This document shows, one piece after another, positions 1-64,000 of a stretch of 64,000 nt of DNA. Source of the DNA: Brachybacterium vulturis. GTDB lineage: Bacteria; Actinomycetota; Actinomycetes; Actinomycetales; Dermabacteraceae. A program made the translations under genes and the position numbers. The notes beneath the pieces are model-generated. The model had not been told where the DNA came from and made no database searches. It worked only from the letters and a program-made list of their open reading frames with translations. The first letter of the stretch is position 1; each line of letters begins with the position of its first letter. The DNA lies in assembly GCF_002407185.1 (NCBI RefSeq), contig NZ_CP023563.1:372001-436000 (forward strand). The letters are read 5' to 3'.

Positions 1-1308
1 CTCGAGCAGGACCTCACCACTCTGCGCGAGGAGGCCGTCACGGCCGCTCCCTCCTCCGCGCCGAGCACCAGCGCCTCGGATCTCGCCGCAGACCTGGCTG
101 AGCAGGCCCGCACCGCGGCCGAGGCCCTCCCCGAGGCCTACTCGACCCTCGAGCAGGGCGCGCAGGATATCCACCGCCTGAACTCCGGTGCCCAGCGGGT
201 GTCCTCGGGGGCCTCCGAGCTCGCCGAGGCGAGCGGCACCGCGAGCGCGGGGGCGGGCGAGCTCGCCGACGGCGTCACCCGCTTCACGGACGGGGTGGGC
301 ACCGCCCGCGACGGCGCCGAGCAGCTGGCCGACGGCACCGGCCGGCTCGTGGACGGCTCCCAGCAGCTGGCCGAGGGGACCACGGAGGCCGGCGCCGGTG
401 CGCAGCAGCTCGCCGACGGGGCCGGGCGGCTCGAGGACGGCGCCACGCAGCTGGAGGACGGCGCGAGGCGGGCCGACGACGGCGCGCACGAGCTCGCCGA
501 GGGCGCGGTCGCACTCGATGACGGGGCGGGCGAGCTCGCCGACGGCTCCCAGGAGCTGCACGAGGGGCTCGCGGAGTCGCAGGACGAGGTGCCGGCCTAC
601 AGCGATGACGAGAGCGACGCGCTCTCGGAGACCGCCGCGGAGCCGGTGCAGATGAGCTTCGAGCGCGCCCATGATCTGGGCCGCTTCGGCGAGGGCCTGG
701 CCCCGCTGTTCCTCGCCATCAGCCTGTGGGTGGGCGGCATGGCGATCTTCCTGATGATGCCGCCGTTCTCCTCCCGTGCCGCCGCGGACGGCGCGGGACC
801 CGTGGGACTGCTGGCCGGCGGCCTGGCGCCCGCCCTGCTGCTGGGCCTGGTCCAGACCGCCATCGCGGTGGGCGCTCTGCACTGGCTGGTGGGCGTGACG
901 ATGGACGACCTGCCGCTGATGATGGGGCTCGCGGCCCTGACCTCGATGGTGTTCGTGGCGCTGAACCATGGCTTCGGGGCGCTGTTCGGGCCGGTCGGGA
1001 AGTTCGTGGCACTGGTGCTGATCGCCCTGCAGATCTCCGGTGCCGGGGGCACCTACCCGGTCGCGACCCTGCCGCGGTTCTTCCAGGTGATCCATCCGTA
1101 CCTGCCGATGACCCACGCCGTGGACGCTTTCCGCGGCGCGATCGGCGGGGGCTGGATCGACCCGTCCGGTGACCTGACCTGGCTGCTCGGCTGGCTCGTG
1201 CTCGGCCTCGCGCTCGGCCTGGCCGGCGCCGTGGCCCAGCACCGCCGCGCCCTGGCCGCCGGCCCCCTGGCCATCGGCCCCCTGGCGGGCGGCGCGGCCG
1301 CGGCCTGA
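1..1308 (+). CDS. YhgE/Pip family membrane protein, C-terminal part
   Basis: The frame is open from the first base, so the start lies outside the window; 435 residues are visible. The first ~200 residues are a regular series of short L-A-D-G / L-x-x-G repeats (for example QQLADGAGRLEDGATQLEDG), the long repeat stalk typical of YhgE/Pip and related ABC-2-like proteins. From about residue 230 to the end there are five or six hydrophobic segments, including LAPLFLAISLWVGGMAIFLM, matching the C-terminal ABC-2-like membrane domain. Family members (phage infection protein Pip, EsaA-like proteins) span the membrane with a large extracytoplasmic stalk and have been linked to phage adsorption and type VII secretion. 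No partner genes are visible, so the role here is unknown. Ends with TGA. Confidence 0.85.
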   Translation, partial: LEQDLTTLREEAVTAAPSSAPSTSASDLAADLAEQARTAAEALPEAYSTLEQGAQDIHRLNSGAQRVSSGASELAEASGTASAGAGELADGVTRFTDGVGTARDGAEQLADGTGRLVDGSQQLAEGTTEAGAGAQQLADGAGRLEDGATQLEDGARRADDGAHELAEGAVALDDGAGELADGSQELHEGLAESQDEVPAYSDDESDALSETAAEPVQMSFERAHDLGRFGEGLAPLFLAISLWVGGMAIFLMMPPFSSRAAADGAGPVGLLAGGLAPALLLGLVQTAIAVGALHWLVGVTMDDLPLMMGLAALTSMVFVALNHGFGALFGPVGKFVALVLIALQISGAGGTYPVATLPRFFQVIHPYLPMTHAVDAFRGAIGGGWIDPSGDLTWLLGWLVLGLALGLAGAVAQHRRALAAGPLAIGPLAGGAAAA

Positions 1309-1401
1309 CCCCGCCTGCGGCTCCCGCAGCCTGCCACCGCTCATACCTGGCCGCGCGGGGGCCTGCCGTCGCCGCACTTCTGGCCGCTCCTGCACGGGTG
1401 G

Positions 1402-1477
1402 TGGTCGGTGACCGGCGTCAGGGCGAGGAGTATGCCGATATCGCCGTACATGTCGCCCGGACGCCAGTACCCGACCA
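1402..1477 (-). repeat. 76-bp palindromic element, copy A (inverted relative to B and C)
   Basis: Bounded by TGGTCGG at one end and CCGACCA at the other. The reverse complement aligns without gaps over all 76 bp with the copies at 2612 and 12801. The whole unit is an imperfect palindrome centred exactly on GATATC, so it can form one long hairpin. The outer arm reads GACGCCAGTACCCGACCA on the plus strand. It lies upstream of the AbiEi/DUF559 gene, in inverted orientation to copy B. Confidence 0.85.
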
Positions 1478-1479
1478 GA

Positions 1480-1680
1480 GGCCTTCATCCCGCACCGGAG
1501 TCTGTGCCCGCGCCCGGGCCCGCACCTGTGCTCGTGCCTGGACCCGCGCCTGCACCAGCACCCGGGCCTGGACCTGCGCCTGCACCAGCACCAGCACCAG
1601 CACCGGGGTCACTGCACCGGGGTCCGGGTCTGTGCCCAGGCCCGGACCTGCACCGGTGCCCGGGCCCCGGATCCGAGCAT
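1480..1680. repeat. Imperfect tandem GCACC/CCTGG-rich minisatellite
   Basis: Runs of related short units such as GCACCAGCACC and CCTGGACCTGCGCC repeat imperfectly through about 200 bp between the palindromic element and the next gene. It looks like slippage-expanded non-coding DNA; a structural role cannot be judged. Confidence 0.55.
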
Positions 1681-1765
1681 ATGGACCTCTCCTCCCCAGC
1701 CCTGCGTCGTCCACAGGGAGGATCCAGCGCCCCCGTCCCCGCCGCGGGTCACCTGTACTGCTCTG

Positions 1766-2611
1766 ATGAAGATTCCCGGAATCGCGCACCGTTCGGAGCT
1801 CGCCGGGCTCGGCATCACCGATGCCGCTCGTCGACGCCTCCTCCGCCAGGGCCGGATCACGCGCGTCGGCGCCTGGTATGTCACCGGTGATCCCCCGGAG
1901 GAGGTCGTGCTGCTGCTGCGACGAGGGGTGCGGCCCAGCTGCGTGACCGCGGCGAAGCATCACGGCCTCTGGGTGCCGCTGCACACGGGCCGCCACGTGT
2001 ACCGGCCCCGCGGCCTCCGGTTCGTGGAGCACAGCCAGGATCCTGTGGAACACGGCCAGGACCTCGTGGAACACGGCTCGGAGCTGAGGAGCTGGCCGGA
2101 CCAGGATCCGGTCGCCGAGCTGGCGCTGACCCTCGAGCATGCCGTGCGATGCCTGTCCGTCCCGGATGCCGCGATCCTCCTCGAGTCCGCGCTGAACCGG
2201 CGGAGGATCTCGCTGCACGGGGTGCAACGGGTTCTCGCCGCACTTCCCGCCGCGCATCGCGCGCAGCTCAACCGGGTCACCCCGCTCGCCGAGTCGGGAA
2301 CCGAGACCGCGGTGAGATGGTGGCTGGAGTCGCTGCACGTACCGGTCGCTCCCCAGGTGCAGATCCCCGGGGTGGGCCGGGTCGACCTGCAGCTCGGGGC
2401 GAGCTGGATCATCGAATGCGACAGCGTGCGCTTTCATGACAATCCCGAGCAGTACCACCGGGACCGCGCCCGTGACCTGCTCCTCCAGGCTCGACGCTAC
2501 ATGGTCACCCGGCTCACCTGGGAGCAGGTCTTCCTCGACTGGGAGGAGACGAAGTCCCAGCTCCTGACGATTCTCCGCCGCCGCGACCACCGCCGCCCGA
2601 TCGCAGGATGA
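1766..2611 (+). CDS. AbiEi-like N-terminal / DUF559 (Vsr-fold) C-terminal protein
   Basis: 281 residues, ATG start. The first ~60 residues resemble the winged-helix AbiEi antitoxin-type domain (ITDAARRRLLRQGRITRVG then WYVTG). Residues ~185-275 resemble DUF559/Vsr-like PD-(D/E)xK nucleases: an acidic residue in SGTETAVRWWLE, a VD pair in GRVDLQLG, then IIECDS followed by a His/Arg-rich helix and a hydrophobic strand ending TWEQVF. This two-domain protein is common in actinobacteria; no biochemical function is established for it to my knowledge, and no AbiEii toxin gene is adjacent. Residues ~87-107 are three tandem heptads (VEHSQDP, VEHGQDL, VEHGSEL). Inverted copies of a 76-bp palindromic element bracket the gene, copy B starting at the base after the stop codon, which suggests a transferable unit. 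Confidence 0.75.
   Translation: MKIPGIAHRSELAGLGITDAARRRLLRQGRITRVGAWYVTGDPPEEVVLLLRRGVRPSCVTAAKHHGLWVPLHTGRHVYRPRGLRFVEHSQDPVEHGQDLVEHGSELRSWPDQDPVAELALTLEHAVRCLSVPDAAILLESALNRRRISLHGVQRVLAALPAAHRAQLNRVTPLAESGTETAVRWWLESLHVPVAPQVQIPGVGRVDLQLGASWIIECDSVRFHDNPEQYHRDRARDLLLQARRYMVTRLTWEQVFLDWEETKSQLLTILRRRDHRRPIAG
2024..2086 (+). repeat. Three 21-bp in-frame repeats inside the AbiEi/DUF559 gene
   Basis: Three consecutive 21-bp units starting GTGGAGCAC or GTGGAACAC encode VEH-x-x-x-x heptads between the predicted N- and C-terminal domains. The repeat keeps frame and probably lengthens a linker. Confidence 0.8.
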
Positions 2612-2687
2612 TGGTCGCGGGCTGGCCCAGGCGCGACATGTACGGCCATATCGGCATACCCATCGCCGTGACGCCAGTACCCGACCA
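2612..2687 (+). repeat. 76-bp palindromic element, copy B
   Basis: Begins at the base directly after the TGA of the AbiEi/DUF559 gene and ends GTGACGCCAGTACCCGACCA. It has the same length and register as copies A and C; its left arm is the most diverged and the central GATATC is CATATC. It lies in the convergent gap before the UDP-sugar dehydrogenase gene and could fold as a hairpin, so it may act as a transcription stop there. Confidence 0.85.
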
Positions 2688-2809
2688 CCACCACGCCGGG
2701 CCGGCGGGCAGGGAGCCCGCGGGCATGTCGCGATGAAGGGGTATGGGCCCACGGGCATGCGGCAGCGAGGGGGCGCGAGCCCTGGGAGCGGCTGTGCCGC
2801 CCCCGGGGC

Positions 2810-4300
2810 TCAGACCAGTGCGGGCACCGGCTCCACGTGGCGAGCATCCTCCGAGCGGGTCCCGGGCTCGCCGGTCCCGGGCTCGTCGGTCCCGGGCTGA
2901 CGAGCCTCGGGCTCGCCGGTCTCGGGCCGGTCGGTCGCTCCCGGGCGGGGCGCCGGCAGCGCGTCGGCGCGGCCGAGGGAGCGCAGCGTCCAGCCCGCGG
3001 CCCGCCATTGCTGCGGGTCCAGCACGTTGCGGCCGTCGATCATGCGCGGGGCCGTGACCAGGGCACCGGCGCGGGCGGGGTCGAGCTCGCGGTACTGGCT
3101 CCACTCGGTGAGCAGCACGGTCAGCTCCGCGCCCTGCAGCGCGGTGTCGAGATCGGGCTCGAGCTCGGCTAGTCCGTCCATGCGGGGCCGGGCGTTCTCG
3201 AGGCCCTCGGGATCGGTGACGGTGACCTCGGCGCCGGCGGCGCGCAGTCGCGTGGCCACATCGAGGGCCGGGGAGTCGCGCACGTCGTCGCTGTCGGGCT
3301 TGAAGGCCGCACCGAGCACGGTGACCCGGCGGCCGTGCAGGTCACCGAGCAGCTCGCGGGCCAGCTCGACCACCCGCCCACGGCGGCGGTCGTTGATCGC
3401 GTCGACCTCCCGCAGGAAGCCGAGCGCCTCCCCCACGCCGTGCTCCTCGGCGCTGGCGATGAAGGCGCGGAGGTCCTTGGGCAGGCAGCCGCCGCCGAAG
3501 CCGACGCCGGCGCGCAGGAACTTCGCCCCGATGCGGTCGTCCATGCCGACCGCGCGGGCCACATCGGTGACATCCGCCCCGGTGACCTCGCACATCTCGG
3601 AGACCGCGTTGATGAAGGAGATCTTCGTGGCGAGGAAGGCGTTGGCGGAGGTCTTGACCAGCTCGGCCGCCTCGTACCCCATCACCAGGCGCGGCGGCTG
3701 GTTCTCGAGGATCCGGGCGTAGACGCCGTCGAGCATTGCGATCGCCTGCTCGGCGGCGGCGTCCTCGCGATCGTGCACGCCGTAGACCAGCCGGTCCGGG
3801 TCCAGGGTGTCCTGGACCGCGAATCCCTCCCGGAGGAACTCGGGGTTCCACACCAGCTGCACGCCCTCGAGGTGCGCGAGCCGTTCGCCGAGCAGGCGGG
3901 CGGTGCCGGCCGGGACCGTGGACTTGCCGACCACCAGGGTCGGGGCGCCGCTCCGGGACGGCAGCACCTCGGCGAGCGCGTCGACCGCGGTCTCGAGGTG
4001 GCTGAGGTCGGCGCCGAAGCCGTCAGCCCGCTGCGGGGTGCCGAGTCCGAGGAAGTGCACCTCGGCGCCGGCGAGGTCGGCGTAGTCGGTGGTGAAGCGC
4101 AGCCGACCGGTGGCCAGTCCCCGGGCCAGGATGTCCGCGAAGCCGGGTTCGTGGAAGGGCGGGATCCCGGCCTGGAGCGCGGCGACGCGCTCGGCGTCGA
4201 TGTCCAGGCCGATGACCTCGTGGCCCAGCTCCGCCATGGAGGCGGCATGGACTGCGCCGAGGTATCCGACACCGATCACGGAGAGAGTGGTGGTGGTCAT
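2810..4300 (-). CDS. UDP-glucose/nucleotide-sugar 6-dehydrogenase
   Basis: 496 residues. Oxidises a UDP-hexose (usually UDP-glucose to UDP-glucuronate) with NAD+ in the cytoplasm. The N-terminal Rossmann motif VIGVGYLG is at residues ~8-15, the middle-domain Lys/Asn region reads ELVKTSANAFLATKISFINA, and the catalytic Cys is in GFGGGCLPKD near residue 272, followed by the C-terminal UDP-binding domain with AFKPDSDDVRDSPA. The ATG is preceded by AAAGGAAG and overlaps the upstream kinase stop (ATGA), so it is the last gene of the six-gene glycan operon. The last ~45 residues are a low-complexity Pro/Glu/Thr/Gly tail (EPGT-type units) beyond the usual family end. Substrate specificity between UDP-Glc and UDP-ManNAc is not resolved here. 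Confidence 0.93.
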   Translation of the reverse strand: MTTTTLSVIGVGYLGAVHAASMAELGHEVIGLDIDAERVAALQAGIPPFHEPGFADILARGLATGRLRFTTDYADLAGAEVHFLGLGTPQRADGFGADLSHLETAVDALAEVLPSRSGAPTLVVGKSTVPAGTARLLGERLAHLEGVQLVWNPEFLREGFAVQDTLDPDRLVYGVHDREDAAAEQAIAMLDGVYARILENQPPRLVMGYEAAELVKTSANAFLATKISFINAVSEMCEVTGADVTDVARAVGMDDRIGAKFLRAGVGFGGGCLPKDLRAFIASAEEHGVGEALGFLREVDAINDRRRGRVVELARELLGDLHGRRVTVLGAAFKPDSDDVRDSPALDVATRLRAAGAEVTVTDPEGLENARPRMDGLAELEPDLDTALQGAELTVLLTEWSQYRELDPARAGALVTAPRMIDGRNVLDPQQWRAAGWTLRSLGRADALPAPRPGATDRPETGEPEARQPGTDEPGTGEPGTRSEDARHVEPVPALV

Positions 4301-6807
4301 CGCGACATCTTCCTTTCGAGGTGGGTGGCGGTGCCGCCCAGCGAGGGGGATTCGTCCGCCGCAGCGGAGAGGTGGTGGGGGTCGAGGGTGGCGGCGAGGG
4401 TCCGGGCCAGGTCGCGCCACTGCGGGCGGAAGGCGTAGACACAGGCGAGGCGGGCGATGGTGCCGGATTCGTAGGCGGCGAGCGTCTCGGGACCGATACC
4501 GCTGTGCAGGGCCGCCCGGTCGATCTCCTCGCGCACCACCTCGGCCTGGTCCGGGGACCACAGGCCCTGCAGCTCGCGCCAGAGGGCGTGGGCGCGCAGG
4601 TTCCCGACGTCCAGGGCGGGGTCGCCGAGGGCGGCGGTGTCGACGTCCAGCAGTGCAGGAGGCTCTCCCGGCCGCCACAGGATCTGCTTGTCGTGCAGGT
4701 CGCGGTGGATGAGCGCGGGCCGCTCGACGCCGTCGACGCGGGCGAGCTCGCGGCGGGCCGCGGCGACGGCCCGGCCGCGGGCCCGCGCACCGGCGGGATC
4801 CACGGCGTCGGCCCGCTCGCACCAGGCGGTCAGCACCGCGGCCTCGGCCTCGGGCCCGTGCACCGTCTCGTGCCCCGGAGCCGCGGCATGCCCGTCGGCG
4901 GCCCCCTCGCCCATTCCCTCGAGGCGGCGGCGGGAGGCGCGGACCGCAGCGGACCAGGCCTCCAGGGTGTCGCGCCAGGCACGGCGCCAGCTGCCGTCGG
5001 CGACGGGCAGCCCCTCGTGCAGCAGGTGGCCGGGCAGCTCGGCGAAGGTGACGGTGTCGTCGTCGGCGGCGAGCACCCGCGCGGTGCGGAAGGGTCCGGT
5101 GAAGTCCTCGGCCCGGGCGATGGCCTCCAGCAGCCGTGCGGCACGACCGGGCCGGACGATCTTCACGTACCGCACCGCGTCCCCCTCCTCGCCATGGCGC
5201 ACCACGGCCCGCTTCCCGGGGCGGTGGGAGACGACGACGGCGCCGGGATGCGCGGCGAGCACCCGGGCCAGGCCCGGCAGGCGGGGATCGCTGCCCGCCT
5301 CGTACACGGTGATCCGACCGGTGGCGGCCTCCAGACGGGCCCCGCGCAGCGGCCCGCTCTCGCCGTCCGCGTGCTCCTCCACGAGCTCCAGCGGCAGGCC
5401 CCGGCCGTCGTCCGCCCAGGCGCGGCGCACCGTCAGGACGGCACCGTCGTGCTCGACCCGGGCAGGGACCAGCGGGGCCCGGCCCGCCTCGCGGGGGGTA
5501 GGGGCGGGCGCGTCGGCGGTGCGGTCCGGGGCCGGCAGCGGCAGGCGCTCGGGACGCTCCAGCACCGCCTCGGCGAGCGCGAGCCGACGCTCGACGGCGG
5601 GCAGCCAGTCCGCGCCGTATCGCCGCAGGGGGTCCAGGGCGGCGGCGAGCAGGGCGCGCGCGGTCCAGGCCGCGAGCTCCTCCGCGGCGGGCAGGGCGCG
5701 GCGGCGGGCGTATCCGCCGAGGAAGGCGGCGGCCTGCTCCTCGACCCCGGCGAGCAGGCAGGAGGCGAGCCAGGAGCCGAGGTCGACACCGGCCGGGCCG
5801 AGGCCCGAGCGGTCCAGGTCCACGACCCGCAGCGGAAGGCGGCCCTGTCCGGGCACTGCGGTCTCGTCGACGGACAGCAGCACCTGATCGGGCGAGAGAT
5901 CGCCATGGATCAGCACCTGCGGGCCGTCGGTCGGCAGCACGGAGCGCAGGCGGGCGACGAGGTGCTCGATCTGCTGCGCCCGGTGCGGCAGCAGGTCGGC
6001 GACGTCCGCGCTGGTCGCGGGGATCGGGCTGCCGATGCGGGCCGCGGGCAGGGGCCGCCCGGAGACGTCGGCCGCGTGGAGGCGGGCGATGATCCCGCCG
6101 AGCCGGGTGGCCGCGGGCATGGACAGCGGGTGGGGGGCGAGGGCGGCGAGGTCCCCGTGGCCCCAGCGCTCGCCGACGAGCACGGTGGAGCGGCCGCGCC
6201 AGCGGCGCTGCTCGAGGGTGGGCAGGCCCAGCTCGCGCCAGTGGCCGACGACCTGCAGCAGTCCGTCCAGCGGGCGGGAGGCCACGCGGAGCACCTCGCC
6301 GGTGCCGGGCAGCAGGAGCACCGCGTGGCGGCCGGGGTTGTAGCTCAGCACCCGCGGGGCCGTGCCGCTCTTCTGGCGGCGGAGCACGCGCTCGATCTCG
6401 CCGCCCAGCCGGGGGTCGCTGTCGATCCCGCCGCTGAGCAGGAACGGGCCGTTCCCGTCAGCGGGCTCCGCGGCCTGCTCAGCAGGATGCTCGAGCACCT
6501 CGACACGGTGATGGGCGGCGCGGGAGAGGAGGTTGTGGCGCTTGTCGGCGGAGGCGAGCAGCTGCACCCAGCCGACGTCCTCTAGCGGCCGGCCGGGCGT
6601 CTCCTCGGCGGATCCTGCGGCGCGGTGAGCGACCAGCACCGAGGCGCCCGGCTTGATCCGCACCCGGTCCGGGGTGACCTCCCGGCCCAGCAGCGCCGAG
6701 AGCCGGGCGGGATCCAGCACCTGCTCGGCGCCGGGGAGGCGGGCATGGTCCACCAGCAGCCCCAGCGGGGAGCCGAGGGGGTGCACGGACGGCACGGTCG
6801 CGGTCAT
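4297..6807 (-). CDS. Double aminoglycoside-phosphotransferase-fold kinase
   Basis: 836 residues with two APH/choline-kinase-like domains in one chain. Domain 1 (~60-400) has the catalytic loop LIHGDLSPDQ near residue 300 and the metal-binding VVDLDRSGLGPAGVDLG near 327. Domain 2 (~480-830) has LIHRDLHDKQ near 700 and LLDVDTAALGDPALDVGN near 722. Both carry the HGD/HRD aspartate and a later metal-binding Asp, so both look catalytically competent. APH-fold enzymes phosphorylate small hydroxylated molecules, including sugars, choline and antibiotics. Flanked by glycosyltransferases, an exporter and a UDP-sugar dehydrogenase with ATGA overlaps on both sides, it probably phosphorylates a sugar or lipid-linked intermediate; this is inference. 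The first ATG of the open frame is further upstream, but MTATVPS follows a good GGAGG-like site and overlaps the preceding stop, so I chose it. Confidence 0.8.
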   Translation of the reverse strand: MTATVPSVHPLGSPLGLLVDHARLPGAEQVLDPARLSALLGREVTPDRVRIKPGASVLVAHRAAGSAEETPGRPLEDVGWVQLLASADKRHNLLSRAAHHRVEVLEHPAEQAAEPADGNGPFLLSGGIDSDPRLGGEIERVLRRQKSGTAPRVLSYNPGRHAVLLLPGTGEVLRVASRPLDGLLQVVGHWRELGLPTLEQRRWRGRSTVLVGERWGHGDLAALAPHPLSMPAATRLGGIIARLHAADVSGRPLPAARIGSPIPATSADVADLLPHRAQQIEHLVARLRSVLPTDGPQVLIHGDLSPDQVLLSVDETAVPGQGRLPLRVVDLDRSGLGPAGVDLGSWLASCLLAGVEEQAAAFLGGYARRRALPAAEELAAWTARALLAAALDPLRRYGADWLPAVERRLALAEAVLERPERLPLPAPDRTADAPAPTPREAGRAPLVPARVEHDGAVLTVRRAWADDGRGLPLELVEEHADGESGPLRGARLEAATGRITVYEAGSDPRLPGLARVLAAHPGAVVVSHRPGKRAVVRHGEEGDAVRYVKIVRPGRAARLLEAIARAEDFTGPFRTARVLAADDDTVTFAELPGHLLHEGLPVADGSWRRAWRDTLEAWSAAVRASRRRLEGMGEGAADGHAAAPGHETVHGPEAEAAVLTAWCERADAVDPAGARARGRAVAAARRELARVDGVERPALIHRDLHDKQILWRPGEPPALLDVDTAALGDPALDVGNLRAHALWRELQGLWSPDQAEVVREEIDRAALHSGIGPETLAAYESGTIARLACVYAFRPQWRDLARTLAATLDPHHLSAAADESPSLGGTATHLERKMSR

Positions 6808-8843
6808 CGGAGAGCCTCCTGGGAGGTCGGGGCGGACGGCACGGGGGTGGTGGGCGCCGAGGGTGCCGACGAGGCGGTGGGCGCTGACGAGACGGGCGAC
6901 GGGGTGATGGGCGATGCCGGCCCCGTGTCCTCCTCGTCGCTGCGCTGCTCGATCATCCAGCGCGAGTAGCGCGAGTCCGGGTCGGCGGCGAGCTGGGCGG
7001 GGGGGCCGTCCTCGAGGATCCGGCCCTCCTCCAGCCACAGCACCCGGTCGAGCCCGGCCACGGTGGTGGCGTCATGGGTGATCGAGATGGTGGTGCGGGA
7101 GCGGGCCAGCTCCCGCAGCGACTCGTTGACCTGGGCCTTCGCGGCCGGGTCGAGGCCCGTGGTGGCCTCGTCGAGCACGACCACGGGTGCGCGGCGGATC
7201 ATCGCACGGGCGATCGCGATGCGCTGGCGCTGCCCTCCGGAGAGGGTGTCGCCGCGGTTGCCGAGGACGGTGTCGTACCCCTCGGGCAGTCCCATGATGA
7301 AGTCATGGGCGCCGGCGCGGCGCGCGGCCTCCTCGATCTCGGCGATGCTCGCATCCCCCCTGCCGAAGCGGATGTTCTCGCGCACCGACTCGGTGAACAG
7401 CACCGACTCCTGCGGGAGGATCGCGACATGGCGGCGCAGCTCCGCCAGGCTCACCGACCGGGTGTCGTAGCCGCCCACGCGGATCCGGCCCTGCTGCGGC
7501 TCGTTCAGGCGCAGCAGGTAGGAGACCAGGGTGGACTTCCCACCCCCGGAGGGGCCGAGGATCCCGACGTGCTGACCGGCGGGGATGTGCAGCGACAGGT
7601 CCTCGAACAGCGGGCGGCCGTGACCGTCCGGTGAGGTGATCGAGGAGAACTCGACGGTGCCGCGCACGTGCCGCATCTGCACCGGGATCGGGGGATCGAC
7701 GATCTCGATCTCCTCGTCCAGGAGGTCGGCGATGCGCTCCCCGGAGGCGGAGGCGCGGGCGATGCGACCGGTGTACTTGGCCATGTCCCGCAGCGGCTTC
7801 ATGGCGATCTTCAGGTAGGTCAGGAACAGCACCATGTCGCCGGGGCTCATCGCGCCGCGCAGCACCTGCAGGCTGCCCACCACCAGCACCGCGCCCTGGG
7901 AGATGCCCACCAGCACGTCGGTCGTGCGCTCGAGTCCGGCGGCCAGCTTCTTGGCCCGGATCCCGGCCTTCATGGCCTTCTCGTTGCCGCCGGCGAACTC
8001 GTGGGCGACGGTCTGCTCCAGGCCATAGGACTGGACCACCCGGATCGCGCCGAGCGCTTCAGCGGCGGCGCCGACCAGGGAGCCCTCCCCCTTGCGGGTG
8101 CCGCGGGAGGCATGGACGATCTTCGGGGAGGAGCGGCGCGAGAGCAGCAGGTAGGCCAGGCCCGTGAGGAGCACGATGCCGGACAGGAACGGATCCAGGA
8201 GCACCATCACCACCAGCAGCACCGCCAGGGTGAAGATGTTCCCGATCAACGGCAGACCGGCGGTGACCGCGACGTCCTGGAGCCGGCCCACGTCCCCCAC
8301 CAGGCGCTGGGAGGTGTCGCCGATGGAGGCGCGGGAGTGGTAGCGCAGGGACAGCGCCTGGACGTGGTCGAAGACGCGGGTGCGCAGCTCGGTGGCGATC
8401 CGCGCACCGACCTTCGCGAAGGACACGGTGGCCAGGTAGTTCGAGGCGGCACGGCCGCCGATGATGATGGCGAGCCCGAGGGCGGCCGCGATCACGGTCT
8501 GCTCGATGTTCAGCCCGAACGGTGAGGCGTCCGAGGGCAGGTCCGCGCCGAGCGCCGAGGTCACAGCGTCGACCGCGTACTTCAGCGGCCAGGGCTCGAG
8601 CACCCGGAAGGCGACATCGAGCAGCAGCCCGATCATGCCCACCAGGCACAGCAGCAGATGGCGCGGCAGGTGCGGGCGGATGATGCGCAGGGTGCGGCGC
8701 AGTGCCGACGGGTCCAGCCGTTCCTTCCTCGGCACCGCCGAGCGACCCGGAAGGAGGCGTCGACGGGGCTGCTGGGCTCCCTCCGCGCCGGTCCCGCGCT
8801 CGGCTCTGCGGGTCCGTCGCCGGCGGAGGATGTTCGTGACCAT
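6804..8843 (-). CDS. ABC exporter, fused membrane and ATPase domains
   Basis: 679 residues. An N-terminal basic tail is followed by a six-helix type IV exporter membrane domain (~60-350) and a nucleotide-binding domain with Walker A GPSGGGKST (~433), signature LSGGQRQR (~533), Walker B VVVLDEATTGLDP (~553) and the switch His in SITHD. This half-transporter class works as a dimer and exports lipids, glycolipids or drugs. It overlaps its neighbours (TGATG with the upstream glycosyltransferase, ATGA with the kinase), so a role in exporting the glycan or glycolipid built by the operon is the natural reading. The C-terminus continues ~45 residues past the ATPase domain in a Pro/Ala/Ser-rich tail. 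Confidence 0.9.
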   Translation of the reverse strand: MVTNILRRRRTRRAERGTGAEGAQQPRRRLLPGRSAVPRKERLDPSALRRTLRIIRPHLPRHLLLCLVGMIGLLLDVAFRVLEPWPLKYAVDAVTSALGADLPSDASPFGLNIEQTVIAAALGLAIIIGGRAASNYLATVSFAKVGARIATELRTRVFDHVQALSLRYHSRASIGDTSQRLVGDVGRLQDVAVTAGLPLIGNIFTLAVLLVVMVLLDPFLSGIVLLTGLAYLLLSRRSSPKIVHASRGTRKGEGSLVGAAAEALGAIRVVQSYGLEQTVAHEFAGGNEKAMKAGIRAKKLAAGLERTTDVLVGISQGAVLVVGSLQVLRGAMSPGDMVLFLTYLKIAMKPLRDMAKYTGRIARASASGERIADLLDEEIEIVDPPIPVQMRHVRGTVEFSSITSPDGHGRPLFEDLSLHIPAGQHVGILGPSGGGKSTLVSYLLRLNEPQQGRIRVGGYDTRSVSLAELRRHVAILPQESVLFTESVRENIRFGRGDASIAEIEEAARRAGAHDFIMGLPEGYDTVLGNRGDTLSGGQRQRIAIARAMIRRAPVVVLDEATTGLDPAAKAQVNESLRELARSRTTISITHDATTVAGLDRVLWLEEGRILEDGPPAQLAADPDSRYSRWMIEQRSDEEDTGPASPITPSPVSSAPTASSAPSAPTTPVPSAPTSQEALR

Positions 8844-10018
8844 CAGGCCACCGCCTCGGTCGGGGCGCCGCTGCGCAGGCGGCCCAGCAGCTCCCGGCAG
8901 CGGCTGCGCCAGTCGTGCTCGGCCACCGCGCTGTCCCGGGCGCGCACGGCGAGGTGGGCGCGGCGGCCGGGATCGGCGGCCAGCTCGTCGAGGGCGGTCG
9001 CGAGGTCCTGCACATCGCCCGGCTCGACCAGCACGCCCAGCGTGCCGTGGCCGAGCAGCGCCGGGATGGTCCCGATCGCGGAGGCGACCGTGGGCAGGCC
9101 GGCGGCGAGGTACTCGTAGACCTTCAGCGGGGAGAAGTAGTGCTCGCCCGCCGGGTACGGGGCGGCGGCGATGTCGAGGCCGTGGAGGATGCCTGGGACC
9201 TGTGCGGGCGCGACGGCGCCGCGGAAGCGGACCCGGTCGGCGATCCCGAGCTCGGCGGCGAGGCGCTCGAGCTCGCCCTGCTGCGGCCCGGTCCCGCAGA
9301 TGTCCAGGCGCAGGCGCTCCTCGGTGCGGGCGATCGCGCGCAGCAGCAGGTCGGTGCCGTGCCAGGGCTTGAGGGTGCCGACGAAGCCGACGGTCACCGG
9401 GGCGTCCGGTGCCGACACCGCGAGCGGTCGCGGCGCGGGGGTGATGCGCGTGGTGTTGACGCCGTTGGGGGTCAGGACCACCCGTTCCGGAGCGGCGCCC
9501 ATCTCACGGGTCCACTGCGCGACGGCCTCGCTCACGCAGGAGACGAGGCTCGCGCCGTGCAGCTGGCGACGGGTGGCCCCGAGCGCACCCTCCTCGTCGG
9601 CGAGGCTGCGGTGCTCCCGCTGCTCGGCGATCAGCGGCGCGTTGACCTCGAGGATCGAGGGGATCGCGCGGCTGCCGGGATCCGTCGGGGCGGAGAGGCG
9701 GGCGGCGGTGTCGGAGAACAGCGAATAGCGCTCGTAGACCAGGTCGAAGCCGCCGGCGGCGATCTCCCGGGCGATCTCGGCCGAGGCCGCGGCGACGGCC
9801 TGCTCCCGCTCGGCGGGAGTGCCCGCGGGGAGGCGGTGGCGGTGCACCTCGAGGTCGGCGAGATCGGCGGGGACGTCCTGGTTGGTGCGGGTGCAGAACA
9901 CGGTGACCTCGTGGCCCTCGGCGCGCAGTGCCCGGATCACCTCCTGGACGTGCACGGAGGCCCCCTTGGTGCCGAAGACCCCGATGCCGGGGTCGAGCAG
10001 GGCGTAGGCGATCCTCAT
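8843..10018 (-). CDS. Glycosyltransferase family 4
   Basis: 391 residues, cytoplasmic GT-B fold. The N-terminal acceptor domain starts MRIAYALLDPGIGVFGTKGA with a glycine-rich loop; the C-terminal donor domain has VTVGFVGTLKPWHG and the GT4 E-x7-E-like region around KVYEYLAAGLPTVAS. It should transfer a sugar from a nucleotide-sugar donor with retention of configuration. It overlaps the preceding glycosyltransferase (ATGA) and the following exporter (TGATG). Donor and acceptor are not predictable from sequence; UDP-glucuronate from the dehydrogenase at the end of the operon is a candidate donor. Confidence 0.88.
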   Translation of the reverse strand: MRIAYALLDPGIGVFGTKGASVHVQEVIRALRAEGHEVTVFCTRTNQDVPADLADLEVHRHRLPAGTPAEREQAVAAASAEIAREIAAGGFDLVYERYSLFSDTAARLSAPTDPGSRAIPSILEVNAPLIAEQREHRSLADEEGALGATRRQLHGASLVSCVSEAVAQWTREMGAAPERVVLTPNGVNTTRITPAPRPLAVSAPDAPVTVGFVGTLKPWHGTDLLLRAIARTEERLRLDICGTGPQQGELERLAAELGIADRVRFRGAVAPAQVPGILHGLDIAAAPYPAGEHYFSPLKVYEYLAAGLPTVASAIGTIPALLGHGTLGVLVEPGDVQDLATALDELAADPGRRAHLAVRARDSAVAEHDWRSRCRELLGRLRSGAPTEAVA

Positions 10019-11379
10019 GACAGGCTCCTTCCGATGGGTGCCGCCGGCTCCGCGAGGGACGGGGAGGAGGCGGGCGACAGCAGCTGCGGGGTGGTGCTCG
10101 GGCCCGGTGCCGCCGGGTCGGCGGGCACCGCCTCGAGCGGCTGGGTGAGGATGTTGCGGTGCGCGGAGCGGGCGACCAGCTCGCGCAGTCGACGGGCCTG
10201 GGAGCGGGAGTCGTAGTGCGCGACGACCAGCTCGCGCGCCGCGTCGGTCCGGGCGAGCCGGTCGGTGGCGGGGTCGAGCGCCTCACGGACCGCCTCGACC
10301 AGCGCCGGGGTGTCCCCGCTCGGGACCAGCCAGCCGGTGCGGCCCTCGAGGATCACCTCGCCGACGGCGGTGACGGAGGCGGCGACGCAGGGGATGCCGG
10401 TGGCCATCGCCTCCAGCAGCACCGTGGGCAGTCCGTCGGCGTTGCCGTCGGCCCCGATCACGAAGGGCGCGACGAACAGGTCGGCCTCCTCCAGGAGGCG
10501 GCGCACCTCCTCCTGGGTGCGCGGGCCCAGCAGGTGCACCTGCTGCTCGAGGCCGAGCTCGGTGATGCGGGCGGCCAGGTGGGCGCGCAGCGGGCCGTCG
10601 CCGACGATCTCGGCGCGGACCTCCCGGCCCTCCTCGCGCAGGTCGCGGACCACGTCGATCAGCTGGTCGAAGCCCTTCTTCTCGACCAGGCGGCCCACCC
10701 CCAGCAGCACCGGCACCGCGGGCAGTGCGCCGCGGCGTCGATAGGGGAAGCGCTCGAGCTCGAGGCCGTTGCGCACCAGCTCCAGGTGGGCGGTGTCGTG
10801 GGTGCCGAACCGGGAGCGCAGGTGCTCGCGGTTGTACTCGCTGATGGTGACGGCGTGGTCGGCGTCGCGCAGCTTGCGGGCGAGATCTTCGGGCTGGACG
10901 TCGTGGTGGAAGATGTCCTTGGCGTGGGCGGTGAAGGAGTACGGCAGGTCGGTGAGCAGGCCTGCGAGCCGGGCGACGGTGGTGGCCATCGAGGCGAAGT
11001 GGGCGTGCAGGTGCGTGACCCCGTGCTCGCGGGCGAGCAGCGCCACGGCGAGCGCCTGCTCGGCGTCATCGACGCCGGCGCCCACCAGCTCCTCCAGGTG
11101 AGCGGCCGTGCCGCGGGCGAGCTCCGGCTCGGCCATCGCCGCACCCCACGTCTCCCACAGGCGACGCGGGCTCGAGGAGCGGCCCACCTGGATCACGGGA
11201 GCCTGCACCCGGGCGAGCTCGGGGTGGAAGCGGGCGTCGGCCGGGGGTCGCAGGGAGAAGATCACGATCTCCTCGCCGGCGGCCTCACGGGCCAGGATCT
11301 CCGAGACGATGAACGTCTCCGAGAAGCGGGGATACATCTTCAGCACGTAGGCGATGCGATGGGTGCGGTCAGCCGACAT
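10015..11379 (-). CDS. Glycosyltransferase family 4
   Basis: 454 residues. It begins with the actinobacterial GT4 pattern RIAYVLKMYPRFSETFIVSE, has LHAHFASMATTVARL in the acceptor domain, and in the donor domain VLLGVGRLVEKKGFDQLI, AEIVGDGPLR and the E-x7-E region GLPTVLLEAMATGIPCVAAS. The pattern resembles colanic acid or exopolysaccharide glycosyltransferases. The last ~50 residues are a Pro/Ser/Ala-rich tail. It overlaps its upstream neighbour by 11 bp and its downstream neighbour by 4 bp, as expected for translational coupling in one operon. Confidence 0.88.
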   Translation of the reverse strand: MSADRTHRIAYVLKMYPRFSETFIVSEILAREAAGEEIVIFSLRPPADARFHPELARVQAPVIQVGRSSSPRRLWETWGAAMAEPELARGTAAHLEELVGAGVDDAEQALAVALLAREHGVTHLHAHFASMATTVARLAGLLTDLPYSFTAHAKDIFHHDVQPEDLARKLRDADHAVTISEYNREHLRSRFGTHDTAHLELVRNGLELERFPYRRRGALPAVPVLLGVGRLVEKKGFDQLIDVVRDLREEGREVRAEIVGDGPLRAHLAARITELGLEQQVHLLGPRTQEEVRRLLEEADLFVAPFVIGADGNADGLPTVLLEAMATGIPCVAASVTAVGEVILEGRTGWLVPSGDTPALVEAVREALDPATDRLARTDAARELVVAHYDSRSQARRLRELVARSAHRNILTQPLEAVPADPAAPGPSTTPQLLSPASSPSLAEPAAPIGRSLS

Positions 11380-12595
11380 GGCGGGACACCTCCGGGTGGG
11401 CGGGGACGGATGCGGGCAGCAGCTCGGCGGCGAGCCGGGGGACGACGCCCAGCCCGTCGAGATCGATGTGGGAGCGGTCGGTGCGGTCGGTGACCGAGCG
11501 GTTCCACCAGGCGGTGAGATCCGCGGCGGTGAGGGTCTCGGGATCGCAGGTCTCGAGGGCGCCGACGGCGGCGAGGGCCCGGGCGCGGCGAGGCTGCTCC
11601 TGGCGGCGGCGGTACCGGGGCACCACCAGGGCGGGGGTGTCGGTGGCCATCACCTCGGCGATCGTGTTGTAGCCGCCCATGCAGACCACGGAGGCAGCCT
11701 CGGCGATCAGCTCGGGGACGTCGGGGGCGCTGCGCTGCACGGTGGTGGCCCCCTCCGTGCCCGCGGCCCGGTCCGCGATCTCGGCCAGCTCGCGGATCTC
11801 CTCGATGTCCTGTGCGGGCATCTGGGGTCCGGTGATCAGCAGGTGGCGGTGGCCGGCGGGGAGTCGGGCGCTCACGGCGAGACGGGCCGGCTCCGCCCCG
11901 TCGGAGCCGCCGCCCAGCACGGTCAGCACGTACGGCGGGGTCGGCGCCAGGGAGCTGCGCGCGGGGCTGAGGGGACGGGCGGCGGGACGGCCGTTGGAGA
12001 GATAGCCGGTCAGAGTGGCTTTCCGTGCCAGCGACGGCGGAAGCTCCCCCGTGCGGCGCGGGTCGTAGACCTGCGCGTCGCCGTAGACCCAGACCGCGTC
12101 GAGGTAGGAGGCCACGAGCTCGGCGCCGCCCAGTCCGTCCCATTCGGCGGCCGCCGCGCGGGGGGTGTCGAGCACCTCGCGCAGTCCCAGCACCGTGGCG
12201 GTGCCGCGGGAGCGGAGGTTCGCCAGCACCGGCCGCAGCTCGCCGTCGATGCCGAAGGGGTGGCGATCGGCGATGAACAGATCCGGCTCCAGCACGGCCA
12301 GGGCGGCGTCGATGGTGGCGCTGCGCAGGTCCCGCAGGGCATCGCCGCCGAGGCCGAGGCGGCGCGCGCGATAGCCGCCGCGGGTGCGGGTCATGCCCGG
12401 CAGCACCAGCCAGTCCCATCCCTCGGGGAGGGGGTCGCGGCCGGCGTCGGGGTGGCCGGCGATCAGCAGACCGCCGACGCTCCCGCCGGTCAGTGCCGGC
12501 AGCTGCTCGGCCAGCGCGTGGGCGAGGGCGCGGTTGCGCCGGGAATGCCCCAGCCCCACGGAGTCGTGGGAATACAGCGCGATCGTGGTGTCCAT
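11369..12595 (-). CDS. MurG-like (COG4671-type) glycosyltransferase
   Basis: 408 residues, first gene of the glycan operon. The N-terminus IALYSHDSVGLGHSRRNRAL carries the GHxxR-type glycine-rich loop of MurG-like and uncharacterised COG4671 glycosyltransferases; the C-terminal half has YVLTVLGGGSDGAEPAR and a donor-site region VVCMGGYNTIAEVMATDTPA like the GGxNT segment of GT28 enzymes. I chose the ATG at 12595, preceded by AGGAGAG, over an in-frame upstream ATG without a ribosome site. It probably starts or decorates the glycan made by the operon. The gap upstream (12596-13063) should contain the promoter, which I cannot place with confidence. Confidence 0.8.
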   Translation of the reverse strand: MDTTIALYSHDSVGLGHSRRNRALAHALAEQLPALTGGSVGGLLIAGHPDAGRDPLPEGWDWLVLPGMTRTRGGYRARRLGLGGDALRDLRSATIDAALAVLEPDLFIADRHPFGIDGELRPVLANLRSRGTATVLGLREVLDTPRAAAAEWDGLGGAELVASYLDAVWVYGDAQVYDPRRTGELPPSLARKATLTGYLSNGRPAARPLSPARSSLAPTPPYVLTVLGGGSDGAEPARLAVSARLPAGHRHLLITGPQMPAQDIEEIRELAEIADRAAGTEGATTVQRSAPDVPELIAEAASVVCMGGYNTIAEVMATDTPALVVPRYRRRQEQPRRARALAAVGALETCDPETLTAADLTAWWNRSVTDRTDRSHIDLDGLGVVPRLAAELLPASVPAHPEVSRHVG

Positions 12596-12752
12596 CGGGC
12601 TCTCCTGGTCGTTCGGTGACACGCAGAAGACTGGCAAGTGACGATGAGGTGAGGATGAACCGCTGATGAGGACGCTCTCATCGGCTCCTCACACGCGTGG
12701 ACTGCGCCGACGCGCAGCTCTCGCGGGGCCGAGCCCGCGCCGCGCCCGCGCC

Positions 12753-12794
12753 GGAGCGACCGGGCCGGAGCGACCGGGCCGGAGCGACCGGGCC
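12753..12794. repeat. Three perfect 14-bp tandem repeats
   Basis: GGAGCGACCGGGCC occurs three times in direct succession, followed by the start of a fourth. It abuts the 76-bp palindromic element copy C. Confidence 0.85.
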
Positions 12795-12800
12795 GGAGCA

Positions 12801-12876
12801 TGGTCGGGTACTGGCGTCACCGCGACCGGTACGGCGATATCGGCATACCTGTCGCCCTGGAGCCGGTTCCCGACCA
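12801..12876 (+). repeat. 76-bp palindromic element, copy C
   Basis: It has the best-preserved left arm (TGGTCGGGTACTGGCGTCAC) and the exact centre GATATC. It ends CCCGACCA like the other copies, with the same orientation as copy B. No nuclease gene is adjacent, so the element occurs independently of the AbiEi/DUF559 gene. Confidence 0.85.
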
Positions 12877-12919
12877 GGCTCTCGGAAGGAGCCGGCTCCC
12901 GGTCAGGCTCTCGGGAGGA
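12862..12919. repeat. Two 29-bp direct repeats overlapping the end of palindrome copy C
   Basis: The segment starting GCCGGTTCCCGACCAGGCTC is repeated 29 bp later as GCCGGCTCCCGGTCAGGCTC. The first unit includes the terminal CGACCA of the palindromic element, so the duplication arose after or together with the element. Confidence 0.7.
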
Positions 12920-13063
12920 GCCGCTCGAATCCATGCTCGCGGACGGCCCCGTGACCACTGCGCCGCGAGCGAAAGGTGCCCCGCTCGAACATCCCGGCAC
13001 AGTACGGTTCTGACCGAGACCGGGGGCGCTGCCGCCGGCACCGATCCCGCACAGAGGAGCACG

Positions 13064-13771
13064 ATGAGCCAGGCATCCGTCCCGACGGACGATTCGACGT
13101 CGCCGCTGATCACCGTCGACGTGTGGACCGATGTGGTGTGCCCCTGGTGCTACATCGGCGAGTCCCGTCTGCACGACGCGATCGAGGCCGAGGGCCTGAC
13201 CGACCAGGTCCGTCTCCGCGCCCGTTCCTTCGAGCTCGTCCCCACCGCTGCGACCGACTCCGTCAAGGACAACGTCGCGCTCATGGTCGACTCCGGGTGG
13301 ATGCCGGAGGAGAAGGTGCACGAGATGGAGGCGCAGCTCCAGGAGATGGCACGGGAGATGGGTCGCGAGTACGTCATCGGACGCCCGATGGCGAACACCC
13401 GCGGCGTGCACCGGGTGATGCAGGCGCTCGGCGAGGCGCGCGGGCCCGACGCCGCCACCACGTTCTTCATGGAGCTGCAGCGAGGCTACTTCGCCGGCAT
13501 CGCGAATCCGTTCGAGACCGAGGCCGTCATCGCCCGCGCGGTCGGGGCGGGTCTGGACGAGCAGGTGGCCCGGGCCGCCCATGCGGGGCAGACACATGAC
13601 GAGCAGGTCGAGTCCGAGGTGCGCGAGGCCGCCTCCCTGGGCGCTCGCGGGGTACCGTTCTTCCTGTTCAACGGCAAGTACACGGCCCCCGGTGCATTGC
13701 CGACGGAGGCGTTCCGTCAGGCGCTGCGCCAGATCGCCGACGAGGCGCAGGGCGAGCGGGCCCAGGCATGA
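13064..13771 (+). CDS. DsbA-family (FrnE-like) thiol oxidoreductase
   Basis: 235 residues. Thioredoxin-fold protein of the FrnE/2-hydroxychromene-2-carboxylate isomerase-like DsbA subgroup: the redox motif CPWC is at residues 26-29 (DVVCPWCYIGE) and the cis-proline loop is in GARGVPFFLF near the C-terminus, with the helical insertion between. No signal peptide precedes the fold, so it should act in the cytoplasm. The ATG has AGAGGAG upstream; an in-frame frame extending back to 12800 is rejected because it reads through the palindromic repeat. The stop overlaps the start of a 67-codon reading frame (ATGA), a possible partner or substrate. Confidence 0.9.
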   Translation: MSQASVPTDDSTSPLITVDVWTDVVCPWCYIGESRLHDAIEAEGLTDQVRLRARSFELVPTAATDSVKDNVALMVDSGWMPEEKVHEMEAQLQEMAREMGREYVIGRPMANTRGVHRVMQALGEARGPDAATTFFMELQRGYFAGIANPFETEAVIARAVGAGLDEQVARAAHAGQTHDEQVESEVREAASLGARGVPFFLFNGKYTAPGALPTEAFRQALRQIADEAQGERAQA

Positions 13772-13971
13772 GCACGCCGGGCGAGAAGTGGAGCACGCCA
13801 GGCGGGGGGCAGAGCACGCCGGACGAGGAACGGAGCACGGCGGCGCCGGACGACGGGCCCGCCGAGGCAGGGCGCGGTGACGCCCCCGCTCCCCTGACCT
13901 CGCTCAGCACGCTGCTCGGCGGCTCCTTCGAGGGCGGCGCGACCTGCGCGGCGGACGGCACCTGCGACTGA
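13768..13971 (+). CDS. Small coupled protein with C-terminal CX5C tail
   Basis: 67 residues, starting in a 4-bp ATGA overlap with the DsbA/FrnE-like gene. The first ~40 residues are low-complexity Ser/Thr/Pro/Gly/Glu; the last ~25 look more constrained: LTSLSTLLGGSFEGG, then CAADGTC followed by D and stop. The two Cys residues six positions apart at the extreme C-terminus, next to a thiol oxidoreductase, suggest a redox substrate, partner or metal/selenium-type carrier. I do not recognise a named family. The translational coupling supports its being real; the low-complexity N-terminus is the main reason for doubt. Confidence 0.6.
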   Translation: MSTPGEKWSTPGGGQSTPDEERSTAAPDDGPAEAGRGDAPAPLTSLSTLLGGSFEGGATCAADGTCD

Positions 13972-14000
13972 GCACGCCGCAGAAGTGACGCGCCCTCACC

Positions 14001-15179
14001 TCACGGGCCGACGGTGAGCTGCTGCGCGCGGGCGAGGAGCGCGGTGCGGGAGAGCGGCGTCGCGGCGACGTCCCGGATCACGCCGGCCATCGCGATCGCG
14101 GCGTCGTCCATCAGGCCGTAGCCCTCCGCGGAGTCGGCATGCGCGGCGAACTCGCGCGTGTGCAGGGCCCCGCCGGCACCGGTGATGCCGACGAAGGGGT
14201 GGAGCGAGGGCACCCGCCGGGACACGTTGCCCATGTCGGTGGAGGCCGCCATGATGCCGAGCGAGCCGTTCAGCGGCCGGCCGCGCCGACGCATCGCCGC
14301 GTTCCAGGCGGCGCCGAGCACCTCGTCCTGCAGCAGCGGCTCGTAGACGGGCTCGCTGCTCGTGATCTCGAGGGTGGTGCCGGTGGCGAGGGCCGCGCCC
14401 TCGAAGCAGGCGAGAAGCTGCCGGCGCAGCTCCTCGAACTCCGGCATGGTCAGCGCGCGGCACTCGAGGTCGATCACCGCGGTCTCGGGGACGATGTTGG
14501 TGACCCCGGACTGCTGGGGCACCAGTGCGAGGCGCTGGCCGTCCCGGATCCGCTGGCGCAGCAGGCCGGCGGCCACCTGGGCGATCACGGCGGCGTCATT
14601 GGCGTTGATCCCGTCGGCGGGATTGGCGGCGGCATGGGCGCCGCGGCCGGTGAAGGTGGCGCGCCAGCGGCCGACCGCCTGGCTGGTGGAGCCGAGCACG
14701 TCGTAGGTGCCGGTGTGCGGGGTGGGGTGGCTCATCAGCGACAGGTGCACGCCGTCGAAGACGCCGCGATCCAGGAGCAGCTGCTTGCCGGCGCCGTGCT
14801 CCTCCGCGGGGGTGCCGATGACCTGGAGCGTCACGTCGAGGTCGGCGAGCTGCTCGGCGAGCGCGAGGGCCGCGCCGAGCGAGGCGCCGGCGATCAGGTT
14901 GTGCCCGCAGCCGTGGCCGATGTCGGGCAGGGCGTCGTACTCGACGCACAGCGAGGCGACCAGGGAACCGGTGCCGAGGGTGGCACGGAAGGCGGTGGGC
15001 AGATCGGCGACCCCCCGCTCGAGCGTGAAGCCCGCGCCCTCCAGCAGGTCGGCGCAGCGGTCGTGGGCGCGCTGCTCCTGAAAGGCGGTCTCGGGGTCGG
15101 CGTGGATCGCGCGGGCGAGGGCGTGCACCTGCTCGCGGTGGGAGGCGTAGGCGGCGAGGAGGGCGGCGTCATCGGTCAC
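14001..15179 (-). CDS. M20 family metallopeptidase / amidohydrolase
   Basis: 392 residues, GTG start after AGGAT. Cytoplasmic zinc hydrolase of the M20D-type group (aminoacylase, indole-acetyl-amino-acid hydrolase, p-aminobenzoyl-glutamate hydrolase, PM20D2-like). Zinc and catalytic elements include GHGCGHN, the Glu pair in GTPAEEHGAGK, a His in SHPTPH, and ITGAGGALHTREFAAHADS near the end; the dimerisation lid lies around residues 180-290. Substrate is not determined: these enzymes split acyl-amino acids or dipeptides. It is convergent with the DsbA/small-peptide pair and followed on the same strand by nothing in an operon. The next minus-strand gene upstream is the NrtR-like regulator, 69 bp away. 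Confidence 0.9.
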   Translation of the reverse strand: MTDDAALLAAYASHREQVHALARAIHADPETAFQEQRAHDRCADLLEGAGFTLERGVADLPTAFRATLGTGSLVASLCVEYDALPDIGHGCGHNLIAGASLGAALALAEQLADLDVTLQVIGTPAEEHGAGKQLLLDRGVFDGVHLSLMSHPTPHTGTYDVLGSTSQAVGRWRATFTGRGAHAAANPADGINANDAAVIAQVAAGLLRQRIRDGQRLALVPQQSGVTNIVPETAVIDLECRALTMPEFEELRRQLLACFEGAALATGTTLEITSSEPVYEPLLQDEVLGAAWNAAMRRRGRPLNGSLGIMAASTDMGNVSRRVPSLHPFVGITGAGGALHTREFAAHADSAEGYGLMDDAAIAMAGVIRDVAATPLSRTALLARAQQLTVGP

Positions 15180-15248
15180 GGCATGATCCTGCCATGGTGC
15201 GCCCGCCCTCGCGCAGCCGCGAGCGCGCCACGGCGGGCGCGGGTCCGC

Positions 15249-15938
15249 TCAGTCGCCGGAGCGCAGCAGCGGCGGCATCAGCGAGGTGCCGCCGGCGGCC
15301 CGATACAGGCGGGCGGGGCGACCGCCGGTGGGCGCGGCATGCCGGTCCAGCTCCTCCAGGAAGCCCTCGGTGCGGGTGGCCTTGCGGTGGAAATTGCCCG
15401 CGTCCAGAGTGGTGCCCCACACGCTCTCGTACACCCCGCGCAGCTGGGAGATGGTGAACTCCTCGGGCAGGAAGGTCGCGGCGAGGGTGGTGTACTCGAG
15501 CTTGCTGCGGGCCCGCTCGACGGCGCACTCCAGCACGGTGGCATGGTCGAAGGCGAGAGTCACCTCGGCGAGCTCCTGGAGCGACCACCAGCGGGCGTCG
15601 GCCACGTCCTCGCCGCGGCGCGGGTCGGGCAGATCCGCGCCGAGCGCCATGAAGGCCACCGAGACCACGTGGCCGCGCGGGTCGCGGCCGGGGGTGCCGA
15701 AGGTCCGCACCTGCTCGAGGTGGACGGCGCCGCTGCCCAGCGAGGCCTCATCGGCGAGCACCCGGTAGGCGGCCCCGTCCAGATCCTCACCGAGCTGGAC
15801 GAAGCCGCCGGGCAGGGCCCAGGCACCGCGATGGGGCTCGTCCTCGCGCTGGATCAGCAGCACGTTCAGCGCGCCGTCCCGGAGGGTCAGGACGGTGAGG
15901 TCGACAGCGACGTGGATCTCTGATGAGGAGGTGGCCAT
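15249..15938 (-). CDS. NrtR-type Nudix-fold transcriptional regulator
   Basis: 229 residues: an N-terminal Nudix domain (~10-150) and a C-terminal winged-helix domain (~155-225) with the NrtR-type segment FTISQLRGVYESVWG and NFHRKATRTEGFL. The Nudix box is degenerate (GEDLDGAAYRVLADEASL): the Arg is kept, but the REUxEExGU pattern has lost two of three Glu, so hydrolysis is unlikely and the domain probably senses a nucleotide or ADP-ribose-type ligand. NrtR proteins repress NAD or sugar pathway genes. No NAD gene is adjacent; the nearest candidate target is the gene itself or glpX. The ATG at 15938 was chosen over an upstream in-frame ATG whose extension has no family resemblance. Confidence 0.85.
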   Translation of the reverse strand: MATSSSEIHVAVDLTVLTLRDGALNVLLIQREDEPHRGAWALPGGFVQLGEDLDGAAYRVLADEASLGSGAVHLEQVRTFGTPGRDPRGHVVSVAFMALGADLPDPRRGEDVADARWWSLQELAEVTLAFDHATVLECAVERARSKLEYTTLAATFLPEEFTISQLRGVYESVWGTTLDAGNFHRKATRTEGFLEELDRHAAPTGGRPARLYRAAGGTSLMPPLLRSGD

Positions 15939-16035
15939 GTGTCCAGAGTAGGCACAGTTCTCGTCAGCGTGACTCCATCTGCAAGGCGACTCACAGGAAA
16001 CCATCCACTGCGCCTCCGGTGCCCGAGGGGTCAGC

Positions 16036-16168
16036 CTCGCAGCACGTCGCTCTGTCTCCGCCCGATCCACCGAGCTCCTACCGCACGCGAGCTCGCAGCA
16101 CGTCGCTCAGTCTCTGCCCGATCCACCGAGCTCCTGCCGCTCGCGAGCTCGCAGCACGTCGCTCAGTC
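16036..16168. repeat. 56-bp tandem repeat (2.4 copies) reaching into the 3' end of glpX
   Basis: Units starting CTCGCAGCACGTCGCTC begin at 16036, 16092 and 16148; each contains GCCCGATCCACCGAGCTCC. The third, partial copy contains the glpX stop codon, so the array seems to have grown outwards from the 3' end of that gene into the gap before the NrtR-type regulator. Confidence 0.85.
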
Positions 16169-17149
16169 CTCGAGCCAGCGGCCCCACTTCTCCGGGCGGT
16201 GCTCCGCCTCGACGATGCGGACGGTTCCCGAGGTGGAGCGCATGACGATGGACTCCGTGAAGATGCGGTGGCGCTGGTAGCGCACACCCTTCAGCAGATC
16301 TCCGTCGGTGATGCCGGTGGCCGCGAAGTAGCAGTTGTCGGAGGTCACGAGGTCGTCCGTGGTCAGCACCCGGTCGAGGTCGTGACCGGCGTCCAGCGCC
16401 TTCTGCTTCTCGGCATCGTCGGTCGGGGCGAGCCGGCCCTGGAGCATGCCGCCGGTGGCCTTGACCGCGCAGGCGGCGATGATGCCCTCCGGGGTGCCGC
16501 CGGTGCCCAGCAGCATGTCCACCCCGGCGCCGCGGGCCGCCGCGATCGCCCCGGCCACGTCACCGTCCATGATGAACTTGACCCGGGCCCCGGCCGCCCG
16601 GATCTCCTCCACCAGCGGCTCGTGGCGCGGACGCTCGAGCACGCACACCGTGACCTGGTTGACGGGCTTGTCCAGCGCCTTGGCGACCAGCTTGACGTTC
16701 TGCTCGACGGGCAGGCGCAGGTCCACGTACTCCGCGGCCTCGGGTCCCACCACCATCTTCTCCATGTAGAACACGGCGGAGGGGTCGTACATGCTCCCCT
16801 TCTCCGCGACGGCGAGGACGGCCAGGGCGTTGTTGTACCCGAGCGCAGTGAGGCGGGTGCCGTCGATCGGGTCCACGGCGACGTCGACGTCGGGACCGCT
16901 GCCGTCGCCCACCGCCTCGCCGTTGAACAGCATCGGGGCCTCGTCCTTCTCGCCCTCGCCGATCACGACGGTGCCGTCCATGCGGACGGTGTCCATGAAG
17001 GAGCGCATCGCGTCGACCGCGGCGCCGTCGGCCCGGTTCTTGTCACCGGCGCCCACCCAGCGGCCGCCGGCGATGGCGGCGGCCTCGGTGACGCGGACCA
17101 GTTCGAGCGCGAGGTTGCGGTCGGGGGCGGTGGGGGCAGGGGTGGTCAT
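16163..17149 (-). CDS. glpX: Class II fructose-1,6-bisphosphatase
   Basis: 328 residues. Hydrolyses fructose 1,6-bisphosphate to fructose 6-phosphate in gluconeogenesis, cytoplasmic and metal-dependent. Family signatures: [47 protein letters not shown] and [20 protein letters not shown]. Length is normal for GlpX. The ATG (MTTPAP) has a GGGAG site; an upstream in-frame ATG at MSTHRG is less likely. It stands alone with its own leader. Its 3' end is partly formed by a 56-bp tandem repeat, which includes the last codons and stop. Confidence 0.95.
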
Positions 17150-17347
17150 ATGGGGGCTCCCTCGGTGCGTGGACATGGATGGAGTCGCGGACCGGGACCT
17201 GCCGAGTCGACAGGCCGATCGTTGCCTGACGTGCACCTGTGACTGTACCCGGCCGCGCGCCCGCCCCGCCCCGCCGGGCGCCGAGCCCGGGAGCGCACCG
17301 GGCGCCGAGCCGGGCAGCGCAGCCGGCGGGCCGGGGGCCGCCGCGGA

Positions 17348-17800
17348 TCAGGCCGGGACCGAGGTCCCCTCGGCGAGCGCCCTGCTGCGCTCGGTGACCG
17401 CTGCTCCCAGTGCGACGAACAGGGCGACCAGGCCGACGGTGAGGATGATGTGCCCCAGTCCCGCGATGCCGGGGATCGCGGCCGAGGTGCTGGTCGGATC
17501 CTGCCCGTCCAGGGTGAGGATGCCGCGCACGGCCTGCATCGCCACGGTGACCAGCAGCCCGATGTTGTAGGTCCAGTAGAAGACGCTGAAGGCGCGGCGG
17601 CCGCTGAGGGAGAGGACCGCGTCCAGGGCGAGGACGATCAGGAACACCAGCATTCCCAGCGCCAGGAAGTGGGTGTGCAGGGTGCTGAGCTGGGAGTCGA
17701 CGCCGACGGTGTCGGTGGCCTTGGTGTACTCGCGGTAGAAGAGGCCCGAGACGAGGCCGAGGATCATGTAGGCGAAGGCGGTGCTGAGCAGTCGTTTCAT
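17348..17800 (-). CDS. DUF2871 family membrane protein
   Basis: 150 residues with four predicted membrane segments (about 8-25, 45-65, 75-95, 115-135). The pattern AFAYMILGLVSGLFYREYTK, LSTLHTHFLALGM and FYWTYNIGLLVTVAMQAVRG matches the DUF2871 family, small four-helix proteins with conserved His residues in the second helix that might bind haem or a metal. Function unknown. ATG start. No operon partner; the next gene on the same strand begins about 200 bp away at 17149. Confidence 0.85.
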   Translation of the reverse strand: MKRLLSTAFAYMILGLVSGLFYREYTKATDTVGVDSQLSTLHTHFLALGMLVFLIVLALDAVLSLSGRRAFSVFYWTYNIGLLVTVAMQAVRGILTLDGQDPTSTSAAIPGIAGLGHIILTVGLVALFVALGAAVTERSRALAEGTSVPA

Positions 17801-17893
17801 GCCTTCAACGGTAGAGAGCCGCTTCGCCCGTGTGATCCTTCGAAAGGTTGATCCGTGGCTGTCCGGCCGGTTCGGTGCTCGGCGGCGCGGACA

Positions 17894-19204
17894 TCACTGG
17901 CCGGTCGCCTCGTGGAGGGCGCGGGCCCGGCTGCGCAGGTGCCAGGTCCAGAACCCCAGGCCCGCCAGGCCGAAGCCGAGCGCGGTGAGGGCGAAGCTCA
18001 CCAGCGAGCTGCTGACCAGCGGTGCGATCAGCCCTGCCAGCAGGGCGTTGAGCACCAGGGCGAAGAAGGTGCCCAGGGACGCCGCGGCTCCGCGCTGGTG
18101 CGGGAACAGATCCAGCACCTCGAGCTGGATGGGGGCGAACACCAGCGCGACGGTGAAGGCGATGAGGACCGGCCCGATCATCGCCGGGAGCAGGGCGAGG
18201 GACAGCTCCCCGGGAGGCCCCGGCATGAACGAGACCAGCAGCAGGTTCACCGTCGTCGAGACGACGATGCCGAGGAACCCGATGGTGATCAGCCGGCTGC
18301 GCAGCATCCTCTCCGCGACGCGGCCCACCACCCAGGAGCCGCTCATCAGCCCGGCGATCAGCGGGACGAACAGCACCCAGAAGTCCTGCTCCCCCAGCCC
18401 CAGCAGCTGCACCACGTAGAGCGAGGCGCCGGCGATGAACAGGAACTGGGCGGCGAAGCCGAACGCGGTGGCCGCGGCGATCCGCAGCATCACCGGGGAC
18501 CGTCCCACGTGCAGCAGAGAGCCCAGCAGGGAGCGGACCCGCAAGGGGGTGCGGTCTTCGGGCGGCAGGGTCTCCGGCAGCGTCATGGTCAGCGCCAGCA
18601 CCACCGCGCCGTAGAGCCCCACGCCCGCGAACGCCCAGCGCCAGTCCCCCAGCAGCAGCAGCCAGCCGCCGATGATCGGGGCGATCGCCGGGGCCACGGC
18701 GAAGATCATCATCACCCGCGCCATCAGACGCTGCGCCTCGGCCCCGTCGAACAGGTCGCGGATCACCACCCGCGAGACGATGGTGGCGGCCCCGGCGCTC
18801 ATCCCCTGCAGCACCCGCAGCAGCACCAGGGAGCCCAGACTCGGCGCGAGGATGCTGCCGAACATGCCGAGCAGATAGATGACCAGGCCGCCGACCATCA
18901 CCCGCTTGCGGCCCAGAGCGTCCGAGAGCGGTCCGTGGAAGATCGACATCACGGCGAAGGCGGCGAGGTAGCTGGAGACCAGCTGCTGCAGGGCCACCTC
19001 GTCGGCCCTGAACTCCGCCCCGATGCGGGTGAAGGCCGGGAAGATCGAGTCGATCGAGAACGGCCCGATCATCGCCAGGGAGGCGATGGTGATCGTGAGG
19101 CGTGCGCCGGCCCGTCGCGGGCGCGCCGAGGGGGACGCGCACGGGGAGCTGGGCGGGCGGGAGGTCACCTGCTCCACTGTAGGCAGGCGGAGCATCCTCG
19201 TCAC
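17894..19204 (-). CDS. Bcr/CflA-type MFS efflux transporter
   Basis: 436 residues, about 12 membrane segments after a ~35-residue basic N-terminus. The motif GPLSDALGRKRVMVGG (MFS motif A) lies in loop 2-3, and VLQGMSAGAATIVSRVVIRD plus APAIAPIIGGWLL (motif C region) are characteristic of the DHA1 Bcr/CflA group, proton-driven pumps linked to bicyclomycin and other drug export. The start is uncertain: MTRMLRL at 19204 or the Met three codons later. Divergent from the aldo/keto reductase, 118 bp away. Confidence 0.88.
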   Translation of the reverse strand: MTRMLRLPTVEQVTSRPPSSPCASPSARPRRAGARLTITIASLAMIGPFSIDSIFPAFTRIGAEFRADEVALQQLVSSYLAAFAVMSIFHGPLSDALGRKRVMVGGLVIYLLGMFGSILAPSLGSLVLLRVLQGMSAGAATIVSRVVIRDLFDGAEAQRLMARVMMIFAVAPAIAPIIGGWLLLLGDWRWAFAGVGLYGAVVLALTMTLPETLPPEDRTPLRVRSLLGSLLHVGRSPVMLRIAAATAFGFAAQFLFIAGASLYVVQLLGLGEQDFWVLFVPLIAGLMSGSWVVGRVAERMLRSRLITIGFLGIVVSTTVNLLLVSFMPGPPGELSLALLPAMIGPVLIAFTVALVFAPIQLEVLDLFPHQRGAAASLGTFFALVLNALLAGLIAPLVSSSLVSFALTALGFGLAGLGFWTWHLRSRARALHEATGQ

Positions 19205-19322
19205 GCGCCGTCCTGCGCGGGCATAGGCTCGTCAGTGAGCGTCGCACCCCTCGGTGCGGCGATCGCGGCCCGTGCCCCTCGGCCCGGGACCGGTACCCCG
19301 CCCCGAGCGATCCGAGGTCCTC

Positions 19323-20258
19323 ATGAAGCAGTTCACCATGCCGCACACCCAGATCACCGCGCCGAACGTGGTGCTCGGCCTGATGCGCATCGCGGAGAAG
19401 TCCGACGAGGAGATCCGCTCCCTGGTCCGTGCCGCGCGCGACGCGGGCATCGATTTCGTCGACCACGCCGACATCTACGGCGGCGCCACCCATCGCTGCG
19501 AGGAGCGCTTCGCCGAGGCGATGCAGCTGACCCCCTCCGAGCGGGAGCAGGTCACGATCCAGTCCAAGGCGGGGATCGTCACCGACGGGCCGTACTTCGA
19601 CTTCTCCTACGACCACCTGATCCGCTCGGTGGAGGGGTCGCTGCGCGCGCTGGGCACCGACTACCTCGACATCCTGCTGCTGCATCGCCCCGACGCCCTG
19701 GTGGAGCCCGAGGAGGTGGCTCGCGCGTTCGACGAGCTGCAGGCGGCCGGGAAGGTGAAGCACTTCGGGGTCTCCAACCACACCCCGCGCCAGATCGAGC
19801 TGTTGCAGAAGCATCTGGACCAGCCGATCGTGGCGAATCAGCTGCAGCTGTCGATCACGCACTCGACCTTCATCGCCCAGGGCGTGACCGCCAACATGCA
19901 GGGCACCGATCAGGCGATCGTCCGCGACGGCGGCGGGATCCTCGACTTCTGCCGGCTGCACGACATCACGGTCCAGGCCTGGTCCCCGTTCCAGGCGAGG
20001 TTCTTCGACGGCGTGTTCCTGGGACATCCCGAGTTCACCGAGTTGAACGCCGTGATCGACCGTCTGGCGGCGAAGTACGACGTCACGCCCGAGGGGATCG
20101 CGACCGCCTGGATCACCCGCCATCCCGCGCAGATGCAGGTGGTGCTCGGCACCACCACCCCGCAGCGGGTCAGCGACTCCGCGGCCGGCTCCGAGGTGCC
20201 GCTGACGCGCGCCGAGTGGTACGAGCTGTTCCGGGCCGCGGGGTGGATGGTGCCCTGA
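19323..20258 (+). CDS. Aldo/keto reductase (YdhF-like)
   Basis: 311 residues, NADPH-dependent carbonyl reductase fold. The catalytic tetrad is visible: Asp and Tyr in FVDHADIYGGATH, Lys in TIQSKAGIV and His in LLLHRPDAL. SNHTPRQIELL and the C-terminal VVLGTTTPQRV form the cofactor site. The pattern matches AKR family members such as E. coli YdhF. The ATG at 19323 has GAGG upstream and is preferred to an earlier in-frame ATG. Substrate unknown. It ends 6 bp from the convergent small membrane protein gene. Confidence 0.9.
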   Translation: MKQFTMPHTQITAPNVVLGLMRIAEKSDEEIRSLVRAARDAGIDFVDHADIYGGATHRCEERFAEAMQLTPSEREQVTIQSKAGIVTDGPYFDFSYDHLIRSVEGSLRALGTDYLDILLLHRPDALVEPEEVARAFDELQAAGKVKHFGVSNHTPRQIELLQKHLDQPIVANQLQLSITHSTFIAQGVTANMQGTDQAIVRDGGGILDFCRLHDITVQAWSPFQARFFDGVFLGHPEFTELNAVIDRLAAKYDVTPEGIATAWITRHPAQMQVVLGTTTPQRVSDSAAGSEVPLTRAEWYELFRAAGWMVP

Positions 20259-20264
20259 ATCGGC

Positions 20265-20618
20265 TCAGCAGGGCCCGCCGAGGATGCCGAAGGCGCGCAG
20301 CGCGTGGATGACGCTCAGCACGATCAGCACCGCCGAGAGCAGATAGACGACCCAGGCCGTGAACGGATACCGCTCGGGGCGCCTGAGGCGCTGCACCGCG
20401 GAGGCGATGCCGCAGACCACGCACGCCACTGCGGCCCCCAGCGCGGCGATGTCGAAGTACGAACAGGATGTCATCACGCCGTTCTCCGAGCTGGTGGAGG
20501 AGAACGAGAGGTTCACGACGAAGGCGATCAGCCCGATGACCAGGCCGATCCAAAGCGTCTTCGGGGCCTCACCGAGCTTCATCGTGGATCGGTCCGTCGT
20601 GGTCCGTGCGTTCGTCAT
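20265..20618 (-). CDS. Small membrane protein, unknown
   Basis: 117 residues with three predicted membrane segments (about 22-43, 52-75 and 88-110). ATG at 20618 preceded by CCAGGAG. The segment between the first two helices, FSSTSSENGVMTSCSYFD, is probably external; a short basic loop RLRRPERYPF follows helix 2. I do not recognise a family. A longer open frame continues upstream to 20921 but crosses a strong hairpin and has no protein-like character. Confidence 0.75.
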   Translation of the reverse strand: MTNARTTTDRSTMKLGEAPKTLWIGLVIGLIAFVVNLSFSSTSSENGVMTSCSYFDIAALGAAVACVVCGIASAVQRLRRPERYPFTAWVVYLLSAVLIVLSVIHALRAFGILGGPC

Positions 20619-20741
20619 CCGGGCTCCTGGTCGCTCTCGTTCTCTCCCGGCATCATCCGCTCCGGGTCTGTCGTACCTCCAGCCTGACTGCCCGTGCCGG
20701 GACCGTCGATGGGGAGAACTCCCCCGGGCCCGGACGCAGAA

Positions 20742-20779
20742 CTCCCCGTGACCCCTCGCATCACGGGGGTCACGGGGAG
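20742..20779 (-). terminator. Strong hairpin downstream of the symporter operon
   Basis: CTCCCCGTGACCCC and its complement GGGGTCACGGGGAG form a stem of about 14 bp with a 9-10 nt loop. It lies ~45 bp after the stop of the symporter small subunit, on the side expected for termination of that operon. No U-tract is present, as is common in very GC-rich genomes. Confidence 0.75.
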
Positions 20780-20824
20780 GCGGGCTCGGGCGCCCGGCAG
20801 GCCGGCTGCCGGGAGGAACCCCGA

Positions 20825-20953
20825 TCAGATGATCGGGTGGCCCTGGTCGCGGGACTTCTTGATGTCCTTGGCGAAGCCTCGGACGATCGTGAACAGCACA
20901 CCGAACACGATCACCGGCCACATCAGCACGTAGGCGGTCAGCACAGCAGTCAT
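20825..20953 (-). CDS. Small transporter subunit (42 aa)
   Basis: 42 residues, found by direct translation: MTAVLTAYVLMWPVIVFGVL, then a short hydrophobic stretch and a basic tail ending GHPII. A single membrane helix with a cytoplasmic Lys/Arg-rich end is the pattern of the small accessory subunits encoded beside sodium:solute symporters in actinobacteria. It starts 29 bp after the symporter stop, with GAGAGGAG upstream of the ATG, and is followed by the hairpin at 20742. Its role in the transporter (assembly, stability or activity) is inferred from the family and position. Confidence 0.85.
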   Translation of the reverse strand: MTAVLTAYVLMWPVIVFGVLFTIVRGFAKDIKKSRDQGHPII

Positions 20954-20982
20954 GGAGCGTCTCCTCTCAGGAGGTCAGTGGG

Positions 20983-22716
20983 TCAGCGGTCGGAGCCGGG
21001 GGCGACGGTCGCGCGGTCGTCGTCCTCGCCGTTCTCCTCCGCGGCGCCGGTCTCGTCGGCGGTGGGGGTCTCCTCGTCGAAGTCACCGGTGACCTTGCGG
21101 ATCACCGAGAAGTCGAAGTCCTGCGTCGAGCGGAAGCTCAGCAGGTAGCAGACCAGGAACGAGACCGCGTAGGCGACCAGCGAGCCGGAGAGGGTCTCGT
21201 AGTCGCGCAGGAAGCCGAACCCGAAGGGCAGCACGGCGGCGCTCGCGACGATGCCGACGATCACGGCCGGGCGCAGCCCGAAGAAGCCGAAGGCCATGAT
21301 GCCGAGCACCACGCCGACGCCGACGATGGCCAGCAGCTCCACCACCAGCGCCCAGACGCCGGTCAGCGGGATCAGCTGGAAGCGCACCGGCAGGAAGACG
21401 ACCAGCGCGGCGATCACGGAGACGGAGAACGCCAGGTTCGTGACCTTCTTCCAGTAGAAGGAGGCGATGACCGGGAACACCAGGCAGCCCCACAGCGCGC
21501 CGACGAACACCAGCAGGTCCAGGATGTTGAACTTCGCGGTGGCGAAGTACAGGGCGAGTCCGGTGGCCACGATCATCGTGATCCGGCCGATCAGCACCAT
21601 CAGCTTGGGGTTCACGTTCTTGCGCCCCACGGACTGGCCGTAGATGTCGGTCATGACGATCGAGCTGAGCGCCGAGAGGTCGGAATCCGCCGTCGAGGAC
21701 AGCGAGCCGATGATCATGATGAACGCGAGCGCCACCAGGGCCACGGGCAGGTAGGTGCCGACCATCTGCGGCATCAGGTTGTTGATGTCGCCGCCGGCGG
21801 GCTCGATGCCCAGGTACAGCGCCATCACGCCGAGCATGCCCACGCCGATCACGGTCGCGCCGTAGCCGACGGTGGCGGTGATGAAGGTGGGCTTGATGAG
21901 GTCCTCGCGCACCGCGAACAGGCGCTGGGCGATGGTCTGGTTGCCGATCGCGTAGGCGAGCACCGCGGCGATGTACGGGGCGCCCTGGTTGAAGAACGCG
22001 TCGGAGGAGAAGAAGCTCTCCTGCTGCGGGGTGACGTTGCCGCTGGCGAGGCCCTCGGCGAACATCGAGGGCCCGCCGGCGAGGAAGAAGACCGCGGGGA
22101 TGATGATCACGGCCGCGCCGAGCATCGCCACGACCTGCGCGAAGTCGGTGAGGACGGAGGCGCGGAAGCCCGACCACAGGGTGTACAGCAGCACGCCGGC
22201 GGCGATGATCAGGATGCCGGCGCCGAAGTTGAGCGGGGAGAGCATCGCGATGATCGCGCCGCCCGCGATGAAGTTCGAGGTCAGGGAGATGACCGAGCCG
22301 AGCACGTTGGAGCCGGCGAGCATCAGCTGCGAGGAGCGGCCGTGGCGGGCGTACATCACCTCGGCCAGGGTGTGGGCGCGGGGGGCGACGGCGCGGATCC
22401 GCTTGCCGAAGGGGTAGATGAACAGGATCATCAGCGCGCCCCAGAGCCCGTAGTGGATGGGGCCGGAGACGCCGTAGGTGTACCCGGCGGTCACCGAGGC
22501 GTACATCGAGGACGCCCAGATCCAGGTGGCGGTCATCGAGGCGGCGGAGACGCCGAAGCCGATCTTGTTGCCGGCGGTCATGTAGTCGTCGGCGTTCTCC
22601 TGCTTGCGGGAGATCGAGACCGACATCCACATCGTGCCCCCGTAGAACAGGAGCAGGAGCAGGATGACTCCGATGATTCCGAGCTGGACGATCTCCCCTG
22701 AAGGCGCGGGCGGCAC
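20983..22716 (-). CDS. Sodium:solute symporter (SSS family)
   Basis: 577 residues, about 13-15 membrane segments, cytoplasmic acidic C-terminus (EENGEDDD). GTG start behind AAAGGAAG. SSS-family marks: an ISRKQENADDYMTAGNKIG loop after helix 1, WIWASSMYASVTAGYTYG, and the sodium-site region IIGSLSSTADSDLSALSSI. Members take up urea, sugars, organic acids or amino acids with Na+. The overall pattern recalls Dur3/urea-type or organic-solute carriers, but substrate is not resolved. It forms an operon with the 42-aa subunit and is divergent from a Gfo/Idh/MocA dehydrogenase and ATP-grasp pair, whose substrate might be what it imports. Confidence 0.9.
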   Translation of the reverse strand: MPPAPSGEIVQLGIIGVILLLLLFYGGTMWMSVSISRKQENADDYMTAGNKIGFGVSAASMTATWIWASSMYASVTAGYTYGVSGPIHYGLWGALMILFIYPFGKRIRAVAPRAHTLAEVMYARHGRSSQLMLAGSNVLGSVISLTSNFIAGGAIIAMLSPLNFGAGILIIAAGVLLYTLWSGFRASVLTDFAQVVAMLGAAVIIIPAVFFLAGGPSMFAEGLASGNVTPQQESFFSSDAFFNQGAPYIAAVLAYAIGNQTIAQRLFAVREDLIKPTFITATVGYGATVIGVGMLGVMALYLGIEPAGGDINNLMPQMVGTYLPVALVALAFIMIIGSLSSTADSDLSALSSIVMTDIYGQSVGRKNVNPKLMVLIGRITMIVATGLALYFATAKFNILDLLVFVGALWGCLVFPVIASFYWKKVTNLAFSVSVIAALVVFLPVRFQLIPLTGVWALVVELLAIVGVGVVLGIMAFGFFGLRPAVIVGIVASAAVLPFGFGFLRDYETLSGSLVAYAVSFLVCYLLSFRSTQDFDFSVIRKVTGDFDEETPTADETGAAEENGEDDDRATVAPGSDR

Positions 22717-23301
22717 TGGTACTTCCTTTCGTCGCGGACAAACCGATCACAAGCGTCCGGTCCTCCGCGAGCGGCGCAGCGCGCGCTGAGCTCTGGGCGG
22801 GGCCCTGCAGCGGGCCGACCGGCAAACGACTCCTGGCATGCCGTCCGGTCGTCGTCGACCCGGGCGGTGCCTGGCACCTGCTCCGGGGACGGGACGGCGG
22901 CCGCGGCCCGTCGCCCCTCCCGGGGCGGTCCGCGGCTCGGTCGCACATGGAGCCGCATAGATACTCGCACACTGCCTGCGACATAGCCACCTGACGGGTA
23001 ACGCCCCGGTAACCATTGCAGGTCAGGGCGCGCAAATCGATTGTCGGACAAACCGAATCCGAGTAGACCTACGACACACATGCATGAACATGCACTGCTC
23101 CGAGTGCCCCTGCTCGACCAGATCTTTTCGCTCGCTCCTCCACCTCACTCTCGCCGCCCGCGCTCGTCGCCCGATCTCCTCACCCGCTGCCCTCACCGAC
23201 CGCATCACGTGGCAACGCGTGGCACCCGCGCTCGCGCCCCACGTACAGTGACGCTCGTCGAGAGGGCCGCATCGCAGCGGCCGAGAACCAGGAGGGCGCG
23301 G
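22717..23301. promoter_or_regulatory. Divergent control region with 12-bp direct repeats
   Basis: 585 bp without a gene between the symporter and the dehydrogenase. The identical 12-mer CGGACAAACCGA occurs at 22735-22746, just upstream of the symporter ribosome site, and again at 23045-23056. The second overlaps the palindrome at 23041-23051. These look like shared regulator sites for the two divergent operons. No other structure was recognised. Confidence 0.6.
23041..23051. promoter_or_regulatory. TTGTCGGACAA palindrome, GntR/FadR-type operator candidate
   Basis: The 11-mer TTGTCGGACAA is a perfect palindrome around its central base and fits the TNGTnnnACNA pattern of FadR/LldR-subfamily GntR repressors. 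It lies between the symporter and dehydrogenase operons. No GntR gene is in the window, so the regulator would be encoded elsewhere. Confidence 0.5.
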
Positions 23302-24330
23302 ATGACCAGGCGTATCGGGCTGATCGGCTGCGGGGACGTCTCCGTCGTCCACGTCGAGGCGATCCGGGACATCGAGGGTCTCGAACTCGTCGGCGTGGCG
23401 GACACCGACCCGCAGGCACGAGCCCGTGCCGCCGCGGCGACCGGCGTGCCCGGCTTCGCCGACACCCAGGAGCTGATCGACGCCGCCGGCCCGGACGCCG
23501 TGCACGTGGCCACCCCTCATGACCAGCACATCGGCCCCTCGCTCACCGCCCTCGAGGCCGGGGTGCACGTGCTGCAGGAGAAGCCGCTCGCGCACACCCT
23601 CGAGGAGGGCCGGCGCCTGGTCGACGCGCTGGAGAGCGCGGGCGCCCGGCCCGGTGCGCCGAAGGTGGGGATCTGCTTCCAGAACCGCTACAACCTGGCC
23701 AGCCGACGCCTGCACGAGATGCTGGGCGCCGGCGAGCTCGGCGCGGTGCGCGGGGCCTGGGCCTCCGTGGTGTGGACCCGCAGCGCCGACTACTACCGGG
23801 CCAGGCCCTGGCGCGGCACCTGGGCCGGCTCCGGCGGCGGGCTCCTGATCAACCAGGCCATCCACACCCTGGACCTGGTGCAGTGGCTGCTGGGCGGGGT
23901 GGAGCGCACCGACGGGCACGTGGCGACCCGCAAGTACGGCGAGGTCATCGAGGTCGAGGACACCGCCGAGCTGCTGCTGCACCATCCCGGCGGCATCACC
24001 ACCTCGTTCTTCGCCACCCTCACCGCCCCGCAGCACCGCCCGGTGGAGCTCGAGCTGGACTGCGAGCGGGCGTATGTGACGCTGCGCGGCGGCACCGACG
24101 GCGGGCTCACGATCCGCTGGGCCGACGGCCGGGTGGAGACCCTCGCCGAACGCTCGGTGACCTCCGGCGGCCGCTCCTACTGGGGCGTCTCCCACGAGCT
24201 GCTGATCCGCGACTTCTACGCGCGGCTGGACGAGCCGGAGCCCTTCTGGATCGGGCCCGGCGAGGCGATGGCCTCGCTGGGGATCCTGAAGGAGGCGTAC
24301 CGGCTCAGCGGGGTGGGACCGGCGGCATGA
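23302..24330 (+). CDS. Gfo/Idh/MocA family oxidoreductase
   Basis: 342 residues, cytoplasmic NAD(P)-dependent dehydrogenase. The N-terminal Rossmann motif RIGLIGCGDVSVVH is at residues ~4-17; VHVATPHDQH and VLQEKPLAHTLEEG contain the family EKP lysine; a C-terminal beta-sheet substrate domain follows, with GGLLINQAIHTLDLVQWLLG supplying the His/Asp region. The family oxidises or epimerises sugars, inositols and related polyols. ATG with AGGAGGG. It overlaps the next gene (ATGA), an ATP-grasp ligase, so the two products probably act in one pathway. Confidence 0.9.
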   Translation: MTRRIGLIGCGDVSVVHVEAIRDIEGLELVGVADTDPQARARAAAATGVPGFADTQELIDAAGPDAVHVATPHDQHIGPSLTALEAGVHVLQEKPLAHTLEEGRRLVDALESAGARPGAPKVGICFQNRYNLASRRLHEMLGAGELGAVRGAWASVVWTRSADYYRARPWRGTWAGSGGGLLINQAIHTLDLVQWLLGGVERTDGHVATRKYGEVIEVEDTAELLLHHPGGITTSFFATLTAPQHRPVELELDCERAYVTLRGGTDGGLTIRWADGRVETLAERSVTSGGRSYWGVSHELLIRDFYARLDEPEPFWIGPGEAMASLGILKEAYRLSGVGPAA

Positions 24331-25259
24331 CAAAGGTCGGGATCGTCATCACCGATCCGCAGCGCTTCGACGCGGCGGACACGATGCGGGACGCGGTCCC
24401 GCTGCTGGCGGCGCTGCACCGCCGCGGGGCCGAGGCCCGGGCAGTGGACTGGGCGGATCCGGAGGTCGACTGGGCCGGCTTCGACCTGGTGGTGCTGCGC
24501 AGCCCGTGGGACTACGCGGTGCGGCCGAGGGAGTTCGATGCCTGGCTGGAGCGGGCCGACTCCCTCACCCGCGTGCTCAACGAGCCCGCACTGGTGCGCT
24601 GGAACATGGACAAGCGCTACCTCGCCCAGCTCGAGACCGCCGGCATCCCCGGGGTGCCCACGAGCTATCACGAGGAGGAGTCGTCGCTGGTGGACGCGCT
24701 GGCGGCGGCGGCGCGCGGGACCGGCGGATCCGGCGGCCCGGCCGACGGGGCGGGCACGCCCGCGCACGTCGTGCTCAAACCCACCGTCGGCGCCGGCGCC
24801 CGGCTGACCGGGCTGCTGCGGCCCGACGATCCCGCCGCCTCGGCGCTGGGCCGCCAGATCCTCGCCGGGCCCGGCACGGTGATGCTGCAGCCCGAGGTGC
24901 CCGAGCTCTCCGCCGGGCGGGAGAAGGCGCTGTACCTGGTGGACGGCCGCTTCACCCACGCGATCGCGAAAGGGGCGCTGCTGGCACCCGGCGGCGGGCT
25001 GCGCGGCGGCAGCTACCGGGAGACCCCGCAGCTGGTGGAGGCCAGCGCGGCAGAGCGGGCCTTCGCCGAGCAGGTGCTGGCGACCACCGCGACGGTCACC
25101 GGGCTGGCGATGCCGCTGTACGCACGGATCGACATCGTCGAGTCCGCGACGGACGGCCTGCTGCTGCTCGAGGCCGAGCTGTTCGAGCCGCTGTTCCATC
25201 TGCCGCTCGCGCCCGCAGTCACCGAGGTGTTCGCCGAGGCGATCCTCGCGCGGGCCTGA
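24327..25259 (+). CDS. ATP-grasp domain protein
   Basis: 310 residues. An N-terminal flavodoxin-like segment (VGIVITDPQRFDAADTMRDA, FDLVVLRSPWDYAVRP) is followed by an ATP-grasp fold: NMDKRYLAQLETAGIPGVPT, VVLKPTVGAGARLTG and the metal-binding ARIDIVESATDGLLLLEAEL. The shape recalls RimK/glutathione-synthetase-like ligases and cycloserine-pathway DcsG-like enzymes, which join or cyclise carboxylates using ATP. Start in a 4-bp overlap with the dehydrogenase. The pairing dehydrogenase + ATP-grasp is not a pathway I recognise; substrate unknown. No clear gene lies in the ~200 bp after it. Confidence 0.85.
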   Translation: MTKVGIVITDPQRFDAADTMRDAVPLLAALHRRGAEARAVDWADPEVDWAGFDLVVLRSPWDYAVRPREFDAWLERADSLTRVLNEPALVRWNMDKRYLAQLETAGIPGVPTSYHEEESSLVDALAAAARGTGGSGGPADGAGTPAHVVLKPTVGAGARLTGLLRPDDPAASALGRQILAGPGTVMLQPEVPELSAGREKALYLVDGRFTHAIAKGALLAPGGGLRGGSYRETPQLVEASAAERAFAEQVLATTATVTGLAMPLYARIDIVESATDGLLLLEAELFEPLFHLPLAPAVTEVFAEAILARA

Positions 25260-25463
25260 CCCTGGCGTCACCGGCCTCTACCCCCACGTGGACCCGATCA
25301 GGGGATCACTGGAGAACTGAAGAGCCGCGTCGGCCGCGTCGCCCGCGCCCTCGAGACGGACGACGAGCTGTTCGCCGCCCTCCAGCATCGGGCGTTCCGC
25401 GAAGAGCTCTGACCGTCCACGCTGTTCGGCAAGGAGACGATGGGACCACCGCCCGGCCCCCGC

Positions 25464-26108
25464 TCAGCGAATCGGCCATCCGAGGCGTCCCCGGACCCGC
25501 ACGGCCAGGGTCAGCACATCGGCCTGCTCGAGAGTGCGCGAGAAGTCGGGAGCGGTCGGGAACGCAGCGGCGGAGCGGGCGAAGAGGACGACCCTCCGAT
25601 CCCCGCTGATCGTGGAGGGGACGAGGAGTCCGTCGACCTGCTCTCCGAGCTGCTCATGGATGGCTGCGGCCCATGCGCGGCAGGTGCTCTTCGGGGCCTG
25701 CGCGAGGGAGGCGGAAGCGCCGTGCCGTACGGCCCAGTCGCCGCTCCCGTCCCCGCCGGTGAGGTTCAACAGCTCCAGGGGACGGGTGGGTCGCCAGCCG
25801 GACAGCGCTCTGTCCCCGGTGAGCGTGATCGCCCGGTCGCCCTGGAAGACCTCGGCGAAGGCGGTCGTGTACTCAGGCGCCGCATAGGAGACGCCGGCGG
25901 TGGAGCGAGCAGTGAGCGGGCCCGGCTGCGGGTCCCACCCCTTGCTGCGCAGCGGGCCGTTCCACCGCAGCTCGTCCCACGCCGACGGATGCCTCCCGGC
26001 CACCGTATGGATCCGCCACAGGGGTCCGTCGTATCGGGTGACGGCGTCCGGGAACAGCGCGAGAGGGACCGCCGGACGCCGAGGATTCTTCGCCGACGCT
26101 GTGCTCAT
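25464..26108 (-). CDS. RES-domain toxin (NAD+ phosphorylase type)
   Basis: 214 residues. RES-family toxins deplete NAD+ by phosphorolysis. The conserved Arg is in PLWRIHT (R32), the Tyr in GVSYAAPEY (Y75) and the Glu in AFAEVF (E86); a later conserved Ser/Thr region reads LLVPSTISGDRRVVLF. The start overlaps the antitoxin stop by 4 bp (ATGA), the usual antitoxin-first order for RES/Xre pairs. The pair is more AT-rich than the neighbouring metabolic genes, as expected for mobile toxin-antitoxin modules. Confidence 0.88.
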   Translation of the reverse strand: MSTASAKNPRRPAVPLALFPDAVTRYDGPLWRIHTVAGRHPSAWDELRWNGPLRSKGWDPQPGPLTARSTAGVSYAAPEYTTAFAEVFQGDRAITLTGDRALSGWRPTRPLELLNLTGGDGSGDWAVRHGASASLAQAPKSTCRAWAAAIHEQLGEQVDGLLVPSTISGDRRVVLFARSAAAFPTAPDFSRTLEQADVLTLAVRVRGRLGWPIR

Positions 26109-26704
26109 TCAAAACCGAGTTCGTCGACCAGGGCGACGACGACATCCACGGGGCCTCCCCGGAGCAACCATTGCGCCGGGGAGCGCGCGTCGAGTTCGTC
26201 GTGCGGTGTCGTCATGAAGCGCTGGATCGACAGCGGGTGGAGGTGTCCGGGGAAGGCGGGCACGACCTCTCGGAGCCCCGGGACCACCTGCTCTCCCTCG
26301 AACTGCCAAGCAGGGAAACGGGTGGTGCGCCCGCCGCCCGAGGGCAGGGCATAGAGGTCTCCGACCGCCTTCGAGCGGCGGATGCTCGCATCCTTGCGGC
26401 CCAGTCGCTCCGCCACCTCGGCTGTCGTCAGCGACGCGGCCCATGCCTGCTCCTCCGCTGCCGCACGATCCCGGGCCACCTGGTTCTGAGACGCCGCGCG
26501 GGCCTGCGGAGCGAGATCCTCCTCGGTGAGGTCCGTGGTCTCCAGCAGGAAGGATCGCTCCCCCGCGGAGAGCGCCTCGGAGGTGGACTCGCTGGCCTCG
26601 CGCAGGATGTCCAGGAGCGCATCGACGGTCAGCGGGTTGCCGCGCCGCTCCAATGCGCCCTCGAGACGGGCCGTGTACTCGTGGGTCGCGCCGCTCATGC
26701 ACAT
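26105..26704 (-). CDS. Xre/MbcA-ParS-like antitoxin of the RES pair
   Basis: 199 residues. The middle contains a helix-turn-helix-like segment SLTTAEVAERLGRKDASIRR followed by a strand pair ending TRFPAWQFEG. The C-terminal ~35 residues (MTTPHDELDARSPAQWLL, GGPVDVVVALV) are the toxin-binding antitoxin domain found in RES-Xre systems. It overlaps the toxin start. The ATG at 26704 or the one two codons later could start it; neither has a Shine-Dalgarno, and the operator palindrome abuts the start, so a leaderless message is likely. The product should repress its own promoter. Confidence 0.82.
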   Translation of the reverse strand: MCMSGATHEYTARLEGALERRGNPLTVDALLDILREASESTSEALSAGERSFLLETTDLTEEDLAPQARAASQNQVARDRAAAEEQAWAASLTTAEVAERLGRKDASIRRSKAVGDLYALPSGGGRTTRFPAWQFEGEQVVPGLREVVPAFPGHLHPLSIQRFMTTPHDELDARSPAQWLLRGGPVDVVVALVDELGFE

Positions 26705-26731
26705 AACGTTACACCGTAACGTTCCGTAACG
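26705..26731. promoter_or_regulatory. Autoregulatory operator of the RES/Xre operon
   Basis: A perfect inverted repeat, AACGTTAC-ACC-GTAACGTT (26705-26723), is followed by an extra GTAACG half-site (26726-26731). It starts at the base next to the antitoxin ATG, so bound antitoxin would block transcription or translation start. This is the kind of site RES/Xre complexes bind. Confidence 0.75.
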
Positions 26732-26805
26732 CGATGGTCGTCAGGGGTCCGGTTCGTGGTGGGACTCCTGGCGTATCGAGGATGCTCCGCGCCGGCCGCG
26801 CCCGC

Positions 26806-28116
26806 CTACGGCCGCGGCAGACCCAGGTGTTCGCGCAGGGTGCTCCCGGCGTACTCGCGCCGGAACCTGCCGCGCTCCTGCAGCACCGGCACGACCTGGT
26901 CGACGAAGTCCTCGATCCCTCCCGGGAGGGTGGGCGGCATGAGGTTGAAGCCGTCGGCCGCGCCCGCATCGACCCAGCGCTCGATCTCGTCGGCCACCGT
27001 CTCCGGGGTGCCGATGACCGTGGCATGTCCCCCGCCGGCTGCGAGGAAGCCCAGCAGCTCGCGCACCGTCGGCCGTGCGGTGCGGATGATCCGCAGCACC
27101 GTGGCGTAGCGCCCCTTCGGGCCGGTGAACTCCTCCAGCGGCGGCAGCGGCGGGACGGGAGCATCCAGCTCCCACCCCGAGGTGTCCTGGCCCACGAAGA
27201 ACGCGAGCTGGCGGAGGGAGTGCTCGACGGGGAGGCGGGAATGGAGGTCCGCCTGCAGGCGCCGGACCTCCTCCTCGGTCGAGCCGACGTAGGTGACCAG
27301 CCCCGGCATGACCGCGATCAGATCCGGATCACGGCCCAGCGCGGCGGCGCGGGCACGGACGTCCGTGCGGTAGGCGTGCGCCGATTCGAGGTCCCAGGCC
27401 ACCGCGTAGATCCCCTCGGCCCAGCGGGCGGCGAGGTCGCGCCCCGGCTCCGAGGCCCCGGCCTGGAACAGCACCGGGCGCCCCTGCGGCGGCGTCGGCA
27501 CGTTCAGCGGGCCGTCGACCGCGAAGGAGTCACCATGATGCTCCAGCGGACGGAGCATGGAGGGGTCGACGTAGACGCCGCCCGGATCGGCGCGGATGCT
27601 CTCGCGCGGCCACGAGTCCCACAGGCCGTGGAGCACCCGGAGGAACTCCTCCGCCGTGGCGTACCGCTCCTCATGGGCGGGCAGCGCGGCCATGCCGTGG
27701 TTGCGGGCCTCCGCGTCGGTCATCGAGGTGACCACGTTGATCCCGGCCCGGCCGTGGGAGATGTGATCGAGGCTGGCGAGCAGGCGGGCCGCATGGAACG
27801 GATCCCAGAAGGTGCTCGAGACCGTGGTGACCAGGCCGATCCGCTCGGTGGCACGCGCCAGCGCCGTGAGCACCGTGATCGGCTCCAGGAACCACGTCGG
27901 CCCGCGCTCGGCCCCGGCGGGGGCGATCGACTGGCCGTCGGCGAGGAAGATCGCATCGAGCCGGCCGCGCTCGGCGATCTGCGCGAGCTCCTCCCAGTAG
28001 GTGATGTCGCCCAGGCGCAACACCGCGGAGCCGGGCGCGCGCCAGGCCGCACCGTGGTGACCGACCGCGTGCGCGAACAGGTTCAGCCGCACGTGGCGGC
28101 GAGCGGGTGCCGGCAT
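26806..28116 (-). CDS. NtaA/SnaA/DszA-family flavin-dependent monooxygenase
   Basis: 436 residues, the usual length of the NtaA/SnaA/DszA group of bacterial-luciferase-like FMNH2-dependent monooxygenases. Typical segments: HVRLNLFAHAVGHHGAAWR, ERGRLDAIFLADGQSI, GRAGINVVTSMTDAEARNHG, and PVLFQAGASEPGRDLAARWA. Family members oxidise nitrilotriacetate, streptogramin intermediates and dibenzothiophene sulfone and need a separate flavin reductase, not seen here. The gene overlaps the SDR stop/start (TGATG), so it is the second gene of an operon led by a TPP riboswitch. A role in thiamine-related sulfur or pyrimidine chemistry is inferred from that control only. Confidence 0.9.
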   Translation of the reverse strand: MPAPARRHVRLNLFAHAVGHHGAAWRAPGSAVLRLGDITYWEELAQIAERGRLDAIFLADGQSIAPAGAERGPTWFLEPITVLTALARATERIGLVTTVSSTFWDPFHAARLLASLDHISHGRAGINVVTSMTDAEARNHGMAALPAHEERYATAEEFLRVLHGLWDSWPRESIRADPGGVYVDPSMLRPLEHHGDSFAVDGPLNVPTPPQGRPVLFQAGASEPGRDLAARWAEGIYAVAWDLESAHAYRTDVRARAAALGRDPDLIAVMPGLVTYVGSTEEEVRRLQADLHSRLPVEHSLRQLAFFVGQDTSGWELDAPVPPLPPLEEFTGPKGRYATVLRIIRTARPTVRELLGFLAAGGGHATVIGTPETVADEIERWVDAGAADGFNLMPPTLPGGIEDFVDQVVPVLQERGRFRREYAGSTLREHLGLPRP

Positions 28117-28919
28117 CAGTCCTTCACCAGCCCGCCGTCGACGACGAGGTTCTGCCCGGTGATCGCCCGCGACCAGGGCGAGGCGAAGAACAGCACGGCA
28201 TCGGCGAACTCGGTGGGCGTGGTCACCGACTGCAGCGGGGTGCTCGCGGCGATCGCGTCGAAGACGGCCTCGGGTGTCGCGGAGCTCGCGTCGGTGGTGC
28301 GCAGCAGGCCGCCGCTGAGCATGTTCACCGTGACGCCGCGCGGGCCGAGATCGGCGGCGAAGGTGCGGGTCAGCGACAGCAGCGCCGCCTTGGCCGCGGT
28401 GTAGTCGTGGTAGGGCACCACCGGATGCTGGAAGAGGTTGGTCCCGATGTTGATGACGCGGCCCGAGCCCGCCCGGTCGAAGCCCGGCAGCGCTGCCTGG
28501 ATGGTGTTCAGCGCCCCCTGCACGGCGCTCGAGAACTGGGCCGAGAAGGCGTCGTAGTCGATCTCGTGCGCCTTCGCCCTCGCGTCCCCGTCGAACGAGA
28601 AGCCGCTGAGCGCATTGTTCACGACCGTGCTGATGGGGGCGTCGAACTCGGCCTGGGCCGCCTCGAACAGCGCCTCCACCTCGCTGCGGTCCCTGACGTC
28701 GGCGCGCACCGCGACCGCTCGGCCGGGGTGGGGGGCTGCGAGGTCCCGGGCGGCGTCCGCGCTGGTGAGGTGGTTGATGACGACGCGAGCGCCTTCACGC
28801 AGCAGGGCTTCGGTGATCGCGCGGCCGAGGCCGCGGGCGCCGCCGGTGACCAGGACGACCTGGTCGGCGAGGGCGGGGATGCTCTGGGACGGCGCGGGTG
28901 CGGAGGAGGGGGTGGTCAT
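28116..28919 (-). CDS. SDR family oxidoreductase (FabG-like) under a TPP riboswitch
   Basis: 267 residues, classical short-chain dehydrogenase. Cofactor motif LVTGGARGLGRAI (~residues 22-35), NNA motif in VVNNALSG, and the catalytic YxxxK in YHDYTAAK preceded by a Gly/Asn-rich segment INIGTN. NAD(P)H-dependent, cytoplasmic. ATG chosen after AAAGGA; an upstream in-frame ATG has no ribosome site. First gene of the operon with the flavin monooxygenase, behind a ~200-nt leader with a TPP aptamer on the same strand. Substrate unknown; the annotation FabG would be misleading. Confidence 0.88.
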   Translation of the reverse strand: MTTPSSAPAPSQSIPALADQVVLVTGGARGLGRAITEALLREGARVVINHLTSADAARDLAAPHPGRAVAVRADVRDRSEVEALFEAAQAEFDAPISTVVNNALSGFSFDGDARAKAHEIDYDAFSAQFSSAVQGALNTIQAALPGFDRAGSGRVINIGTNLFQHPVVPYHDYTAAKAALLSLTRTFAADLGPRGVTVNMLSGGLLRTTDASSATPEAVFDAIAASTPLQSVTTPTEFADAVLFFASPWSRAITGQNLVVDGGLVKD

Positions 28920-28958
28920 GGGTGGTTCGTCCTTTCGATGACGGGATGCGAGCCCCCG

Positions 28959-28981
28959 GGATGCCGGCGGGACCGGCATCC
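28959..28981 (-). promoter_or_regulatory. Leader hairpin between the TPP aptamer and the SDR gene
   Basis: GGATGCCGG and CCGGCATCC form a perfect 9-bp stem with a 5-nt loop, in the leader between the minus-strand aptamer and the SDR start codon, ending ~40 nt before the start. No U-tract follows. It may be the expression platform (terminator or anti-terminator partner) of the riboswitch. Confidence 0.55.
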
Positions 28982-29122
28982 GGGCAGGGGAGGGAGAGCG
29001 CTCCTCGGGTGGAGGGGCGGATCGACGGGGGTCGGCTCTGATCCCGTTCTCGAGGACGGTGGGCGCGGGAGCGTCATGGCACGTGGCGTCGGCGCGGGTG
29101 TGGCCAGCGCGCAGCAGTTCAT

Positions 29123-29207
29123 CGACGACATTCCTCCGCGAGTACGAACTCGATCAGGTTCACCGGGTGTGTTCTCAGCCCTGTCGGGCACCCCGTGTCG
29201 GTCGTCG
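29123..29207 (-). promoter_or_regulatory. TPP riboswitch (THI element) for the SDR-monooxygenase operon
   Basis: Read on the minus strand, the region has all hallmarks of the thiamine pyrophosphate aptamer in order: closing stem CGACGAC...GTCGTCG, GGGGTGCCC, the core GGCTGAGA (plus-strand 29173-29180), ACCC, GAACCTGATC (29152-29161) and the 3' segment CGCGGAGGAA. The orientation puts it 5' of the SDR and NtaA/DszA-type monooxygenase genes, about 200 nt upstream of the first start codon. It should repress them when TPP is plentiful. Confidence 0.92.
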
Positions 29208-29330
29208 ACTATACCCATGGCCGCGGCGGCGGGGCGGCGCGTCCCGTTTCAGCAGCCGCAGCGGTCGTGCGGAGGGAGCGGTCTCCGCCCCGGTGCGCGG
29301 CGCGTTCCGCTGCGGGTAGGCTGGCCCGGT

Positions 29331-29413
29331 TCCGTGGGAGCCCGATCGTCGGGCTGAGAGGGCCTCGTGCCGACCACCAGCACTGGATGCGGGTCATGCC
29401 GCCGTCAGGAGGA
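29331..29413 (+). promoter_or_regulatory. TPP riboswitch for thiOSGF
   Basis: Plus-strand elements: GTGGGAGCCC, the core GGGCTGAGA (29351-29359), GGATGCGGGTCATGCCGCCG and the closing AGGAGGA. The last element is also the Shine-Dalgarno of thiO, seven bases before its ATG at 29420, so ligand binding would close the P1 stem over the ribosome site and block translation directly. The GAACC part of the consensus is shortened, as in many actinobacterial TPP aptamers. Confidence 0.88.
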
Positions 29414-29419
29414 CCGCTC

Positions 29420-30583
29420 ATGCAGCACATCGCCGTCGTCGGCGCCGGGATCATCGGACTGCTCACCGCACTGGAGCTGAGACGCCGCGGTCACCGGGTC
29501 GAGATCCGTTCCATCGGCGTGGCCGAGCAGGCCACCCATGCGGCGGCCGGGATGCTCGCCCCCACCAGCGAGGTCCAGTTCGGCCAGCACTCGCTGGGGC
29601 CTCTGATGAGGAAGGCCGCGAGCCACCACCGCGCGCTGGCCGCCGAGCTCGGCCTGCGCACCGAGAAGCCGCTGGGCTACCGCGATACTCCGACCCTCGT
29701 CGTCGGCCGCGACCGGTCCGACCTCGAGGCCCTGCGGCTTCTCGCGCAGGAGCAGTGCGCGGCGGGTGCCGAGGTCGAGGAGCTCACCTCCGCGCAGCTG
29801 CGTGGCCGCGCCCCGACGCTGGCCCGGCACGTGGCCGGCGCGATGCTCGTCCCCCGTGACCACCAGGTGGACCCCCGCACCCTGGTCGCCGCCGTCCTCG
29901 ATGCCCTGACCGGCCCGGGCCGACCGGGCGACGGGCCGCCCGTCCCCCTCACGACCGGCAGCCGCGTCGCCTCCACCGACGAGATCGACGCCGACCGGAT
30001 CGTTCTCACTGCCGGCCTCGGCACCTCCGCGATCGACGGACCCCATCGGGTGCTCGACCTGTCGCTGCGACCGGTCCACGGTGACATCCTGCGCCTGCAC
30101 GTCCCCGACTCCGCCCTGCTGCCCGGGGAGGACAACCTGCTGGACCACACGGTCCGAGCCCTGGTCCGCGGTCGTCCCCTCTACCTGGTGCCGCGCGACG
30201 GCGGCCTCGTGCTCGGAGCCACCAGCCGTGAGGACGCCATGACCGGCGCATCGGCCGGCGGCGTGCTGACTCTGCTGCAGGATGCGGCCGAGATCCTTCC
30301 CGCGATCCGGGACACCGAACTGCGCGAGGTGACCGCTCGCGCCCGTCCCGGCACCCCGGATGACCTCCCGCTGCTGGGACCGGTGCCGGGACACCCGGAC
30401 GTGATCGTCTCGACCGGCTATCACCGCCACGGCATCCTGCTCTCGGCCTGGGCGGCGGCTCGCACCGCCGATCTCCTCGAGGCCGACCCCGGGGCGCCGC
30501 CGCCCGCGGAGATGGCCGGGGAGCTCGCAGCCGTCGATCCAGCCCGTTTCACCACCACGTCCCCACTCCAGGAGGCCTCATGA
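29420..30583 (+). CDS. thiO: Glycine oxidase ThiO
   Basis: 387 residues, FAD-dependent amine oxidase that converts glycine to dehydroglycine for thiazole formation. The dinucleotide motif IAVVGAGIIGLLTALEL is at the N-terminus; AAAGMLAPTSEVQFG is the ThiO-type flavin loop; the C-terminal LPLLGPVPGHPDVIVSTGYHRHGILLS region (split here by wording) is the second FAD site. ATG follows the AGGAGGA inside the TPP aptamer. It overlaps thiS by 4 bp. Use of glycine rather than tyrosine (ThiH) fits an aerobic organism. Confidence 0.93.
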   Translation: MQHIAVVGAGIIGLLTALELRRRGHRVEIRSIGVAEQATHAAAGMLAPTSEVQFGQHSLGPLMRKAASHHRALAAELGLRTEKPLGYRDTPTLVVGRDRSDLEALRLLAQEQCAAGAEVEELTSAQLRGRAPTLARHVAGAMLVPRDHQVDPRTLVAAVLDALTGPGRPGDGPPVPLTTGSRVASTDEIDADRIVLTAGLGTSAIDGPHRVLDLSLRPVHGDILRLHVPDSALLPGEDNLLDHTVRALVRGRPLYLVPRDGGLVLGATSREDAMTGASAGGVLTLLQDAAEILPAIRDTELREVTARARPGTPDDLPLLGPVPGHPDVIVSTGYHRHGILLSAWAAARTADLLEADPGAPPPAEMAGELAAVDPARFTTTSPLQEAS

Positions 30584-30822
30584 GCATCGTCGTCCACGTC
30601 AACGGCGAGAACCTTGACCTGCCCGACGCCGTCACGGTCCGCGACCTGGTGGCCGACCGCCTCGGTCGCGCTGTCGGCGACGACGGGCGAGCGTGCGACG
30701 GCACCCCGCTCGGCGTGGCCATCGCCGTCGACGAGGCCGTCCTGCCGCGCAGCAGCTGGGCCCACACCCCGCTCACCCCCGATGCCCGGTACGAGCTCGT
30801 CACCGCCGTCCAAGGAGGATGA
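30580..30822 (+). CDS. thiS: Sulfur carrier protein ThiS
   Basis: 80 residues, ubiquitin-like fold, ending in the diagnostic Gly-Gly (TAVQGG) that is adenylated by ThiF and turned into a thiocarboxylate. It starts VVHVNGENLDLPDAVTVRDL and is slightly longer than usual (about 66 residues) because of an insertion after the first helix (GRAVGDDGRACDG). ATGA overlap with thiO; thiG starts 3 bp after its stop. Confidence 0.93.
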   Translation: MSIVVHVNGENLDLPDAVTVRDLVADRLGRAVGDDGRACDGTPLGVAIAVDEAVLPRSSWAHTPLTPDARYELVTAVQGG

Positions 30823-32831
<2,009 letters not shown>

Positions 32832-32866
32832 CTGCCCGGGGGCGGGCCGCGGCGATGCCCGGGCAG
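32832..32866. terminator. Convergent hairpin between thiF and xylB
   Basis: CTGCCCGGG (32832-32840) pairs with CCCGGGCAG (32858-32866), a 9-bp perfect stem whose loop is itself GC-rich. It starts at the base after the thiF stop and ends 10 bp before the xylB stop, so it could end transcription from both sides. Confidence 0.7.
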
Positions 32867-32876
32867 GCGCCCGGGC

Positions 32877-34268
32877 TCAGCTCCAGTCCGCGGTGCGGTC
32901 CCTCAGCGCGCGGTAGGCACCCAGCACCTCGGGCGTGGGCTCCGCGCCGACGGTGCGGGAGCCGCTGAGCGCCCAGGTGGGCGGCTCCTGAGTCCCGGCG
33001 AGCGCCCAGGCGGCCTGGCGGGCGGCGCCGAGGGCCACGTACTCCCCCTCGGGCGCGATCGTGACCTCGCGGCCGAAGATCGCGGGCGCCAGCTGCTGGA
33101 CGGCCTGGCTGCGGGCGGCGCCGCCGATCAGGGTGATGCGCGCGGCCGCGGTGCCGGTGCGGTCCTCGAGCGCGGCGATCCCGTCGGCCAGCGAGCACAG
33201 CAGGCCCTCGACGTAGGCGCGGGCCACGTCCTCACGGGTGGTGGAGGTGGTCATCCCGGTGAGGGTGGCGCGGGCGTCCGGACGGTTCGGGGTGCGCTCG
33301 CCGTCGAAGTAGGGCAGCAGGGTCACCCCGTGCGCGCCGGGCACGCTCGCGAGCGCCAGCTGCGCCATCTTCTCGTGGGAGACGCCGAGCAGGGCCCGGC
33401 CGGCCTCGAGGATGCGGGCGGCGTTGATGGTGGTGGTCATCGGCAGGAAGCGGCCGGTCGCGTCAGCGAAGCCGGTGACCGCGCCGGTGGCGTCGTTCGG
33501 CCGGGTGGGACTGACCATCGCGCACACCCCGGAAGTGCCGATCGAGACGGAGACGTCACCCTCGCTCAGGGACAGGCCGAGCGCTGCGCCCATGTTGTCG
33601 CCGGTGCCGGCCGCGATCGCGGCACCGCCCGGGGTGCGGGCCATGACCTCCTGCGGGCTGCCGGGCAGGCGCGGGAGATCGAGTGCACGGCCCAGCGCGA
33701 GCTCGACCAGCTCGGGCTTCCACTCCTCGGTCGCTGTGGAGTAGTACGCGGTGCCGGAGGCGTCGCCGCGGTCGGTGAAGGCGGTGGTGCCCTGCTCGGC
33801 GAGGTGGAGGGAGACGACGTCGTGCGGGAGCAGCACGCGCGCGGCCCGCTGCGCGTTCTGGGGCTCCTCGTCCCGCACCCAGCGCAGCTTGGAGGCTGTG
33901 AAGGAGGCGACCATCAGGCTGCCGATCTCGGCGACGCTCGCCTCGGGCCCGCCCATCTCCTCGATCAGTGACCGGGCCTGCGGGGCGGAGCGGGTGTCGT
34001 TCCACAGCAGGGCGTCGCGCACCACCTCACCCTGCGCGTCCAGCAGCACCATGCCGTGCTGCTGGCCGCCCACGGCCACGGCCTCCGCCCGCTCCAGCAG
34101 CGGGCCGGCGGCCTCGTCGACCGCGGCGAGCCAGGCCCGGGGATCGACCTCGGTGCCGTCGGGATGAGAGGCGCGGCGCTCCTCGAGGACCTCACCGGAG
34201 GCCGCGTCGACGAGGAGGGCCTTGGTGGCCTGGGTGGAGGAGTCGATGCCGAGCACCGTGGTGGTCAT
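32877..34268 (-). CDS. xylB: Xylulokinase
   Basis: 463 residues, FGGY carbohydrate kinase that phosphorylates D-xylulose to xylulose 5-phosphate. N-terminal ATP-phosphate loop GIDSSTQATKALLVD; substrate segment VAVGGQQHGMVLLD and LWNDTRS; ATP site GTGDNMGAALGLSL, SIGTSGVCA and LIGGAARSQAVQQLAPAIFG. Length and the GQQHG motif fit XylB well. AAAGGACG precedes the ATG. In most actinobacteria it sits next to xylA; here nhaC and malY genes lie between them. Confidence 0.93.
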   Translation of the reverse strand: MTTTVLGIDSSTQATKALLVDAASGEVLEERRASHPDGTEVDPRAWLAAVDEAAGPLLERAEAVAVGGQQHGMVLLDAQGEVVRDALLWNDTRSAPQARSLIEEMGGPEASVAEIGSLMVASFTASKLRWVRDEEPQNAQRAARVLLPHDVVSLHLAEQGTTAFTDRGDASGTAYYSTATEEWKPELVELALGRALDLPRLPGSPQEVMARTPGGAAIAAGTGDNMGAALGLSLSEGDVSVSIGTSGVCAMVSPTRPNDATGAVTGFADATGRFLPMTTTINAARILEAGRALLGVSHEKMAQLALASVPGAHGVTLLPYFDGERTPNRPDARATLTGMTTSTTREDVARAYVEGLLCSLADGIAALEDRTGTAAARITLIGGAARSQAVQQLAPAIFGREVTIAPEGEYVALGAARQAAWALAGTQEPPTWALSGSRTVGAEPTPEVLGAYRALRDRTADWS

Positions 34269-34384
34269 CTGGCGTCCTTTGCGGTGGATGGGGCCCGGTG
34301 GGGCGGTAGGTGTGGGTGGGTGGCGAGGTGGTCCGGCGGCCTGGTCTCGGTGGCCGGGTCCCGAGCTGGCGGTGCGGAGAGCAG

Positions 34385-35905
34385 TCAGGTGGTGGTCGGC
34401 AGCTCGGATCGCTCCTCCTTCCCTGCGTCGCGTCCCCTCAGCCGGGTGATGCCGAGGCCCGTGGCGGCCAGCACGAGCGCGACCAGCACGGCCGCCCAGT
34501 TCTGCACTGCCCAGGGGAGGTATTCGATCGTCGGGACGCCGAGCGTGGCGGCCATGTACGCACCGGCCGCGGTCCAAGGCAGGAGCGGCTCGATCACGCT
34601 CGCCGAGTCCTCGATGGTCCGGCCCAGCACCTTCGGGTGCACACCGCGCTTCACGTACTCGGGGTGGAAGATCTCCCCCGGCAAGATGATCGAGATCTGC
34701 CCGTTGCACGTCACTCCGATCGTGGTCAGGCACGTGACCACCGTGGCAGCCACCAGACCGAAGGTGTTCCTCACGCCGGAGAGAAGACGCTCCACGAGGA
34801 CCTGCAGCGATCCCGTGACGTCGACGATCCCGGCGAACGCTATCGCGCAGAACGCGATCAGGAGCGTCCCCATCATCGAGTTCATCCCTCCGCGGTTGAG
34901 GAGGGTGGCGAGGTCCTCGCCCCCGGCCGCGGCATCGAACCTTCCACGGGTGATCATCTCCAGATCGAACCCGTTGACGATCGCGTCGAACACGTCCTGC
35001 AGCGCGATGCCCTGGAAGGCGAGAGCGTTGATCATCGCGACCGCAGAAGCCGTCAGCATCACCGGGATCGTCGGCAGCCGGAGCAGCGACCCGGCCAGGA
35101 TCACGAGCACGGGGAGCAGGATCACGAGGTTGAACTCGAACCCGCTGTCGAGCGCGACCAGCATCCCCTCGACGGTCGACGAGGAGACACCGCCGGCGCC
35201 CGACGTGCTCAGGCCGACGAAGAGGAACACCACGGCCGACGCGACATACGCTGGAAGAGTGGTCCAGAGAAGATTGGCGATGTGCTCGTACAGATTGACC
35301 TGAGTGATCATCGACGCCAGATTCGTCGTGTCCGACAGCGGCGACATCTTGTCGCCGAAGTACGCGCCCGCGACGACGGCCCCGGCCACGAGGGGAAGAC
35401 TGGCGTCCATCCCGATCGCGACTCCCATGAAGGCCACGCCGATCGTGCCTACAGCACCCCATGACGTGCCGGTTGCCAGCGCGACGATCGACGTGACGAA
35501 CAGGGCAGTGAGCCCGATGAACTTAGGGCTGATGAGCTTCAGCCCCCAATAGATCATCATCGGGATCGTTCCCCCGGCCATCCACGCACCGATGAGGAGC
35601 CCGACGCAGACGAGGATCAGGATCGCGGGCCATGTCTTCCTCATCTTGTCCGCGACAGAGTCGATCATCTCGTCCCAGGACCACCCCAGGGATCTGGCGA
35701 CGATCCCTGCGACGATCGCAGAGAGGATGATCATCGGCTCGGCGTTCAACCCGAAGGCGAGGTACCCGACACCGAGGAATACGGCCATGCCGACGATGGG
35801 GATCAAGGCGATCAGGAGTGTCGGTCTGCGGTGCGTGCCTGTCGCGGACTGCTGGAGCTCAGCCGCCCCTGCTCCCCCTTCGCTCGCGTCGTGCGTGTCG
35901 TTCAT
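34385..35905 (-). CDS. NhaC-family Na+/H+ antiporter-like transporter
   Basis: 506 residues, 11-12 membrane segments. NhaC-family signatures: GGTIPMMIYWGLKLISPK, LATGTSWGAVGTIGVAFMG, AGAYFGDKMSPLSDTTNLA and VTCNGQISIILPGEIF. The family includes Na+/H+ antiporters, malate-lactate antiporters (MleN) and carriers for amino acids such as methionine or lysine. The start at MNDTHD has GAGAGGAA upstream. Codon third positions are visibly less G/C-rich than in the flanking xyl genes. With a MalY/PatB-like C-S lyase directly upstream on the same strand, transport of a sulfur amino acid is a reasonable guess, not a demonstrated role. Confidence 0.88.
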   Translation of the reverse strand: MNDTHDASEGGAGAAELQQSATGTHRRPTLLIALIPIVGMAVFLGVGYLAFGLNAEPMIILSAIVAGIVARSLGWSWDEMIDSVADKMRKTWPAILILVCVGLLIGAWMAGGTIPMMIYWGLKLISPKFIGLTALFVTSIVALATGTSWGAVGTIGVAFMGVAIGMDASLPLVAGAVVAGAYFGDKMSPLSDTTNLASMITQVNLYEHIANLLWTTLPAYVASAVVFLFVGLSTSGAGGVSSSTVEGMLVALDSGFEFNLVILLPVLVILAGSLLRLPTIPVMLTASAVAMINALAFQGIALQDVFDAIVNGFDLEMITRGRFDAAAGGEDLATLLNRGGMNSMMGTLLIAFCAIAFAGIVDVTGSLQVLVERLLSGVRNTFGLVAATVVTCLTTIGVTCNGQISIILPGEIFHPEYVKRGVHPKVLGRTIEDSASVIEPLLPWTAAGAYMAATLGVPTIEYLPWAVQNWAAVLVALVLAATGLGITRLRGRDAGKEERSELPTTT

Positions 35906-35994
35906 CAGTTCCTCTCGTGTGTTCCATCGGGCACAGCGGTGCACTTCCGGCGGTCCATGGGCGCCCGCGTGCGGGCGGACTCTCTGTGGTGACG

Positions 35995-37152
35995 TCAGCC
36001 GGCTCGCGTCGGGAGCGCGGCCACCGGAGCCGTTCGCACCAGCCGCTCGAGCACGTCATCGAGCGCGGCCTCCGTGACCCCGAGGTTCAGTCGCAACCAG
36101 CCGTCGTGGGCGGCGCCGAAATCCGAGCCGAAGCCGGGGATCACCCGGGCTTCGTCGACGAACCATCTGCGCAGTTCGTGCTCATCGCCGACAGCACGGG
36201 CATCGATCCACAGCAGGAACGTGCCTCCGGTCGGAACCGGGCGCAGGCCCGGCAGCTTCTCGCGGAGCTGTGCGCAGGCTCGATCCATCACGGACTGCAG
36301 TCGCGCCTGAGTGCGGTCCAACCACTGGTCGCACTCCGTCCACGCCACCTTCAGTGCTCGCAGACCGAACACGCCTGCGTTGTGGAATCCACCCGCCCGC
36401 AGGGACGTCTTCAGCCAGTGCACGAGCTCCGGATCGGAGCAGATCACCGCGCTGGTCTCCAGTCCAGCGAGGTTGAACGCCTTGCCGGGCGCGATGCAGC
36501 TGAGCCACCGCTGCCCGTTCCGCGCCACGGCCCCGAAGGGGACATGGGCCCCCTCCCGCACGGAATCGCAATGCACCTCGTCCGCGACCACCAGGACGTC
36601 GTGCGCCGCGCAGTGCCCGGCGACGGACTCGAGCACCTCGCGTGGCCAGACCGTTCCCGTCGGATTGTGGGGCGAGCACAGCAGGAGAACATCCGCTCCG
36701 ACCAGCTCCGCTGCCAGACCGTCCATATCGATCGCCCAGGTCCCGTCGGACTCGACCAGGGGGACCGTTCGGATCTCGCAGCCATTGCGCTGCAGCACCT
36801 CGAGGGTCGGGCCGTACTGCGGCGACAGCGTGACCACCACCGGCGGCCGCGGGAACCTCGTGCGCGCGAGAAGGGCCAGGAGGTGCACCACTCGCGGGAC
36901 CAACAGGACGTGCTGCGGCTCGATCTCCCACCGGTGCCGTCGGCGACACCAGTCCTGGACGATGAGTTCGAAGTCCTCGTGCGACTCCGTGTACCCGTAC
37001 TCGCCCGTCCTCCCCAGAGCCGTGAGCTCCTCGATGATCGGTTCCGCTGTGGGGAACTGGAGCTCCGCGACGTGCAGGGGGATCGTCGTCTCGTCGCCGC
37101 CGCGGAGCAGACGTCCGTGGACGGAGCTGTCGATTCTCGGGTCCTGGATCAT
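35995..37152 (-). CDS. MalY/PatB-type PLP-dependent C-S lyase
   Basis: 385 residues, fold-type I aminotransferase-like enzyme. The MalY/PatB subgroup cleaves cystathionine and related thioethers to a thiol, pyruvate and ammonia. Motifs: LHVAELQFPTAEPI and GYTES at the N-terminus, LCSPHNPTGTVWPREVLE, VVADEVHCDSV and the PLP-binding Lys in CIAPGKAFNLAGLETS. No HTH or signal peptide. GAGGAT precedes the ATG. It is transcribed with the NhaC-like transporter (89-bp gap) and both share a more AT-rich composition, suggesting joint acquisition into the xyl locus. A transaminase function cannot be excluded. Confidence 0.87.
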   Translation of the reverse strand: MIQDPRIDSSVHGRLLRGGDETTIPLHVAELQFPTAEPIIEELTALGRTGEYGYTESHEDFELIVQDWCRRRHRWEIEPQHVLLVPRVVHLLALLARTRFPRPPVVVTLSPQYGPTLEVLQRNGCEIRTVPLVESDGTWAIDMDGLAAELVGADVLLLCSPHNPTGTVWPREVLESVAGHCAAHDVLVVADEVHCDSVREGAHVPFGAVARNGQRWLSCIAPGKAFNLAGLETSAVICSDPELVHWLKTSLRAGGFHNAGVFGLRALKVAWTECDQWLDRTQARLQSVMDRACAQLREKLPGLRPVPTGGTFLLWIDARAVGDEHELRRWFVDEARVIPGFGSDFGAAHDGWLRLNLGVTEAALDDVLERLVRTAPVAALPTRAG

Positions 37153-37227
37153 CAGGCGACATCCTCGTTCAGTCGATGACGGCGACGGGGCGGGCTGGTC
37201 CCACCCTCCCCGTCGGCTGGTCGGTCC

Positions 37228-38421
37228 TCAGGCGCGGAAGCCGAGCAGGTGCTGCATGGCCAGCTGCTGCAGGCGCACGAAGCCGAAGTTGCGCGCGCCG
37301 GCCTTGTCCGCGTCGAAGTCCTCGAAGGTGGAGCGGTCCGCGAGCAGGTCCTCGAGGGACTCGCCCTCGGCGAGGGTGGGCTCGGCGAGCTCCTCGATGC
37401 CGGAGTAGGACAGCGCCTCCTGGACCTCGGAGTCCTGACGGAACGCCACGGCACGCTCCTTGAGCATCAGGTACATCTCCATGTTCGCCGCGGCGGAATC
37501 GTACTGGCCCGTCTCGTGCTCGGTGCGCGAGGGCTTGAAGTCGAAGTGACGAGCACCCTGGTAGGCGCCGGGCTTGGAGGGGAAGCCGTTCTCGAGCAGG
37601 TCGACGGTGAAGAACGCGCTGATCAGATCACCGTGGCCGAACACCAGGTCCTGGTCGTACATCGGGCCGTGCTGGCCGTTGAGGTCGATGTGGAACAGCT
37701 TCTCGCTCCACAGCGCCTGGGCGAGGCCGTGGGTGTAGTTCAGGGTCGCCATCTGCTCGTGGCCGGTCTCGGGGTTGATGCCCACGATGTCGCCGTGCTC
37801 GAGCTGCTCGATGAAGGCCAGTGCGTGGCCCACGGTGGGCAGGAAGATGTTGCCGCGGGGCTCGTTCGGCTTCGGCTCGAGGCCGATGCGCAGGTCGTAG
37901 CCCTTGTGCTTGATGTACCCGGCCACGGTGTCCAGGCCCTCGCGGTAGCGCTCGAGCGCGGCGAAGAGGTCCTTGGAGCCGTCGTACTCCGAGCCCTCAC
38001 GGCCGCCCCACATCACGAAGGTGCTCGCCCCGAGCTCGGCGGCGAGGTCCACGTTCGCCAGCACCTTGCGCAGGCCGAAGCGGCGCACGTCGCGGTCGTT
38101 GGAGGTGAAGGCACCGTCCTTGAAGACGGGGTGGGCGAAGGTGTCGGTGGTGACCATCTCGATCACCAGGCCGGTCTCCTCGGTGACGGACTTCAGCTGG
38201 TCGATGACCTGCCGGCGCTCTGCGGGGGTCGCATCGAAGGGGATCACGTCGTTGTCGTGGAAGGTGAAGCCCCAGGCGCCGAGCTCGGAAAGCCTGCGGA
38301 TGTGCGCGCTCAGCTCGAGCGGGGGGCGGGTCGCGGCGCCGAACTGGTCCTGCGCCTGCCAGCCCGTGGTCCACAGGCCGAAGGAGAACTTGTCATCACG
38401 GGTGGGGGTGGGGGCGGTCAT
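37228..38421 (-). CDS. xylA: Xylose isomerase
   Basis: 397 residues, TIM-barrel enzyme that isomerises D-xylose to D-xylulose with two divalent metals; the length is that of actinobacterial class I enzymes. Metal and catalytic motifs are intact: [12 protein letters not shown] (catalytic His), [38 protein letters not shown] and [24 protein letters not shown] precedes the ATG. It is divergent from the ROK regulator, with a XylR-like palindrome just upstream at 38459-38481. Confidence 0.97.
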
Positions 38422-38458
38422 CGGAGTGCTCCTTCATCGTCGATCGGCGTCTGCCGCT

Positions 38459-38481
38459 GTTAGTAAGGTACTGTAACTAAC
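38459..38481. promoter_or_regulatory. XylR-type operator
   Basis: GTTAGT at 38459-38464 and ACTAAC at 38476-38481 form an inverted repeat with an 11-bp spacer, strikingly AT-rich within GC-rich DNA and similar to the TTAGT...ACTAA sites of ROK-family XylR repressors. It lies 38 bp upstream of the xylA ATG and 104 bp from the ROK gene, so the divergent ROK protein probably controls both genes here. Confidence 0.78.
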
Positions 38482-38509
38482 GGAGATATGCCACGCTGCT
38501 CGCGGGGCC

Positions 38510-38538
38510 GGAGCTGGAGCTGGAGCTGGAGCTGGAGC
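38510..38538. repeat. GGAGCT hexamer tandem repeat
   Basis: GGAGCT occurs four times in a row plus a partial fifth, between the XylR operator and the ROK start codon. The repeats contain GGAG but end ~45 bp before the start, so they are not its ribosome site. Confidence 0.8.
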
Positions 38539-38585
38539 GGCAGCCTGGCCCACCCGAGCGCGAGGAAGCCGAGGAAGGGATCCGG

Positions 38586-39800
38586 ATGCAGTCCACACAT
38601 CTGCGCGAGCACAACCTGTCCTCGATCCTCATCGCCCTGGCGGCGGCCTCGGCGAGCTCCACCCCCACCTCCCGCGCCGGGCTCGCCAAGCTCACCAGGC
38701 TCACCAAACCCACGGTCTCCAAGCTGATCGAGGAGCTGGTGGAGGCCGACCTCGTCGAGGAGGGCGCACCGCTCTCCACCGGCGCCGGTCGGCCGATGGT
38801 GCCGCTGACCCCCGCCCGTGGCACCCTGCTCGCGATCGGCCTGGAGATCGCCGCCGACCACGTCGCCTGCCTCGGGATCGACCTGGCGGGCCAGGTGCTC
38901 GGCCACCGCATCGAGTACCGACCGGTCACCGCGGCCTCCGCCGAGGAGGCGATCGATCTCGCCGCCGAGCTGGTCGGCGAGGTGCGCGCCGAGGCGGGCG
39001 ACCCGCCGGTGGTCGAGGTGGTCGTCGCCGTCCCCGGGCGCATCGCCCCGGACGACGGCCGGGTGCTCTCGGCCCCGAACCTGGACTGGACCGAGGTGCC
39101 CCTGGTCCGCCGACTGCTCGATCATCCGCAGCTCGCAGGCCTGACGGTGCGGGCCCAGAACGACAACCGCCTGTCGGTCCTCACCGAGATCGACCACCGA
39201 CCGGGCGCGTCCTTCATCTACCTGCGCGGCTCGACCGGGATCGGCGGTGCGGTCGTGATCGACGGAGCGCTGATGACCGGCGCCCACGGCTGGGCCGGCG
39301 AATTCGGGCACACCGTCATCGAGCCCGGGGGCGCCCTGTGCCGCTGCGGCCGTCGCGGCTGCCTCGAGGCCTACGTCTCCTATCACGCACTGCGCGAGCG
39401 CGCGGGCCTCGGCGACGACACCCTCATCGAGGACCTGGTCGACGCGCTCGCGCTCACCCGGGACCGGACCGAGGTGATCGGCATGATCGGACGCTCGCTC
39501 GGGCTCGCGATCGCCAATGCCCTGAACATCCTGGACCTGACCACCGTGGTCCTGTCGGGATACCTGGCCCCCATCGCGGAGGAGCTGGAGCCGGTGGTGC
39601 GCGAGACCGTGGAACGCCATGCACTGGCCGTCGAGGCCGGTCCGGTGCGCATCGAGCGGTCCGACGGCCTCAGCGACCCGGCCCTGCGCGGCGCGGCGCG
39701 GGCCGCGCTGCAGTCGGTGTTCAGCGATCCGGGGGCGTGGATCGGGCGGGGGCCGTCCACCACTGGTCGACGTCATGGAACGGCTGCCGATGCCTCCTGA
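38586..39800 (+). CDS. xylR: ROK family regulator, XylR-like
   Basis: 404 residues. An N-terminal winged helix (~10-70, with SRAGLAKLTRLTKPTVSKLI) is followed by a ROK sugar-kinase-like domain (IGLEIAADHVACLGIDLAGQ, STGIGGAVVIDGALMTGAHG) with the zinc motif CRCGRRGCLEAY. ROK repressors bind the sugar and release DNA. Its position divergent from xylA with a TTAGT...ACTAA palindrome between them identifies it as the likely xylose repressor. The last ~25 residues are a disordered-looking tail. Confidence 0.9.
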   Translation: MQSTHLREHNLSSILIALAAASASSTPTSRAGLAKLTRLTKPTVSKLIEELVEADLVEEGAPLSTGAGRPMVPLTPARGTLLAIGLEIAADHVACLGIDLAGQVLGHRIEYRPVTAASAEEAIDLAAELVGEVRAEAGDPPVVEVVVAVPGRIAPDDGRVLSAPNLDWTEVPLVRRLLDHPQLAGLTVRAQNDNRLSVLTEIDHRPGASFIYLRGSTGIGGAVVIDGALMTGAHGWAGEFGHTVIEPGGALCRCGRRGCLEAYVSYHALRERAGLGDDTLIEDLVDALALTRDRTEVIGMIGRSLGLAIANALNILDLTTVVLSGYLAPIAEELEPVVRETVERHALAVEAGPVRIERSDGLSDPALRGAARAALQSVFSDPGAWIGRGPSTTGRRHGTAADAS

Positions 39801-39982
39801 TCCCGCCCCGGAATCCTGACAAGCGCACCCTGCCCCTGGCACCGTGGAGCTAACAGCGCGAGCATGTCGAGGACGTGCCGGTGATCATTACCGCAGGCTC
39901 CGGCACGTGACGTCGGCAGCACCTGGACCTATGCCTGACCCGGATCGACCCACCCACTCTTCGAGGAGTCGTGAGACCCGCA

Positions 39983-41200
39983 ATGACCACCCCCTCCACG
40001 TCACCCCGACCGCTGCGCATCGGCATGGTCGGCTACGGCTTCATGGGCGCCGCCCACTCCCACGCCTGGCGCACCGCCCACCGCTTCTTCGAGCTGCCGC
40101 TGACCCCGGTGCTCGCGACCCTCGCCGGACGCACCGAGGCCACCCTGGTCGCGGCCGCCGAGCGCTTCGGCTTCGCACAGACCACCACCCGCTGGCAGGA
40201 CCTCGTCGAGGATCCCGAGATCGACGTCATCGACATCTGCACCCCCGGTGACACGCACGTCGAGATCGCGATCGCCGCGCTCGCGGCCGGCAAGCACGTG
40301 CTGTGCGAGAAGCCGCTGGCGAACTCGGTCGAGCAGTCCGAGCAGATGACCACCGCCGCGGCACAAGCCCGCGCGCAGGGCGCCCGCACGATGTGCGGCT
40401 TCTCCTACCGCCGCACCCCGGCGCTGGCGTATGCGCGTCAGCTCGTCGCCGAGGGTGCCGTGGGCGAGATCCGGCAGGTCCGTGCCCAGTACCTGCAGGA
40501 CTGGCTCTCCGACGTCGACGCCCCGATGACCTGGCGGCTGGACCGGGACAAGGCCGGCTCCGGGGCGCTGGGCGACATCGGCGCCCACATCGTCGACCTC
40601 ACCCAGTGGATCACCGGCCAGCAGATCGCCTCGGTCTCCGGCACCCTGCAGACCGTGGTCCCCACCCGCCCGGCGGCCGGCACCGCGCAGGGCCTCGGCG
40701 GCACGGGCGAAGCCTCCGGCGAGCGCCGTGAGGTGACGGTGGACGATCTCGCCCTGTTCACCGCCCGCTTCGATTCCGGGGTGCTCGGCTCCTTCGAGGC
40801 CACCCGCATGGCGCAGGGCCGCAAGAACGCGATGCGCGTGGAGATCAACGGCTCGGCCGGCTCGATCGCCTTCGACTTCGAGCGGATGAACGAGCTGGAG
40901 GTCTACGACGCCACCGCCCCGGCGGGCCGGCAGGGCTTCACCCGCATCCTCACCACCGAGCCCGAGCACCCCTACGCGGCGCACTGGTGGCCAACCGGCC
41001 ACGGGCTGGGCTACGAGCACACCTTCACCCACCAGATCGCCGACCTCGTCACGGCGATCGGCGAGGGCACCGACCCCTCGCCCTCCTTCGAGGAGGCGCT
41101 GCAGGTCCAGCGCGTCCTGGCCGCCGTCGAGGCCAGCGCTAGCGATGGCAGCAGCTGGAGGAGCACCGATCCCGAGACCACCCAGGAGAGCACCCGATGA
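39983..41200 (+). CDS. Gfo/Idh/MocA family oxidoreductase
   Basis: 405 residues, first of a three-gene operon. The Rossmann motif IGMVGYGFMGAAHSHAWRT is followed by VIDICTPGDTHVEIAIAAL and the family lysine in VLCEKPLANS; the substrate-domain His is in LGDIGAHIVDLTQWITG. The long form with a YLQDWLSDVDAPMTWRLDR segment is typical of sugar dehydrogenases encoded with ThuA. Start uncertain: ATG at 39983 (14 nt after GGAG) or GTG at 39971. The operon probably handles a glycoside by transient oxidation of the sugar. Confidence 0.88.
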   Translation: MTTPSTSPRPLRIGMVGYGFMGAAHSHAWRTAHRFFELPLTPVLATLAGRTEATLVAAAERFGFAQTTTRWQDLVEDPEIDVIDICTPGDTHVEIAIAALAAGKHVLCEKPLANSVEQSEQMTTAAAQARAQGARTMCGFSYRRTPALAYARQLVAEGAVGEIRQVRAQYLQDWLSDVDAPMTWRLDRDKAGSGALGDIGAHIVDLTQWITGQQIASVSGTLQTVVPTRPAAGTAQGLGGTGEASGERREVTVDDLALFTARFDSGVLGSFEATRMAQGRKNAMRVEINGSAGSIAFDFERMNELEVYDATAPAGRQGFTRILTTEPEHPYAAHWWPTGHGLGYEHTFTHQIADLVTAIGEGTDPSPSFEEALQVQRVLAAVEASASDGSSWRSTDPETTQESTR

Positions 41201-41970
41201 CCACCCCTCGCACCTGCCTCGTCGTCCGCGGCGGCTGGGACGGGCACCAGCCCGTCGAAGCCACCGACCTGTTCATCCCGTTCCTCGAGGAGAACGGGTT
41301 CGCGGTGCGGATCGAGGACTCCCCCGCGATCTACGCCGACGCCGAGTACATGGCCACGGTCGATCTGATCCTCCAGTGCAACACCATGAGCACCATCGAG
41401 CGGCCCCAGTTCGAGGGTCTCCGCGCCGCGATCGAGGCGGGCACGGGCATGGCCGGCTGGCACGGCGGCATCGCCGACTCCTACCGGAACGAATCCGACT
41501 ACCTCACCCTCATCGGCGGCCAGTTCGGCTGCCATCCGGGCACGCATCCCGATGAGCGCCAGGGCGAGCAGGCGGACAACTACGTCCCCTACACGGTGAA
41601 CCTGCTGCCCGCCGCCGCGGAGCATCCCATCACCGCGGGGATCAGCGACTTCGACCTGGTCACCGAGCAGTACTGGGTGCTGTCCGACGACTACATCGAC
41701 GTGCTGGCCACCACCACCCAGAAGGTGCGGGACTGGGATCCGTGGCACCGCGAGGTGACCTCGCCGGCGCTGTGGACCCGCCAGTGGGGCAAGGGGCGGA
41801 TCTTCGTGGCCACCCCCGGCCACCGGGTCGAGGTGCTCAAGGATCCGTCCGTGCGCACCGTGATCGAGCGCGGCCTGCTGTGGGCCGCCCGCGGCTCCGG
41901 GCAGCCCTACGGCGAGCACGCTCCCCGCCGCGCCGCCGCCTCCACCACCGCTGAGGGGGCGACCCGATGA
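41197..41970 (+). CDS. ThuA-domain protein
   Basis: 257 residues with the ThuA/class-I-glutamine-amidotransferase-like fold: VVRGGWDGHQPVEATDLF, AGTGMAGWHGGIADSYRNES, GGQFGCHPGTHPD, and the late RIFVATPGHRVEVL. ThuA proteins occur with Gfo/Idh/MocA dehydrogenases in trehalose and other disaccharide pathways; the precise reaction is uncertain. Overlaps both neighbours by 4 bp (ATGA each side), so the three products are made together. Confidence 0.9.
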   Translation: MTTPRTCLVVRGGWDGHQPVEATDLFIPFLEENGFAVRIEDSPAIYADAEYMATVDLILQCNTMSTIERPQFEGLRAAIEAGTGMAGWHGGIADSYRNESDYLTLIGGQFGCHPGTHPDERQGEQADNYVPYTVNLLPAAAEHPITAGISDFDLVTEQYWVLSDDYIDVLATTTQKVRDWDPWHREVTSPALWTRQWGKGRIFVATPGHRVEVLKDPSVRTVIERGLLWAARGSGQPYGEHAPRRAAASTTAEGATR

Positions 41971-43046
41971 GGATCGGCATGATCGGCTGCGGTGTCATCT
42001 CCCAGCAGTACCTGGCGAGCTTCGACCAGCTGCCGGACGTGCAGCTGGTCGCCGTCGCAGATCTCGACCCCGCCCGCGCCGCGGCCGCCGCCGAGGGCCG
42101 CGAGGGGGTGCGTGCGCTGAGCGTCGATGAGCTCATCGCCGACCCCGCGGTGGACACGATCCTGAATCTCACCATTCCCGCGGCGCACGCCGACGTGGAC
42201 CTGCGCGCGATCGCGGCGGGAAAGAACGTGTACTCGGAGAAGCCGTTCGCGGTGACCACGAAGGAGGGCGCCGAGGTGCTGGTCGCGGCCCTGGCGGCAG
42301 GCGTGCTCGTCGGCTCCGCCCCGGATACGGTGCTGGGCACCGGCACCCAGACCGCCCGCGCGGCGATCGACGAGGGCCTGATCGGCTCCCCGATAGCGGC
42401 GACCGCCACCATGGTCACCCCCGGCCATGAGCGCTGGCATCCGCAGCCGGACTTCTACTACACCCCCGGCGGCGGCCCGCTGCTGGACATGGGCCCGTAC
42501 TACCTCCATGCCCTGGTCACGCTGCTGGGTCCGGTCGCGTCGGTGATCGGTGCGGCCAGCCGCACCCGGGATGTGCGCACCATCGGCTCCGGGCCGCGGG
42601 CCGGGGAGAGCATCCCGGTCAGCACCGACACCCACGTCACCGGGGTGCTGGTGCACGAGAGCGGAGTGCTGTCCACCCTGGTGATGAGCTTCGACGCGGT
42701 CGCCACCTCGGCGCATCCGATCGAGATCCATGGCACCGAGGGCACCCTCGCGGTCCCCGATCCCAATCGTTTCTCCGGTGACGTGACGGTGCACCGTCTG
42801 GGCGGAGAGGGGTGGGAGCCGGTGCCGACGGCCGGTGGCTACGAGGAGGCCGGGCGCGGCATCGGCCTGCACGACATGGCGGTGCGCGGCCCGGAGCTGC
42901 GGGCCAGCGGTGAGCTGGGCCAGCACGCGCTCGAGGTGATGAACGCGGTGCTGGAGTCCGCGCACAGCGGTGCCCGGATCGAGATCGCGAGCCACGTGGC
43001 CCGGCCCGAGGCCGTCGCGCTGGAGGACGTGCGCGCGGCGACCTGA
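41967..43046 (+). CDS. Gfo/Idh/MocA family oxidoreductase
   Basis: 359 residues, third gene of the ThuA operon. N-terminal IGMIGCGVISQQYLASFDQL, family Lys in VYSEKPFAVTTKEG, and the C-terminal domain with PDFYYTPGGGPLLDMGPYYL where the Gly-rich/Asp-Met segment replaces the usual GG..D..H pattern. It is only distantly similar to the first dehydrogenase of the operon, so the two probably act on different sugars or at successive steps. It ends 33 bp before the convergent AAE-type transporter. Confidence 0.9.
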   Translation: MRIGMIGCGVISQQYLASFDQLPDVQLVAVADLDPARAAAAAEGREGVRALSVDELIADPAVDTILNLTIPAAHADVDLRAIAAGKNVYSEKPFAVTTKEGAEVLVAALAAGVLVGSAPDTVLGTGTQTARAAIDEGLIGSPIAATATMVTPGHERWHPQPDFYYTPGGGPLLDMGPYYLHALVTLLGPVASVIGAASRTRDVRTIGSGPRAGESIPVSTDTHVTGVLVHESGVLSTLVMSFDAVATSAHPIEIHGTEGTLAVPDPNRFSGDVTVHRLGGEGWEPVPTAGGYEEAGRGIGLHDMAVRGPELRASGELGQHALEVMNAVLESAHSGARIEIASHVARPEAVALEDVRAAT

Positions 43047-43079
43047 GGTCGCAGGGGCGGGGCCGGGCCCACAGCGGCG

Positions 43080-44651
43080 TCAGAGGTTCCAGAGGACGGG
43101 GACCAGCAGGATCTTCACCACGATGGAGAAGGCGAACAGCGTGGCGTAGGCGGCCTCGATCCGCTCGTCGGCGCGTCGGGCGTTCGCGGCCTCGAGCACC
43201 GCCGGCTGGCCGAGGAAGCCGGCCACCGCGCCGGCCGCTCGCGGGGCGGAGAGGTCCAGCACCCAGCGCCCGGCGATCACCAGTGCGAGGCAGCTGAGCG
43301 CGGCGACCGCCGCGGAGAGCACGGCCGCGCGCCAGGCGGTCGGCGAGGCGAGCATGGAGGCGACCTCCGGCCCGGCGGTGAGGCCCAGCCCGGCGAGGAA
43401 GAGCAGCAGCCCCAGCTGGCGCAGCGTGCGGTTGGCGCTGCCCGGAAGGCTCCACACCACGGGCCCGGTGCGGCGCAGGGCGCCCAGGACCATGCCCACC
43501 AGCAGCGGGCCGGCGGCCGGTCCCAGGGAGAAGCTGCCTCCGCCGGGCATCGGGAGGCTGACCAGGCCCAGGGCGACGCCGAGCATGAGGCCGAGCCCGA
43601 GGGAGAGCACGTCGAGCTCGCCGGCCTGGCGGTCCGAGTCGCCGAGGAAGGTGTGGACGGCGTCGAGCCGGCGCCGCTCCACCACCACGGCCAGCCGGTC
43701 CCCGGGCTCGAGGACCAGGTCGTCCCGGGCCAGCAGCTCGAGGTCACCGCGCCGCACCCGGGTGACCACCGCGCCGAAGCGCACCGGCAGGTTCAGCTCG
43801 GCGATGGAGCGGGAGGCGAGATCGGGATTGGAGACGGTGAGGCGGGTGAACTCCACCAGCGAGCGGTCGTGGGCGATGTGGCGGTCGCTGGTCTCCCCCA
43901 GCGCTGCGGTGACCGCCTCGACCTGCTCGGGCATGCCGACGGCGACCACCTCGTCCCCGACCAGGAGGTCCTCCCCCGGCACGATCACCCGCACCCTGCC
44001 CTCGCGGCGCAGGTAGGAGAAGCGCACCTGCTGGTGGTGCCACTGCGGGACGTCGCGCAGGTTCACCGAGCGCTGCACGTGCACGGTGGTCGAGGCCAGG
44101 CTGGTGCCGGCCAGGGATGCGGTGTCCTTCCGGCCCGGCCAGGTGCGGCTGACGATGCTCGAGACCAGCACGATCCCGACGATCACGCCGATCGGGTAGC
44201 CGAAGGCGTAGCCCACCGAGGGCCCGGGCGTGCCGGTGAGGCGGGAGGCGGCGTCCAGGGCGGGGGCGGCGGTGAGCGCGCCGGTGAACAGGCCCAGCGA
44301 CAGGTCCCGGGCCAGGCCCAGCGCCTCCCCGAGCACCAGGGTGAGGGCGGCGGCGAGGGCGGTGCCGAGGGTGGCGGCGGCGAGCAGCGGCAGCTGGCGG
44401 TGCAGGGAGCTGAAGAACGCGGCGCCGGCGGAGATCCCGACGGTGTAGACGAACAGGGCCAGGCCCAGGGTCTGGACGATCTCCATGCCCGCGCCGAGGT
44501 GCGGGGCGATCGCGGAGAGGGCGAGGCCGGTGAACAGGGCGCCGGCGGCCCCGAGCCGGATGCGGCCGAAGGGGATCGCGCCCAGCACGGCACCGGTGGC
44601 GACGACCAGGAAGAGCGTGAGGAGCGGGCTCCCCTCGAGGGCCTCGATCAC
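43080..44651 (-). CDS. AAE/YidE-type transporter with TrkA-C domains
   Basis: 523 residues. Two blocks of five or six membrane segments (~10-180 and ~360-520) are separated by two TrkA-C (RCK-C) domains: one around YLRREGRVRVIVPGEDLLVG and one around LELLARDDLVLEPGDRLAVV. This layout is that of the aspartate:alanine exchanger AspT and the YidE/YbjL proteins. Hydrophobic motifs GLALFVYTVGISAGAAFFSS and GFLGQPAVLEAANAR fit. I start at the GTG at 44651, 8 nt after AAAGG, instead of the ATG 20 codons upstream. Substrate unknown; probably a dicarboxylate or amino acid. Confidence 0.87.
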   Translation of the reverse strand: MIEALEGSPLLTLFLVVATGAVLGAIPFGRIRLGAAGALFTGLALSAIAPHLGAGMEIVQTLGLALFVYTVGISAGAAFFSSLHRQLPLLAAATLGTALAAALTLVLGEALGLARDLSLGLFTGALTAAPALDAASRLTGTPGPSVGYAFGYPIGVIVGIVLVSSIVSRTWPGRKDTASLAGTSLASTTVHVQRSVNLRDVPQWHHQQVRFSYLRREGRVRVIVPGEDLLVGDEVVAVGMPEQVEAVTAALGETSDRHIAHDRSLVEFTRLTVSNPDLASRSIAELNLPVRFGAVVTRVRRGDLELLARDDLVLEPGDRLAVVVERRRLDAVHTFLGDSDRQAGELDVLSLGLGLMLGVALGLVSLPMPGGGSFSLGPAAGPLLVGMVLGALRRTGPVVWSLPGSANRTLRQLGLLLFLAGLGLTAGPEVASMLASPTAWRAAVLSAAVAALSCLALVIAGRWVLDLSAPRAAGAVAGFLGQPAVLEAANARRADERIEAAYATLFAFSIVVKILLVPVLWNL

Positions 44652-44823
44652 GGTGTACCTTTCCCGCGCCCGCGGCGGGGCACCGGGTCCGGAGGCGGTG
44701 TGCGCGGGCACCGCTGTGTGGACTGCGCTCCACCCTAGCCCCGGCTCGAGGTGCTCACGAAGTGGAGTTGTGCGAGGTCACGGCAGTGTCGGCGCGCACT
44801 GCGCACGGTGCGGCCGGCTGGGC

Positions 44824-45504
44824 TCAGCCGAAGGACAGCGGCAGCATCTGTCCGCGCGGGCCGAGGGCGTCCAGCTCCTCCTGCTCGGCCGGGGTCGCCG
44901 GGCGACGGCCGGTCGCGACCCGCAGCGCGTCGGCGTCCGCCCAGGTCGCAGGCAGCCGGATGCGCAGACGCCGTTCGACCGAGTCCCGTGCCGCGGCCAG
45001 GCCCTTCGTGGGCGGGCCGTCAGCGATGGTCTCCCCCGCATCCGCCAGGTGAGCGACGAGGTCCAGGTGGTGCAGCGTCCACTCGAGCACGTGGGCGCCG
45101 AGGTAGTCCCGCACGGTGAGGGTCTTGCCCCGGGTGGCGACGGGCAGGTCGGGGTGGGCGAGCAGCGCGGCCCGGCCGGAGGCGGCGCCCACCTCCTCGA
45201 GGTGGCCGCGCAGCAGGTCGGGGTCCTGGTAGGCGGCGGCCAGGCGCACGGTGAGCGCGTCCAGCGGCTCGCTCCCGTCGGGCGGGATGGGGTGCGGGGT
45301 CCAGTAGCTGAGGGCGTCGGCGGAGGGGGTCGTCTCCGCCGGGGTGGAGAGCGTGATCAGCACGTCCTGCGCGTCGCTGATCAGGTGGCAGAGCAGGTCG
45401 CGCACCAGCCAGCCCCGGCAGCCGGAGGGACGCATCAGGGCGGCGTCCGGGAGCCCGGTCGCGGCGGTGCGCAGCGCCGTCCAGCTGAGGGTGAAGAGGT
45501 CCAC
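44824..45504 (-). CDS. Maleylpyruvate-isomerase-like (mycothiol/DinB-fold) protein
   Basis: About 226-237 residues, four-helix-bundle fold of the mycothiol-dependent maleylpyruvate isomerase/DinB superfamily. The metal-type His residues are in RDLLCHLISDAQ and VLEWTLHHLDLVAHL. Actinobacterial members are thought to use mycothiol as cofactor, but function is rarely known. The start is uncertain: GTG at 45504 (VDLFTLSW) fits family N-termini; a GTG at 45537 would add 11 residues. It stands alone, divergent from a dehydrogenase. Confidence 0.78.
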   Translation of the reverse strand: MDLFTLSWTALRTAATGLPDAALMRPSGCRGWLVRDLLCHLISDAQDVLITLSTPAETTPSADALSYWTPHPIPPDGSEPLDALTVRLAAAYQDPDLLRGHLEEVGAASGRAALLAHPDLPVATRGKTLTVRDYLGAHVLEWTLHHLDLVAHLADAGETIADGPPTKGLAAARDSVERRLRIRLPATWADADALRVATGRRPATPAEQEELDALGPRGQMLPLSFG

Positions 45505-45724
45505 GCAGGCACGGTAGCAAGTGGCAACATCCGGCACTCCCCTGCCGTCGGCCGCGGGGTGCAGGAGACTGCTGTGCAGTGCGCCGAGGGGACCGGGGGT
45601 GCTCAGCCCGCGATGGCGCGGCCGCGACCAGCGGCAGCAGCGCCGCCTCTCCCCCGCGGTGCGTCACGCCGCTGCCGTCCCCGTTCACCCTGATCGCTCC
45701 CGATCACCTGCTGGAAGGACCCCC

Positions 45725-46813
45725 ATGGCTGTCTCCGAAGGAGCCGACTACGCCCCGGACTCGATGCCGAAGCCGGTCGTCGAGCCCGGCGAGTTCGTCT
45801 TCGCCGCGATGCACCTCGACCACGGCCACATCGGGGGCATGACCCAGGGGCTGCTCGATGCGGGCGGCACCCTGAAGTGGGTCTTCGACACCCAGCCCGA
45901 GCGCGCCGCCGCCTTCCAGGAGAAGTTCCCGCAGGTCGCGATCGCCTCCAGCGAGGAGGAGGTGCTCTCCGATCCCGCAGTGCACCTGGTCGCCGCCGCG
46001 GCGGTGCCCGTGGACCGTGCGCCGCTGGGCATCCGCGTGATGGAGGCCGGCAAGGACTACTTCACCGACAAGACCCCGCTGATCACCCGTGAGCAGCTCG
46101 CCGAGGCGAAGGCCGCGGTGGAGCGCACCGGCCGGAAGTACGCCGTCTACTACTCCGAGCGGATCCACGTCGAGGCGGCGGTGCTGGCCGGTCAGCTCAT
46201 CGAGCGCGGCGCGATCGGGAGGGTCCTGCAGGTCCAGGGTATGGGCCCGCATCGCATGGGCGATCCCGCCACCCGTCCGGACTGGTTCTTCGAGCGCGCC
46301 AGCTACGGCGGCATCCTCACCGACATCGGCAGCCACAACTTCGAGCAGATGCTCGCCTTCACCGGCTCCGACGACGCCGAGATCCTCTCCAGCTCGATCG
46401 GCAACTTCGCCAACCCCGAGCACCCGGAGCTCGACGACTACGGCGATGCGCATATCGCCCTGTCCAGCGGGGCGACCGGCTTCGTGCGCGTGGACTGGTT
46501 CACCCCGGCCGGGCTGCGCACCTGGGGCGACGGCCGCACCTTCATCCTCGGCACCGAGGGCTACCTCGAGCTGCGCAAGTACCTCGACGTCACCACCGAC
46601 AACGGCGGCGGTCAGGTGATCCTGGTCGACGGCGAGGGCGAGCACCGCCTGGACGCGACCGGCGAGGTGGGCTACCCCTTCTTCGGTGAGCTGATCCTCG
46701 ACGTGCTGCACCGCACCGAGAACGCCATGACCCAGGAGCACGCCTTCAAGGCCGTGGAGCTGGCGCTGGCCGCGCAGGAGCAGGCCCGGGAGCTCACCGG
46801 CCGCACCGTCTGA
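45725..46813 (+). CDS. Gfo/Idh/MocA family oxidoreductase
   Basis: 362 residues. The N-terminal region is atypical: FVFAAMHLDHGHIGGMTQGL replaces the canonical GxGxxG by a Met/His/Gly-rich loop, so cofactor binding may differ. The rest is standard: VHLVAAAAVPVDRAPLGI, DYFTDKTPLITREQ (Lys in TDK instead of EKP), GGILTDIGSHNFEQML and a C-terminal sheet with GTEGYLELRKYLDV. GGAAGGA precedes the ATG. Single gene, not in an operon. Confidence 0.88.
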   Translation: MAVSEGADYAPDSMPKPVVEPGEFVFAAMHLDHGHIGGMTQGLLDAGGTLKWVFDTQPERAAAFQEKFPQVAIASSEEEVLSDPAVHLVAAAAVPVDRAPLGIRVMEAGKDYFTDKTPLITREQLAEAKAAVERTGRKYAVYYSERIHVEAAVLAGQLIERGAIGRVLQVQGMGPHRMGDPATRPDWFFERASYGGILTDIGSHNFEQMLAFTGSDDAEILSSSIGNFANPEHPELDDYGDAHIALSSGATGFVRVDWFTPAGLRTWGDGRTFILGTEGYLELRKYLDVTTDNGGGQVILVDGEGEHRLDATGEVGYPFFGELILDVLHRTENAMTQEHAFKAVELALAAQEQARELTGRTV

Positions 46814-46833
46814 GCGCGGCCCCCGGCGGCGCC

Positions 46834-48192
46834 TCACAGCCCCAGCACGGCCGTCGCGATCGTGAAGTAGATGATCAGCCCGGTGGCGTCGCAGAAGGTG
46901 GAGATGAAGGGGTTGGAGAACACTGCGGGGTCCGCACCGACCTTCTTCGCGACCAGCGGCATCAGGCCGCCCACGATCGCGGCCATGGTGCAGATCGACA
47001 GCAGCGTCAGGCTCATCACGGTGCCGATCGCGACCCCGTAGACGAGCCCCGCGACGAGGAAGCCGAGGGCCCCCAGCACCACGCCGAGCACCATGCCGAC
47101 GCGCAGCTCCCGCCACACCACGCGCGGCAGGTCGCGCACGCGCACCTCGCCCACGGCGAGCGCACGGGTGACGGTGGTGGCCGCCTGGTTGCCGGTGTTG
47201 CCTCCGGTGCCGGTCAGCAGCGGGATGAACAGCGCCAGGATCACCACCTGGTCGAGCTTGTCCTCGAAGACCTCGAGCACCTGCACGGTGAGGATCGCGG
47301 AGACCGCGAGCACCAGCAGCCACACGATGCGGCTGCGCACCACGCGCAGGATCGGGGTGGAGAGGTAGGAGCGCGGCAGCGGCTCCGCACCACCGGTGCG
47401 GGCGGTGTCCTCATGGTCCTCCTCCGCGAGGATGCCGACGGCGTCGTCGACGGTCAGGATGCCCACCAGGCGGTCCTCCCCGTCCACGATCGGCATCGCC
47501 AGGAGCTTGGCCGCGGAGAATCGACGGGCGACGAGCTCACGGTCATCGGTGGCCACGGCGTGGACCGCGGGGTGGGCGATCTCGCCGACGAGACTCTGCT
47601 CGTCGGCCACGAGCAGCCGCCGCAGCCCCACCACACCGAGCAGCCCGCGGGAGCCGTCGACGACGGGCAGCAGGTAGATCGTCTCGGGCCCCACGGCATG
47701 GGCGCGCACGTGGGCGAGCGCCTCGCGGACGCTCATCGCGGGGCTGAGCGTGAGCACCTCGGGGGACATGTACCGGCCGATCGCATGGCGCGGGTAGCCG
47801 AGGACCGCGGTGGTCATGGCCCGCTCGTCCGCGTCCAGGCCGTGCATCAGCCGCTCGGCGACCGCTGCCGGCAGCTCGTCGAACAGGGAGGCGCGGTCGT
47901 CGGGGTCGAGGTCGCCGATGAGATCGGCGACCTGCGGGGTGCGCAGCGCGGAGATCAGCTCGGCCTGGTGCGGGGCGGGCAATGCCTCGAAGACGGTGAG
48001 CGCGCGCTCCTTGTCGAGCACCCGGAACAGCACCGCCGCCTCGGTCGACGGCCGCGTCTCGACCAGGTAGACGAGCTCGCCCACCGGCAGCGCCCGCGCC
48101 TCCCGGCCGAGCTGCTCGAGCTGGAAGTCGCCGTGCGGGGCGCTGCGCAGCAGGGCGAGGACGGATTCGACGGTCGTGCTGGTACTGGTCAC
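46834..48192 (-). CDS. mgtE: Magnesium transporter MgtE
   Basis: 452 residues, dimeric Mg2+ channel. An N-terminal helical MgtE domain (~20-135, LPAPHQAELISALRTPQVA), a CBS pair (~140-270, TIYLLPVVDGSRGLLGVVGL and MPIVDGEDRLVGILTVDDAV) and a five-helix membrane domain (~300-452) with the pore signature TGTGGNTGNQAATTVTRALA. The cytoplasmic domains close the pore when Mg2+ is high. GTG start after GAGG. I see no M-box or other Mg2+ riboswitch in the 140-bp gap to the MarR gene. Confidence 0.95.
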   Translation of the reverse strand: MTSTSTTVESVLALLRSAPHGDFQLEQLGREARALPVGELVYLVETRPSTEAAVLFRVLDKERALTVFEALPAPHQAELISALRTPQVADLIGDLDPDDRASLFDELPAAVAERLMHGLDADERAMTTAVLGYPRHAIGRYMSPEVLTLSPAMSVREALAHVRAHAVGPETIYLLPVVDGSRGLLGVVGLRRLLVADEQSLVGEIAHPAVHAVATDDRELVARRFSAAKLLAMPIVDGEDRLVGILTVDDAVGILAEEDHEDTARTGGAEPLPRSYLSTPILRVVRSRIVWLLVLAVSAILTVQVLEVFEDKLDQVVILALFIPLLTGTGGNTGNQAATTVTRALAVGEVRVRDLPRVVWRELRVGMVLGVVLGALGFLVAGLVYGVAIGTVMSLTLLSICTMAAIVGGLMPLVAKKVGADPAVFSNPFISTFCDATGLIIYFTIATAVLGL

Positions 48193-48303
48193 CACCTCAT
48201 TGTGGCCGACGGCGCCGAGCCCGGGCCTCGGCGCCGGGGCGCGAGGGCTGCGAGGGCTGCGATGGCCGCGGGGAAGATCCACAGCTCACATCTCCTGGAA
48301 TGT

Positions 48304-48320
48304 AGTGAGCATTGCTTACT
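48304..48320. promoter_or_regulatory. MarR-type operator overlapping the promoter
   Basis: AGTGAGCATTGCTTACT is an inverted repeat with one mismatch in 7-bp arms, typical in size for MarR dimers. It overlaps TACTAT (48317-48322), a plausible -10 box only ~10 bp before the MarR ATG, so the message would be nearly leaderless and repressed by its own product. Confidence 0.72.
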
Positions 48321-48332
48321 ATAGTGGGTCCC

Positions 48333-48782
48333 ATGACGACCACTCCTCCTGCTCCCGATGCGCCCGGCGAGCTCCCCCAGCACCTGGCGCTGGTGTGCTC
48401 CCAGTTCTCGCGGCTGGCCGCACGGCGCTCCGACGTCGGCGTCGGGAGCGTGTCCTGGCGGGTGGTCGCCACCATCGAGCGGCACGGACCGCTGCGCCTG
48501 AGCGAGATCGCCGACCGCGAGCGGGTCTCCCGCCCCACGGCCACCACCGTGATCAAGCGCCTCGAGGAGGAAGGGCTCGTGGGGCGCACCCCGGACCCCA
48601 CCGACTCCCGCTCCTCGCTGATCAGCACCACCGCCCAGGGCTCCGCCCAGCTCGCCGCCTGGCGGGAGCAGCTGGCCCACGGGGTGGGCGGGCTGCTCGA
48701 TCAGCTCCCCGCGGAGGATCACGCAGCCCTCGAACGGGCCGCCGAGATCCTCTCGCGCCTCGTCGACGCCCACGACGGATGA
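48333..48782 (+). CDS. MarR family regulator
   Basis: 149 residues. Winged-helix core at ~40-110: WRVVATIERHGPLRLSEIAD, ERVSRPTATTVIKRLEEEGL and the wing RTPDPTDSRSSLISTT. Helices at both ends form the dimer. ATG at 48333 is preferred to one 7 codons upstream because it follows the promoter-like TACTAT and operator. An MFS pump lies 108 bp downstream on the same strand, so the regulator probably controls that pump, as in many MarR-efflux pairs. Confidence 0.9.
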   Translation: MTTTPPAPDAPGELPQHLALVCSQFSRLAARRSDVGVGSVSWRVVATIERHGPLRLSEIADRERVSRPTATTVIKRLEEEGLVGRTPDPTDSRSSLISTTAQGSAQLAAWREQLAHGVGGLLDQLPAEDHAALERAAEILSRLVDAHDG

Positions 48783-48890
48783 GGCGGACCCGGCCGCGCG
48801 CCGCTCCGAGCGGCCGCCGCCGGGCCCCTGCACCGTCTCCTCCCCCGTCCCCTCCTCCCGCCATCCCACCACGCACGAAGGGCACCACGC

Positions 48891-50210
48891 ATGACCTCAC
48901 AGCTCACCGATTCCTCGGCGCCGCCCGCTCCGGCCGCCGCGCCGAGCACCCCCAAGAACTCCACCCCCTCCCTGCGCGAGGCGTTCCGTCAGCCGAAGTC
49001 GGTGTGGGCCATCGCGTTCGCCGCGACCGTGTCCTTCATGGGCATCGGCCTGGTGGATCCGATCCTGCCCGCGATCAGCAGCCAGCTGGACGCCACCCCC
49101 TCGCAGGCGATGCTGCTGTTCACCAGCTACCTGTTCATCACCGCGATCGCCATGTTCTTCACCAGCTGGTTCGCCTCGAAGGTGGGCGTCAAGCGCACCC
49201 TGCTGGTGGGCCTGCTGCTGGTGGTGGCGTTTGCGGCGCTGGCCTCCGGCGCCGGGAGCGTCGAGCAGATCATCGGTCTGCGGGCCGGCTGGGGCCTGGG
49301 CAATGCCCTGTTCATCTCCACTGCGCTGGCGGCGATCGTCAGTGCCACCACCGGCCCGAGTGCCGGCGCGATCATCCTGTACGAGACCGCGCTCGGCATC
49401 GGCCTGGCCGTCGGCCCCCTGATCGGCGGGCTGCTCGGCGCCGTCTCCTGGCGCGCCCCCTTCGCGGGCACCGCGGTGCTCATGGGCATCGGCGTGCTGG
49501 CGATCGTCGTGCTGCTGCGCAAGGAGGCGAAGCCCGCGCACGTCTCCCCGCTGGCCGCGCTGCGCGCCCTGTCCCACCCGGCGCTGCGCACCCTCGCGCT
49601 CACGGCGATCTTCTACAACTTCGCGTTCTTCACCCTGCTGGCCTACTCGCCGTTCCCGCTCGAGGCGGCCGCGGCCGCGCACGGGATGGAGTTCGGGGCG
49701 CTGGGCATCGGCGGCGTGTTCTTCGGCTGGGGCACGGGACTGGCGATCACCTCGGTGTTCGTCGCACCGCTGCTCACCCGTCGCCTGGGGCTGATCCCCA
49801 CGCTGGTGACCACGCTGGGGCTGCTCACCGTGCTGATGGCGGTGATGAGCCTCGCCCACTCCTCGATGACCGGCCTGATCGTGCTGATCGTGATCGGCGG
49901 GCTCCTGCTGGGCATCATGAACACCGCCCTCACCGAGACGGTCATGGAGGCCACCGACCTCCCGCGCGGGGTCGCGAGCTCGGCCTACTCGGGCGTGCGG
50001 TTCCTGGGCGGTGCGATCGCCCCGGCCGTGGCCGGCCCGCTCGCCGCGGCGACCACCGTCGGCGCCCCGTACGCGCTGGCCGCAGGGGCACTGGTGCTGT
50101 CGATCCTCATGCTGATCATGGGACGGAAGCACCTGGCCGCCGTCGGCTCGCACGAGGCGCTCACCGAGGTCCAGGAGGCCGAGGCGATCACCGCCGGCGA
50201 CGAGGTCTGA
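48891..50210 (+). CDS. DHA1-type MFS drug transporter
   Basis: 439 residues, 12 predicted membrane segments after a ~35-residue Pro/Ser/Ala N-terminus. Segments include FMGIGLVDPILPAISSQL, FTSWFASKVGVKRTLLVG (motif A-like loop) and ETALGIGLAVGPLIGGLLGA (motif C, typical of proton-coupled exporters). GAAGGGC precedes the ATG. Together with the MarR gene upstream, it forms a likely regulated multidrug or metabolite efflux unit. Substrate unknown. Confidence 0.9.
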   Translation: MTSQLTDSSAPPAPAAAPSTPKNSTPSLREAFRQPKSVWAIAFAATVSFMGIGLVDPILPAISSQLDATPSQAMLLFTSYLFITAIAMFFTSWFASKVGVKRTLLVGLLLVVAFAALASGAGSVEQIIGLRAGWGLGNALFISTALAAIVSATTGPSAGAIILYETALGIGLAVGPLIGGLLGAVSWRAPFAGTAVLMGIGVLAIVVLLRKEAKPAHVSPLAALRALSHPALRTLALTAIFYNFAFFTLLAYSPFPLEAAAAAHGMEFGALGIGGVFFGWGTGLAITSVFVAPLLTRRLGLIPTLVTTLGLLTVLMAVMSLAHSSMTGLIVLIVIGGLLLGIMNTALTETVMEATDLPRGVASSAYSGVRFLGGAIAPAVAGPLAAATTVGAPYALAAGALVLSILMLIMGRKHLAAVGSHEALTEVQEAEAITAGDEV

Positions 50211-50246
50211 CCCGCTGCTCGATGCTGCGCGGTGCCCGGGCCGCCG

Positions 50247-52102
50247 TCAGCGCCCGGCGGCGTAGCCCTGGGCTCCCCGGGAGTTCGCGGCGGCGCGGAG
50301 GATCCCGGTCCCGGGGTCGCGCATCACGCAGGACAGCCTCCCCAGGGACCAGTCGCCGGCGCGGACCACCTCGTGACCGCGTGCCTCCAGGGCGGCGATG
50401 ACCTCCTCGCCCAGGCGGTCCTCGACCACCGCTCGGCCCGGGGACCAGGTGCGGGGCCAGAACGAGCCGGGCATCGAGAGGGTGTGCAGGGCCGGGGCGT
50501 CGATCGCCTGCTGCAGCTCGAGGCCGCCCACCAGCACCCGCAGCAGGAACAGCAGCTGCCACTGATCCTGCTGGTCACCACCCGGGGAGCCGCAGGCGAG
50601 GACGGGCTCGCCGTCACGCAGCACGAGCGTCGGCGTGAGCGTGGTGCGCGGGCGCCGGCCCGGTCGCAGCGCCGACGGCATCCGCTCGTCCAGCCACATC
50701 ATCTGCAGGCGGGTGCCGAGGCAGAAGCCGAGGCCGGGGATGGTGGGCGAGGACTGGAGCCAGCCGCCGGAGGGGGTGGCGCTGATGATGTTGCCCCACC
50801 GGTCCACCACGTCCAGATGGCAGGTGTCCCCGCGCGCCTCCCCCGTCGCCCGGACCGTCGGCTCCCCGGAGCCGCCGTGGTCGACGGGGTCGCCGCGGAG
50901 CCGGGAGTGCTCCTCGTCGGTCAGCAGCGGCGGCAGGGCCGAGGGGCCGTCACCGAGCGGGCTCGGACGGAACTGGTGGGAGGCCTCCTCGGTGAGCAGG
51001 GCGCGGCGGGCGGAGAGGTGCTCCGGGCGCAGCAGCTGCTCGAGGTCGACGTCCGCGTCCCCGAAGTGGACGTCGCGGTCGGCGAGCGCCAGCTTGAGGG
51101 CCTCGAGGATGGTGTGGGCGCCGCGCTCGGTGGAGGGGTCGAGCTGGTCGTCCGGGACGCCGTCGAGGATGCCGAGGGCCTCGAGCAGAGCGGGACCCTG
51201 CCCCCAGGCGGCGGTCTTGGCGACCGTCCAGCCGCGGAAGGCGAGGGTGGCCGCGGGCTCGAAGCGGGCCACGGCTCCGGCGAGGTCCTCCCGGGTCAGC
51301 ACCCCGGCGTGGTCGGCGCCGTCGGAGTGGCGGTGCGGGGTGCGCACGAACTCGGCGATGGCGCGGGCGACGGGGCCGGTGCGCCAGCGCTCCCGGGCGG
51401 CGGCGATCCGGGCCGTACGACCGTCCTGGGCTCCGTGCTCGTCGGCGGCGCCCTCGCGGATGTCGTCACCGGCGGTGACCAGGTCCCGCAGCACGGCCGC
51501 GTACTCGGGGTTGCGCAGCAGCTCGCCGGGCTTCGGCGGCGCACCGTCCGGCATCCACAGCGCGGCGGAGCTGGGCCAGTGCTCGGTGAAGGTCCGCGCG
51601 ACCGTCCGGATCTGGGCGCTGACCCGGGCGAGCACCGGGTGCCCGTCCTCCGCGCAGTCGATCGCGTAGGCCAGGACGTCGGCGAGCTCCCAGGTCCCCT
51701 GCTCCTCGAGCACCAGCAGCCAGGCGTCCACCGCGTGCGGCACGGCGGCGGCGAGGGCGCCGGTGCCGGGCACGGCGGTGAGCCCCTGGGCACGGAAGTG
51801 CTCGATGCTCGCGCCGGCCGGGGCGGGGCCCTGCCCCATCACCACCACGGGGGTGGGGTCCTCGGCGGTCGCCAGGAGTGCGGTCATGTCCCCGCCGGGG
51901 CCGTTGAGGTGCGGTTCCACCACGTGCAGCACGAAGGCGCCCGCGGTGGCGGCGTCGAAGGCGTTCCCGCCGCGCTCGAGCACGCTCTGCATGCAGGCCG
52001 TCGCGATCCAGTGGGTCGAGGCGGACATCCCGAAGGTGCCCTCGAGGGTGGGCCGTGTGGTCGGTCCGGGCGGGACGACGAACGCGGTGGTGGGTTCGGT
52101 GC

Positions 52103-52106
<4 letters not shown>
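50247..52106 (-). CDS. Gamma-glutamyltransferase family protein
   Basis: 619 residues, N-terminal-nucleophile hydrolase. The predicted autocleavage site and nucleophile Thr are in RGDTCHLDVVDRWGN (~residue 430), followed by the small-subunit oxyanion and acceptor motifs SATPSGGWLQSSP and ACGSPGGDQQ. The large-subunit start THWIATACMQSVLERGGNAF is typical. No signal peptide, so it should be cytoplasmic, like many actinobacterial GGT-like hydrolases. GTG start overlaps the SRPBCC stop (GTGA), meaning the two genes are cotranscribed. Substrate may be glutathione-like or another gamma-glutamyl or acyl compound. Confidence 0.9.
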
Positions 52107-52669
<563 letters not shown>

Positions 52670-52673
52670 CTGC

Positions 52674-53393
52674 TCAATGTGCCTCGGTGACGGCGCTGTC
52701 CTGCCGCCGGCCGCGCAGCGTGTCGAGCACGCCGCCCACCACGCTGCCGATCACCAGGGCCACCAGCGCCGCGATGAGGACTGCGGTGAGCGTGGCCTGC
52801 GGCAGGTCGATCCCCGCGGCCTCGCGCAGCACGACCGCCAGCACTCCCGCCCCGAGGAGCACGGCGGAGACGATGCCGGCGGCCGCCACCCCGAGCTGCA
52901 GGGCCCGCACGCGGCCGGCGCCGGCGACCAGGAAGCCGACGATCGCCACCAGCGCGACCGCTTCGATGACCATGGCGGCGATCAGCACCAGCAGCGAGGA
53001 GCTGAGGCCGAGGATCGCGCGCATCGCGTCCGCCGGCACGGCGAGGGCGATCAGCACGCAGGCGGCGATGGCCAGGAGGGTGGAGAGCCACGTGCCCTCG
53101 TCCTGCACGATCACCAGCACCGCGGCGGCGATCGCGAGCGCCAGGCCCAGCAGCATGCCGACGTCCAGCAGCACCGTGACGGTCCCGGGCAGCGCGATGA
53201 ACAGACCCGTCGCGGCGAGCAGCACGCCGATCAGCAGACCGATGCCCATCCCCAGACCGGCCCGGTTCCAGGTGCGCCGGGGACCGGAGATGGCGGCGCC
53301 GGCGAGGACGAAGGCGATCGGGATGGACAGCAGCACGGCGGTCAGCGCGCTCGCGAGGAGCTCGGCGGGGACCAGGTCGAAGGACATGGTCAT
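52674..53393 (-). CDS. Membrane protein, unknown
   Basis: 239 residues with seven or eight predicted membrane helices: for example LLASALTAVLLSIPIAFVLA, GLGMGIGLLIGVLLAATGLF, LALAIAAAVLVIVQD and ALVIGSVVGGVLDTLRGRR at the end. ATG chosen after GGGGGGAC. It is followed 4 bp later by the SRPBCC gene and then GGT, so the three are probably one operon. I do not recognise a family; there are no obvious charged residues in the helices to suggest a transporter mechanism. Confidence 0.72.
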   Translation of the reverse strand: MTMSFDLVPAELLASALTAVLLSIPIAFVLAGAAISGPRRTWNRAGLGMGIGLLIGVLLAATGLFIALPGTVTVLLDVGMLLGLALAIAAAVLVIVQDEGTWLSTLLAIAACVLIALAVPADAMRAILGLSSSLLVLIAAMVIEAVALVAIVGFLVAGAGRVRALQLGVAAAGIVSAVLLGAGVLAVVLREAAGIDLPQATLTAVLIAALVALVIGSVVGGVLDTLRGRRQDSAVTEAH

Positions 53394-53478
53394 ATCGTCC
53401 CCCCTGCGGCCCCGGAGCGGGGAGGTGTTCACCGAATCGGGATCTGCTCGGGACCGTGCGCGGGCAACTGGCCGCCCC

Positions 53479-54096
53479 TCACCCCCGATGCGTCCACAGG
53501 TCGCGCAGCAGCGCGATCTCGGCGAGATGATGGATGAGCTCGCGATTGATGTGGGCGACGAGCGTGGCGCGGGAGTGCTCGGCCCACGGCCCCTCCGCCT
53601 CGCCGGCGGCGACCTGCAGGTCCTCGGCGTCCCAGGCGCGCACACCGGTGATCCAGCGCTCGTACTCCGCATCGAACTGGGCGAGCGCCTCCGTCGCGGT
53701 CGCGGCGTAGTCCCAGCTGATGTAGTCCGCGGGCGGGCCGCCGAGGTGGCTGTGGCTGCGCATCGCGAGCAGGCCCACGATGATGTGGCCCAGTCGCCAG
53801 GCGATCGTGGTCAGGGGTGCGGGATCGGGTGCGGGGATCTCGAAGTCGATCGTCATCGCGCCGGAGCCGCCCTGGACCGGGGTGGGCGGCTGCTCGCCGG
53901 CCGGCGTCCGCGGATGGACCGTCCAGGCGCGGCCGGCGCCGGAGGGGTCGAAGAAGTACTCCTCGTCGGTGAGCCCCTCGAGCCGGGGGCGCAGCTGCTC
54001 GCGGACATGGAGCTCGATCTGGTCGAGCAGCACGGTGGGCAGGTCGCCGCCGACACCGCGGCTCTGGTCGTTCCGGGTCGTCTCATTGCTGGTCAT
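53479..54096 (-). CDS. DinB-family protein
   Basis: 205 residues, DinB/YfiT four-helix-bundle fold. Metal His residues: WRLGHIIVGL (His), then HINRELIHHLAEIALLRDL (His pair) near the C-terminus, the usual three-His site. An N-terminal segment contains LTDEEYFFDPSGAGRAW. AGGAGAA precedes the ATG. It lies 46 bp after a second DinB gene on the same strand. DinB proteins may be thiol-dependent transferases or hydrolases; function unknown. Confidence 0.85.
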   Translation of the reverse strand: MTSNETTRNDQSRGVGGDLPTVLLDQIELHVREQLRPRLEGLTDEEYFFDPSGAGRAWTVHPRTPAGEQPPTPVQGGSGAMTIDFEIPAPDPAPLTTIAWRLGHIIVGLLAMRSHSHLGGPPADYISWDYAATATEALAQFDAEYERWITGVRAWDAEDLQVAAGEAEGPWAEHSRATLVAHINRELIHHLAEIALLRDLWTHRG

Positions 54097-54142
54097 GTGG
54101 TTCTCCTCGAAGAGATGTGCGGGTCGGGTCCGGGGCGTGCGC

Positions 54143-54718
54143 TCACCAACCGGCCGGCGGCCAGGACTGTCCGGCCACGAGCGCGTTGAGCTCGTAGGCG
54201 CCCTTGCCGTCCAGGGACTCGCGCAGGATGTCCGCGTGGCCGGCGTGGCGGGCGTTCTCCTCGACCAGGTGCAGCGCGTACCAGCGCAGGCTCCACGTCG
54301 GGCGGCCCTCGAACCAGAGTTCGCCGGGGACGGGCCCGCGGGTCTCGGGATCGGCGTCACGGATCGCAGCGGCGAGCGACTCGCCGGCCCGGCGGAGCTC
54401 CTCGGCGAGCGACTCGGCGGTGTCCTCCGCACGCAGGGCCTCCGGCGCGATGGTGCCCTCGGCCTGGAGCTGCTGCGGGGCGCGGGCGGGAGCCGGGGGC
54501 GCGGCCGGAGCGGCGGTGACGGCCTCGACCGCACGGCTCGAGACCAGCAGCACGTGCCGGGCCAGCGCGCCGAGGCTCATCCCGGAGGCGCTCGGGACCT
54601 GCGCGAGCTGCGCGCGGTCGAGGCCGTGGAGGGTGGTGGCGACCTGTTCGATCTGCTGCTGGGCGAAGGTGGCGAGGCTGTCGCGCTCGTCGGTGGTCTC
54701 TGCGGTCAGGAAGGGCAT
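54143..54718 (-). CDS. DinB-family protein
   Basis: 191 residues, DinB-superfamily fold. Helix with LGALARHVLLVSSRAVEAV (first His), an Ala/Pro-rich linker, and LRWYALHLVEENARHAGHADI giving the other His residues, a pattern typical of actinobacterial DinB proteins (DUF664-like). GAGGAG precedes the ATG. It is divergent from a WYL-domain regulator, a common arrangement in actinobacteria in which the regulator controls the DinB genes. Confidence 0.87.
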   Translation of the reverse strand: MPFLTAETTDERDSLATFAQQQIEQVATTLHGLDRAQLAQVPSASGMSLGALARHVLLVSSRAVEAVTAAPAAPPAPARAPQQLQAEGTIAPEALRAEDTAESLAEELRRAGESLAAAIRDADPETRGPVPGELWFEGRPTWSLRWYALHLVEENARHAGHADILRESLDGKGAYELNALVAGQSWPPAGW

Positions 54719-54789
54719 CGTGATCGTCTCCTCGGTGCGGACCGCCGTGTTCTGCGCGGCCCTGGTGGGTGGTCGAGTCCCACTGTTCG

Positions 54790-54803
54790 TGTCCATGCGG
54801 ACA
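54790..54803. promoter_or_regulatory. TGTCC-N4-GGACA operator candidate
   Basis: TGTCCATGCGGACA is a perfect palindrome between the DinB gene and the WYL regulator, followed 6 bp later by another TGTCCGC half-site. Position and symmetry suit the divergent WYL regulator as binder. Confidence 0.65.
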
Positions 54804-54836
54804 GATCCTGTCCGCGAAGTGAGGCAGAGTACGTCC

Positions 54837-55826
54837 ATGAGCGATGTGACCACGAGGGCGCTGCGGCTGCTGGCCCTGCTGCAGTCGCGGGCGGTGTGGA
54901 CCGGGCCGGAGCTCGCCGCCGAGATGGGGGTGACCACGCGGACGGTGCGTCGCGACGTGGATCGGTTGCGGGCGCTGGGCTATCCGGTGCTCACCTCGGC
55001 GGGACACGGCGGCGGCTACCAGCTCGGCGCGGGCCAGGCGCTCCCGCCGCTGCTGCTGAGCTCGAGCGAAGCGGTCGCGGTGGCGGTGGGGCTGCGGCTG
55101 GCGGCCTCCTCCGGCGTGGACGGACTGGACGAGGAAGCGCTGCGGGCTCTGGCCGCGCTGGACCGGATCCTGCCGGCGCCGGTGCGCACCGAGGTCGGTG
55201 CGATCACCGAGGCGATGGGGGTGATCTCCCGGCCTGCCGCCGGGATCCGCTCCGAGGTGCTGATGACTCTGGCGACGGCGGTGCGGGACGGGGTCCGGGT
55301 GCGGGTGGACTATCGGCGGGCCGACGGGGAGCGGGCCGAGCGACGGCTGGAACCGCACCGGGTGCTGTCGATGGAGGGGCGCTGGTACCTGTTCGCCTGG
55401 GACCTGGTCCGGGAGGACTGGCGCACCTTCCGGCTGGACCGCATGCACGCGGTGCACGCCTCGACCTTCACCATCACCGAGCGGCCCACTCCGGACATCG
55501 AGGCCGCCGTGCGGGAGTCGATCACCGTGGGCGCCTACCCGCAGTCGGCGACGGTGCGGATCCTGGCCCCGTTCGAGGAGGTCGCCCCCCAGGTCCCGGC
55601 GCGGGCGGCGACGGTCACGGCCGACGGCCCGGACGCCTGCCTCCTGCGCGCCGGGACCGCGGAGCTGCACTGGATCGCGATGCACCTGGCCTGGATCGGC
55701 GCCCCGATCGAGGTGATCGACCCGCCCGAGCTGCTGACTCTGATCGAGCAGCTGGGCCGGTGGGCCGGCCGGGCCCGGTGGTCGCCGGAGCATTCCTCCG
55801 CTGCCCCGGATCCACCACGGCGCTGA
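54837..55826 (+). CDS. WYL-domain (YafY-like) transcriptional regulator
   Basis: 329 residues. N-terminal winged HTH (~5-60: WTGPELAAEMGVTTRTVRRD), WYL domain (~135-215: RVDYRRADGERAERRLEPHR and GRWYLFAWDLVREDWRTFRL) and C-terminal WCX domain. WYL regulators sense nucleotides or other small molecules. Divergent from two DinB genes with a TGTCC-N4-GGACA palindrome between them, so those are likely targets. The C-terminus ends in a Pro/Ser tail before the repeat-filled convergent gap. Confidence 0.9.
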   Translation: MSDVTTRALRLLALLQSRAVWTGPELAAEMGVTTRTVRRDVDRLRALGYPVLTSAGHGGGYQLGAGQALPPLLLSSSEAVAVAVGLRLAASSGVDGLDEEALRALAALDRILPAPVRTEVGAITEAMGVISRPAAGIRSEVLMTLATAVRDGVRVRVDYRRADGERAERRLEPHRVLSMEGRWYLFAWDLVREDWRTFRLDRMHAVHASTFTITERPTPDIEAAVRESITVGAYPQSATVRILAPFEEVAPQVPARAATVTADGPDACLLRAGTAELHWIAMHLAWIGAPIEVIDPPELLTLIEQLGRWAGRARWSPEHSSAAPDPPRR

Positions 55827-56183
55827 GGCAGAGCACGCTGCCCTCCGCCCCCGCGGCGCGCTGAGGGCCGGGCAGCAGCGCGGACCCAGCGGCCGCCGAC
55901 CCAGCAGCCGCGGACCCAGCGGCCGCGCTCGACCGTGCCGCGGGTGACCATGTCCGAACGTTCACGCAGTTGCGTATCCGCAATTCCGTGAGCCCCCGCA
56001 CCGTCCCACCTTTCCAGATCGCCAGCAGGCTCAGAGCACCAGCAGGCTCAGAGCACCAGCAGGCTCAGAGCACCAGCAGGATCAGAGCACCAGCAGGATC
56101 AGAGCACCAGCAGGATCAGAGCACCAGCAGGATCAGAGCACCAGCAGGATCAGAGCACCAGCAGATTCAGAGCACCAGCAGAT
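55827..56183. other. Convergent gap made of tandem repeats
   Basis: The space between the WYL gene and the TSUP gene contains no gene. It is filled by a 15-bp repeat (55884-55928) and an array of eleven 17-bp repeats (56022-56203) reaching into the 3' end of the TSUP gene. Confidence 0.75.
55884..55928. repeat. Three 15-bp tandem repeats
   Basis: Units starting ACCCAGCGGCC or ACCCAGCAGCC begin at 55884, 55899 and 55914, directly after the WYL gene. Confidence 0.8.
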
Positions 56184-56203
56184 TCAGATCACCAGCAGGC
56201 TGA
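56022..56203. repeat. Eleven-copy 17-bp minisatellite
   Basis: CCAGCAG starts at 56022 and then exactly every 17 bp to 56192. The first three inner units read CTCAGAG after the core, the next five ATCAGAG, the last two ATTCAGA. The final units lie inside the TSUP gene and include its stop codon, so the array probably expanded from that gene's 3' end. 17 bp is not a multiple of three, so it is not a coding repeat. Confidence 0.9.
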
Positions 56204-57002
56204 GCGCGGCCGCGACGGTGAGCACGAGGATGAGGTTCTCGAACACCTGCTGCGGGATGCGCCGGGCGACCTTCGCGCCGACGAATGCGCCGAGCAGCAC
56301 GACGGGGATCAGCATCGCGTCCATCACCAGGGTGTCGCGGGTGATCAGCCCCAGGCCGGCCGAGAACGGCACCTTGAACAGGTTGATGATCGCGAAGTAC
56401 CAGGCGGAGGTGCCCAGGAAGGTCAGCACCGGCATCCGCATCGCATAGAAGTACAGCGACATCACGGGTCCGGCGGCGTTGGCGACCATGGTGGTGAATC
56501 CGCCCATCAGGCCGTAGCCGATGCCCTGCGCAGCGGCCGCGGCACCGGGCTGGAAGCCCGCCACCACAGCTGCCGGCAGCTCTCCGGCGCGGGCCGCGGC
56601 GGCGGCGCGGCGGCGGGTGAGGTGCCGACGCCACAGGGTGAGGATCACCAGGGCCAGCAGGATGACGCCGATGGTCAGGCGCACCCCTTCACCGTCCACG
56701 TGCGCGAAGTAGAACACCCCGATCACCACGCCGATCATCGCGCTGGGCAGCAGGCGCAGCAGGGTGCGCCAATCCGGTTCGCGCCGGTAGACCCACAGCG
56801 CGGTCATGTCGCCCACGATGAGCAGGAGCAGCAGCGCGGCGGTGGACTCCTTGGCCGGCATGGCCAGCGCGAAGATGCCCACGGCGATGGTCCCGGCGCC
56901 GGGCAGGGCGGTCTTGGAGAAGCCGACGATCAGCGCGCCGAGAGCCACCAGCAGCCAGGGGCCGACGCCCAGAGCGGGGATGAGCGCGGCGAGATCGGGC
57001 AT
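56184..57002 (-). CDS. TSUP family permease (TauE/SafE-like)
   Basis: 272 residues, about eight membrane segments in two homologous halves. GFSKTALPGAGTIAVGIFAL and QGIGYGLMGGFTTMVANAAG are the paired Gly-rich family motifs; MRMPVLTFLGTSAWYFAIIN follows. Family members export sulfite, sulfoacetate or other sulfur/organic anions. No Shine-Dalgarno is visible, but GATAAG lies ~10 bp upstream of the ATG, compatible with a leaderless message. The last codons are made of the 17-bp repeat unit. Confidence 0.88.
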   Translation of the reverse strand: MPDLAALIPALGVGPWLLVALGALIVGFSKTALPGAGTIAVGIFALAMPAKESTAALLLLLIVGDMTALWVYRREPDWRTLLRLLPSAMIGVVIGVFYFAHVDGEGVRLTIGVILLALVILTLWRRHLTRRRAAAAARAGELPAAVVAGFQPGAAAAAQGIGYGLMGGFTTMVANAAGPVMSLYFYAMRMPVLTFLGTSAWYFAIINLFKVPFSAGLGLITRDTLVMDAMLIPVVLLGAFVGAKVARRIPQQVFENLILVLTVAAALSLLVI

Positions 57003-57132
57003 GGTGGGTGAACTTATCAGCGCACGTCGGTGTCGGGCCCGTCGGTCCACACGGCGTCGAGGCGCGCCCATCGCACCGCCGAGAGGAGCGACGGAGACGC
57101 GAGAACCTCAGCACCCCGATGGCCGCCTCGGC

Positions 57133-57801
57133 TCACCCGATCCAGTCGGCGCCCACCTCTGCGCCGTCGACGGCGGCGCGGGCGGCACCGATGACCAGGG
57201 CCATCGCCGCGGCGCCGGGGTCGATGACGCCCTTGGCGAGGTCACCGACGTAGCTGGCGCGGCCCCGTCGCGCGGTGGTCTCGGCCGTCGTCCGGGCGGC
57301 CTCGACCGCGGCCTTCTCCGCGGCGGCGAGCGCCTCGCCCGCCGGCGTTCCCGCCTCGACGGCCGTGCGCAGCGCGGTCACGGCCGGGTCGAGGGAGTCG
57401 ACCATGGTCTTGTCCCCCACCGTCGCCTCGCCGTACTTCTGGATCGTGGCCTGCCCGGCCCCGAGCGCCTCGGCGAACTGGGCGAGGGTGGGCTCGGCCT
57501 CATCGTCGGCGGCCTTGGCGAGGTCGCGGAAGAACATGCCGAACAGAGGCCCGCTGGTGCCGCCCACCCCGAGCCAGCCCATGTACATCGTGGTCCCCCA
57601 CTGGCGGTAGGTGGCGGGATGGTCGGCCTCGATGTTCTCGGCGGCGAGCTTCAGGGCGGTGCGGACGTTGGCGCCGAAGTCGCCGTCTCCGGCGCGGCGG
57701 TCGAGGTCGCCGAGCGCGTCGGCGGCGCCGCCGAGGTGCTCGTGCACGCCGCGGATGAAGGCGCGGCCGAAGTCGTCGGGCAGGGTCTCGTTGCTGGTCA
57801 T
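57133..57801 (-). CDS. dhaL: Dihydroxyacetone kinase subunit DhaL
   Basis: 222 residues, ATP- or ADP-binding subunit. The Mg-phosphate Asp residues are in RRAGDGDFGANVRTA (usual GDGDHG, with Phe replacing His); GGTSGPLFGMFF, VGDKTMVDSLDPA and RRGRASYVGD complete the nucleotide site. DhaL works with DhaK (10 bp upstream). No DhaM is in the window, so whether the phosphate comes from PEP through the PTS or directly from ATP cannot be told. Confidence 0.92.
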   Translation of the reverse strand: MTSNETLPDDFGRAFIRGVHEHLGGAADALGDLDRRAGDGDFGANVRTALKLAAENIEADHPATYRQWGTTMYMGWLGVGGTSGPLFGMFFRDLAKAADDEAEPTLAQFAEALGAGQATIQKYGEATVGDKTMVDSLDPAVTALRTAVEAGTPAGEALAAAEKAAVEAARTTAETTARRGRASYVGDLAKGVIDPGAAAMALVIGAARAAVDGAEVGADWIG

Positions 57802-57811
57802 CTCGGTCTCC

Positions 57812-58810
57812 TCACCAGGTCAGGGCAGGGGTGCGGACAGGGGCGTCCCAGAGTCGGGCCTGCTCGTCGTCCAGCGGCATCAGGGTGATCGAGATGCCGT
57901 GCATGTCGAGGCTGGTCACAAAGGAGCCGACCAGGGAGCGTGCGATCGACACCCCCGCATCGGCCAGGTGGTGGTGCAGGGAGCGGGCCACCACGTTCAG
58001 CTCCAGCGGGTAGGTGCCGCCGAGCCCGTTGACGATCGCGAGCACCTCGTCGCCGCGGTGCAGTGCGAGCTCGGCGCGCAGCGGTTCCAGCAGCAGCTCG
58101 GTGAGGCCGTCGGCGTCGCGGAAGGGGACGCGGTCCCGGCCGCGTTCGCCATGGATGCCCACGCCCAGCTCGACCTCGTCGTCCTCGAGCGTGAACTGGG
58201 GCTCGCTGTCGCCGGGGTGGGTCCCGGCGGAGAGGGCGAGGCTCATGGTGCGGGCGCGGCCTGCGGCGCGGCGGCCGATGGCGGCGACCTCCTGCAGGCT
58301 CGCCCCGGCCTCGGCGGCGGCGCCGCACAGCTTCTCGACGATGACGGTGGCGGCGGTGCCGCGGCGCCCGGGGCCGTCCGCGACCCCGGTGTCGGTGGCG
58401 AGGTCGTCGTCGACCAGCACCATCTCGGTCTCGACGGCGTCGTCGCCGCTGATCTCCCCGGCGATGCGGAAGTTCAGCACGTCGCCGGTGTAGTTCTTGA
58501 CGATCTGGACCACGCCGCGGCCGGCGTCGGCCGCCTTGGTGGCCTCGAGCACCTGCAGGGCGGTGGGGCTGGCGAAGACGGCACCGGCGACCGCGACGTC
58601 GAGCATGCCCGTGCCCACGAAGCCGGCGTGCAGCGGCTCATGGCCGGAGCCGCCGCCGGAGACCAGGCCCACCTTGTCGGTGGCGGGCCGGCGCCGGGTG
58701 ATGAAGCGGTGCTCCTCGTGGAGGTCGAGCATCAGCGGATGGCTGAGCATGAGCCCCTCTAGGGCCTCGGGGACCAGATCCTCGGGATCATTGACGATGC
58801 TGCGACGCAT
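57812..58810 (-). CDS. dhaK: Dihydroxyacetone kinase subunit DhaK
   Basis: 332 residues, substrate-binding subunit. It binds dihydroxyacetone as a hemiaminal to the His in LGVGIHGERGR (~residue 220); other marks are LVSGGGSGHEPLHAGFVGTG, IVKNYTGDVLNF and a C-terminal Gly/Tyr segment NGLGGTYPLELNVV. First gene of dhaKL. A histidine phosphatase is divergent. Confidence 0.94.
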   Translation of the reverse strand: MRRSIVNDPEDLVPEALEGLMLSHPLMLDLHEEHRFITRRRPATDKVGLVSGGGSGHEPLHAGFVGTGMLDVAVAGAVFASPTALQVLEATKAADAGRGVVQIVKNYTGDVLNFRIAGEISGDDAVETEMVLVDDDLATDTGVADGPGRRGTAATVIVEKLCGAAAEAGASLQEVAAIGRRAAGRARTMSLALSAGTHPGDSEPQFTLEDDEVELGVGIHGERGRDRVPFRDADGLTELLLEPLRAELALHRGDEVLAIVNGLGGTYPLELNVVARSLHHHLADAGVSIARSLVGSFVTSLDMHGISITLMPLDDEQARLWDAPVRTPALTW

Positions 58811-58908
58811 GGTGGTGCGCTCCTTCCGGGCGGGGCCGATGCCCCCACGCTATCCCGCTGTGAGCCGCACCGCAGAGGGTCGGCGCAGGATCGCGTACGG
58901 TGCGAGCC

Positions 58909-59583
58909 ATGCGCCTGCTCCTCCTCCGTCATGGTCAGACCCCCAGCAACGTCGAGGGGATCCTCGATGCCGGGTACCCCGGTCCGGGACTGACCGCGCT
59001 GGGGCGCCGGCAGGCGGAGGCGATCCCGGGCGCGCTCGCGCGCGAGGACATCGCCGGGATGCACGTCTCGCGCCTGCTGCGCACCCATGAGACCGCGGCG
59101 CCGCTGGCCGCCGCGCTGGATCTCAGCCCTCGCCTGACCGCGGGTCTCGAGGAGATCAGCGCCGGGGACCTCCAGATGCGACGGGACCGGTCGGCCATCA
59201 CCGCCTACCAGGAGATGCACTCCCGCTGGAGCACGGGAGAGTTCGACGACGGCGTGCCCGGCGGGGAGACGGGGCGAGTGTTCTGGGACCGCTACACCGG
59301 GGCGCTGCGCCACATCGCCGGGCTGTACGCCGAGGACGCGACGGTCGTGGTGGTCAGCCATGGCGCCGCGATCCGCGTGTTCGCCGCGGTGGTCGGCGGG
59401 ATCGGGGCGGCCACGCTCGAGGAGCGTCCGCTGTTCAACACCGGCATGGTCACCCTCGTCGGCCATCCCGACCGGGGCTGGGTGCTCGAGGACTGGAGCA
59501 GCGACCCCGTCGGCGGCGCGCACCTGCTCGGCGACACCTCGCATGACGTCACCGCCGATCAGGAGGCCGACGCCGCCGTCTGA
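58909..59583 (+). CDS. Histidine phosphatase superfamily protein
   Basis: 224 residues. Phosphoglycerate-mutase-like fold with the catalytic LLRHGQTPSN at the N-terminus, an Arg in RLLRTHETAAPL, Glu in LEEISAGDLQ and the second His in VVVVSHGAAIRV. Dephosphorylates small phosphoesters. ATG at 58909 gives the usual start right before the RHG motif; a GTG three codons earlier is possible. No Shine-Dalgarno, so perhaps leaderless. Substrate unknown. Confidence 0.9.
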   Translation: MRLLLLRHGQTPSNVEGILDAGYPGPGLTALGRRQAEAIPGALAREDIAGMHVSRLLRTHETAAPLAAALDLSPRLTAGLEEISAGDLQMRRDRSAITAYQEMHSRWSTGEFDDGVPGGETGRVFWDRYTGALRHIAGLYAEDATVVVVSHGAAIRVFAAVVGGIGAATLEERPLFNTGMVTLVGHPDRGWVLEDWSSDPVGGAHLLGDTSHDVTADQEADAAV

Positions 59584-59662
59584 GGCCCCTCGCTCCGCGG
59601 GGCGGGCGGGGGCGGCCGCGCCCCGCCGGGCGCCGCCGCCCGCCCCGGGCTCTCCGTCCGCG

Positions 59663-61114
59663 TCAGGCGGTCGGCCACTCCAGCCGCGGGGTGTCCGGGC
59701 CCTCGTAGGGGGCGTCCCCGTACTCGGCCTGCAGCTCGGCGGTGAGCGACTTCAGCGCCCCGAGCACCTCCGCGTAGGCGGGGTCGCCCGCGACGTTGGT
59801 CATCTCCTGCGGGTCCGCGACCAGGTCGTACAGCTCGTCCTCGACGGGCATGATCCGGGTCGAGGAGCCGGGGGTGCCGAGCCCGTCGTTGTAGTAGCGG
59901 ATGTACTTGTGGGTGGGGGTGCGCACGCCGTAGTGGGCCGGGGCGTGGTGCTCGGGATCGTCGTGCTCCCAGTAGCGGTAGTAGACGGCCTGGCGCCAGT
60001 CCTCCACCTGCTCGCCGCGCAGCTGCGGCAGGAAGCTGCGTCCCTGCTGGTCCGGCAGCGCCTCCGCGTCCTGGCCCGCGACCTCGAGCAGGGTGGCGGC
60101 GAAGTCCACGTTGGAGACGATGTCGGTGACGCGGGAGCCCGCGGCGATCTGTGCGGGCCACCGCACCAGCATCGGCATGGTCAGCGACTCGTCGAGCATC
60201 AGCCGCTTGTCGAACCAGCCGTGGTCGCCGAGGAAGAAGCCCTGGTCGGAGGTGTAGATCACGAGCGTGTCCTCGGCCAGTCCGTTCTCCTCGAGGTAGT
60301 CGAGGATCTCGCCCACGGAGTCGTCGACCGCCTGCACGCAGCGCAGGTAGTCGCGCATGTACCGCTGGTACTTCCAGGAGATCCGCTCACGGCGCGAGTC
60401 CTCGCCGTCGCCCTCGAGCTCGGCGGGCAGCTGGTCCTTGTAGTCGGTGGGGCGGAGGTCGTCGAGCTGCATCGCGACCTCGCGCACCACCTGGGCGCGG
60501 CCGGTGTGCTCGTCCCACATCGTCTCCGGCTCTTCAATGGTGCCGGCCTCGTACCGGCCCTCGTAGCGGGGGTGCGGGAGCCAGGGCCGGTGCGGGGCCT
60601 TGTGGTGGACCAGGAGGCAGAACGGCTGCTCCGGGTCGCGGGCCTCGAGGAAGTCGAGGCTCTGGCGGGTGACGATGTCGGTGGCGTAGCCGGTGATCTG
60701 CTCCTCGCCGTCGGGGCCGGTCATCACGGGGTCGTGGTAGGCGCCCTGGCCGGGGAAGATCCGCCAGTCGTCGAAGCCGCGGGGGCGGGAGACCTCGCTG
60801 TGGCCCAGGTGCCACTTGCCGTACAGCGCCGTCTGGTACCCGCACTCCTGGAGCACCTCGGGGAAGGTGCGCACCCGGTAGTCGAACTCGGAGTAGATCG
60901 AGGGGGCGCGGTTGATGTGGCTGTAGGTGCCGGACAGGATCGAGGCGCGCGAGGGGGTGCAGATCGCGTTGGTGCAGTACACGGCGTCCATGCGGGCGCC
61001 CTCGTGGGCCAGGCGGTCCAGGTGCGGGGTGGTGTTCACGCGGCTGCCGTAGGCGGAGATCGAGTGGGCCGCGTGGTCGTCGCTCATCACGAAGACGATG
61101 TTCGGGCGGGTCAT
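59663..61114 (-). CDS. Sulfatase
   Basis: 483 residues, type I (formylglycine) sulfatase. The maturation motif is CTPSR at residues 52-56 (ICTPSRASILSG), with Cys to be oxidised by a formylglycine-generating enzyme. Ca2+ site: MSDDHAAHS at the N-terminus and SDQGFFLGDHGWFDKR; GKWHLGH supplies the substrate Lys/His. No signal peptide is visible, so the enzyme should act on imported oligosaccharides. AGGAG precedes the ATG. With the LacI gene and GH2 beta-galactosidase upstream and a shared operator, it likely strips sulfate from galactosides. Confidence 0.92.
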   Translation of the reverse strand: MTRPNIVFVMSDDHAAHSISAYGSRVNTTPHLDRLAHEGARMDAVYCTNAICTPSRASILSGTYSHINRAPSIYSEFDYRVRTFPEVLQECGYQTALYGKWHLGHSEVSRPRGFDDWRIFPGQGAYHDPVMTGPDGEEQITGYATDIVTRQSLDFLEARDPEQPFCLLVHHKAPHRPWLPHPRYEGRYEAGTIEEPETMWDEHTGRAQVVREVAMQLDDLRPTDYKDQLPAELEGDGEDSRRERISWKYQRYMRDYLRCVQAVDDSVGEILDYLEENGLAEDTLVIYTSDQGFFLGDHGWFDKRLMLDESLTMPMLVRWPAQIAAGSRVTDIVSNVDFAATLLEVAGQDAEALPDQQGRSFLPQLRGEQVEDWRQAVYYRYWEHDDPEHHAPAHYGVRTPTHKYIRYYNDGLGTPGSSTRIMPVEDELYDLVADPQEMTNVAGDPAYAEVLGALKSLTAELQAEYGDAPYEGPDTPRLEWPTA

Positions 61115-61284
61115 GGAAGAGGGCTCCTGGAGGGGTGGACGGGGTCGGGGACGGCGGCGGCATCGACGACTGCGATGACCGACCCAGTCTCGTGCGCGTG
61201 CCCGCGCACTGCTCGTCGGCCTCGGAGCCGCCCGACCAGACTACCGATGTCCGGCCCGGGTGACGAGACGATCTCGCGGACTAT

Positions 61285-61302
61285 CACGAGTCCGGACTCG
61301 TG
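61285..61302. promoter_or_regulatory. Perfect 18-bp LacI-type operator
   Basis: CACGAGTCCGGACTCGTG is a perfect palindrome with the central CG typical of LacI-family sites, between the sulfatase start and the LacI stop. A half-site ACTCGTGTT recurs at 62463-62471 in the gap between the LacI gene and the GH2 gene, suggesting one regulon. Confidence 0.85.
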
Positions 61303-61372
61303 TTTCCGGCCCAGAGACCCGATCTCTCGGGAGCCCCGGCGCGCCGGGCCGGCGGCCGATGGAGTGCTCGCA

Positions 61373-64000
<2,628 letters not shown>

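Follow-up and report, generated by a model that had tools for sequence, protein, structure and literature searches.

A TPP riboswitch heads an operon for an SDR and a flavin monooxygenase of the NtaA/DmoA family (LLM) in Brachybacterium vulturis, and the same arrangement recurs in three phyla. Our computational analysis covered a 64-kb stretch of DNA, called the window here, and loci of related genomes; what that analysis shows is the riboswitch, how the operon is arranged, that it recurs and which thiamine genes accompany it. A thiamine role of the operon is well supported. We tentatively propose, with slightly less than even confidence, that it serves the TPP-repressed salvage of thiamine's pyrimidine half, the LLM oxidising and the SDR then reducing to HMP.

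The riboswitch and the operon that it heads

The relevant features of the window are as follows.

26806 to 28116, minus strand: flavin monooxygenase LLM of the NtaA/DmoA family (TIGR03860), 436 aa
28116 to 28919, minus strand: SDR, 267 aa, NCBIfam PRK08642 (NF006393 and alignment), proposed pyrimidine-aldehyde reductase
28920 to 29113, minus strand: leader from the aptamer to the SDR start, 194 nt (from the sequence)
29114 to 29205, minus strand: TPP riboswitch aptamer (THI element, Rfam RF00059) at the head of the SDR-LLM operon
29324 to 29427, plus strand: second, divergent TPP riboswitch (Rfam, 61.2 bits)
29420 to 30583, plus strand: thiO glycine oxidase (TIGR02352, 272.9 bits against a cut-off of 250.8)
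30580 to 30829 (end approximate), plus strand: putative thiS, from its position between thiO and thiG
30826 to 31632, plus strand: thiG thiazole synthase (PF05690, 330.2 bits)
31629 to 32831, plus strand: thiF/moeZ-like adenylyltransferase with a rhodanese domain (PF00899 and PF00581)

A preliminary description of this DNA had recognised a THI aptamer controlling the SDR and LLM genes, and had held that a covariance score below the TPP threshold would speak against it. In a cmscan of both strands of the 64 kb with 4227 families, the element (29205-29114) reaches 65.0 bits, above the gathering cut-off of 54.3, with an E value of 1.7e-10; besides the two TPP elements, no family exceeds its gathering score in the window. 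The CUGAGA and ACCUGA core and the closing stem are present, both in the cmscan alignment and in an alignment of 29 elements, and a genome search recovered the same element as G000:C1:401114-401205. Score, conserved core and recurrence rule out a chance match. TPP binding and the resulting change in expression are assumed, as predicted from the sequence.

The aptamer faces the SDR gene and, as already described, points away from the thi genes: the second riboswitch heads thiO-S-G-F, which diverge on the plus strand, and its matched stretch includes AGGAGGA (29407-29413) and the thiO ATG (29420). The span first given for the operon, 28116-29207, takes in the SDR and the aptamer, but the operon continues to 26806. 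The SDR frame runs from the ATG at 28919 to 28116, a base that belongs both to its stop codon TGA and to the ATG of the LLM. The start called automatically for the SDR, 28979, seems too early, as the alignment of relatives begins at about 28919; a ribosome could plausibly bind at AAAGGA (28935-28930), ahead of the ATG. Promoter and terminator scans found neither a promoter nor an intrinsic terminator in the SDR leader; we assume translational control because of the missing terminator.

The SDR scores 411.9 bits with NF006393 (PRK08642; cut-off 292) when the longer frame from 28979 is used as the query, and it carries the classical YxxxK motif as YTAAK at 174-178 (Y174-K178 in the SDR alignment). 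Its predicted structure is only fair (pLDDT 79.6). At NCBI it is named a 3-oxoacyl-ACP reductase, an activity that the gene context argues against. No flavin reductase is found among the tested genes beside the window operon.

The LLM had been assigned to the NtaA/DszA type, and the TIGR03860 score of 506.9 bits (cut-off 279.7) bears this out. Its predicted structure (pLDDT 92.6) has, by Foldseek, the bacterial-luciferase-like fold of the NtaA/DmoA family, and FMNH2- and O2-dependent bond cleavage is predicted from that family. Known members with which it shares family and fold, NtaA, EmoA, DmoA, DszA/BdsA and RcaE, act on chelators, dimethyl sulfide, dibenzothiophene sulfone or riboflavin. 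The top Foldseek match is CmoJ/YtnJ (6ask; TM 0.85, 40% identity), the B. subtilis alkylcysteine sulfoxide C-S monooxygenase, likewise an NtaA/DszA-type FMNH2 enzyme. CmoJ is found with Cmo cysteine-salvage genes; the context of the window LLM is a TPP element and an SDR. The 18 aligned TPP-linked LLMs have residues W75, H140 and D242 in common, and none of 12 relatives from outside their group shows these.

Recurrence of the linkage

The preliminary description had proposed a search for the linkage in other genomes. A TPP element stands at the operon head in all 47 SDR-LLM loci examined, window included, in Actinomycetota, Pseudomonadota and Bacillota; 33 were called by Rfam and 14 only by our own model. 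By comparison, the element is absent from all 26 LLM loci that lack this SDR (in L037, one of these, a remote SDR of 26% identity adjoins the LLM), the absence being weak evidence in L024, with 119 bases before the LLM, and in the short loci L107 and L111. Eight further distant, short LLM loci (4.3 kb; L056-L060 and L063-L065), kept outside the 26, gave no match to our TPP model. The survey covered 15 of 71 listed places at 44-51% identity and, among plasmid records, 9 of 16 with the SDR and 3 of 136 with an LLM.

In trees, the riboswitch-linked LLMs fall into one group, which rules out that unrelated LLMs came under TPP control in a scattered manner (the 72-row tree left out the copies L008 and L051, the partial L027 and L151, and the LLMs of G003 and G008). 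Related genomes whose operon lacks the element and belongs to an unrelated pathway had been named as evidence that would refute the reading. This outcome did not occur: LLMs lacking the TPP element lie outside the linked group, except for Corynebacterium L022 and L024, which are nested within it. In 3 of 15 Corynebacterium and both Caballeronia loci examined, the SDR has neither an LLM with it nor a TPP element before it. SDRs of L184, L185, L189, L192 and of the thi-free Caballeronia locus L186 also exceed the NF006393 cut-off.

Thi genes or a transporter are joined to the operon in relatives, and none to the window's own SDR-LLM operon. The order is TPP-thiM-thiE-SDR-LLM in Zimmermannella and Ruania, and TPP-SDR-LLM-thiM-thiE in Kocuria. 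All five rhizobial and Gemmobacter plasmid loci examined read TPP-thiM-thiE-thiD-SDR, the SDR directly following the HMP kinase gene. In Mycobacterium sp. 141 the operon includes a pyrimidine-type ABC transporter; the closest PDB structure to its binding protein is 4nmy, followed by the FAMP-binding ThiY (3ix1) and THI5. A binding protein 75% identical to it lies behind a separate TPP element in Zimmermannella, which has neither ThiC nor TenA.

Thiamine gene inventories

Thiamine genes were inventoried in 32 genomes with SDR-LLM. ThiE is present in all of them, and intact ThiC is missing in 20 and kept in 12. ThiM is missing in 10, all with ThiG, and ThiG in eight, all with ThiM. No TenA was found in eight of the 32, even at E 1e-8. 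Six have neither ThiC nor TenA (G019, G025, G026, G054, G059 and G141); two of these, G019 and G141, also lack ThiM and retain ThiG and ThiE. B. massiliense (G014) has ThiC but not ThiG, and the operon in two copies.

Within the genus, genomes with the LLM do not carry ThiC significantly less often (2/11 vs 8/24, p 0.45; p 0.69 with two incomplete LLM genomes also omitted), so that a simple rule by which the LLM replaces ThiC is unsupported there. The contrast for genomes with ThiG and without ThiC gives p 0.04, or p 0.09 with the same two genomes also omitted.

Proposed function and its alternatives

The preliminary description had suggested salvage or breakdown of thiamine, its oxidised forms or either of its halves. 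TPP control, like the thiamine role, is strongly supported, and among these options salvage of the pyrimidine half is favoured. TPP riboswitches normally reduce expression when TPP is plentiful; this habit of the class, with ThiE in 32/32 genomes, favours salvage, and the absence of ThiM in 10 and of intact ThiC in 20 favours the pyrimidine half. Further support comes from the 47/47 versus 0/26 distribution of the TPP element, from operons that include thiM-thiE(-thiD) or the pyrimidine-type transporter, and from the top structural match, CmoJ, whose cleavage of N-acetyl-S-benzylcysteine sulfoxide yields an aromatic aldehyde, according to the accessible text (PMC10863075).

We infer the substrate and chemistry of the pair, as well as repression by TPP here, the direction of the pathway, the choice of pyrimidine over thiazole, the step through an aldehyde and the identity of the leaving group X. 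At low TPP, the riboswitch would permit production of both enzymes. The LLM, using O2 and the FMNH2 that a general flavin reductase provides, would oxidise the position-5 CH2 of a damaged or adducted pyrimidine (4-amino-2-methylpyrimidine-5-CH2-X), where X could be S-cysteine, sulfonate, an amine or, as in FAMP, formamide. Oxidative cleavage of CH2-X would free X and yield a pyrimidine aldehyde, which the SDR would convert to HMP; ThiD would phosphorylate HMP and ThiE couple the product to thiazole phosphate. We count against pyrimidine salvage the non-significant ThiC contrast in the genus, the contrast for ThiC-less genomes with ThiG, which weakens to p 0.09, the 12 genomes that keep ThiC, the gene pattern of G014, and the possibility that ThiC-less genomes rely on HMP import alone. 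The same applies to the Corynebacterium and Caballeronia SDR loci without LLM and TPP element, the lack of a flavin reductase among the tested neighbours, the name given to the SDR at NCBI, and the position of the SDR behind thiM, by which it may have a thiazole role.

It is rather improbable that the pair instead repairs whole thiamine, reversing an oxidation or an S- or N-adduct, such as a thioether of the ring-opened thiol form, so that thiamine is regained without ThiD or ThiE. Such repair would be indifferent to the presence of ThiC, ThiG and ThiM, which matches the inventories, and C-S and C-N bonds are the targets of the LLM family, CmoJ dealkylating S-alkyl cysteine derivatives according to the accessible text (PMC10863075); however, operons with thiM and thiE, SDR genes with thiM-thiE-thiD and the pyrimidine-type transporter all indicate precursors. 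Quite unlikely, too, is a conversion of oxidised or carboxylated thiazole to hydroxyethylthiazole for ThiM. In its favour are thiM within the operon in the LLM loci L013, L015 and L020 and the five thiMED-SDR loci, the two operon copies in the ThiG-less, ThiC-containing G014, and the presence of ThiM in all eight LLM genomes without ThiG. Yet the 10 ThiM-less LLM-SDR genomes all have ThiG, and ThiM is needed for carboxythiazole use in an alga, as far as the accessible text goes (PMC5899164).

Sulfur scavenging or detoxification, by two genes that merely came under a TPP element, is the least probable alternative and, in our view, very unlikely. Examined LLMs at 47-51% identity adjoin Ssu/Tau-type ABC transporter genes, two of them also a TauD dioxygenase gene, and two more remotely related LLM loci, L035 and L038, are preceded by a SAM riboswitch. 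Against this stand the retention of the TPP element in all 47 loci across three phyla, the single tree group of the TPP-linked LLMs and the repeated presence of thi genes in the operon.

A bolder reading, which we regard as rather improbable, sees in the operon the third HMP route after ThiC and THI5, dependent on O2 and FMNH2 and the sole HMP source in bacteria lacking ThiC and TenA (six of the 32 inventoried). It would start from B1 breakdown products unusable by known enzymes or from a molecule with no origin in thiamine.

Relation to known systems

Many bacteria are unable to make the pyrimidine half of vitamin B1, a chemically fragile molecule. The known TenA/YlmB chemistry is hydrolytic; the SDR-LLM route, in contrast, is proposed to be oxidative, and its two enzymes belong to other protein families. 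Like the proposed route, the TenA/YlmB/ThiXYZ system returns pyrimidines from thiamine breakdown to HMP, according to the accessible part of PMC10470507, and a ThiY-like binding protein adjoins the SDR-LLM operon in L019. If pyrimidine salvage is correct, the monooxygenase-reductase pair would extend B1 salvage by an oxidative branch and alter which genomes count as pyrimidine auxotrophs, and two uninformatively named enzymes would gain a short, quickly assayed list of substrates. TPP-controlled orphan dehydrogenases, C. glutamicum cg0825 among them, would also be accounted for.

A description of the SDR-LLM pair was not found in the accessible open-access literature, and 'monooxygenase' and 'dehydrogenase' are absent from the accessible main text of a 2013 TPP-regulon survey (PMC3766115). 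For C. glutamicum, however, a riboswitch preceding an SDR of this kind has been published: in the accessible text, a TPP element of 63.5 bits precedes the short-chain oxidoreductase gene cg0825, with a leader seen by RNA-seq, and the authors guessed a thiamine link, giving no function (PMC4046766, PMC3890552). By inference, cg0825 is very likely the orthologue of the SDR studied here. Unlike in the window operon, no LLM is mentioned with it in the accessible parts of those papers. The neighbouring gene number, cg0824, belongs to the transposase tpn5a (PMC5711897, accessible part), and an LLM may for that reason have been lost beside cg0825.

The two riboswitches of the window and the genes they head

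Two TPP riboswitches, arranged back to back, are present in the window:

29205-29114, minus strand: TPP riboswitch on the SDR-LLM side, 65.0 bits (cut-off 54.3)
28919-28116, minus strand: short-chain dehydrogenase (SDR) gene, 194 nt beyond the minus-strand TPP element
28116-26806, minus strand: flavin monooxygenase (LLM) gene, whose start overlaps the SDR stop by one base
29324-29427, plus strand: TPP riboswitch on the thiO side, 61.2 bits (cut-off 54.3)
Downstream of the plus-strand element, plus strand: thiO, thiS (identified from position only), thiG and thiF

The minus-strand aptamer of the preliminary description is thus confirmed by its score, and it points as proposed there: it heads SDR-LLM, the thi genes being headed by the separate plus-strand element. 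As the match of the latter encloses both an AGGAGGA motif (29407-29413) and the thiO start codon, direct masking of the ribosome site is likely, which suggests translational control. Unlike the thiO element, the minus-strand one is followed by a 194-nt spacer before its gene. Behind the LLM gene lie a gene of 199 residues without family match (26105-26704, minus strand) and an overlapping RES-domain gene (25464-26108, minus strand), which we take to resemble a RES toxin-antitoxin pair.

The B. vulturis genome (one contig, 3.80 Mb) contains five TPP elements. Two of the others head importer operons encoding PF09819 and ABC ATPase proteins, one also with CbiQ, which are presumably YkoEDC-like. 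The remaining one heads thiD-tenA/MFS/thiM/thiE, where the MFS gene between thiD and thiM (L042, G000:C1:1110500-1118900) encodes a candidate carrier of thiamine or a precursor. No match to ThiC was found in this genome.

Recurrence of the TPP-SDR-LLM arrangement

The linkage that the preliminary description reported for one operon recurs in Actinomycetota, Pseudomonadota and Bacillota: all 47 SDR-LLM loci, including that of the window, have a TPP element, 33 by Rfam at the gathering score and 14 by our custom covariance model only. This model was built from such elements and is therefore biased toward them; its top match in 15 control loci was 13.2 bits. The genome scan yielded 35 LLM loci, 26 of them at at least 61% identity. 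SDR adjoins in 24 of these 26, with a TPP element by Rfam in 23 and by the custom model only in the 24th (L014, 73.9 bits). No TPP element was found at the two loci without SDR (L022 and L024, the latter with only 119 bases covered upstream), nor at nine distant LLM loci (35-41% identity). A class-wide sample of 394 genomes added five LLMs at 65-69% identity, all with SDR and TPP element, and 71 places with an LLM at 44-51% identity; in the 15 of these examined, neither TPP element nor SDR of this kind adjoins.

SDR and TPP element also adjoin the LLM at three more Brachybacterium loci (L047 in G008, L052 in G019 and L062 in G003), and the trio is plasmid-borne in Rhodococcus (65.7 bits), Pseudochrobactrum (Pseudomonadota, 70.0) and Mesobacillus (Bacillota, 82.0). 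A frame break or stop interrupts a gene in five of the 47 loci, namely the LLM in L062 (split across two frames), L151, L027 and L030, and the SDR in L012. Other genes intervene between TPP element and SDR in L015, L019 and L020. In Brachybacterium massiliense, a single contig (NZ_FXXB01000005.1) carries two inverted TPP-SDR-LLM copies (L006 and L008), separated by about 19 kb.

SDR is present in 18 of 151 sampled Corynebacterium genomes, and 15 SDR loci beyond those already in the set were analysed. Ten have an LLM in one piece, all with a TPP element by the custom model, which also detects one at L151 (SDR and broken LLM). A TPP element is likewise present at L152, where SDR without LLM has two transposase-type genes alongside; none precedes the SDR of L141, L143 and L147, which also lack LLM. 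The genome with L151 (G063) additionally holds L024, an unbroken, more diverged LLM with no SDR and no visible TPP element in its 119 upstream bases. In C. glutamicum, a TPP riboswitch before cg0825 was seen by two RNA-seq studies (PMC4046766, PMC3890552); in the parts of the articles available, one suggests a thiamine link and neither gives a function. The neighbouring cg0824 is transposase tpn5a (PMC5711897).

In a 72-row LLM tree, all 39 TPP-linked LLMs fall inside one 41-member group (100/100); we interpret the two C. variabile-type LLMs nested within it as losses. A 39-row tree placed the three plasmid LLMs within the TPP-linked group (22 rows, 100/99), the Mesobacillus one on a long branch and with an uncertain placement inside. 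Both trees were midpoint-rooted for drawing only. Branching inside the group departs from taxonomy: the LLM of Brachybacterium sp. 97_S4 pairs with Kocuria, with two Mycobacteriaceae LLMs beside them. We read this mismatch as transfer of the operon along with its switch.

Neighbouring thiamine genes

Gene order is TPP-thiM-thiE-SDR-LLM in Zimmermannella and Ruania, and TPP-SDR-LLM-thiM-thiE in Kocuria. In Mycobacterium sp. 141, the TPP element is followed by genes for a binding protein, permease, ATPase, SDR and LLM. This binding protein (NMT1, 180.5 bits) is closest in the PDB to 4nmy, then to FAMP-binding ThiY (3ix1) and THI5; a 75% identical protein follows a TPP element of its own in Zimmermannella. 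SDR also ends TPP-thiM-thiE-thiD-SDR in five of five plasmid loci (Neorhizobium, three Rhizobium, one Gemmobacter), with thi genes that are annotated in two loci and, for the three Rhizobium records, were recognised through similarity; where annotated, these SDRs (L188-L192) are called fabG or 3-oxoacyl-ACP reductase. Both Caballeronia SDR loci examined have neither thi genes nor TPP element, although the SDR of one of them (L186) also scores above the family cut-off.

The inventory covers the 32 genomes with the SDR-LLM pair, counting G003 with its split LLM and including incomplete genomes (G028, 85%; G030, 74%). ThiC, ThiG (E < 1e-90), ThiM and ThiE (E < 1e-20) and TenA (E 1e-8) were scored; curated cut-offs were reached by no ThiM, not by every ThiE, and by TenA in only 9 of 58 genomes. 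In G028 and G064, ThiM is split into two parts; weaker matches were excluded, as was the 45-residue ThiC fragment of G050. ThiE is present in all 32 genomes, intact ThiC absent from 20, ThiG from 8, TenA from 8 and ThiM from 10, all of which have ThiG. Thirteen genomes have ThiG without ThiC, and one the reverse. As G019 and G141 have ThiG and ThiE and lack ThiC, ThiM and TenA, the pyrimidine is the half that these two are unable to produce.

In a comparison of 35 Brachybacterium genomes that ignores kinship, leaves aside three incomplete genomes without LLM and retains two incomplete ones with it, ThiG is present in 6/11 with LLM versus 3/24 without (p 0.015), ThiC in 2/11 versus 8/24 (p 0.45), and the ratio of ThiG-only to ThiC-only genomes is 5:1 versus 2:7 (p 0.04). 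Excluding the two incomplete LLM genomes as well gives, kinship again ignored, p 0.020, 0.69 and 0.09, respectively. ThiE is present in 11/11 with LLM and 21/24 without.

The two proteins and a putative salvage route

The window LLM matches TIGR03860 with 506.9 bits (cut-off 279.7). Foldseek with its AlphaFold model (pLDDT 92.6) ranked CmoJ on top (E 2.1e-45, TM 0.85), then BdsA and Burkholderia NtaA; the three are tied in VIA-align Z (49.4 to 50.5). W75, H140 and D242 are among the residues common to 18 aligned TPP-linked LLMs and absent from 12 outside relatives. CmoJ converts N-acetyl-S-benzylcysteine sulfoxide to benzaldehyde and a sulfenic acid (PMC10863075). In our own analogy, the benzyl group of this substrate resembles a pyrimidinylmethyl group, which suggests a pyrimidine aldehyde as the LLM product.

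The window SDR (NF006393, 411.9 bits, cut-off 292) has a YTAAK motif, and Thr in place of the usual Ser. Its second strand lacks a terminal Asp, a feature that goes with NADPH in SDRs, so NADPH would be the expected cofactor.

TPP riboswitches normally permit expression at low TPP, and the operon would be opened under that condition. The LLM, with FMNH2 and O2, would convert a CH2-X pyrimidine to the pyrimidine aldehyde, the SDR would reduce this to the hydroxymethyl pyrimidine HMP, and ThiD and ThiE would complete the route. The riboswitch class is known, as are the two protein families; we found no published account of the SDR-LLM pair in the open-access literature, and the pathway is predicted to be a new branch of thiamine salvage. 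The odds we give to explanations rest mainly on operon context. FAMP is a plausible LLM substrate because of the ThiY-like transporter; in the available part of a marine survey, no FAMP-type TenA_E in the ocean data is of actinobacterial origin (PMC10470507). S-adducts and a sulfonate are also plausible, because of CmoJ and the sulfur context of LLMs outside the TPP-linked group.

At LLM loci of 44-51% identity, a permease match lies beside the LLM in 15 of 15 examined, with an ABC ATPase match 5 kb from the LLM in L111; an NMT1-family binding protein is found in 7 of 7 tested, and a TauD dioxygenase gene in both tested (L105 and L109). Ssu/Tau-type ABC transporter genes alongside the LLMs of L105-L119 (47-51% identity) suggest organosulfur use. 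In two Arthrobacter loci with LLM relatives, a SAM riboswitch (L035:106-208, L038:178-267) lies about 5 kb upstream of the LLM and is followed by genes that include ABC-ATPase-like ones; SAM is perhaps a second riboswitch class tied to this monooxygenase family.
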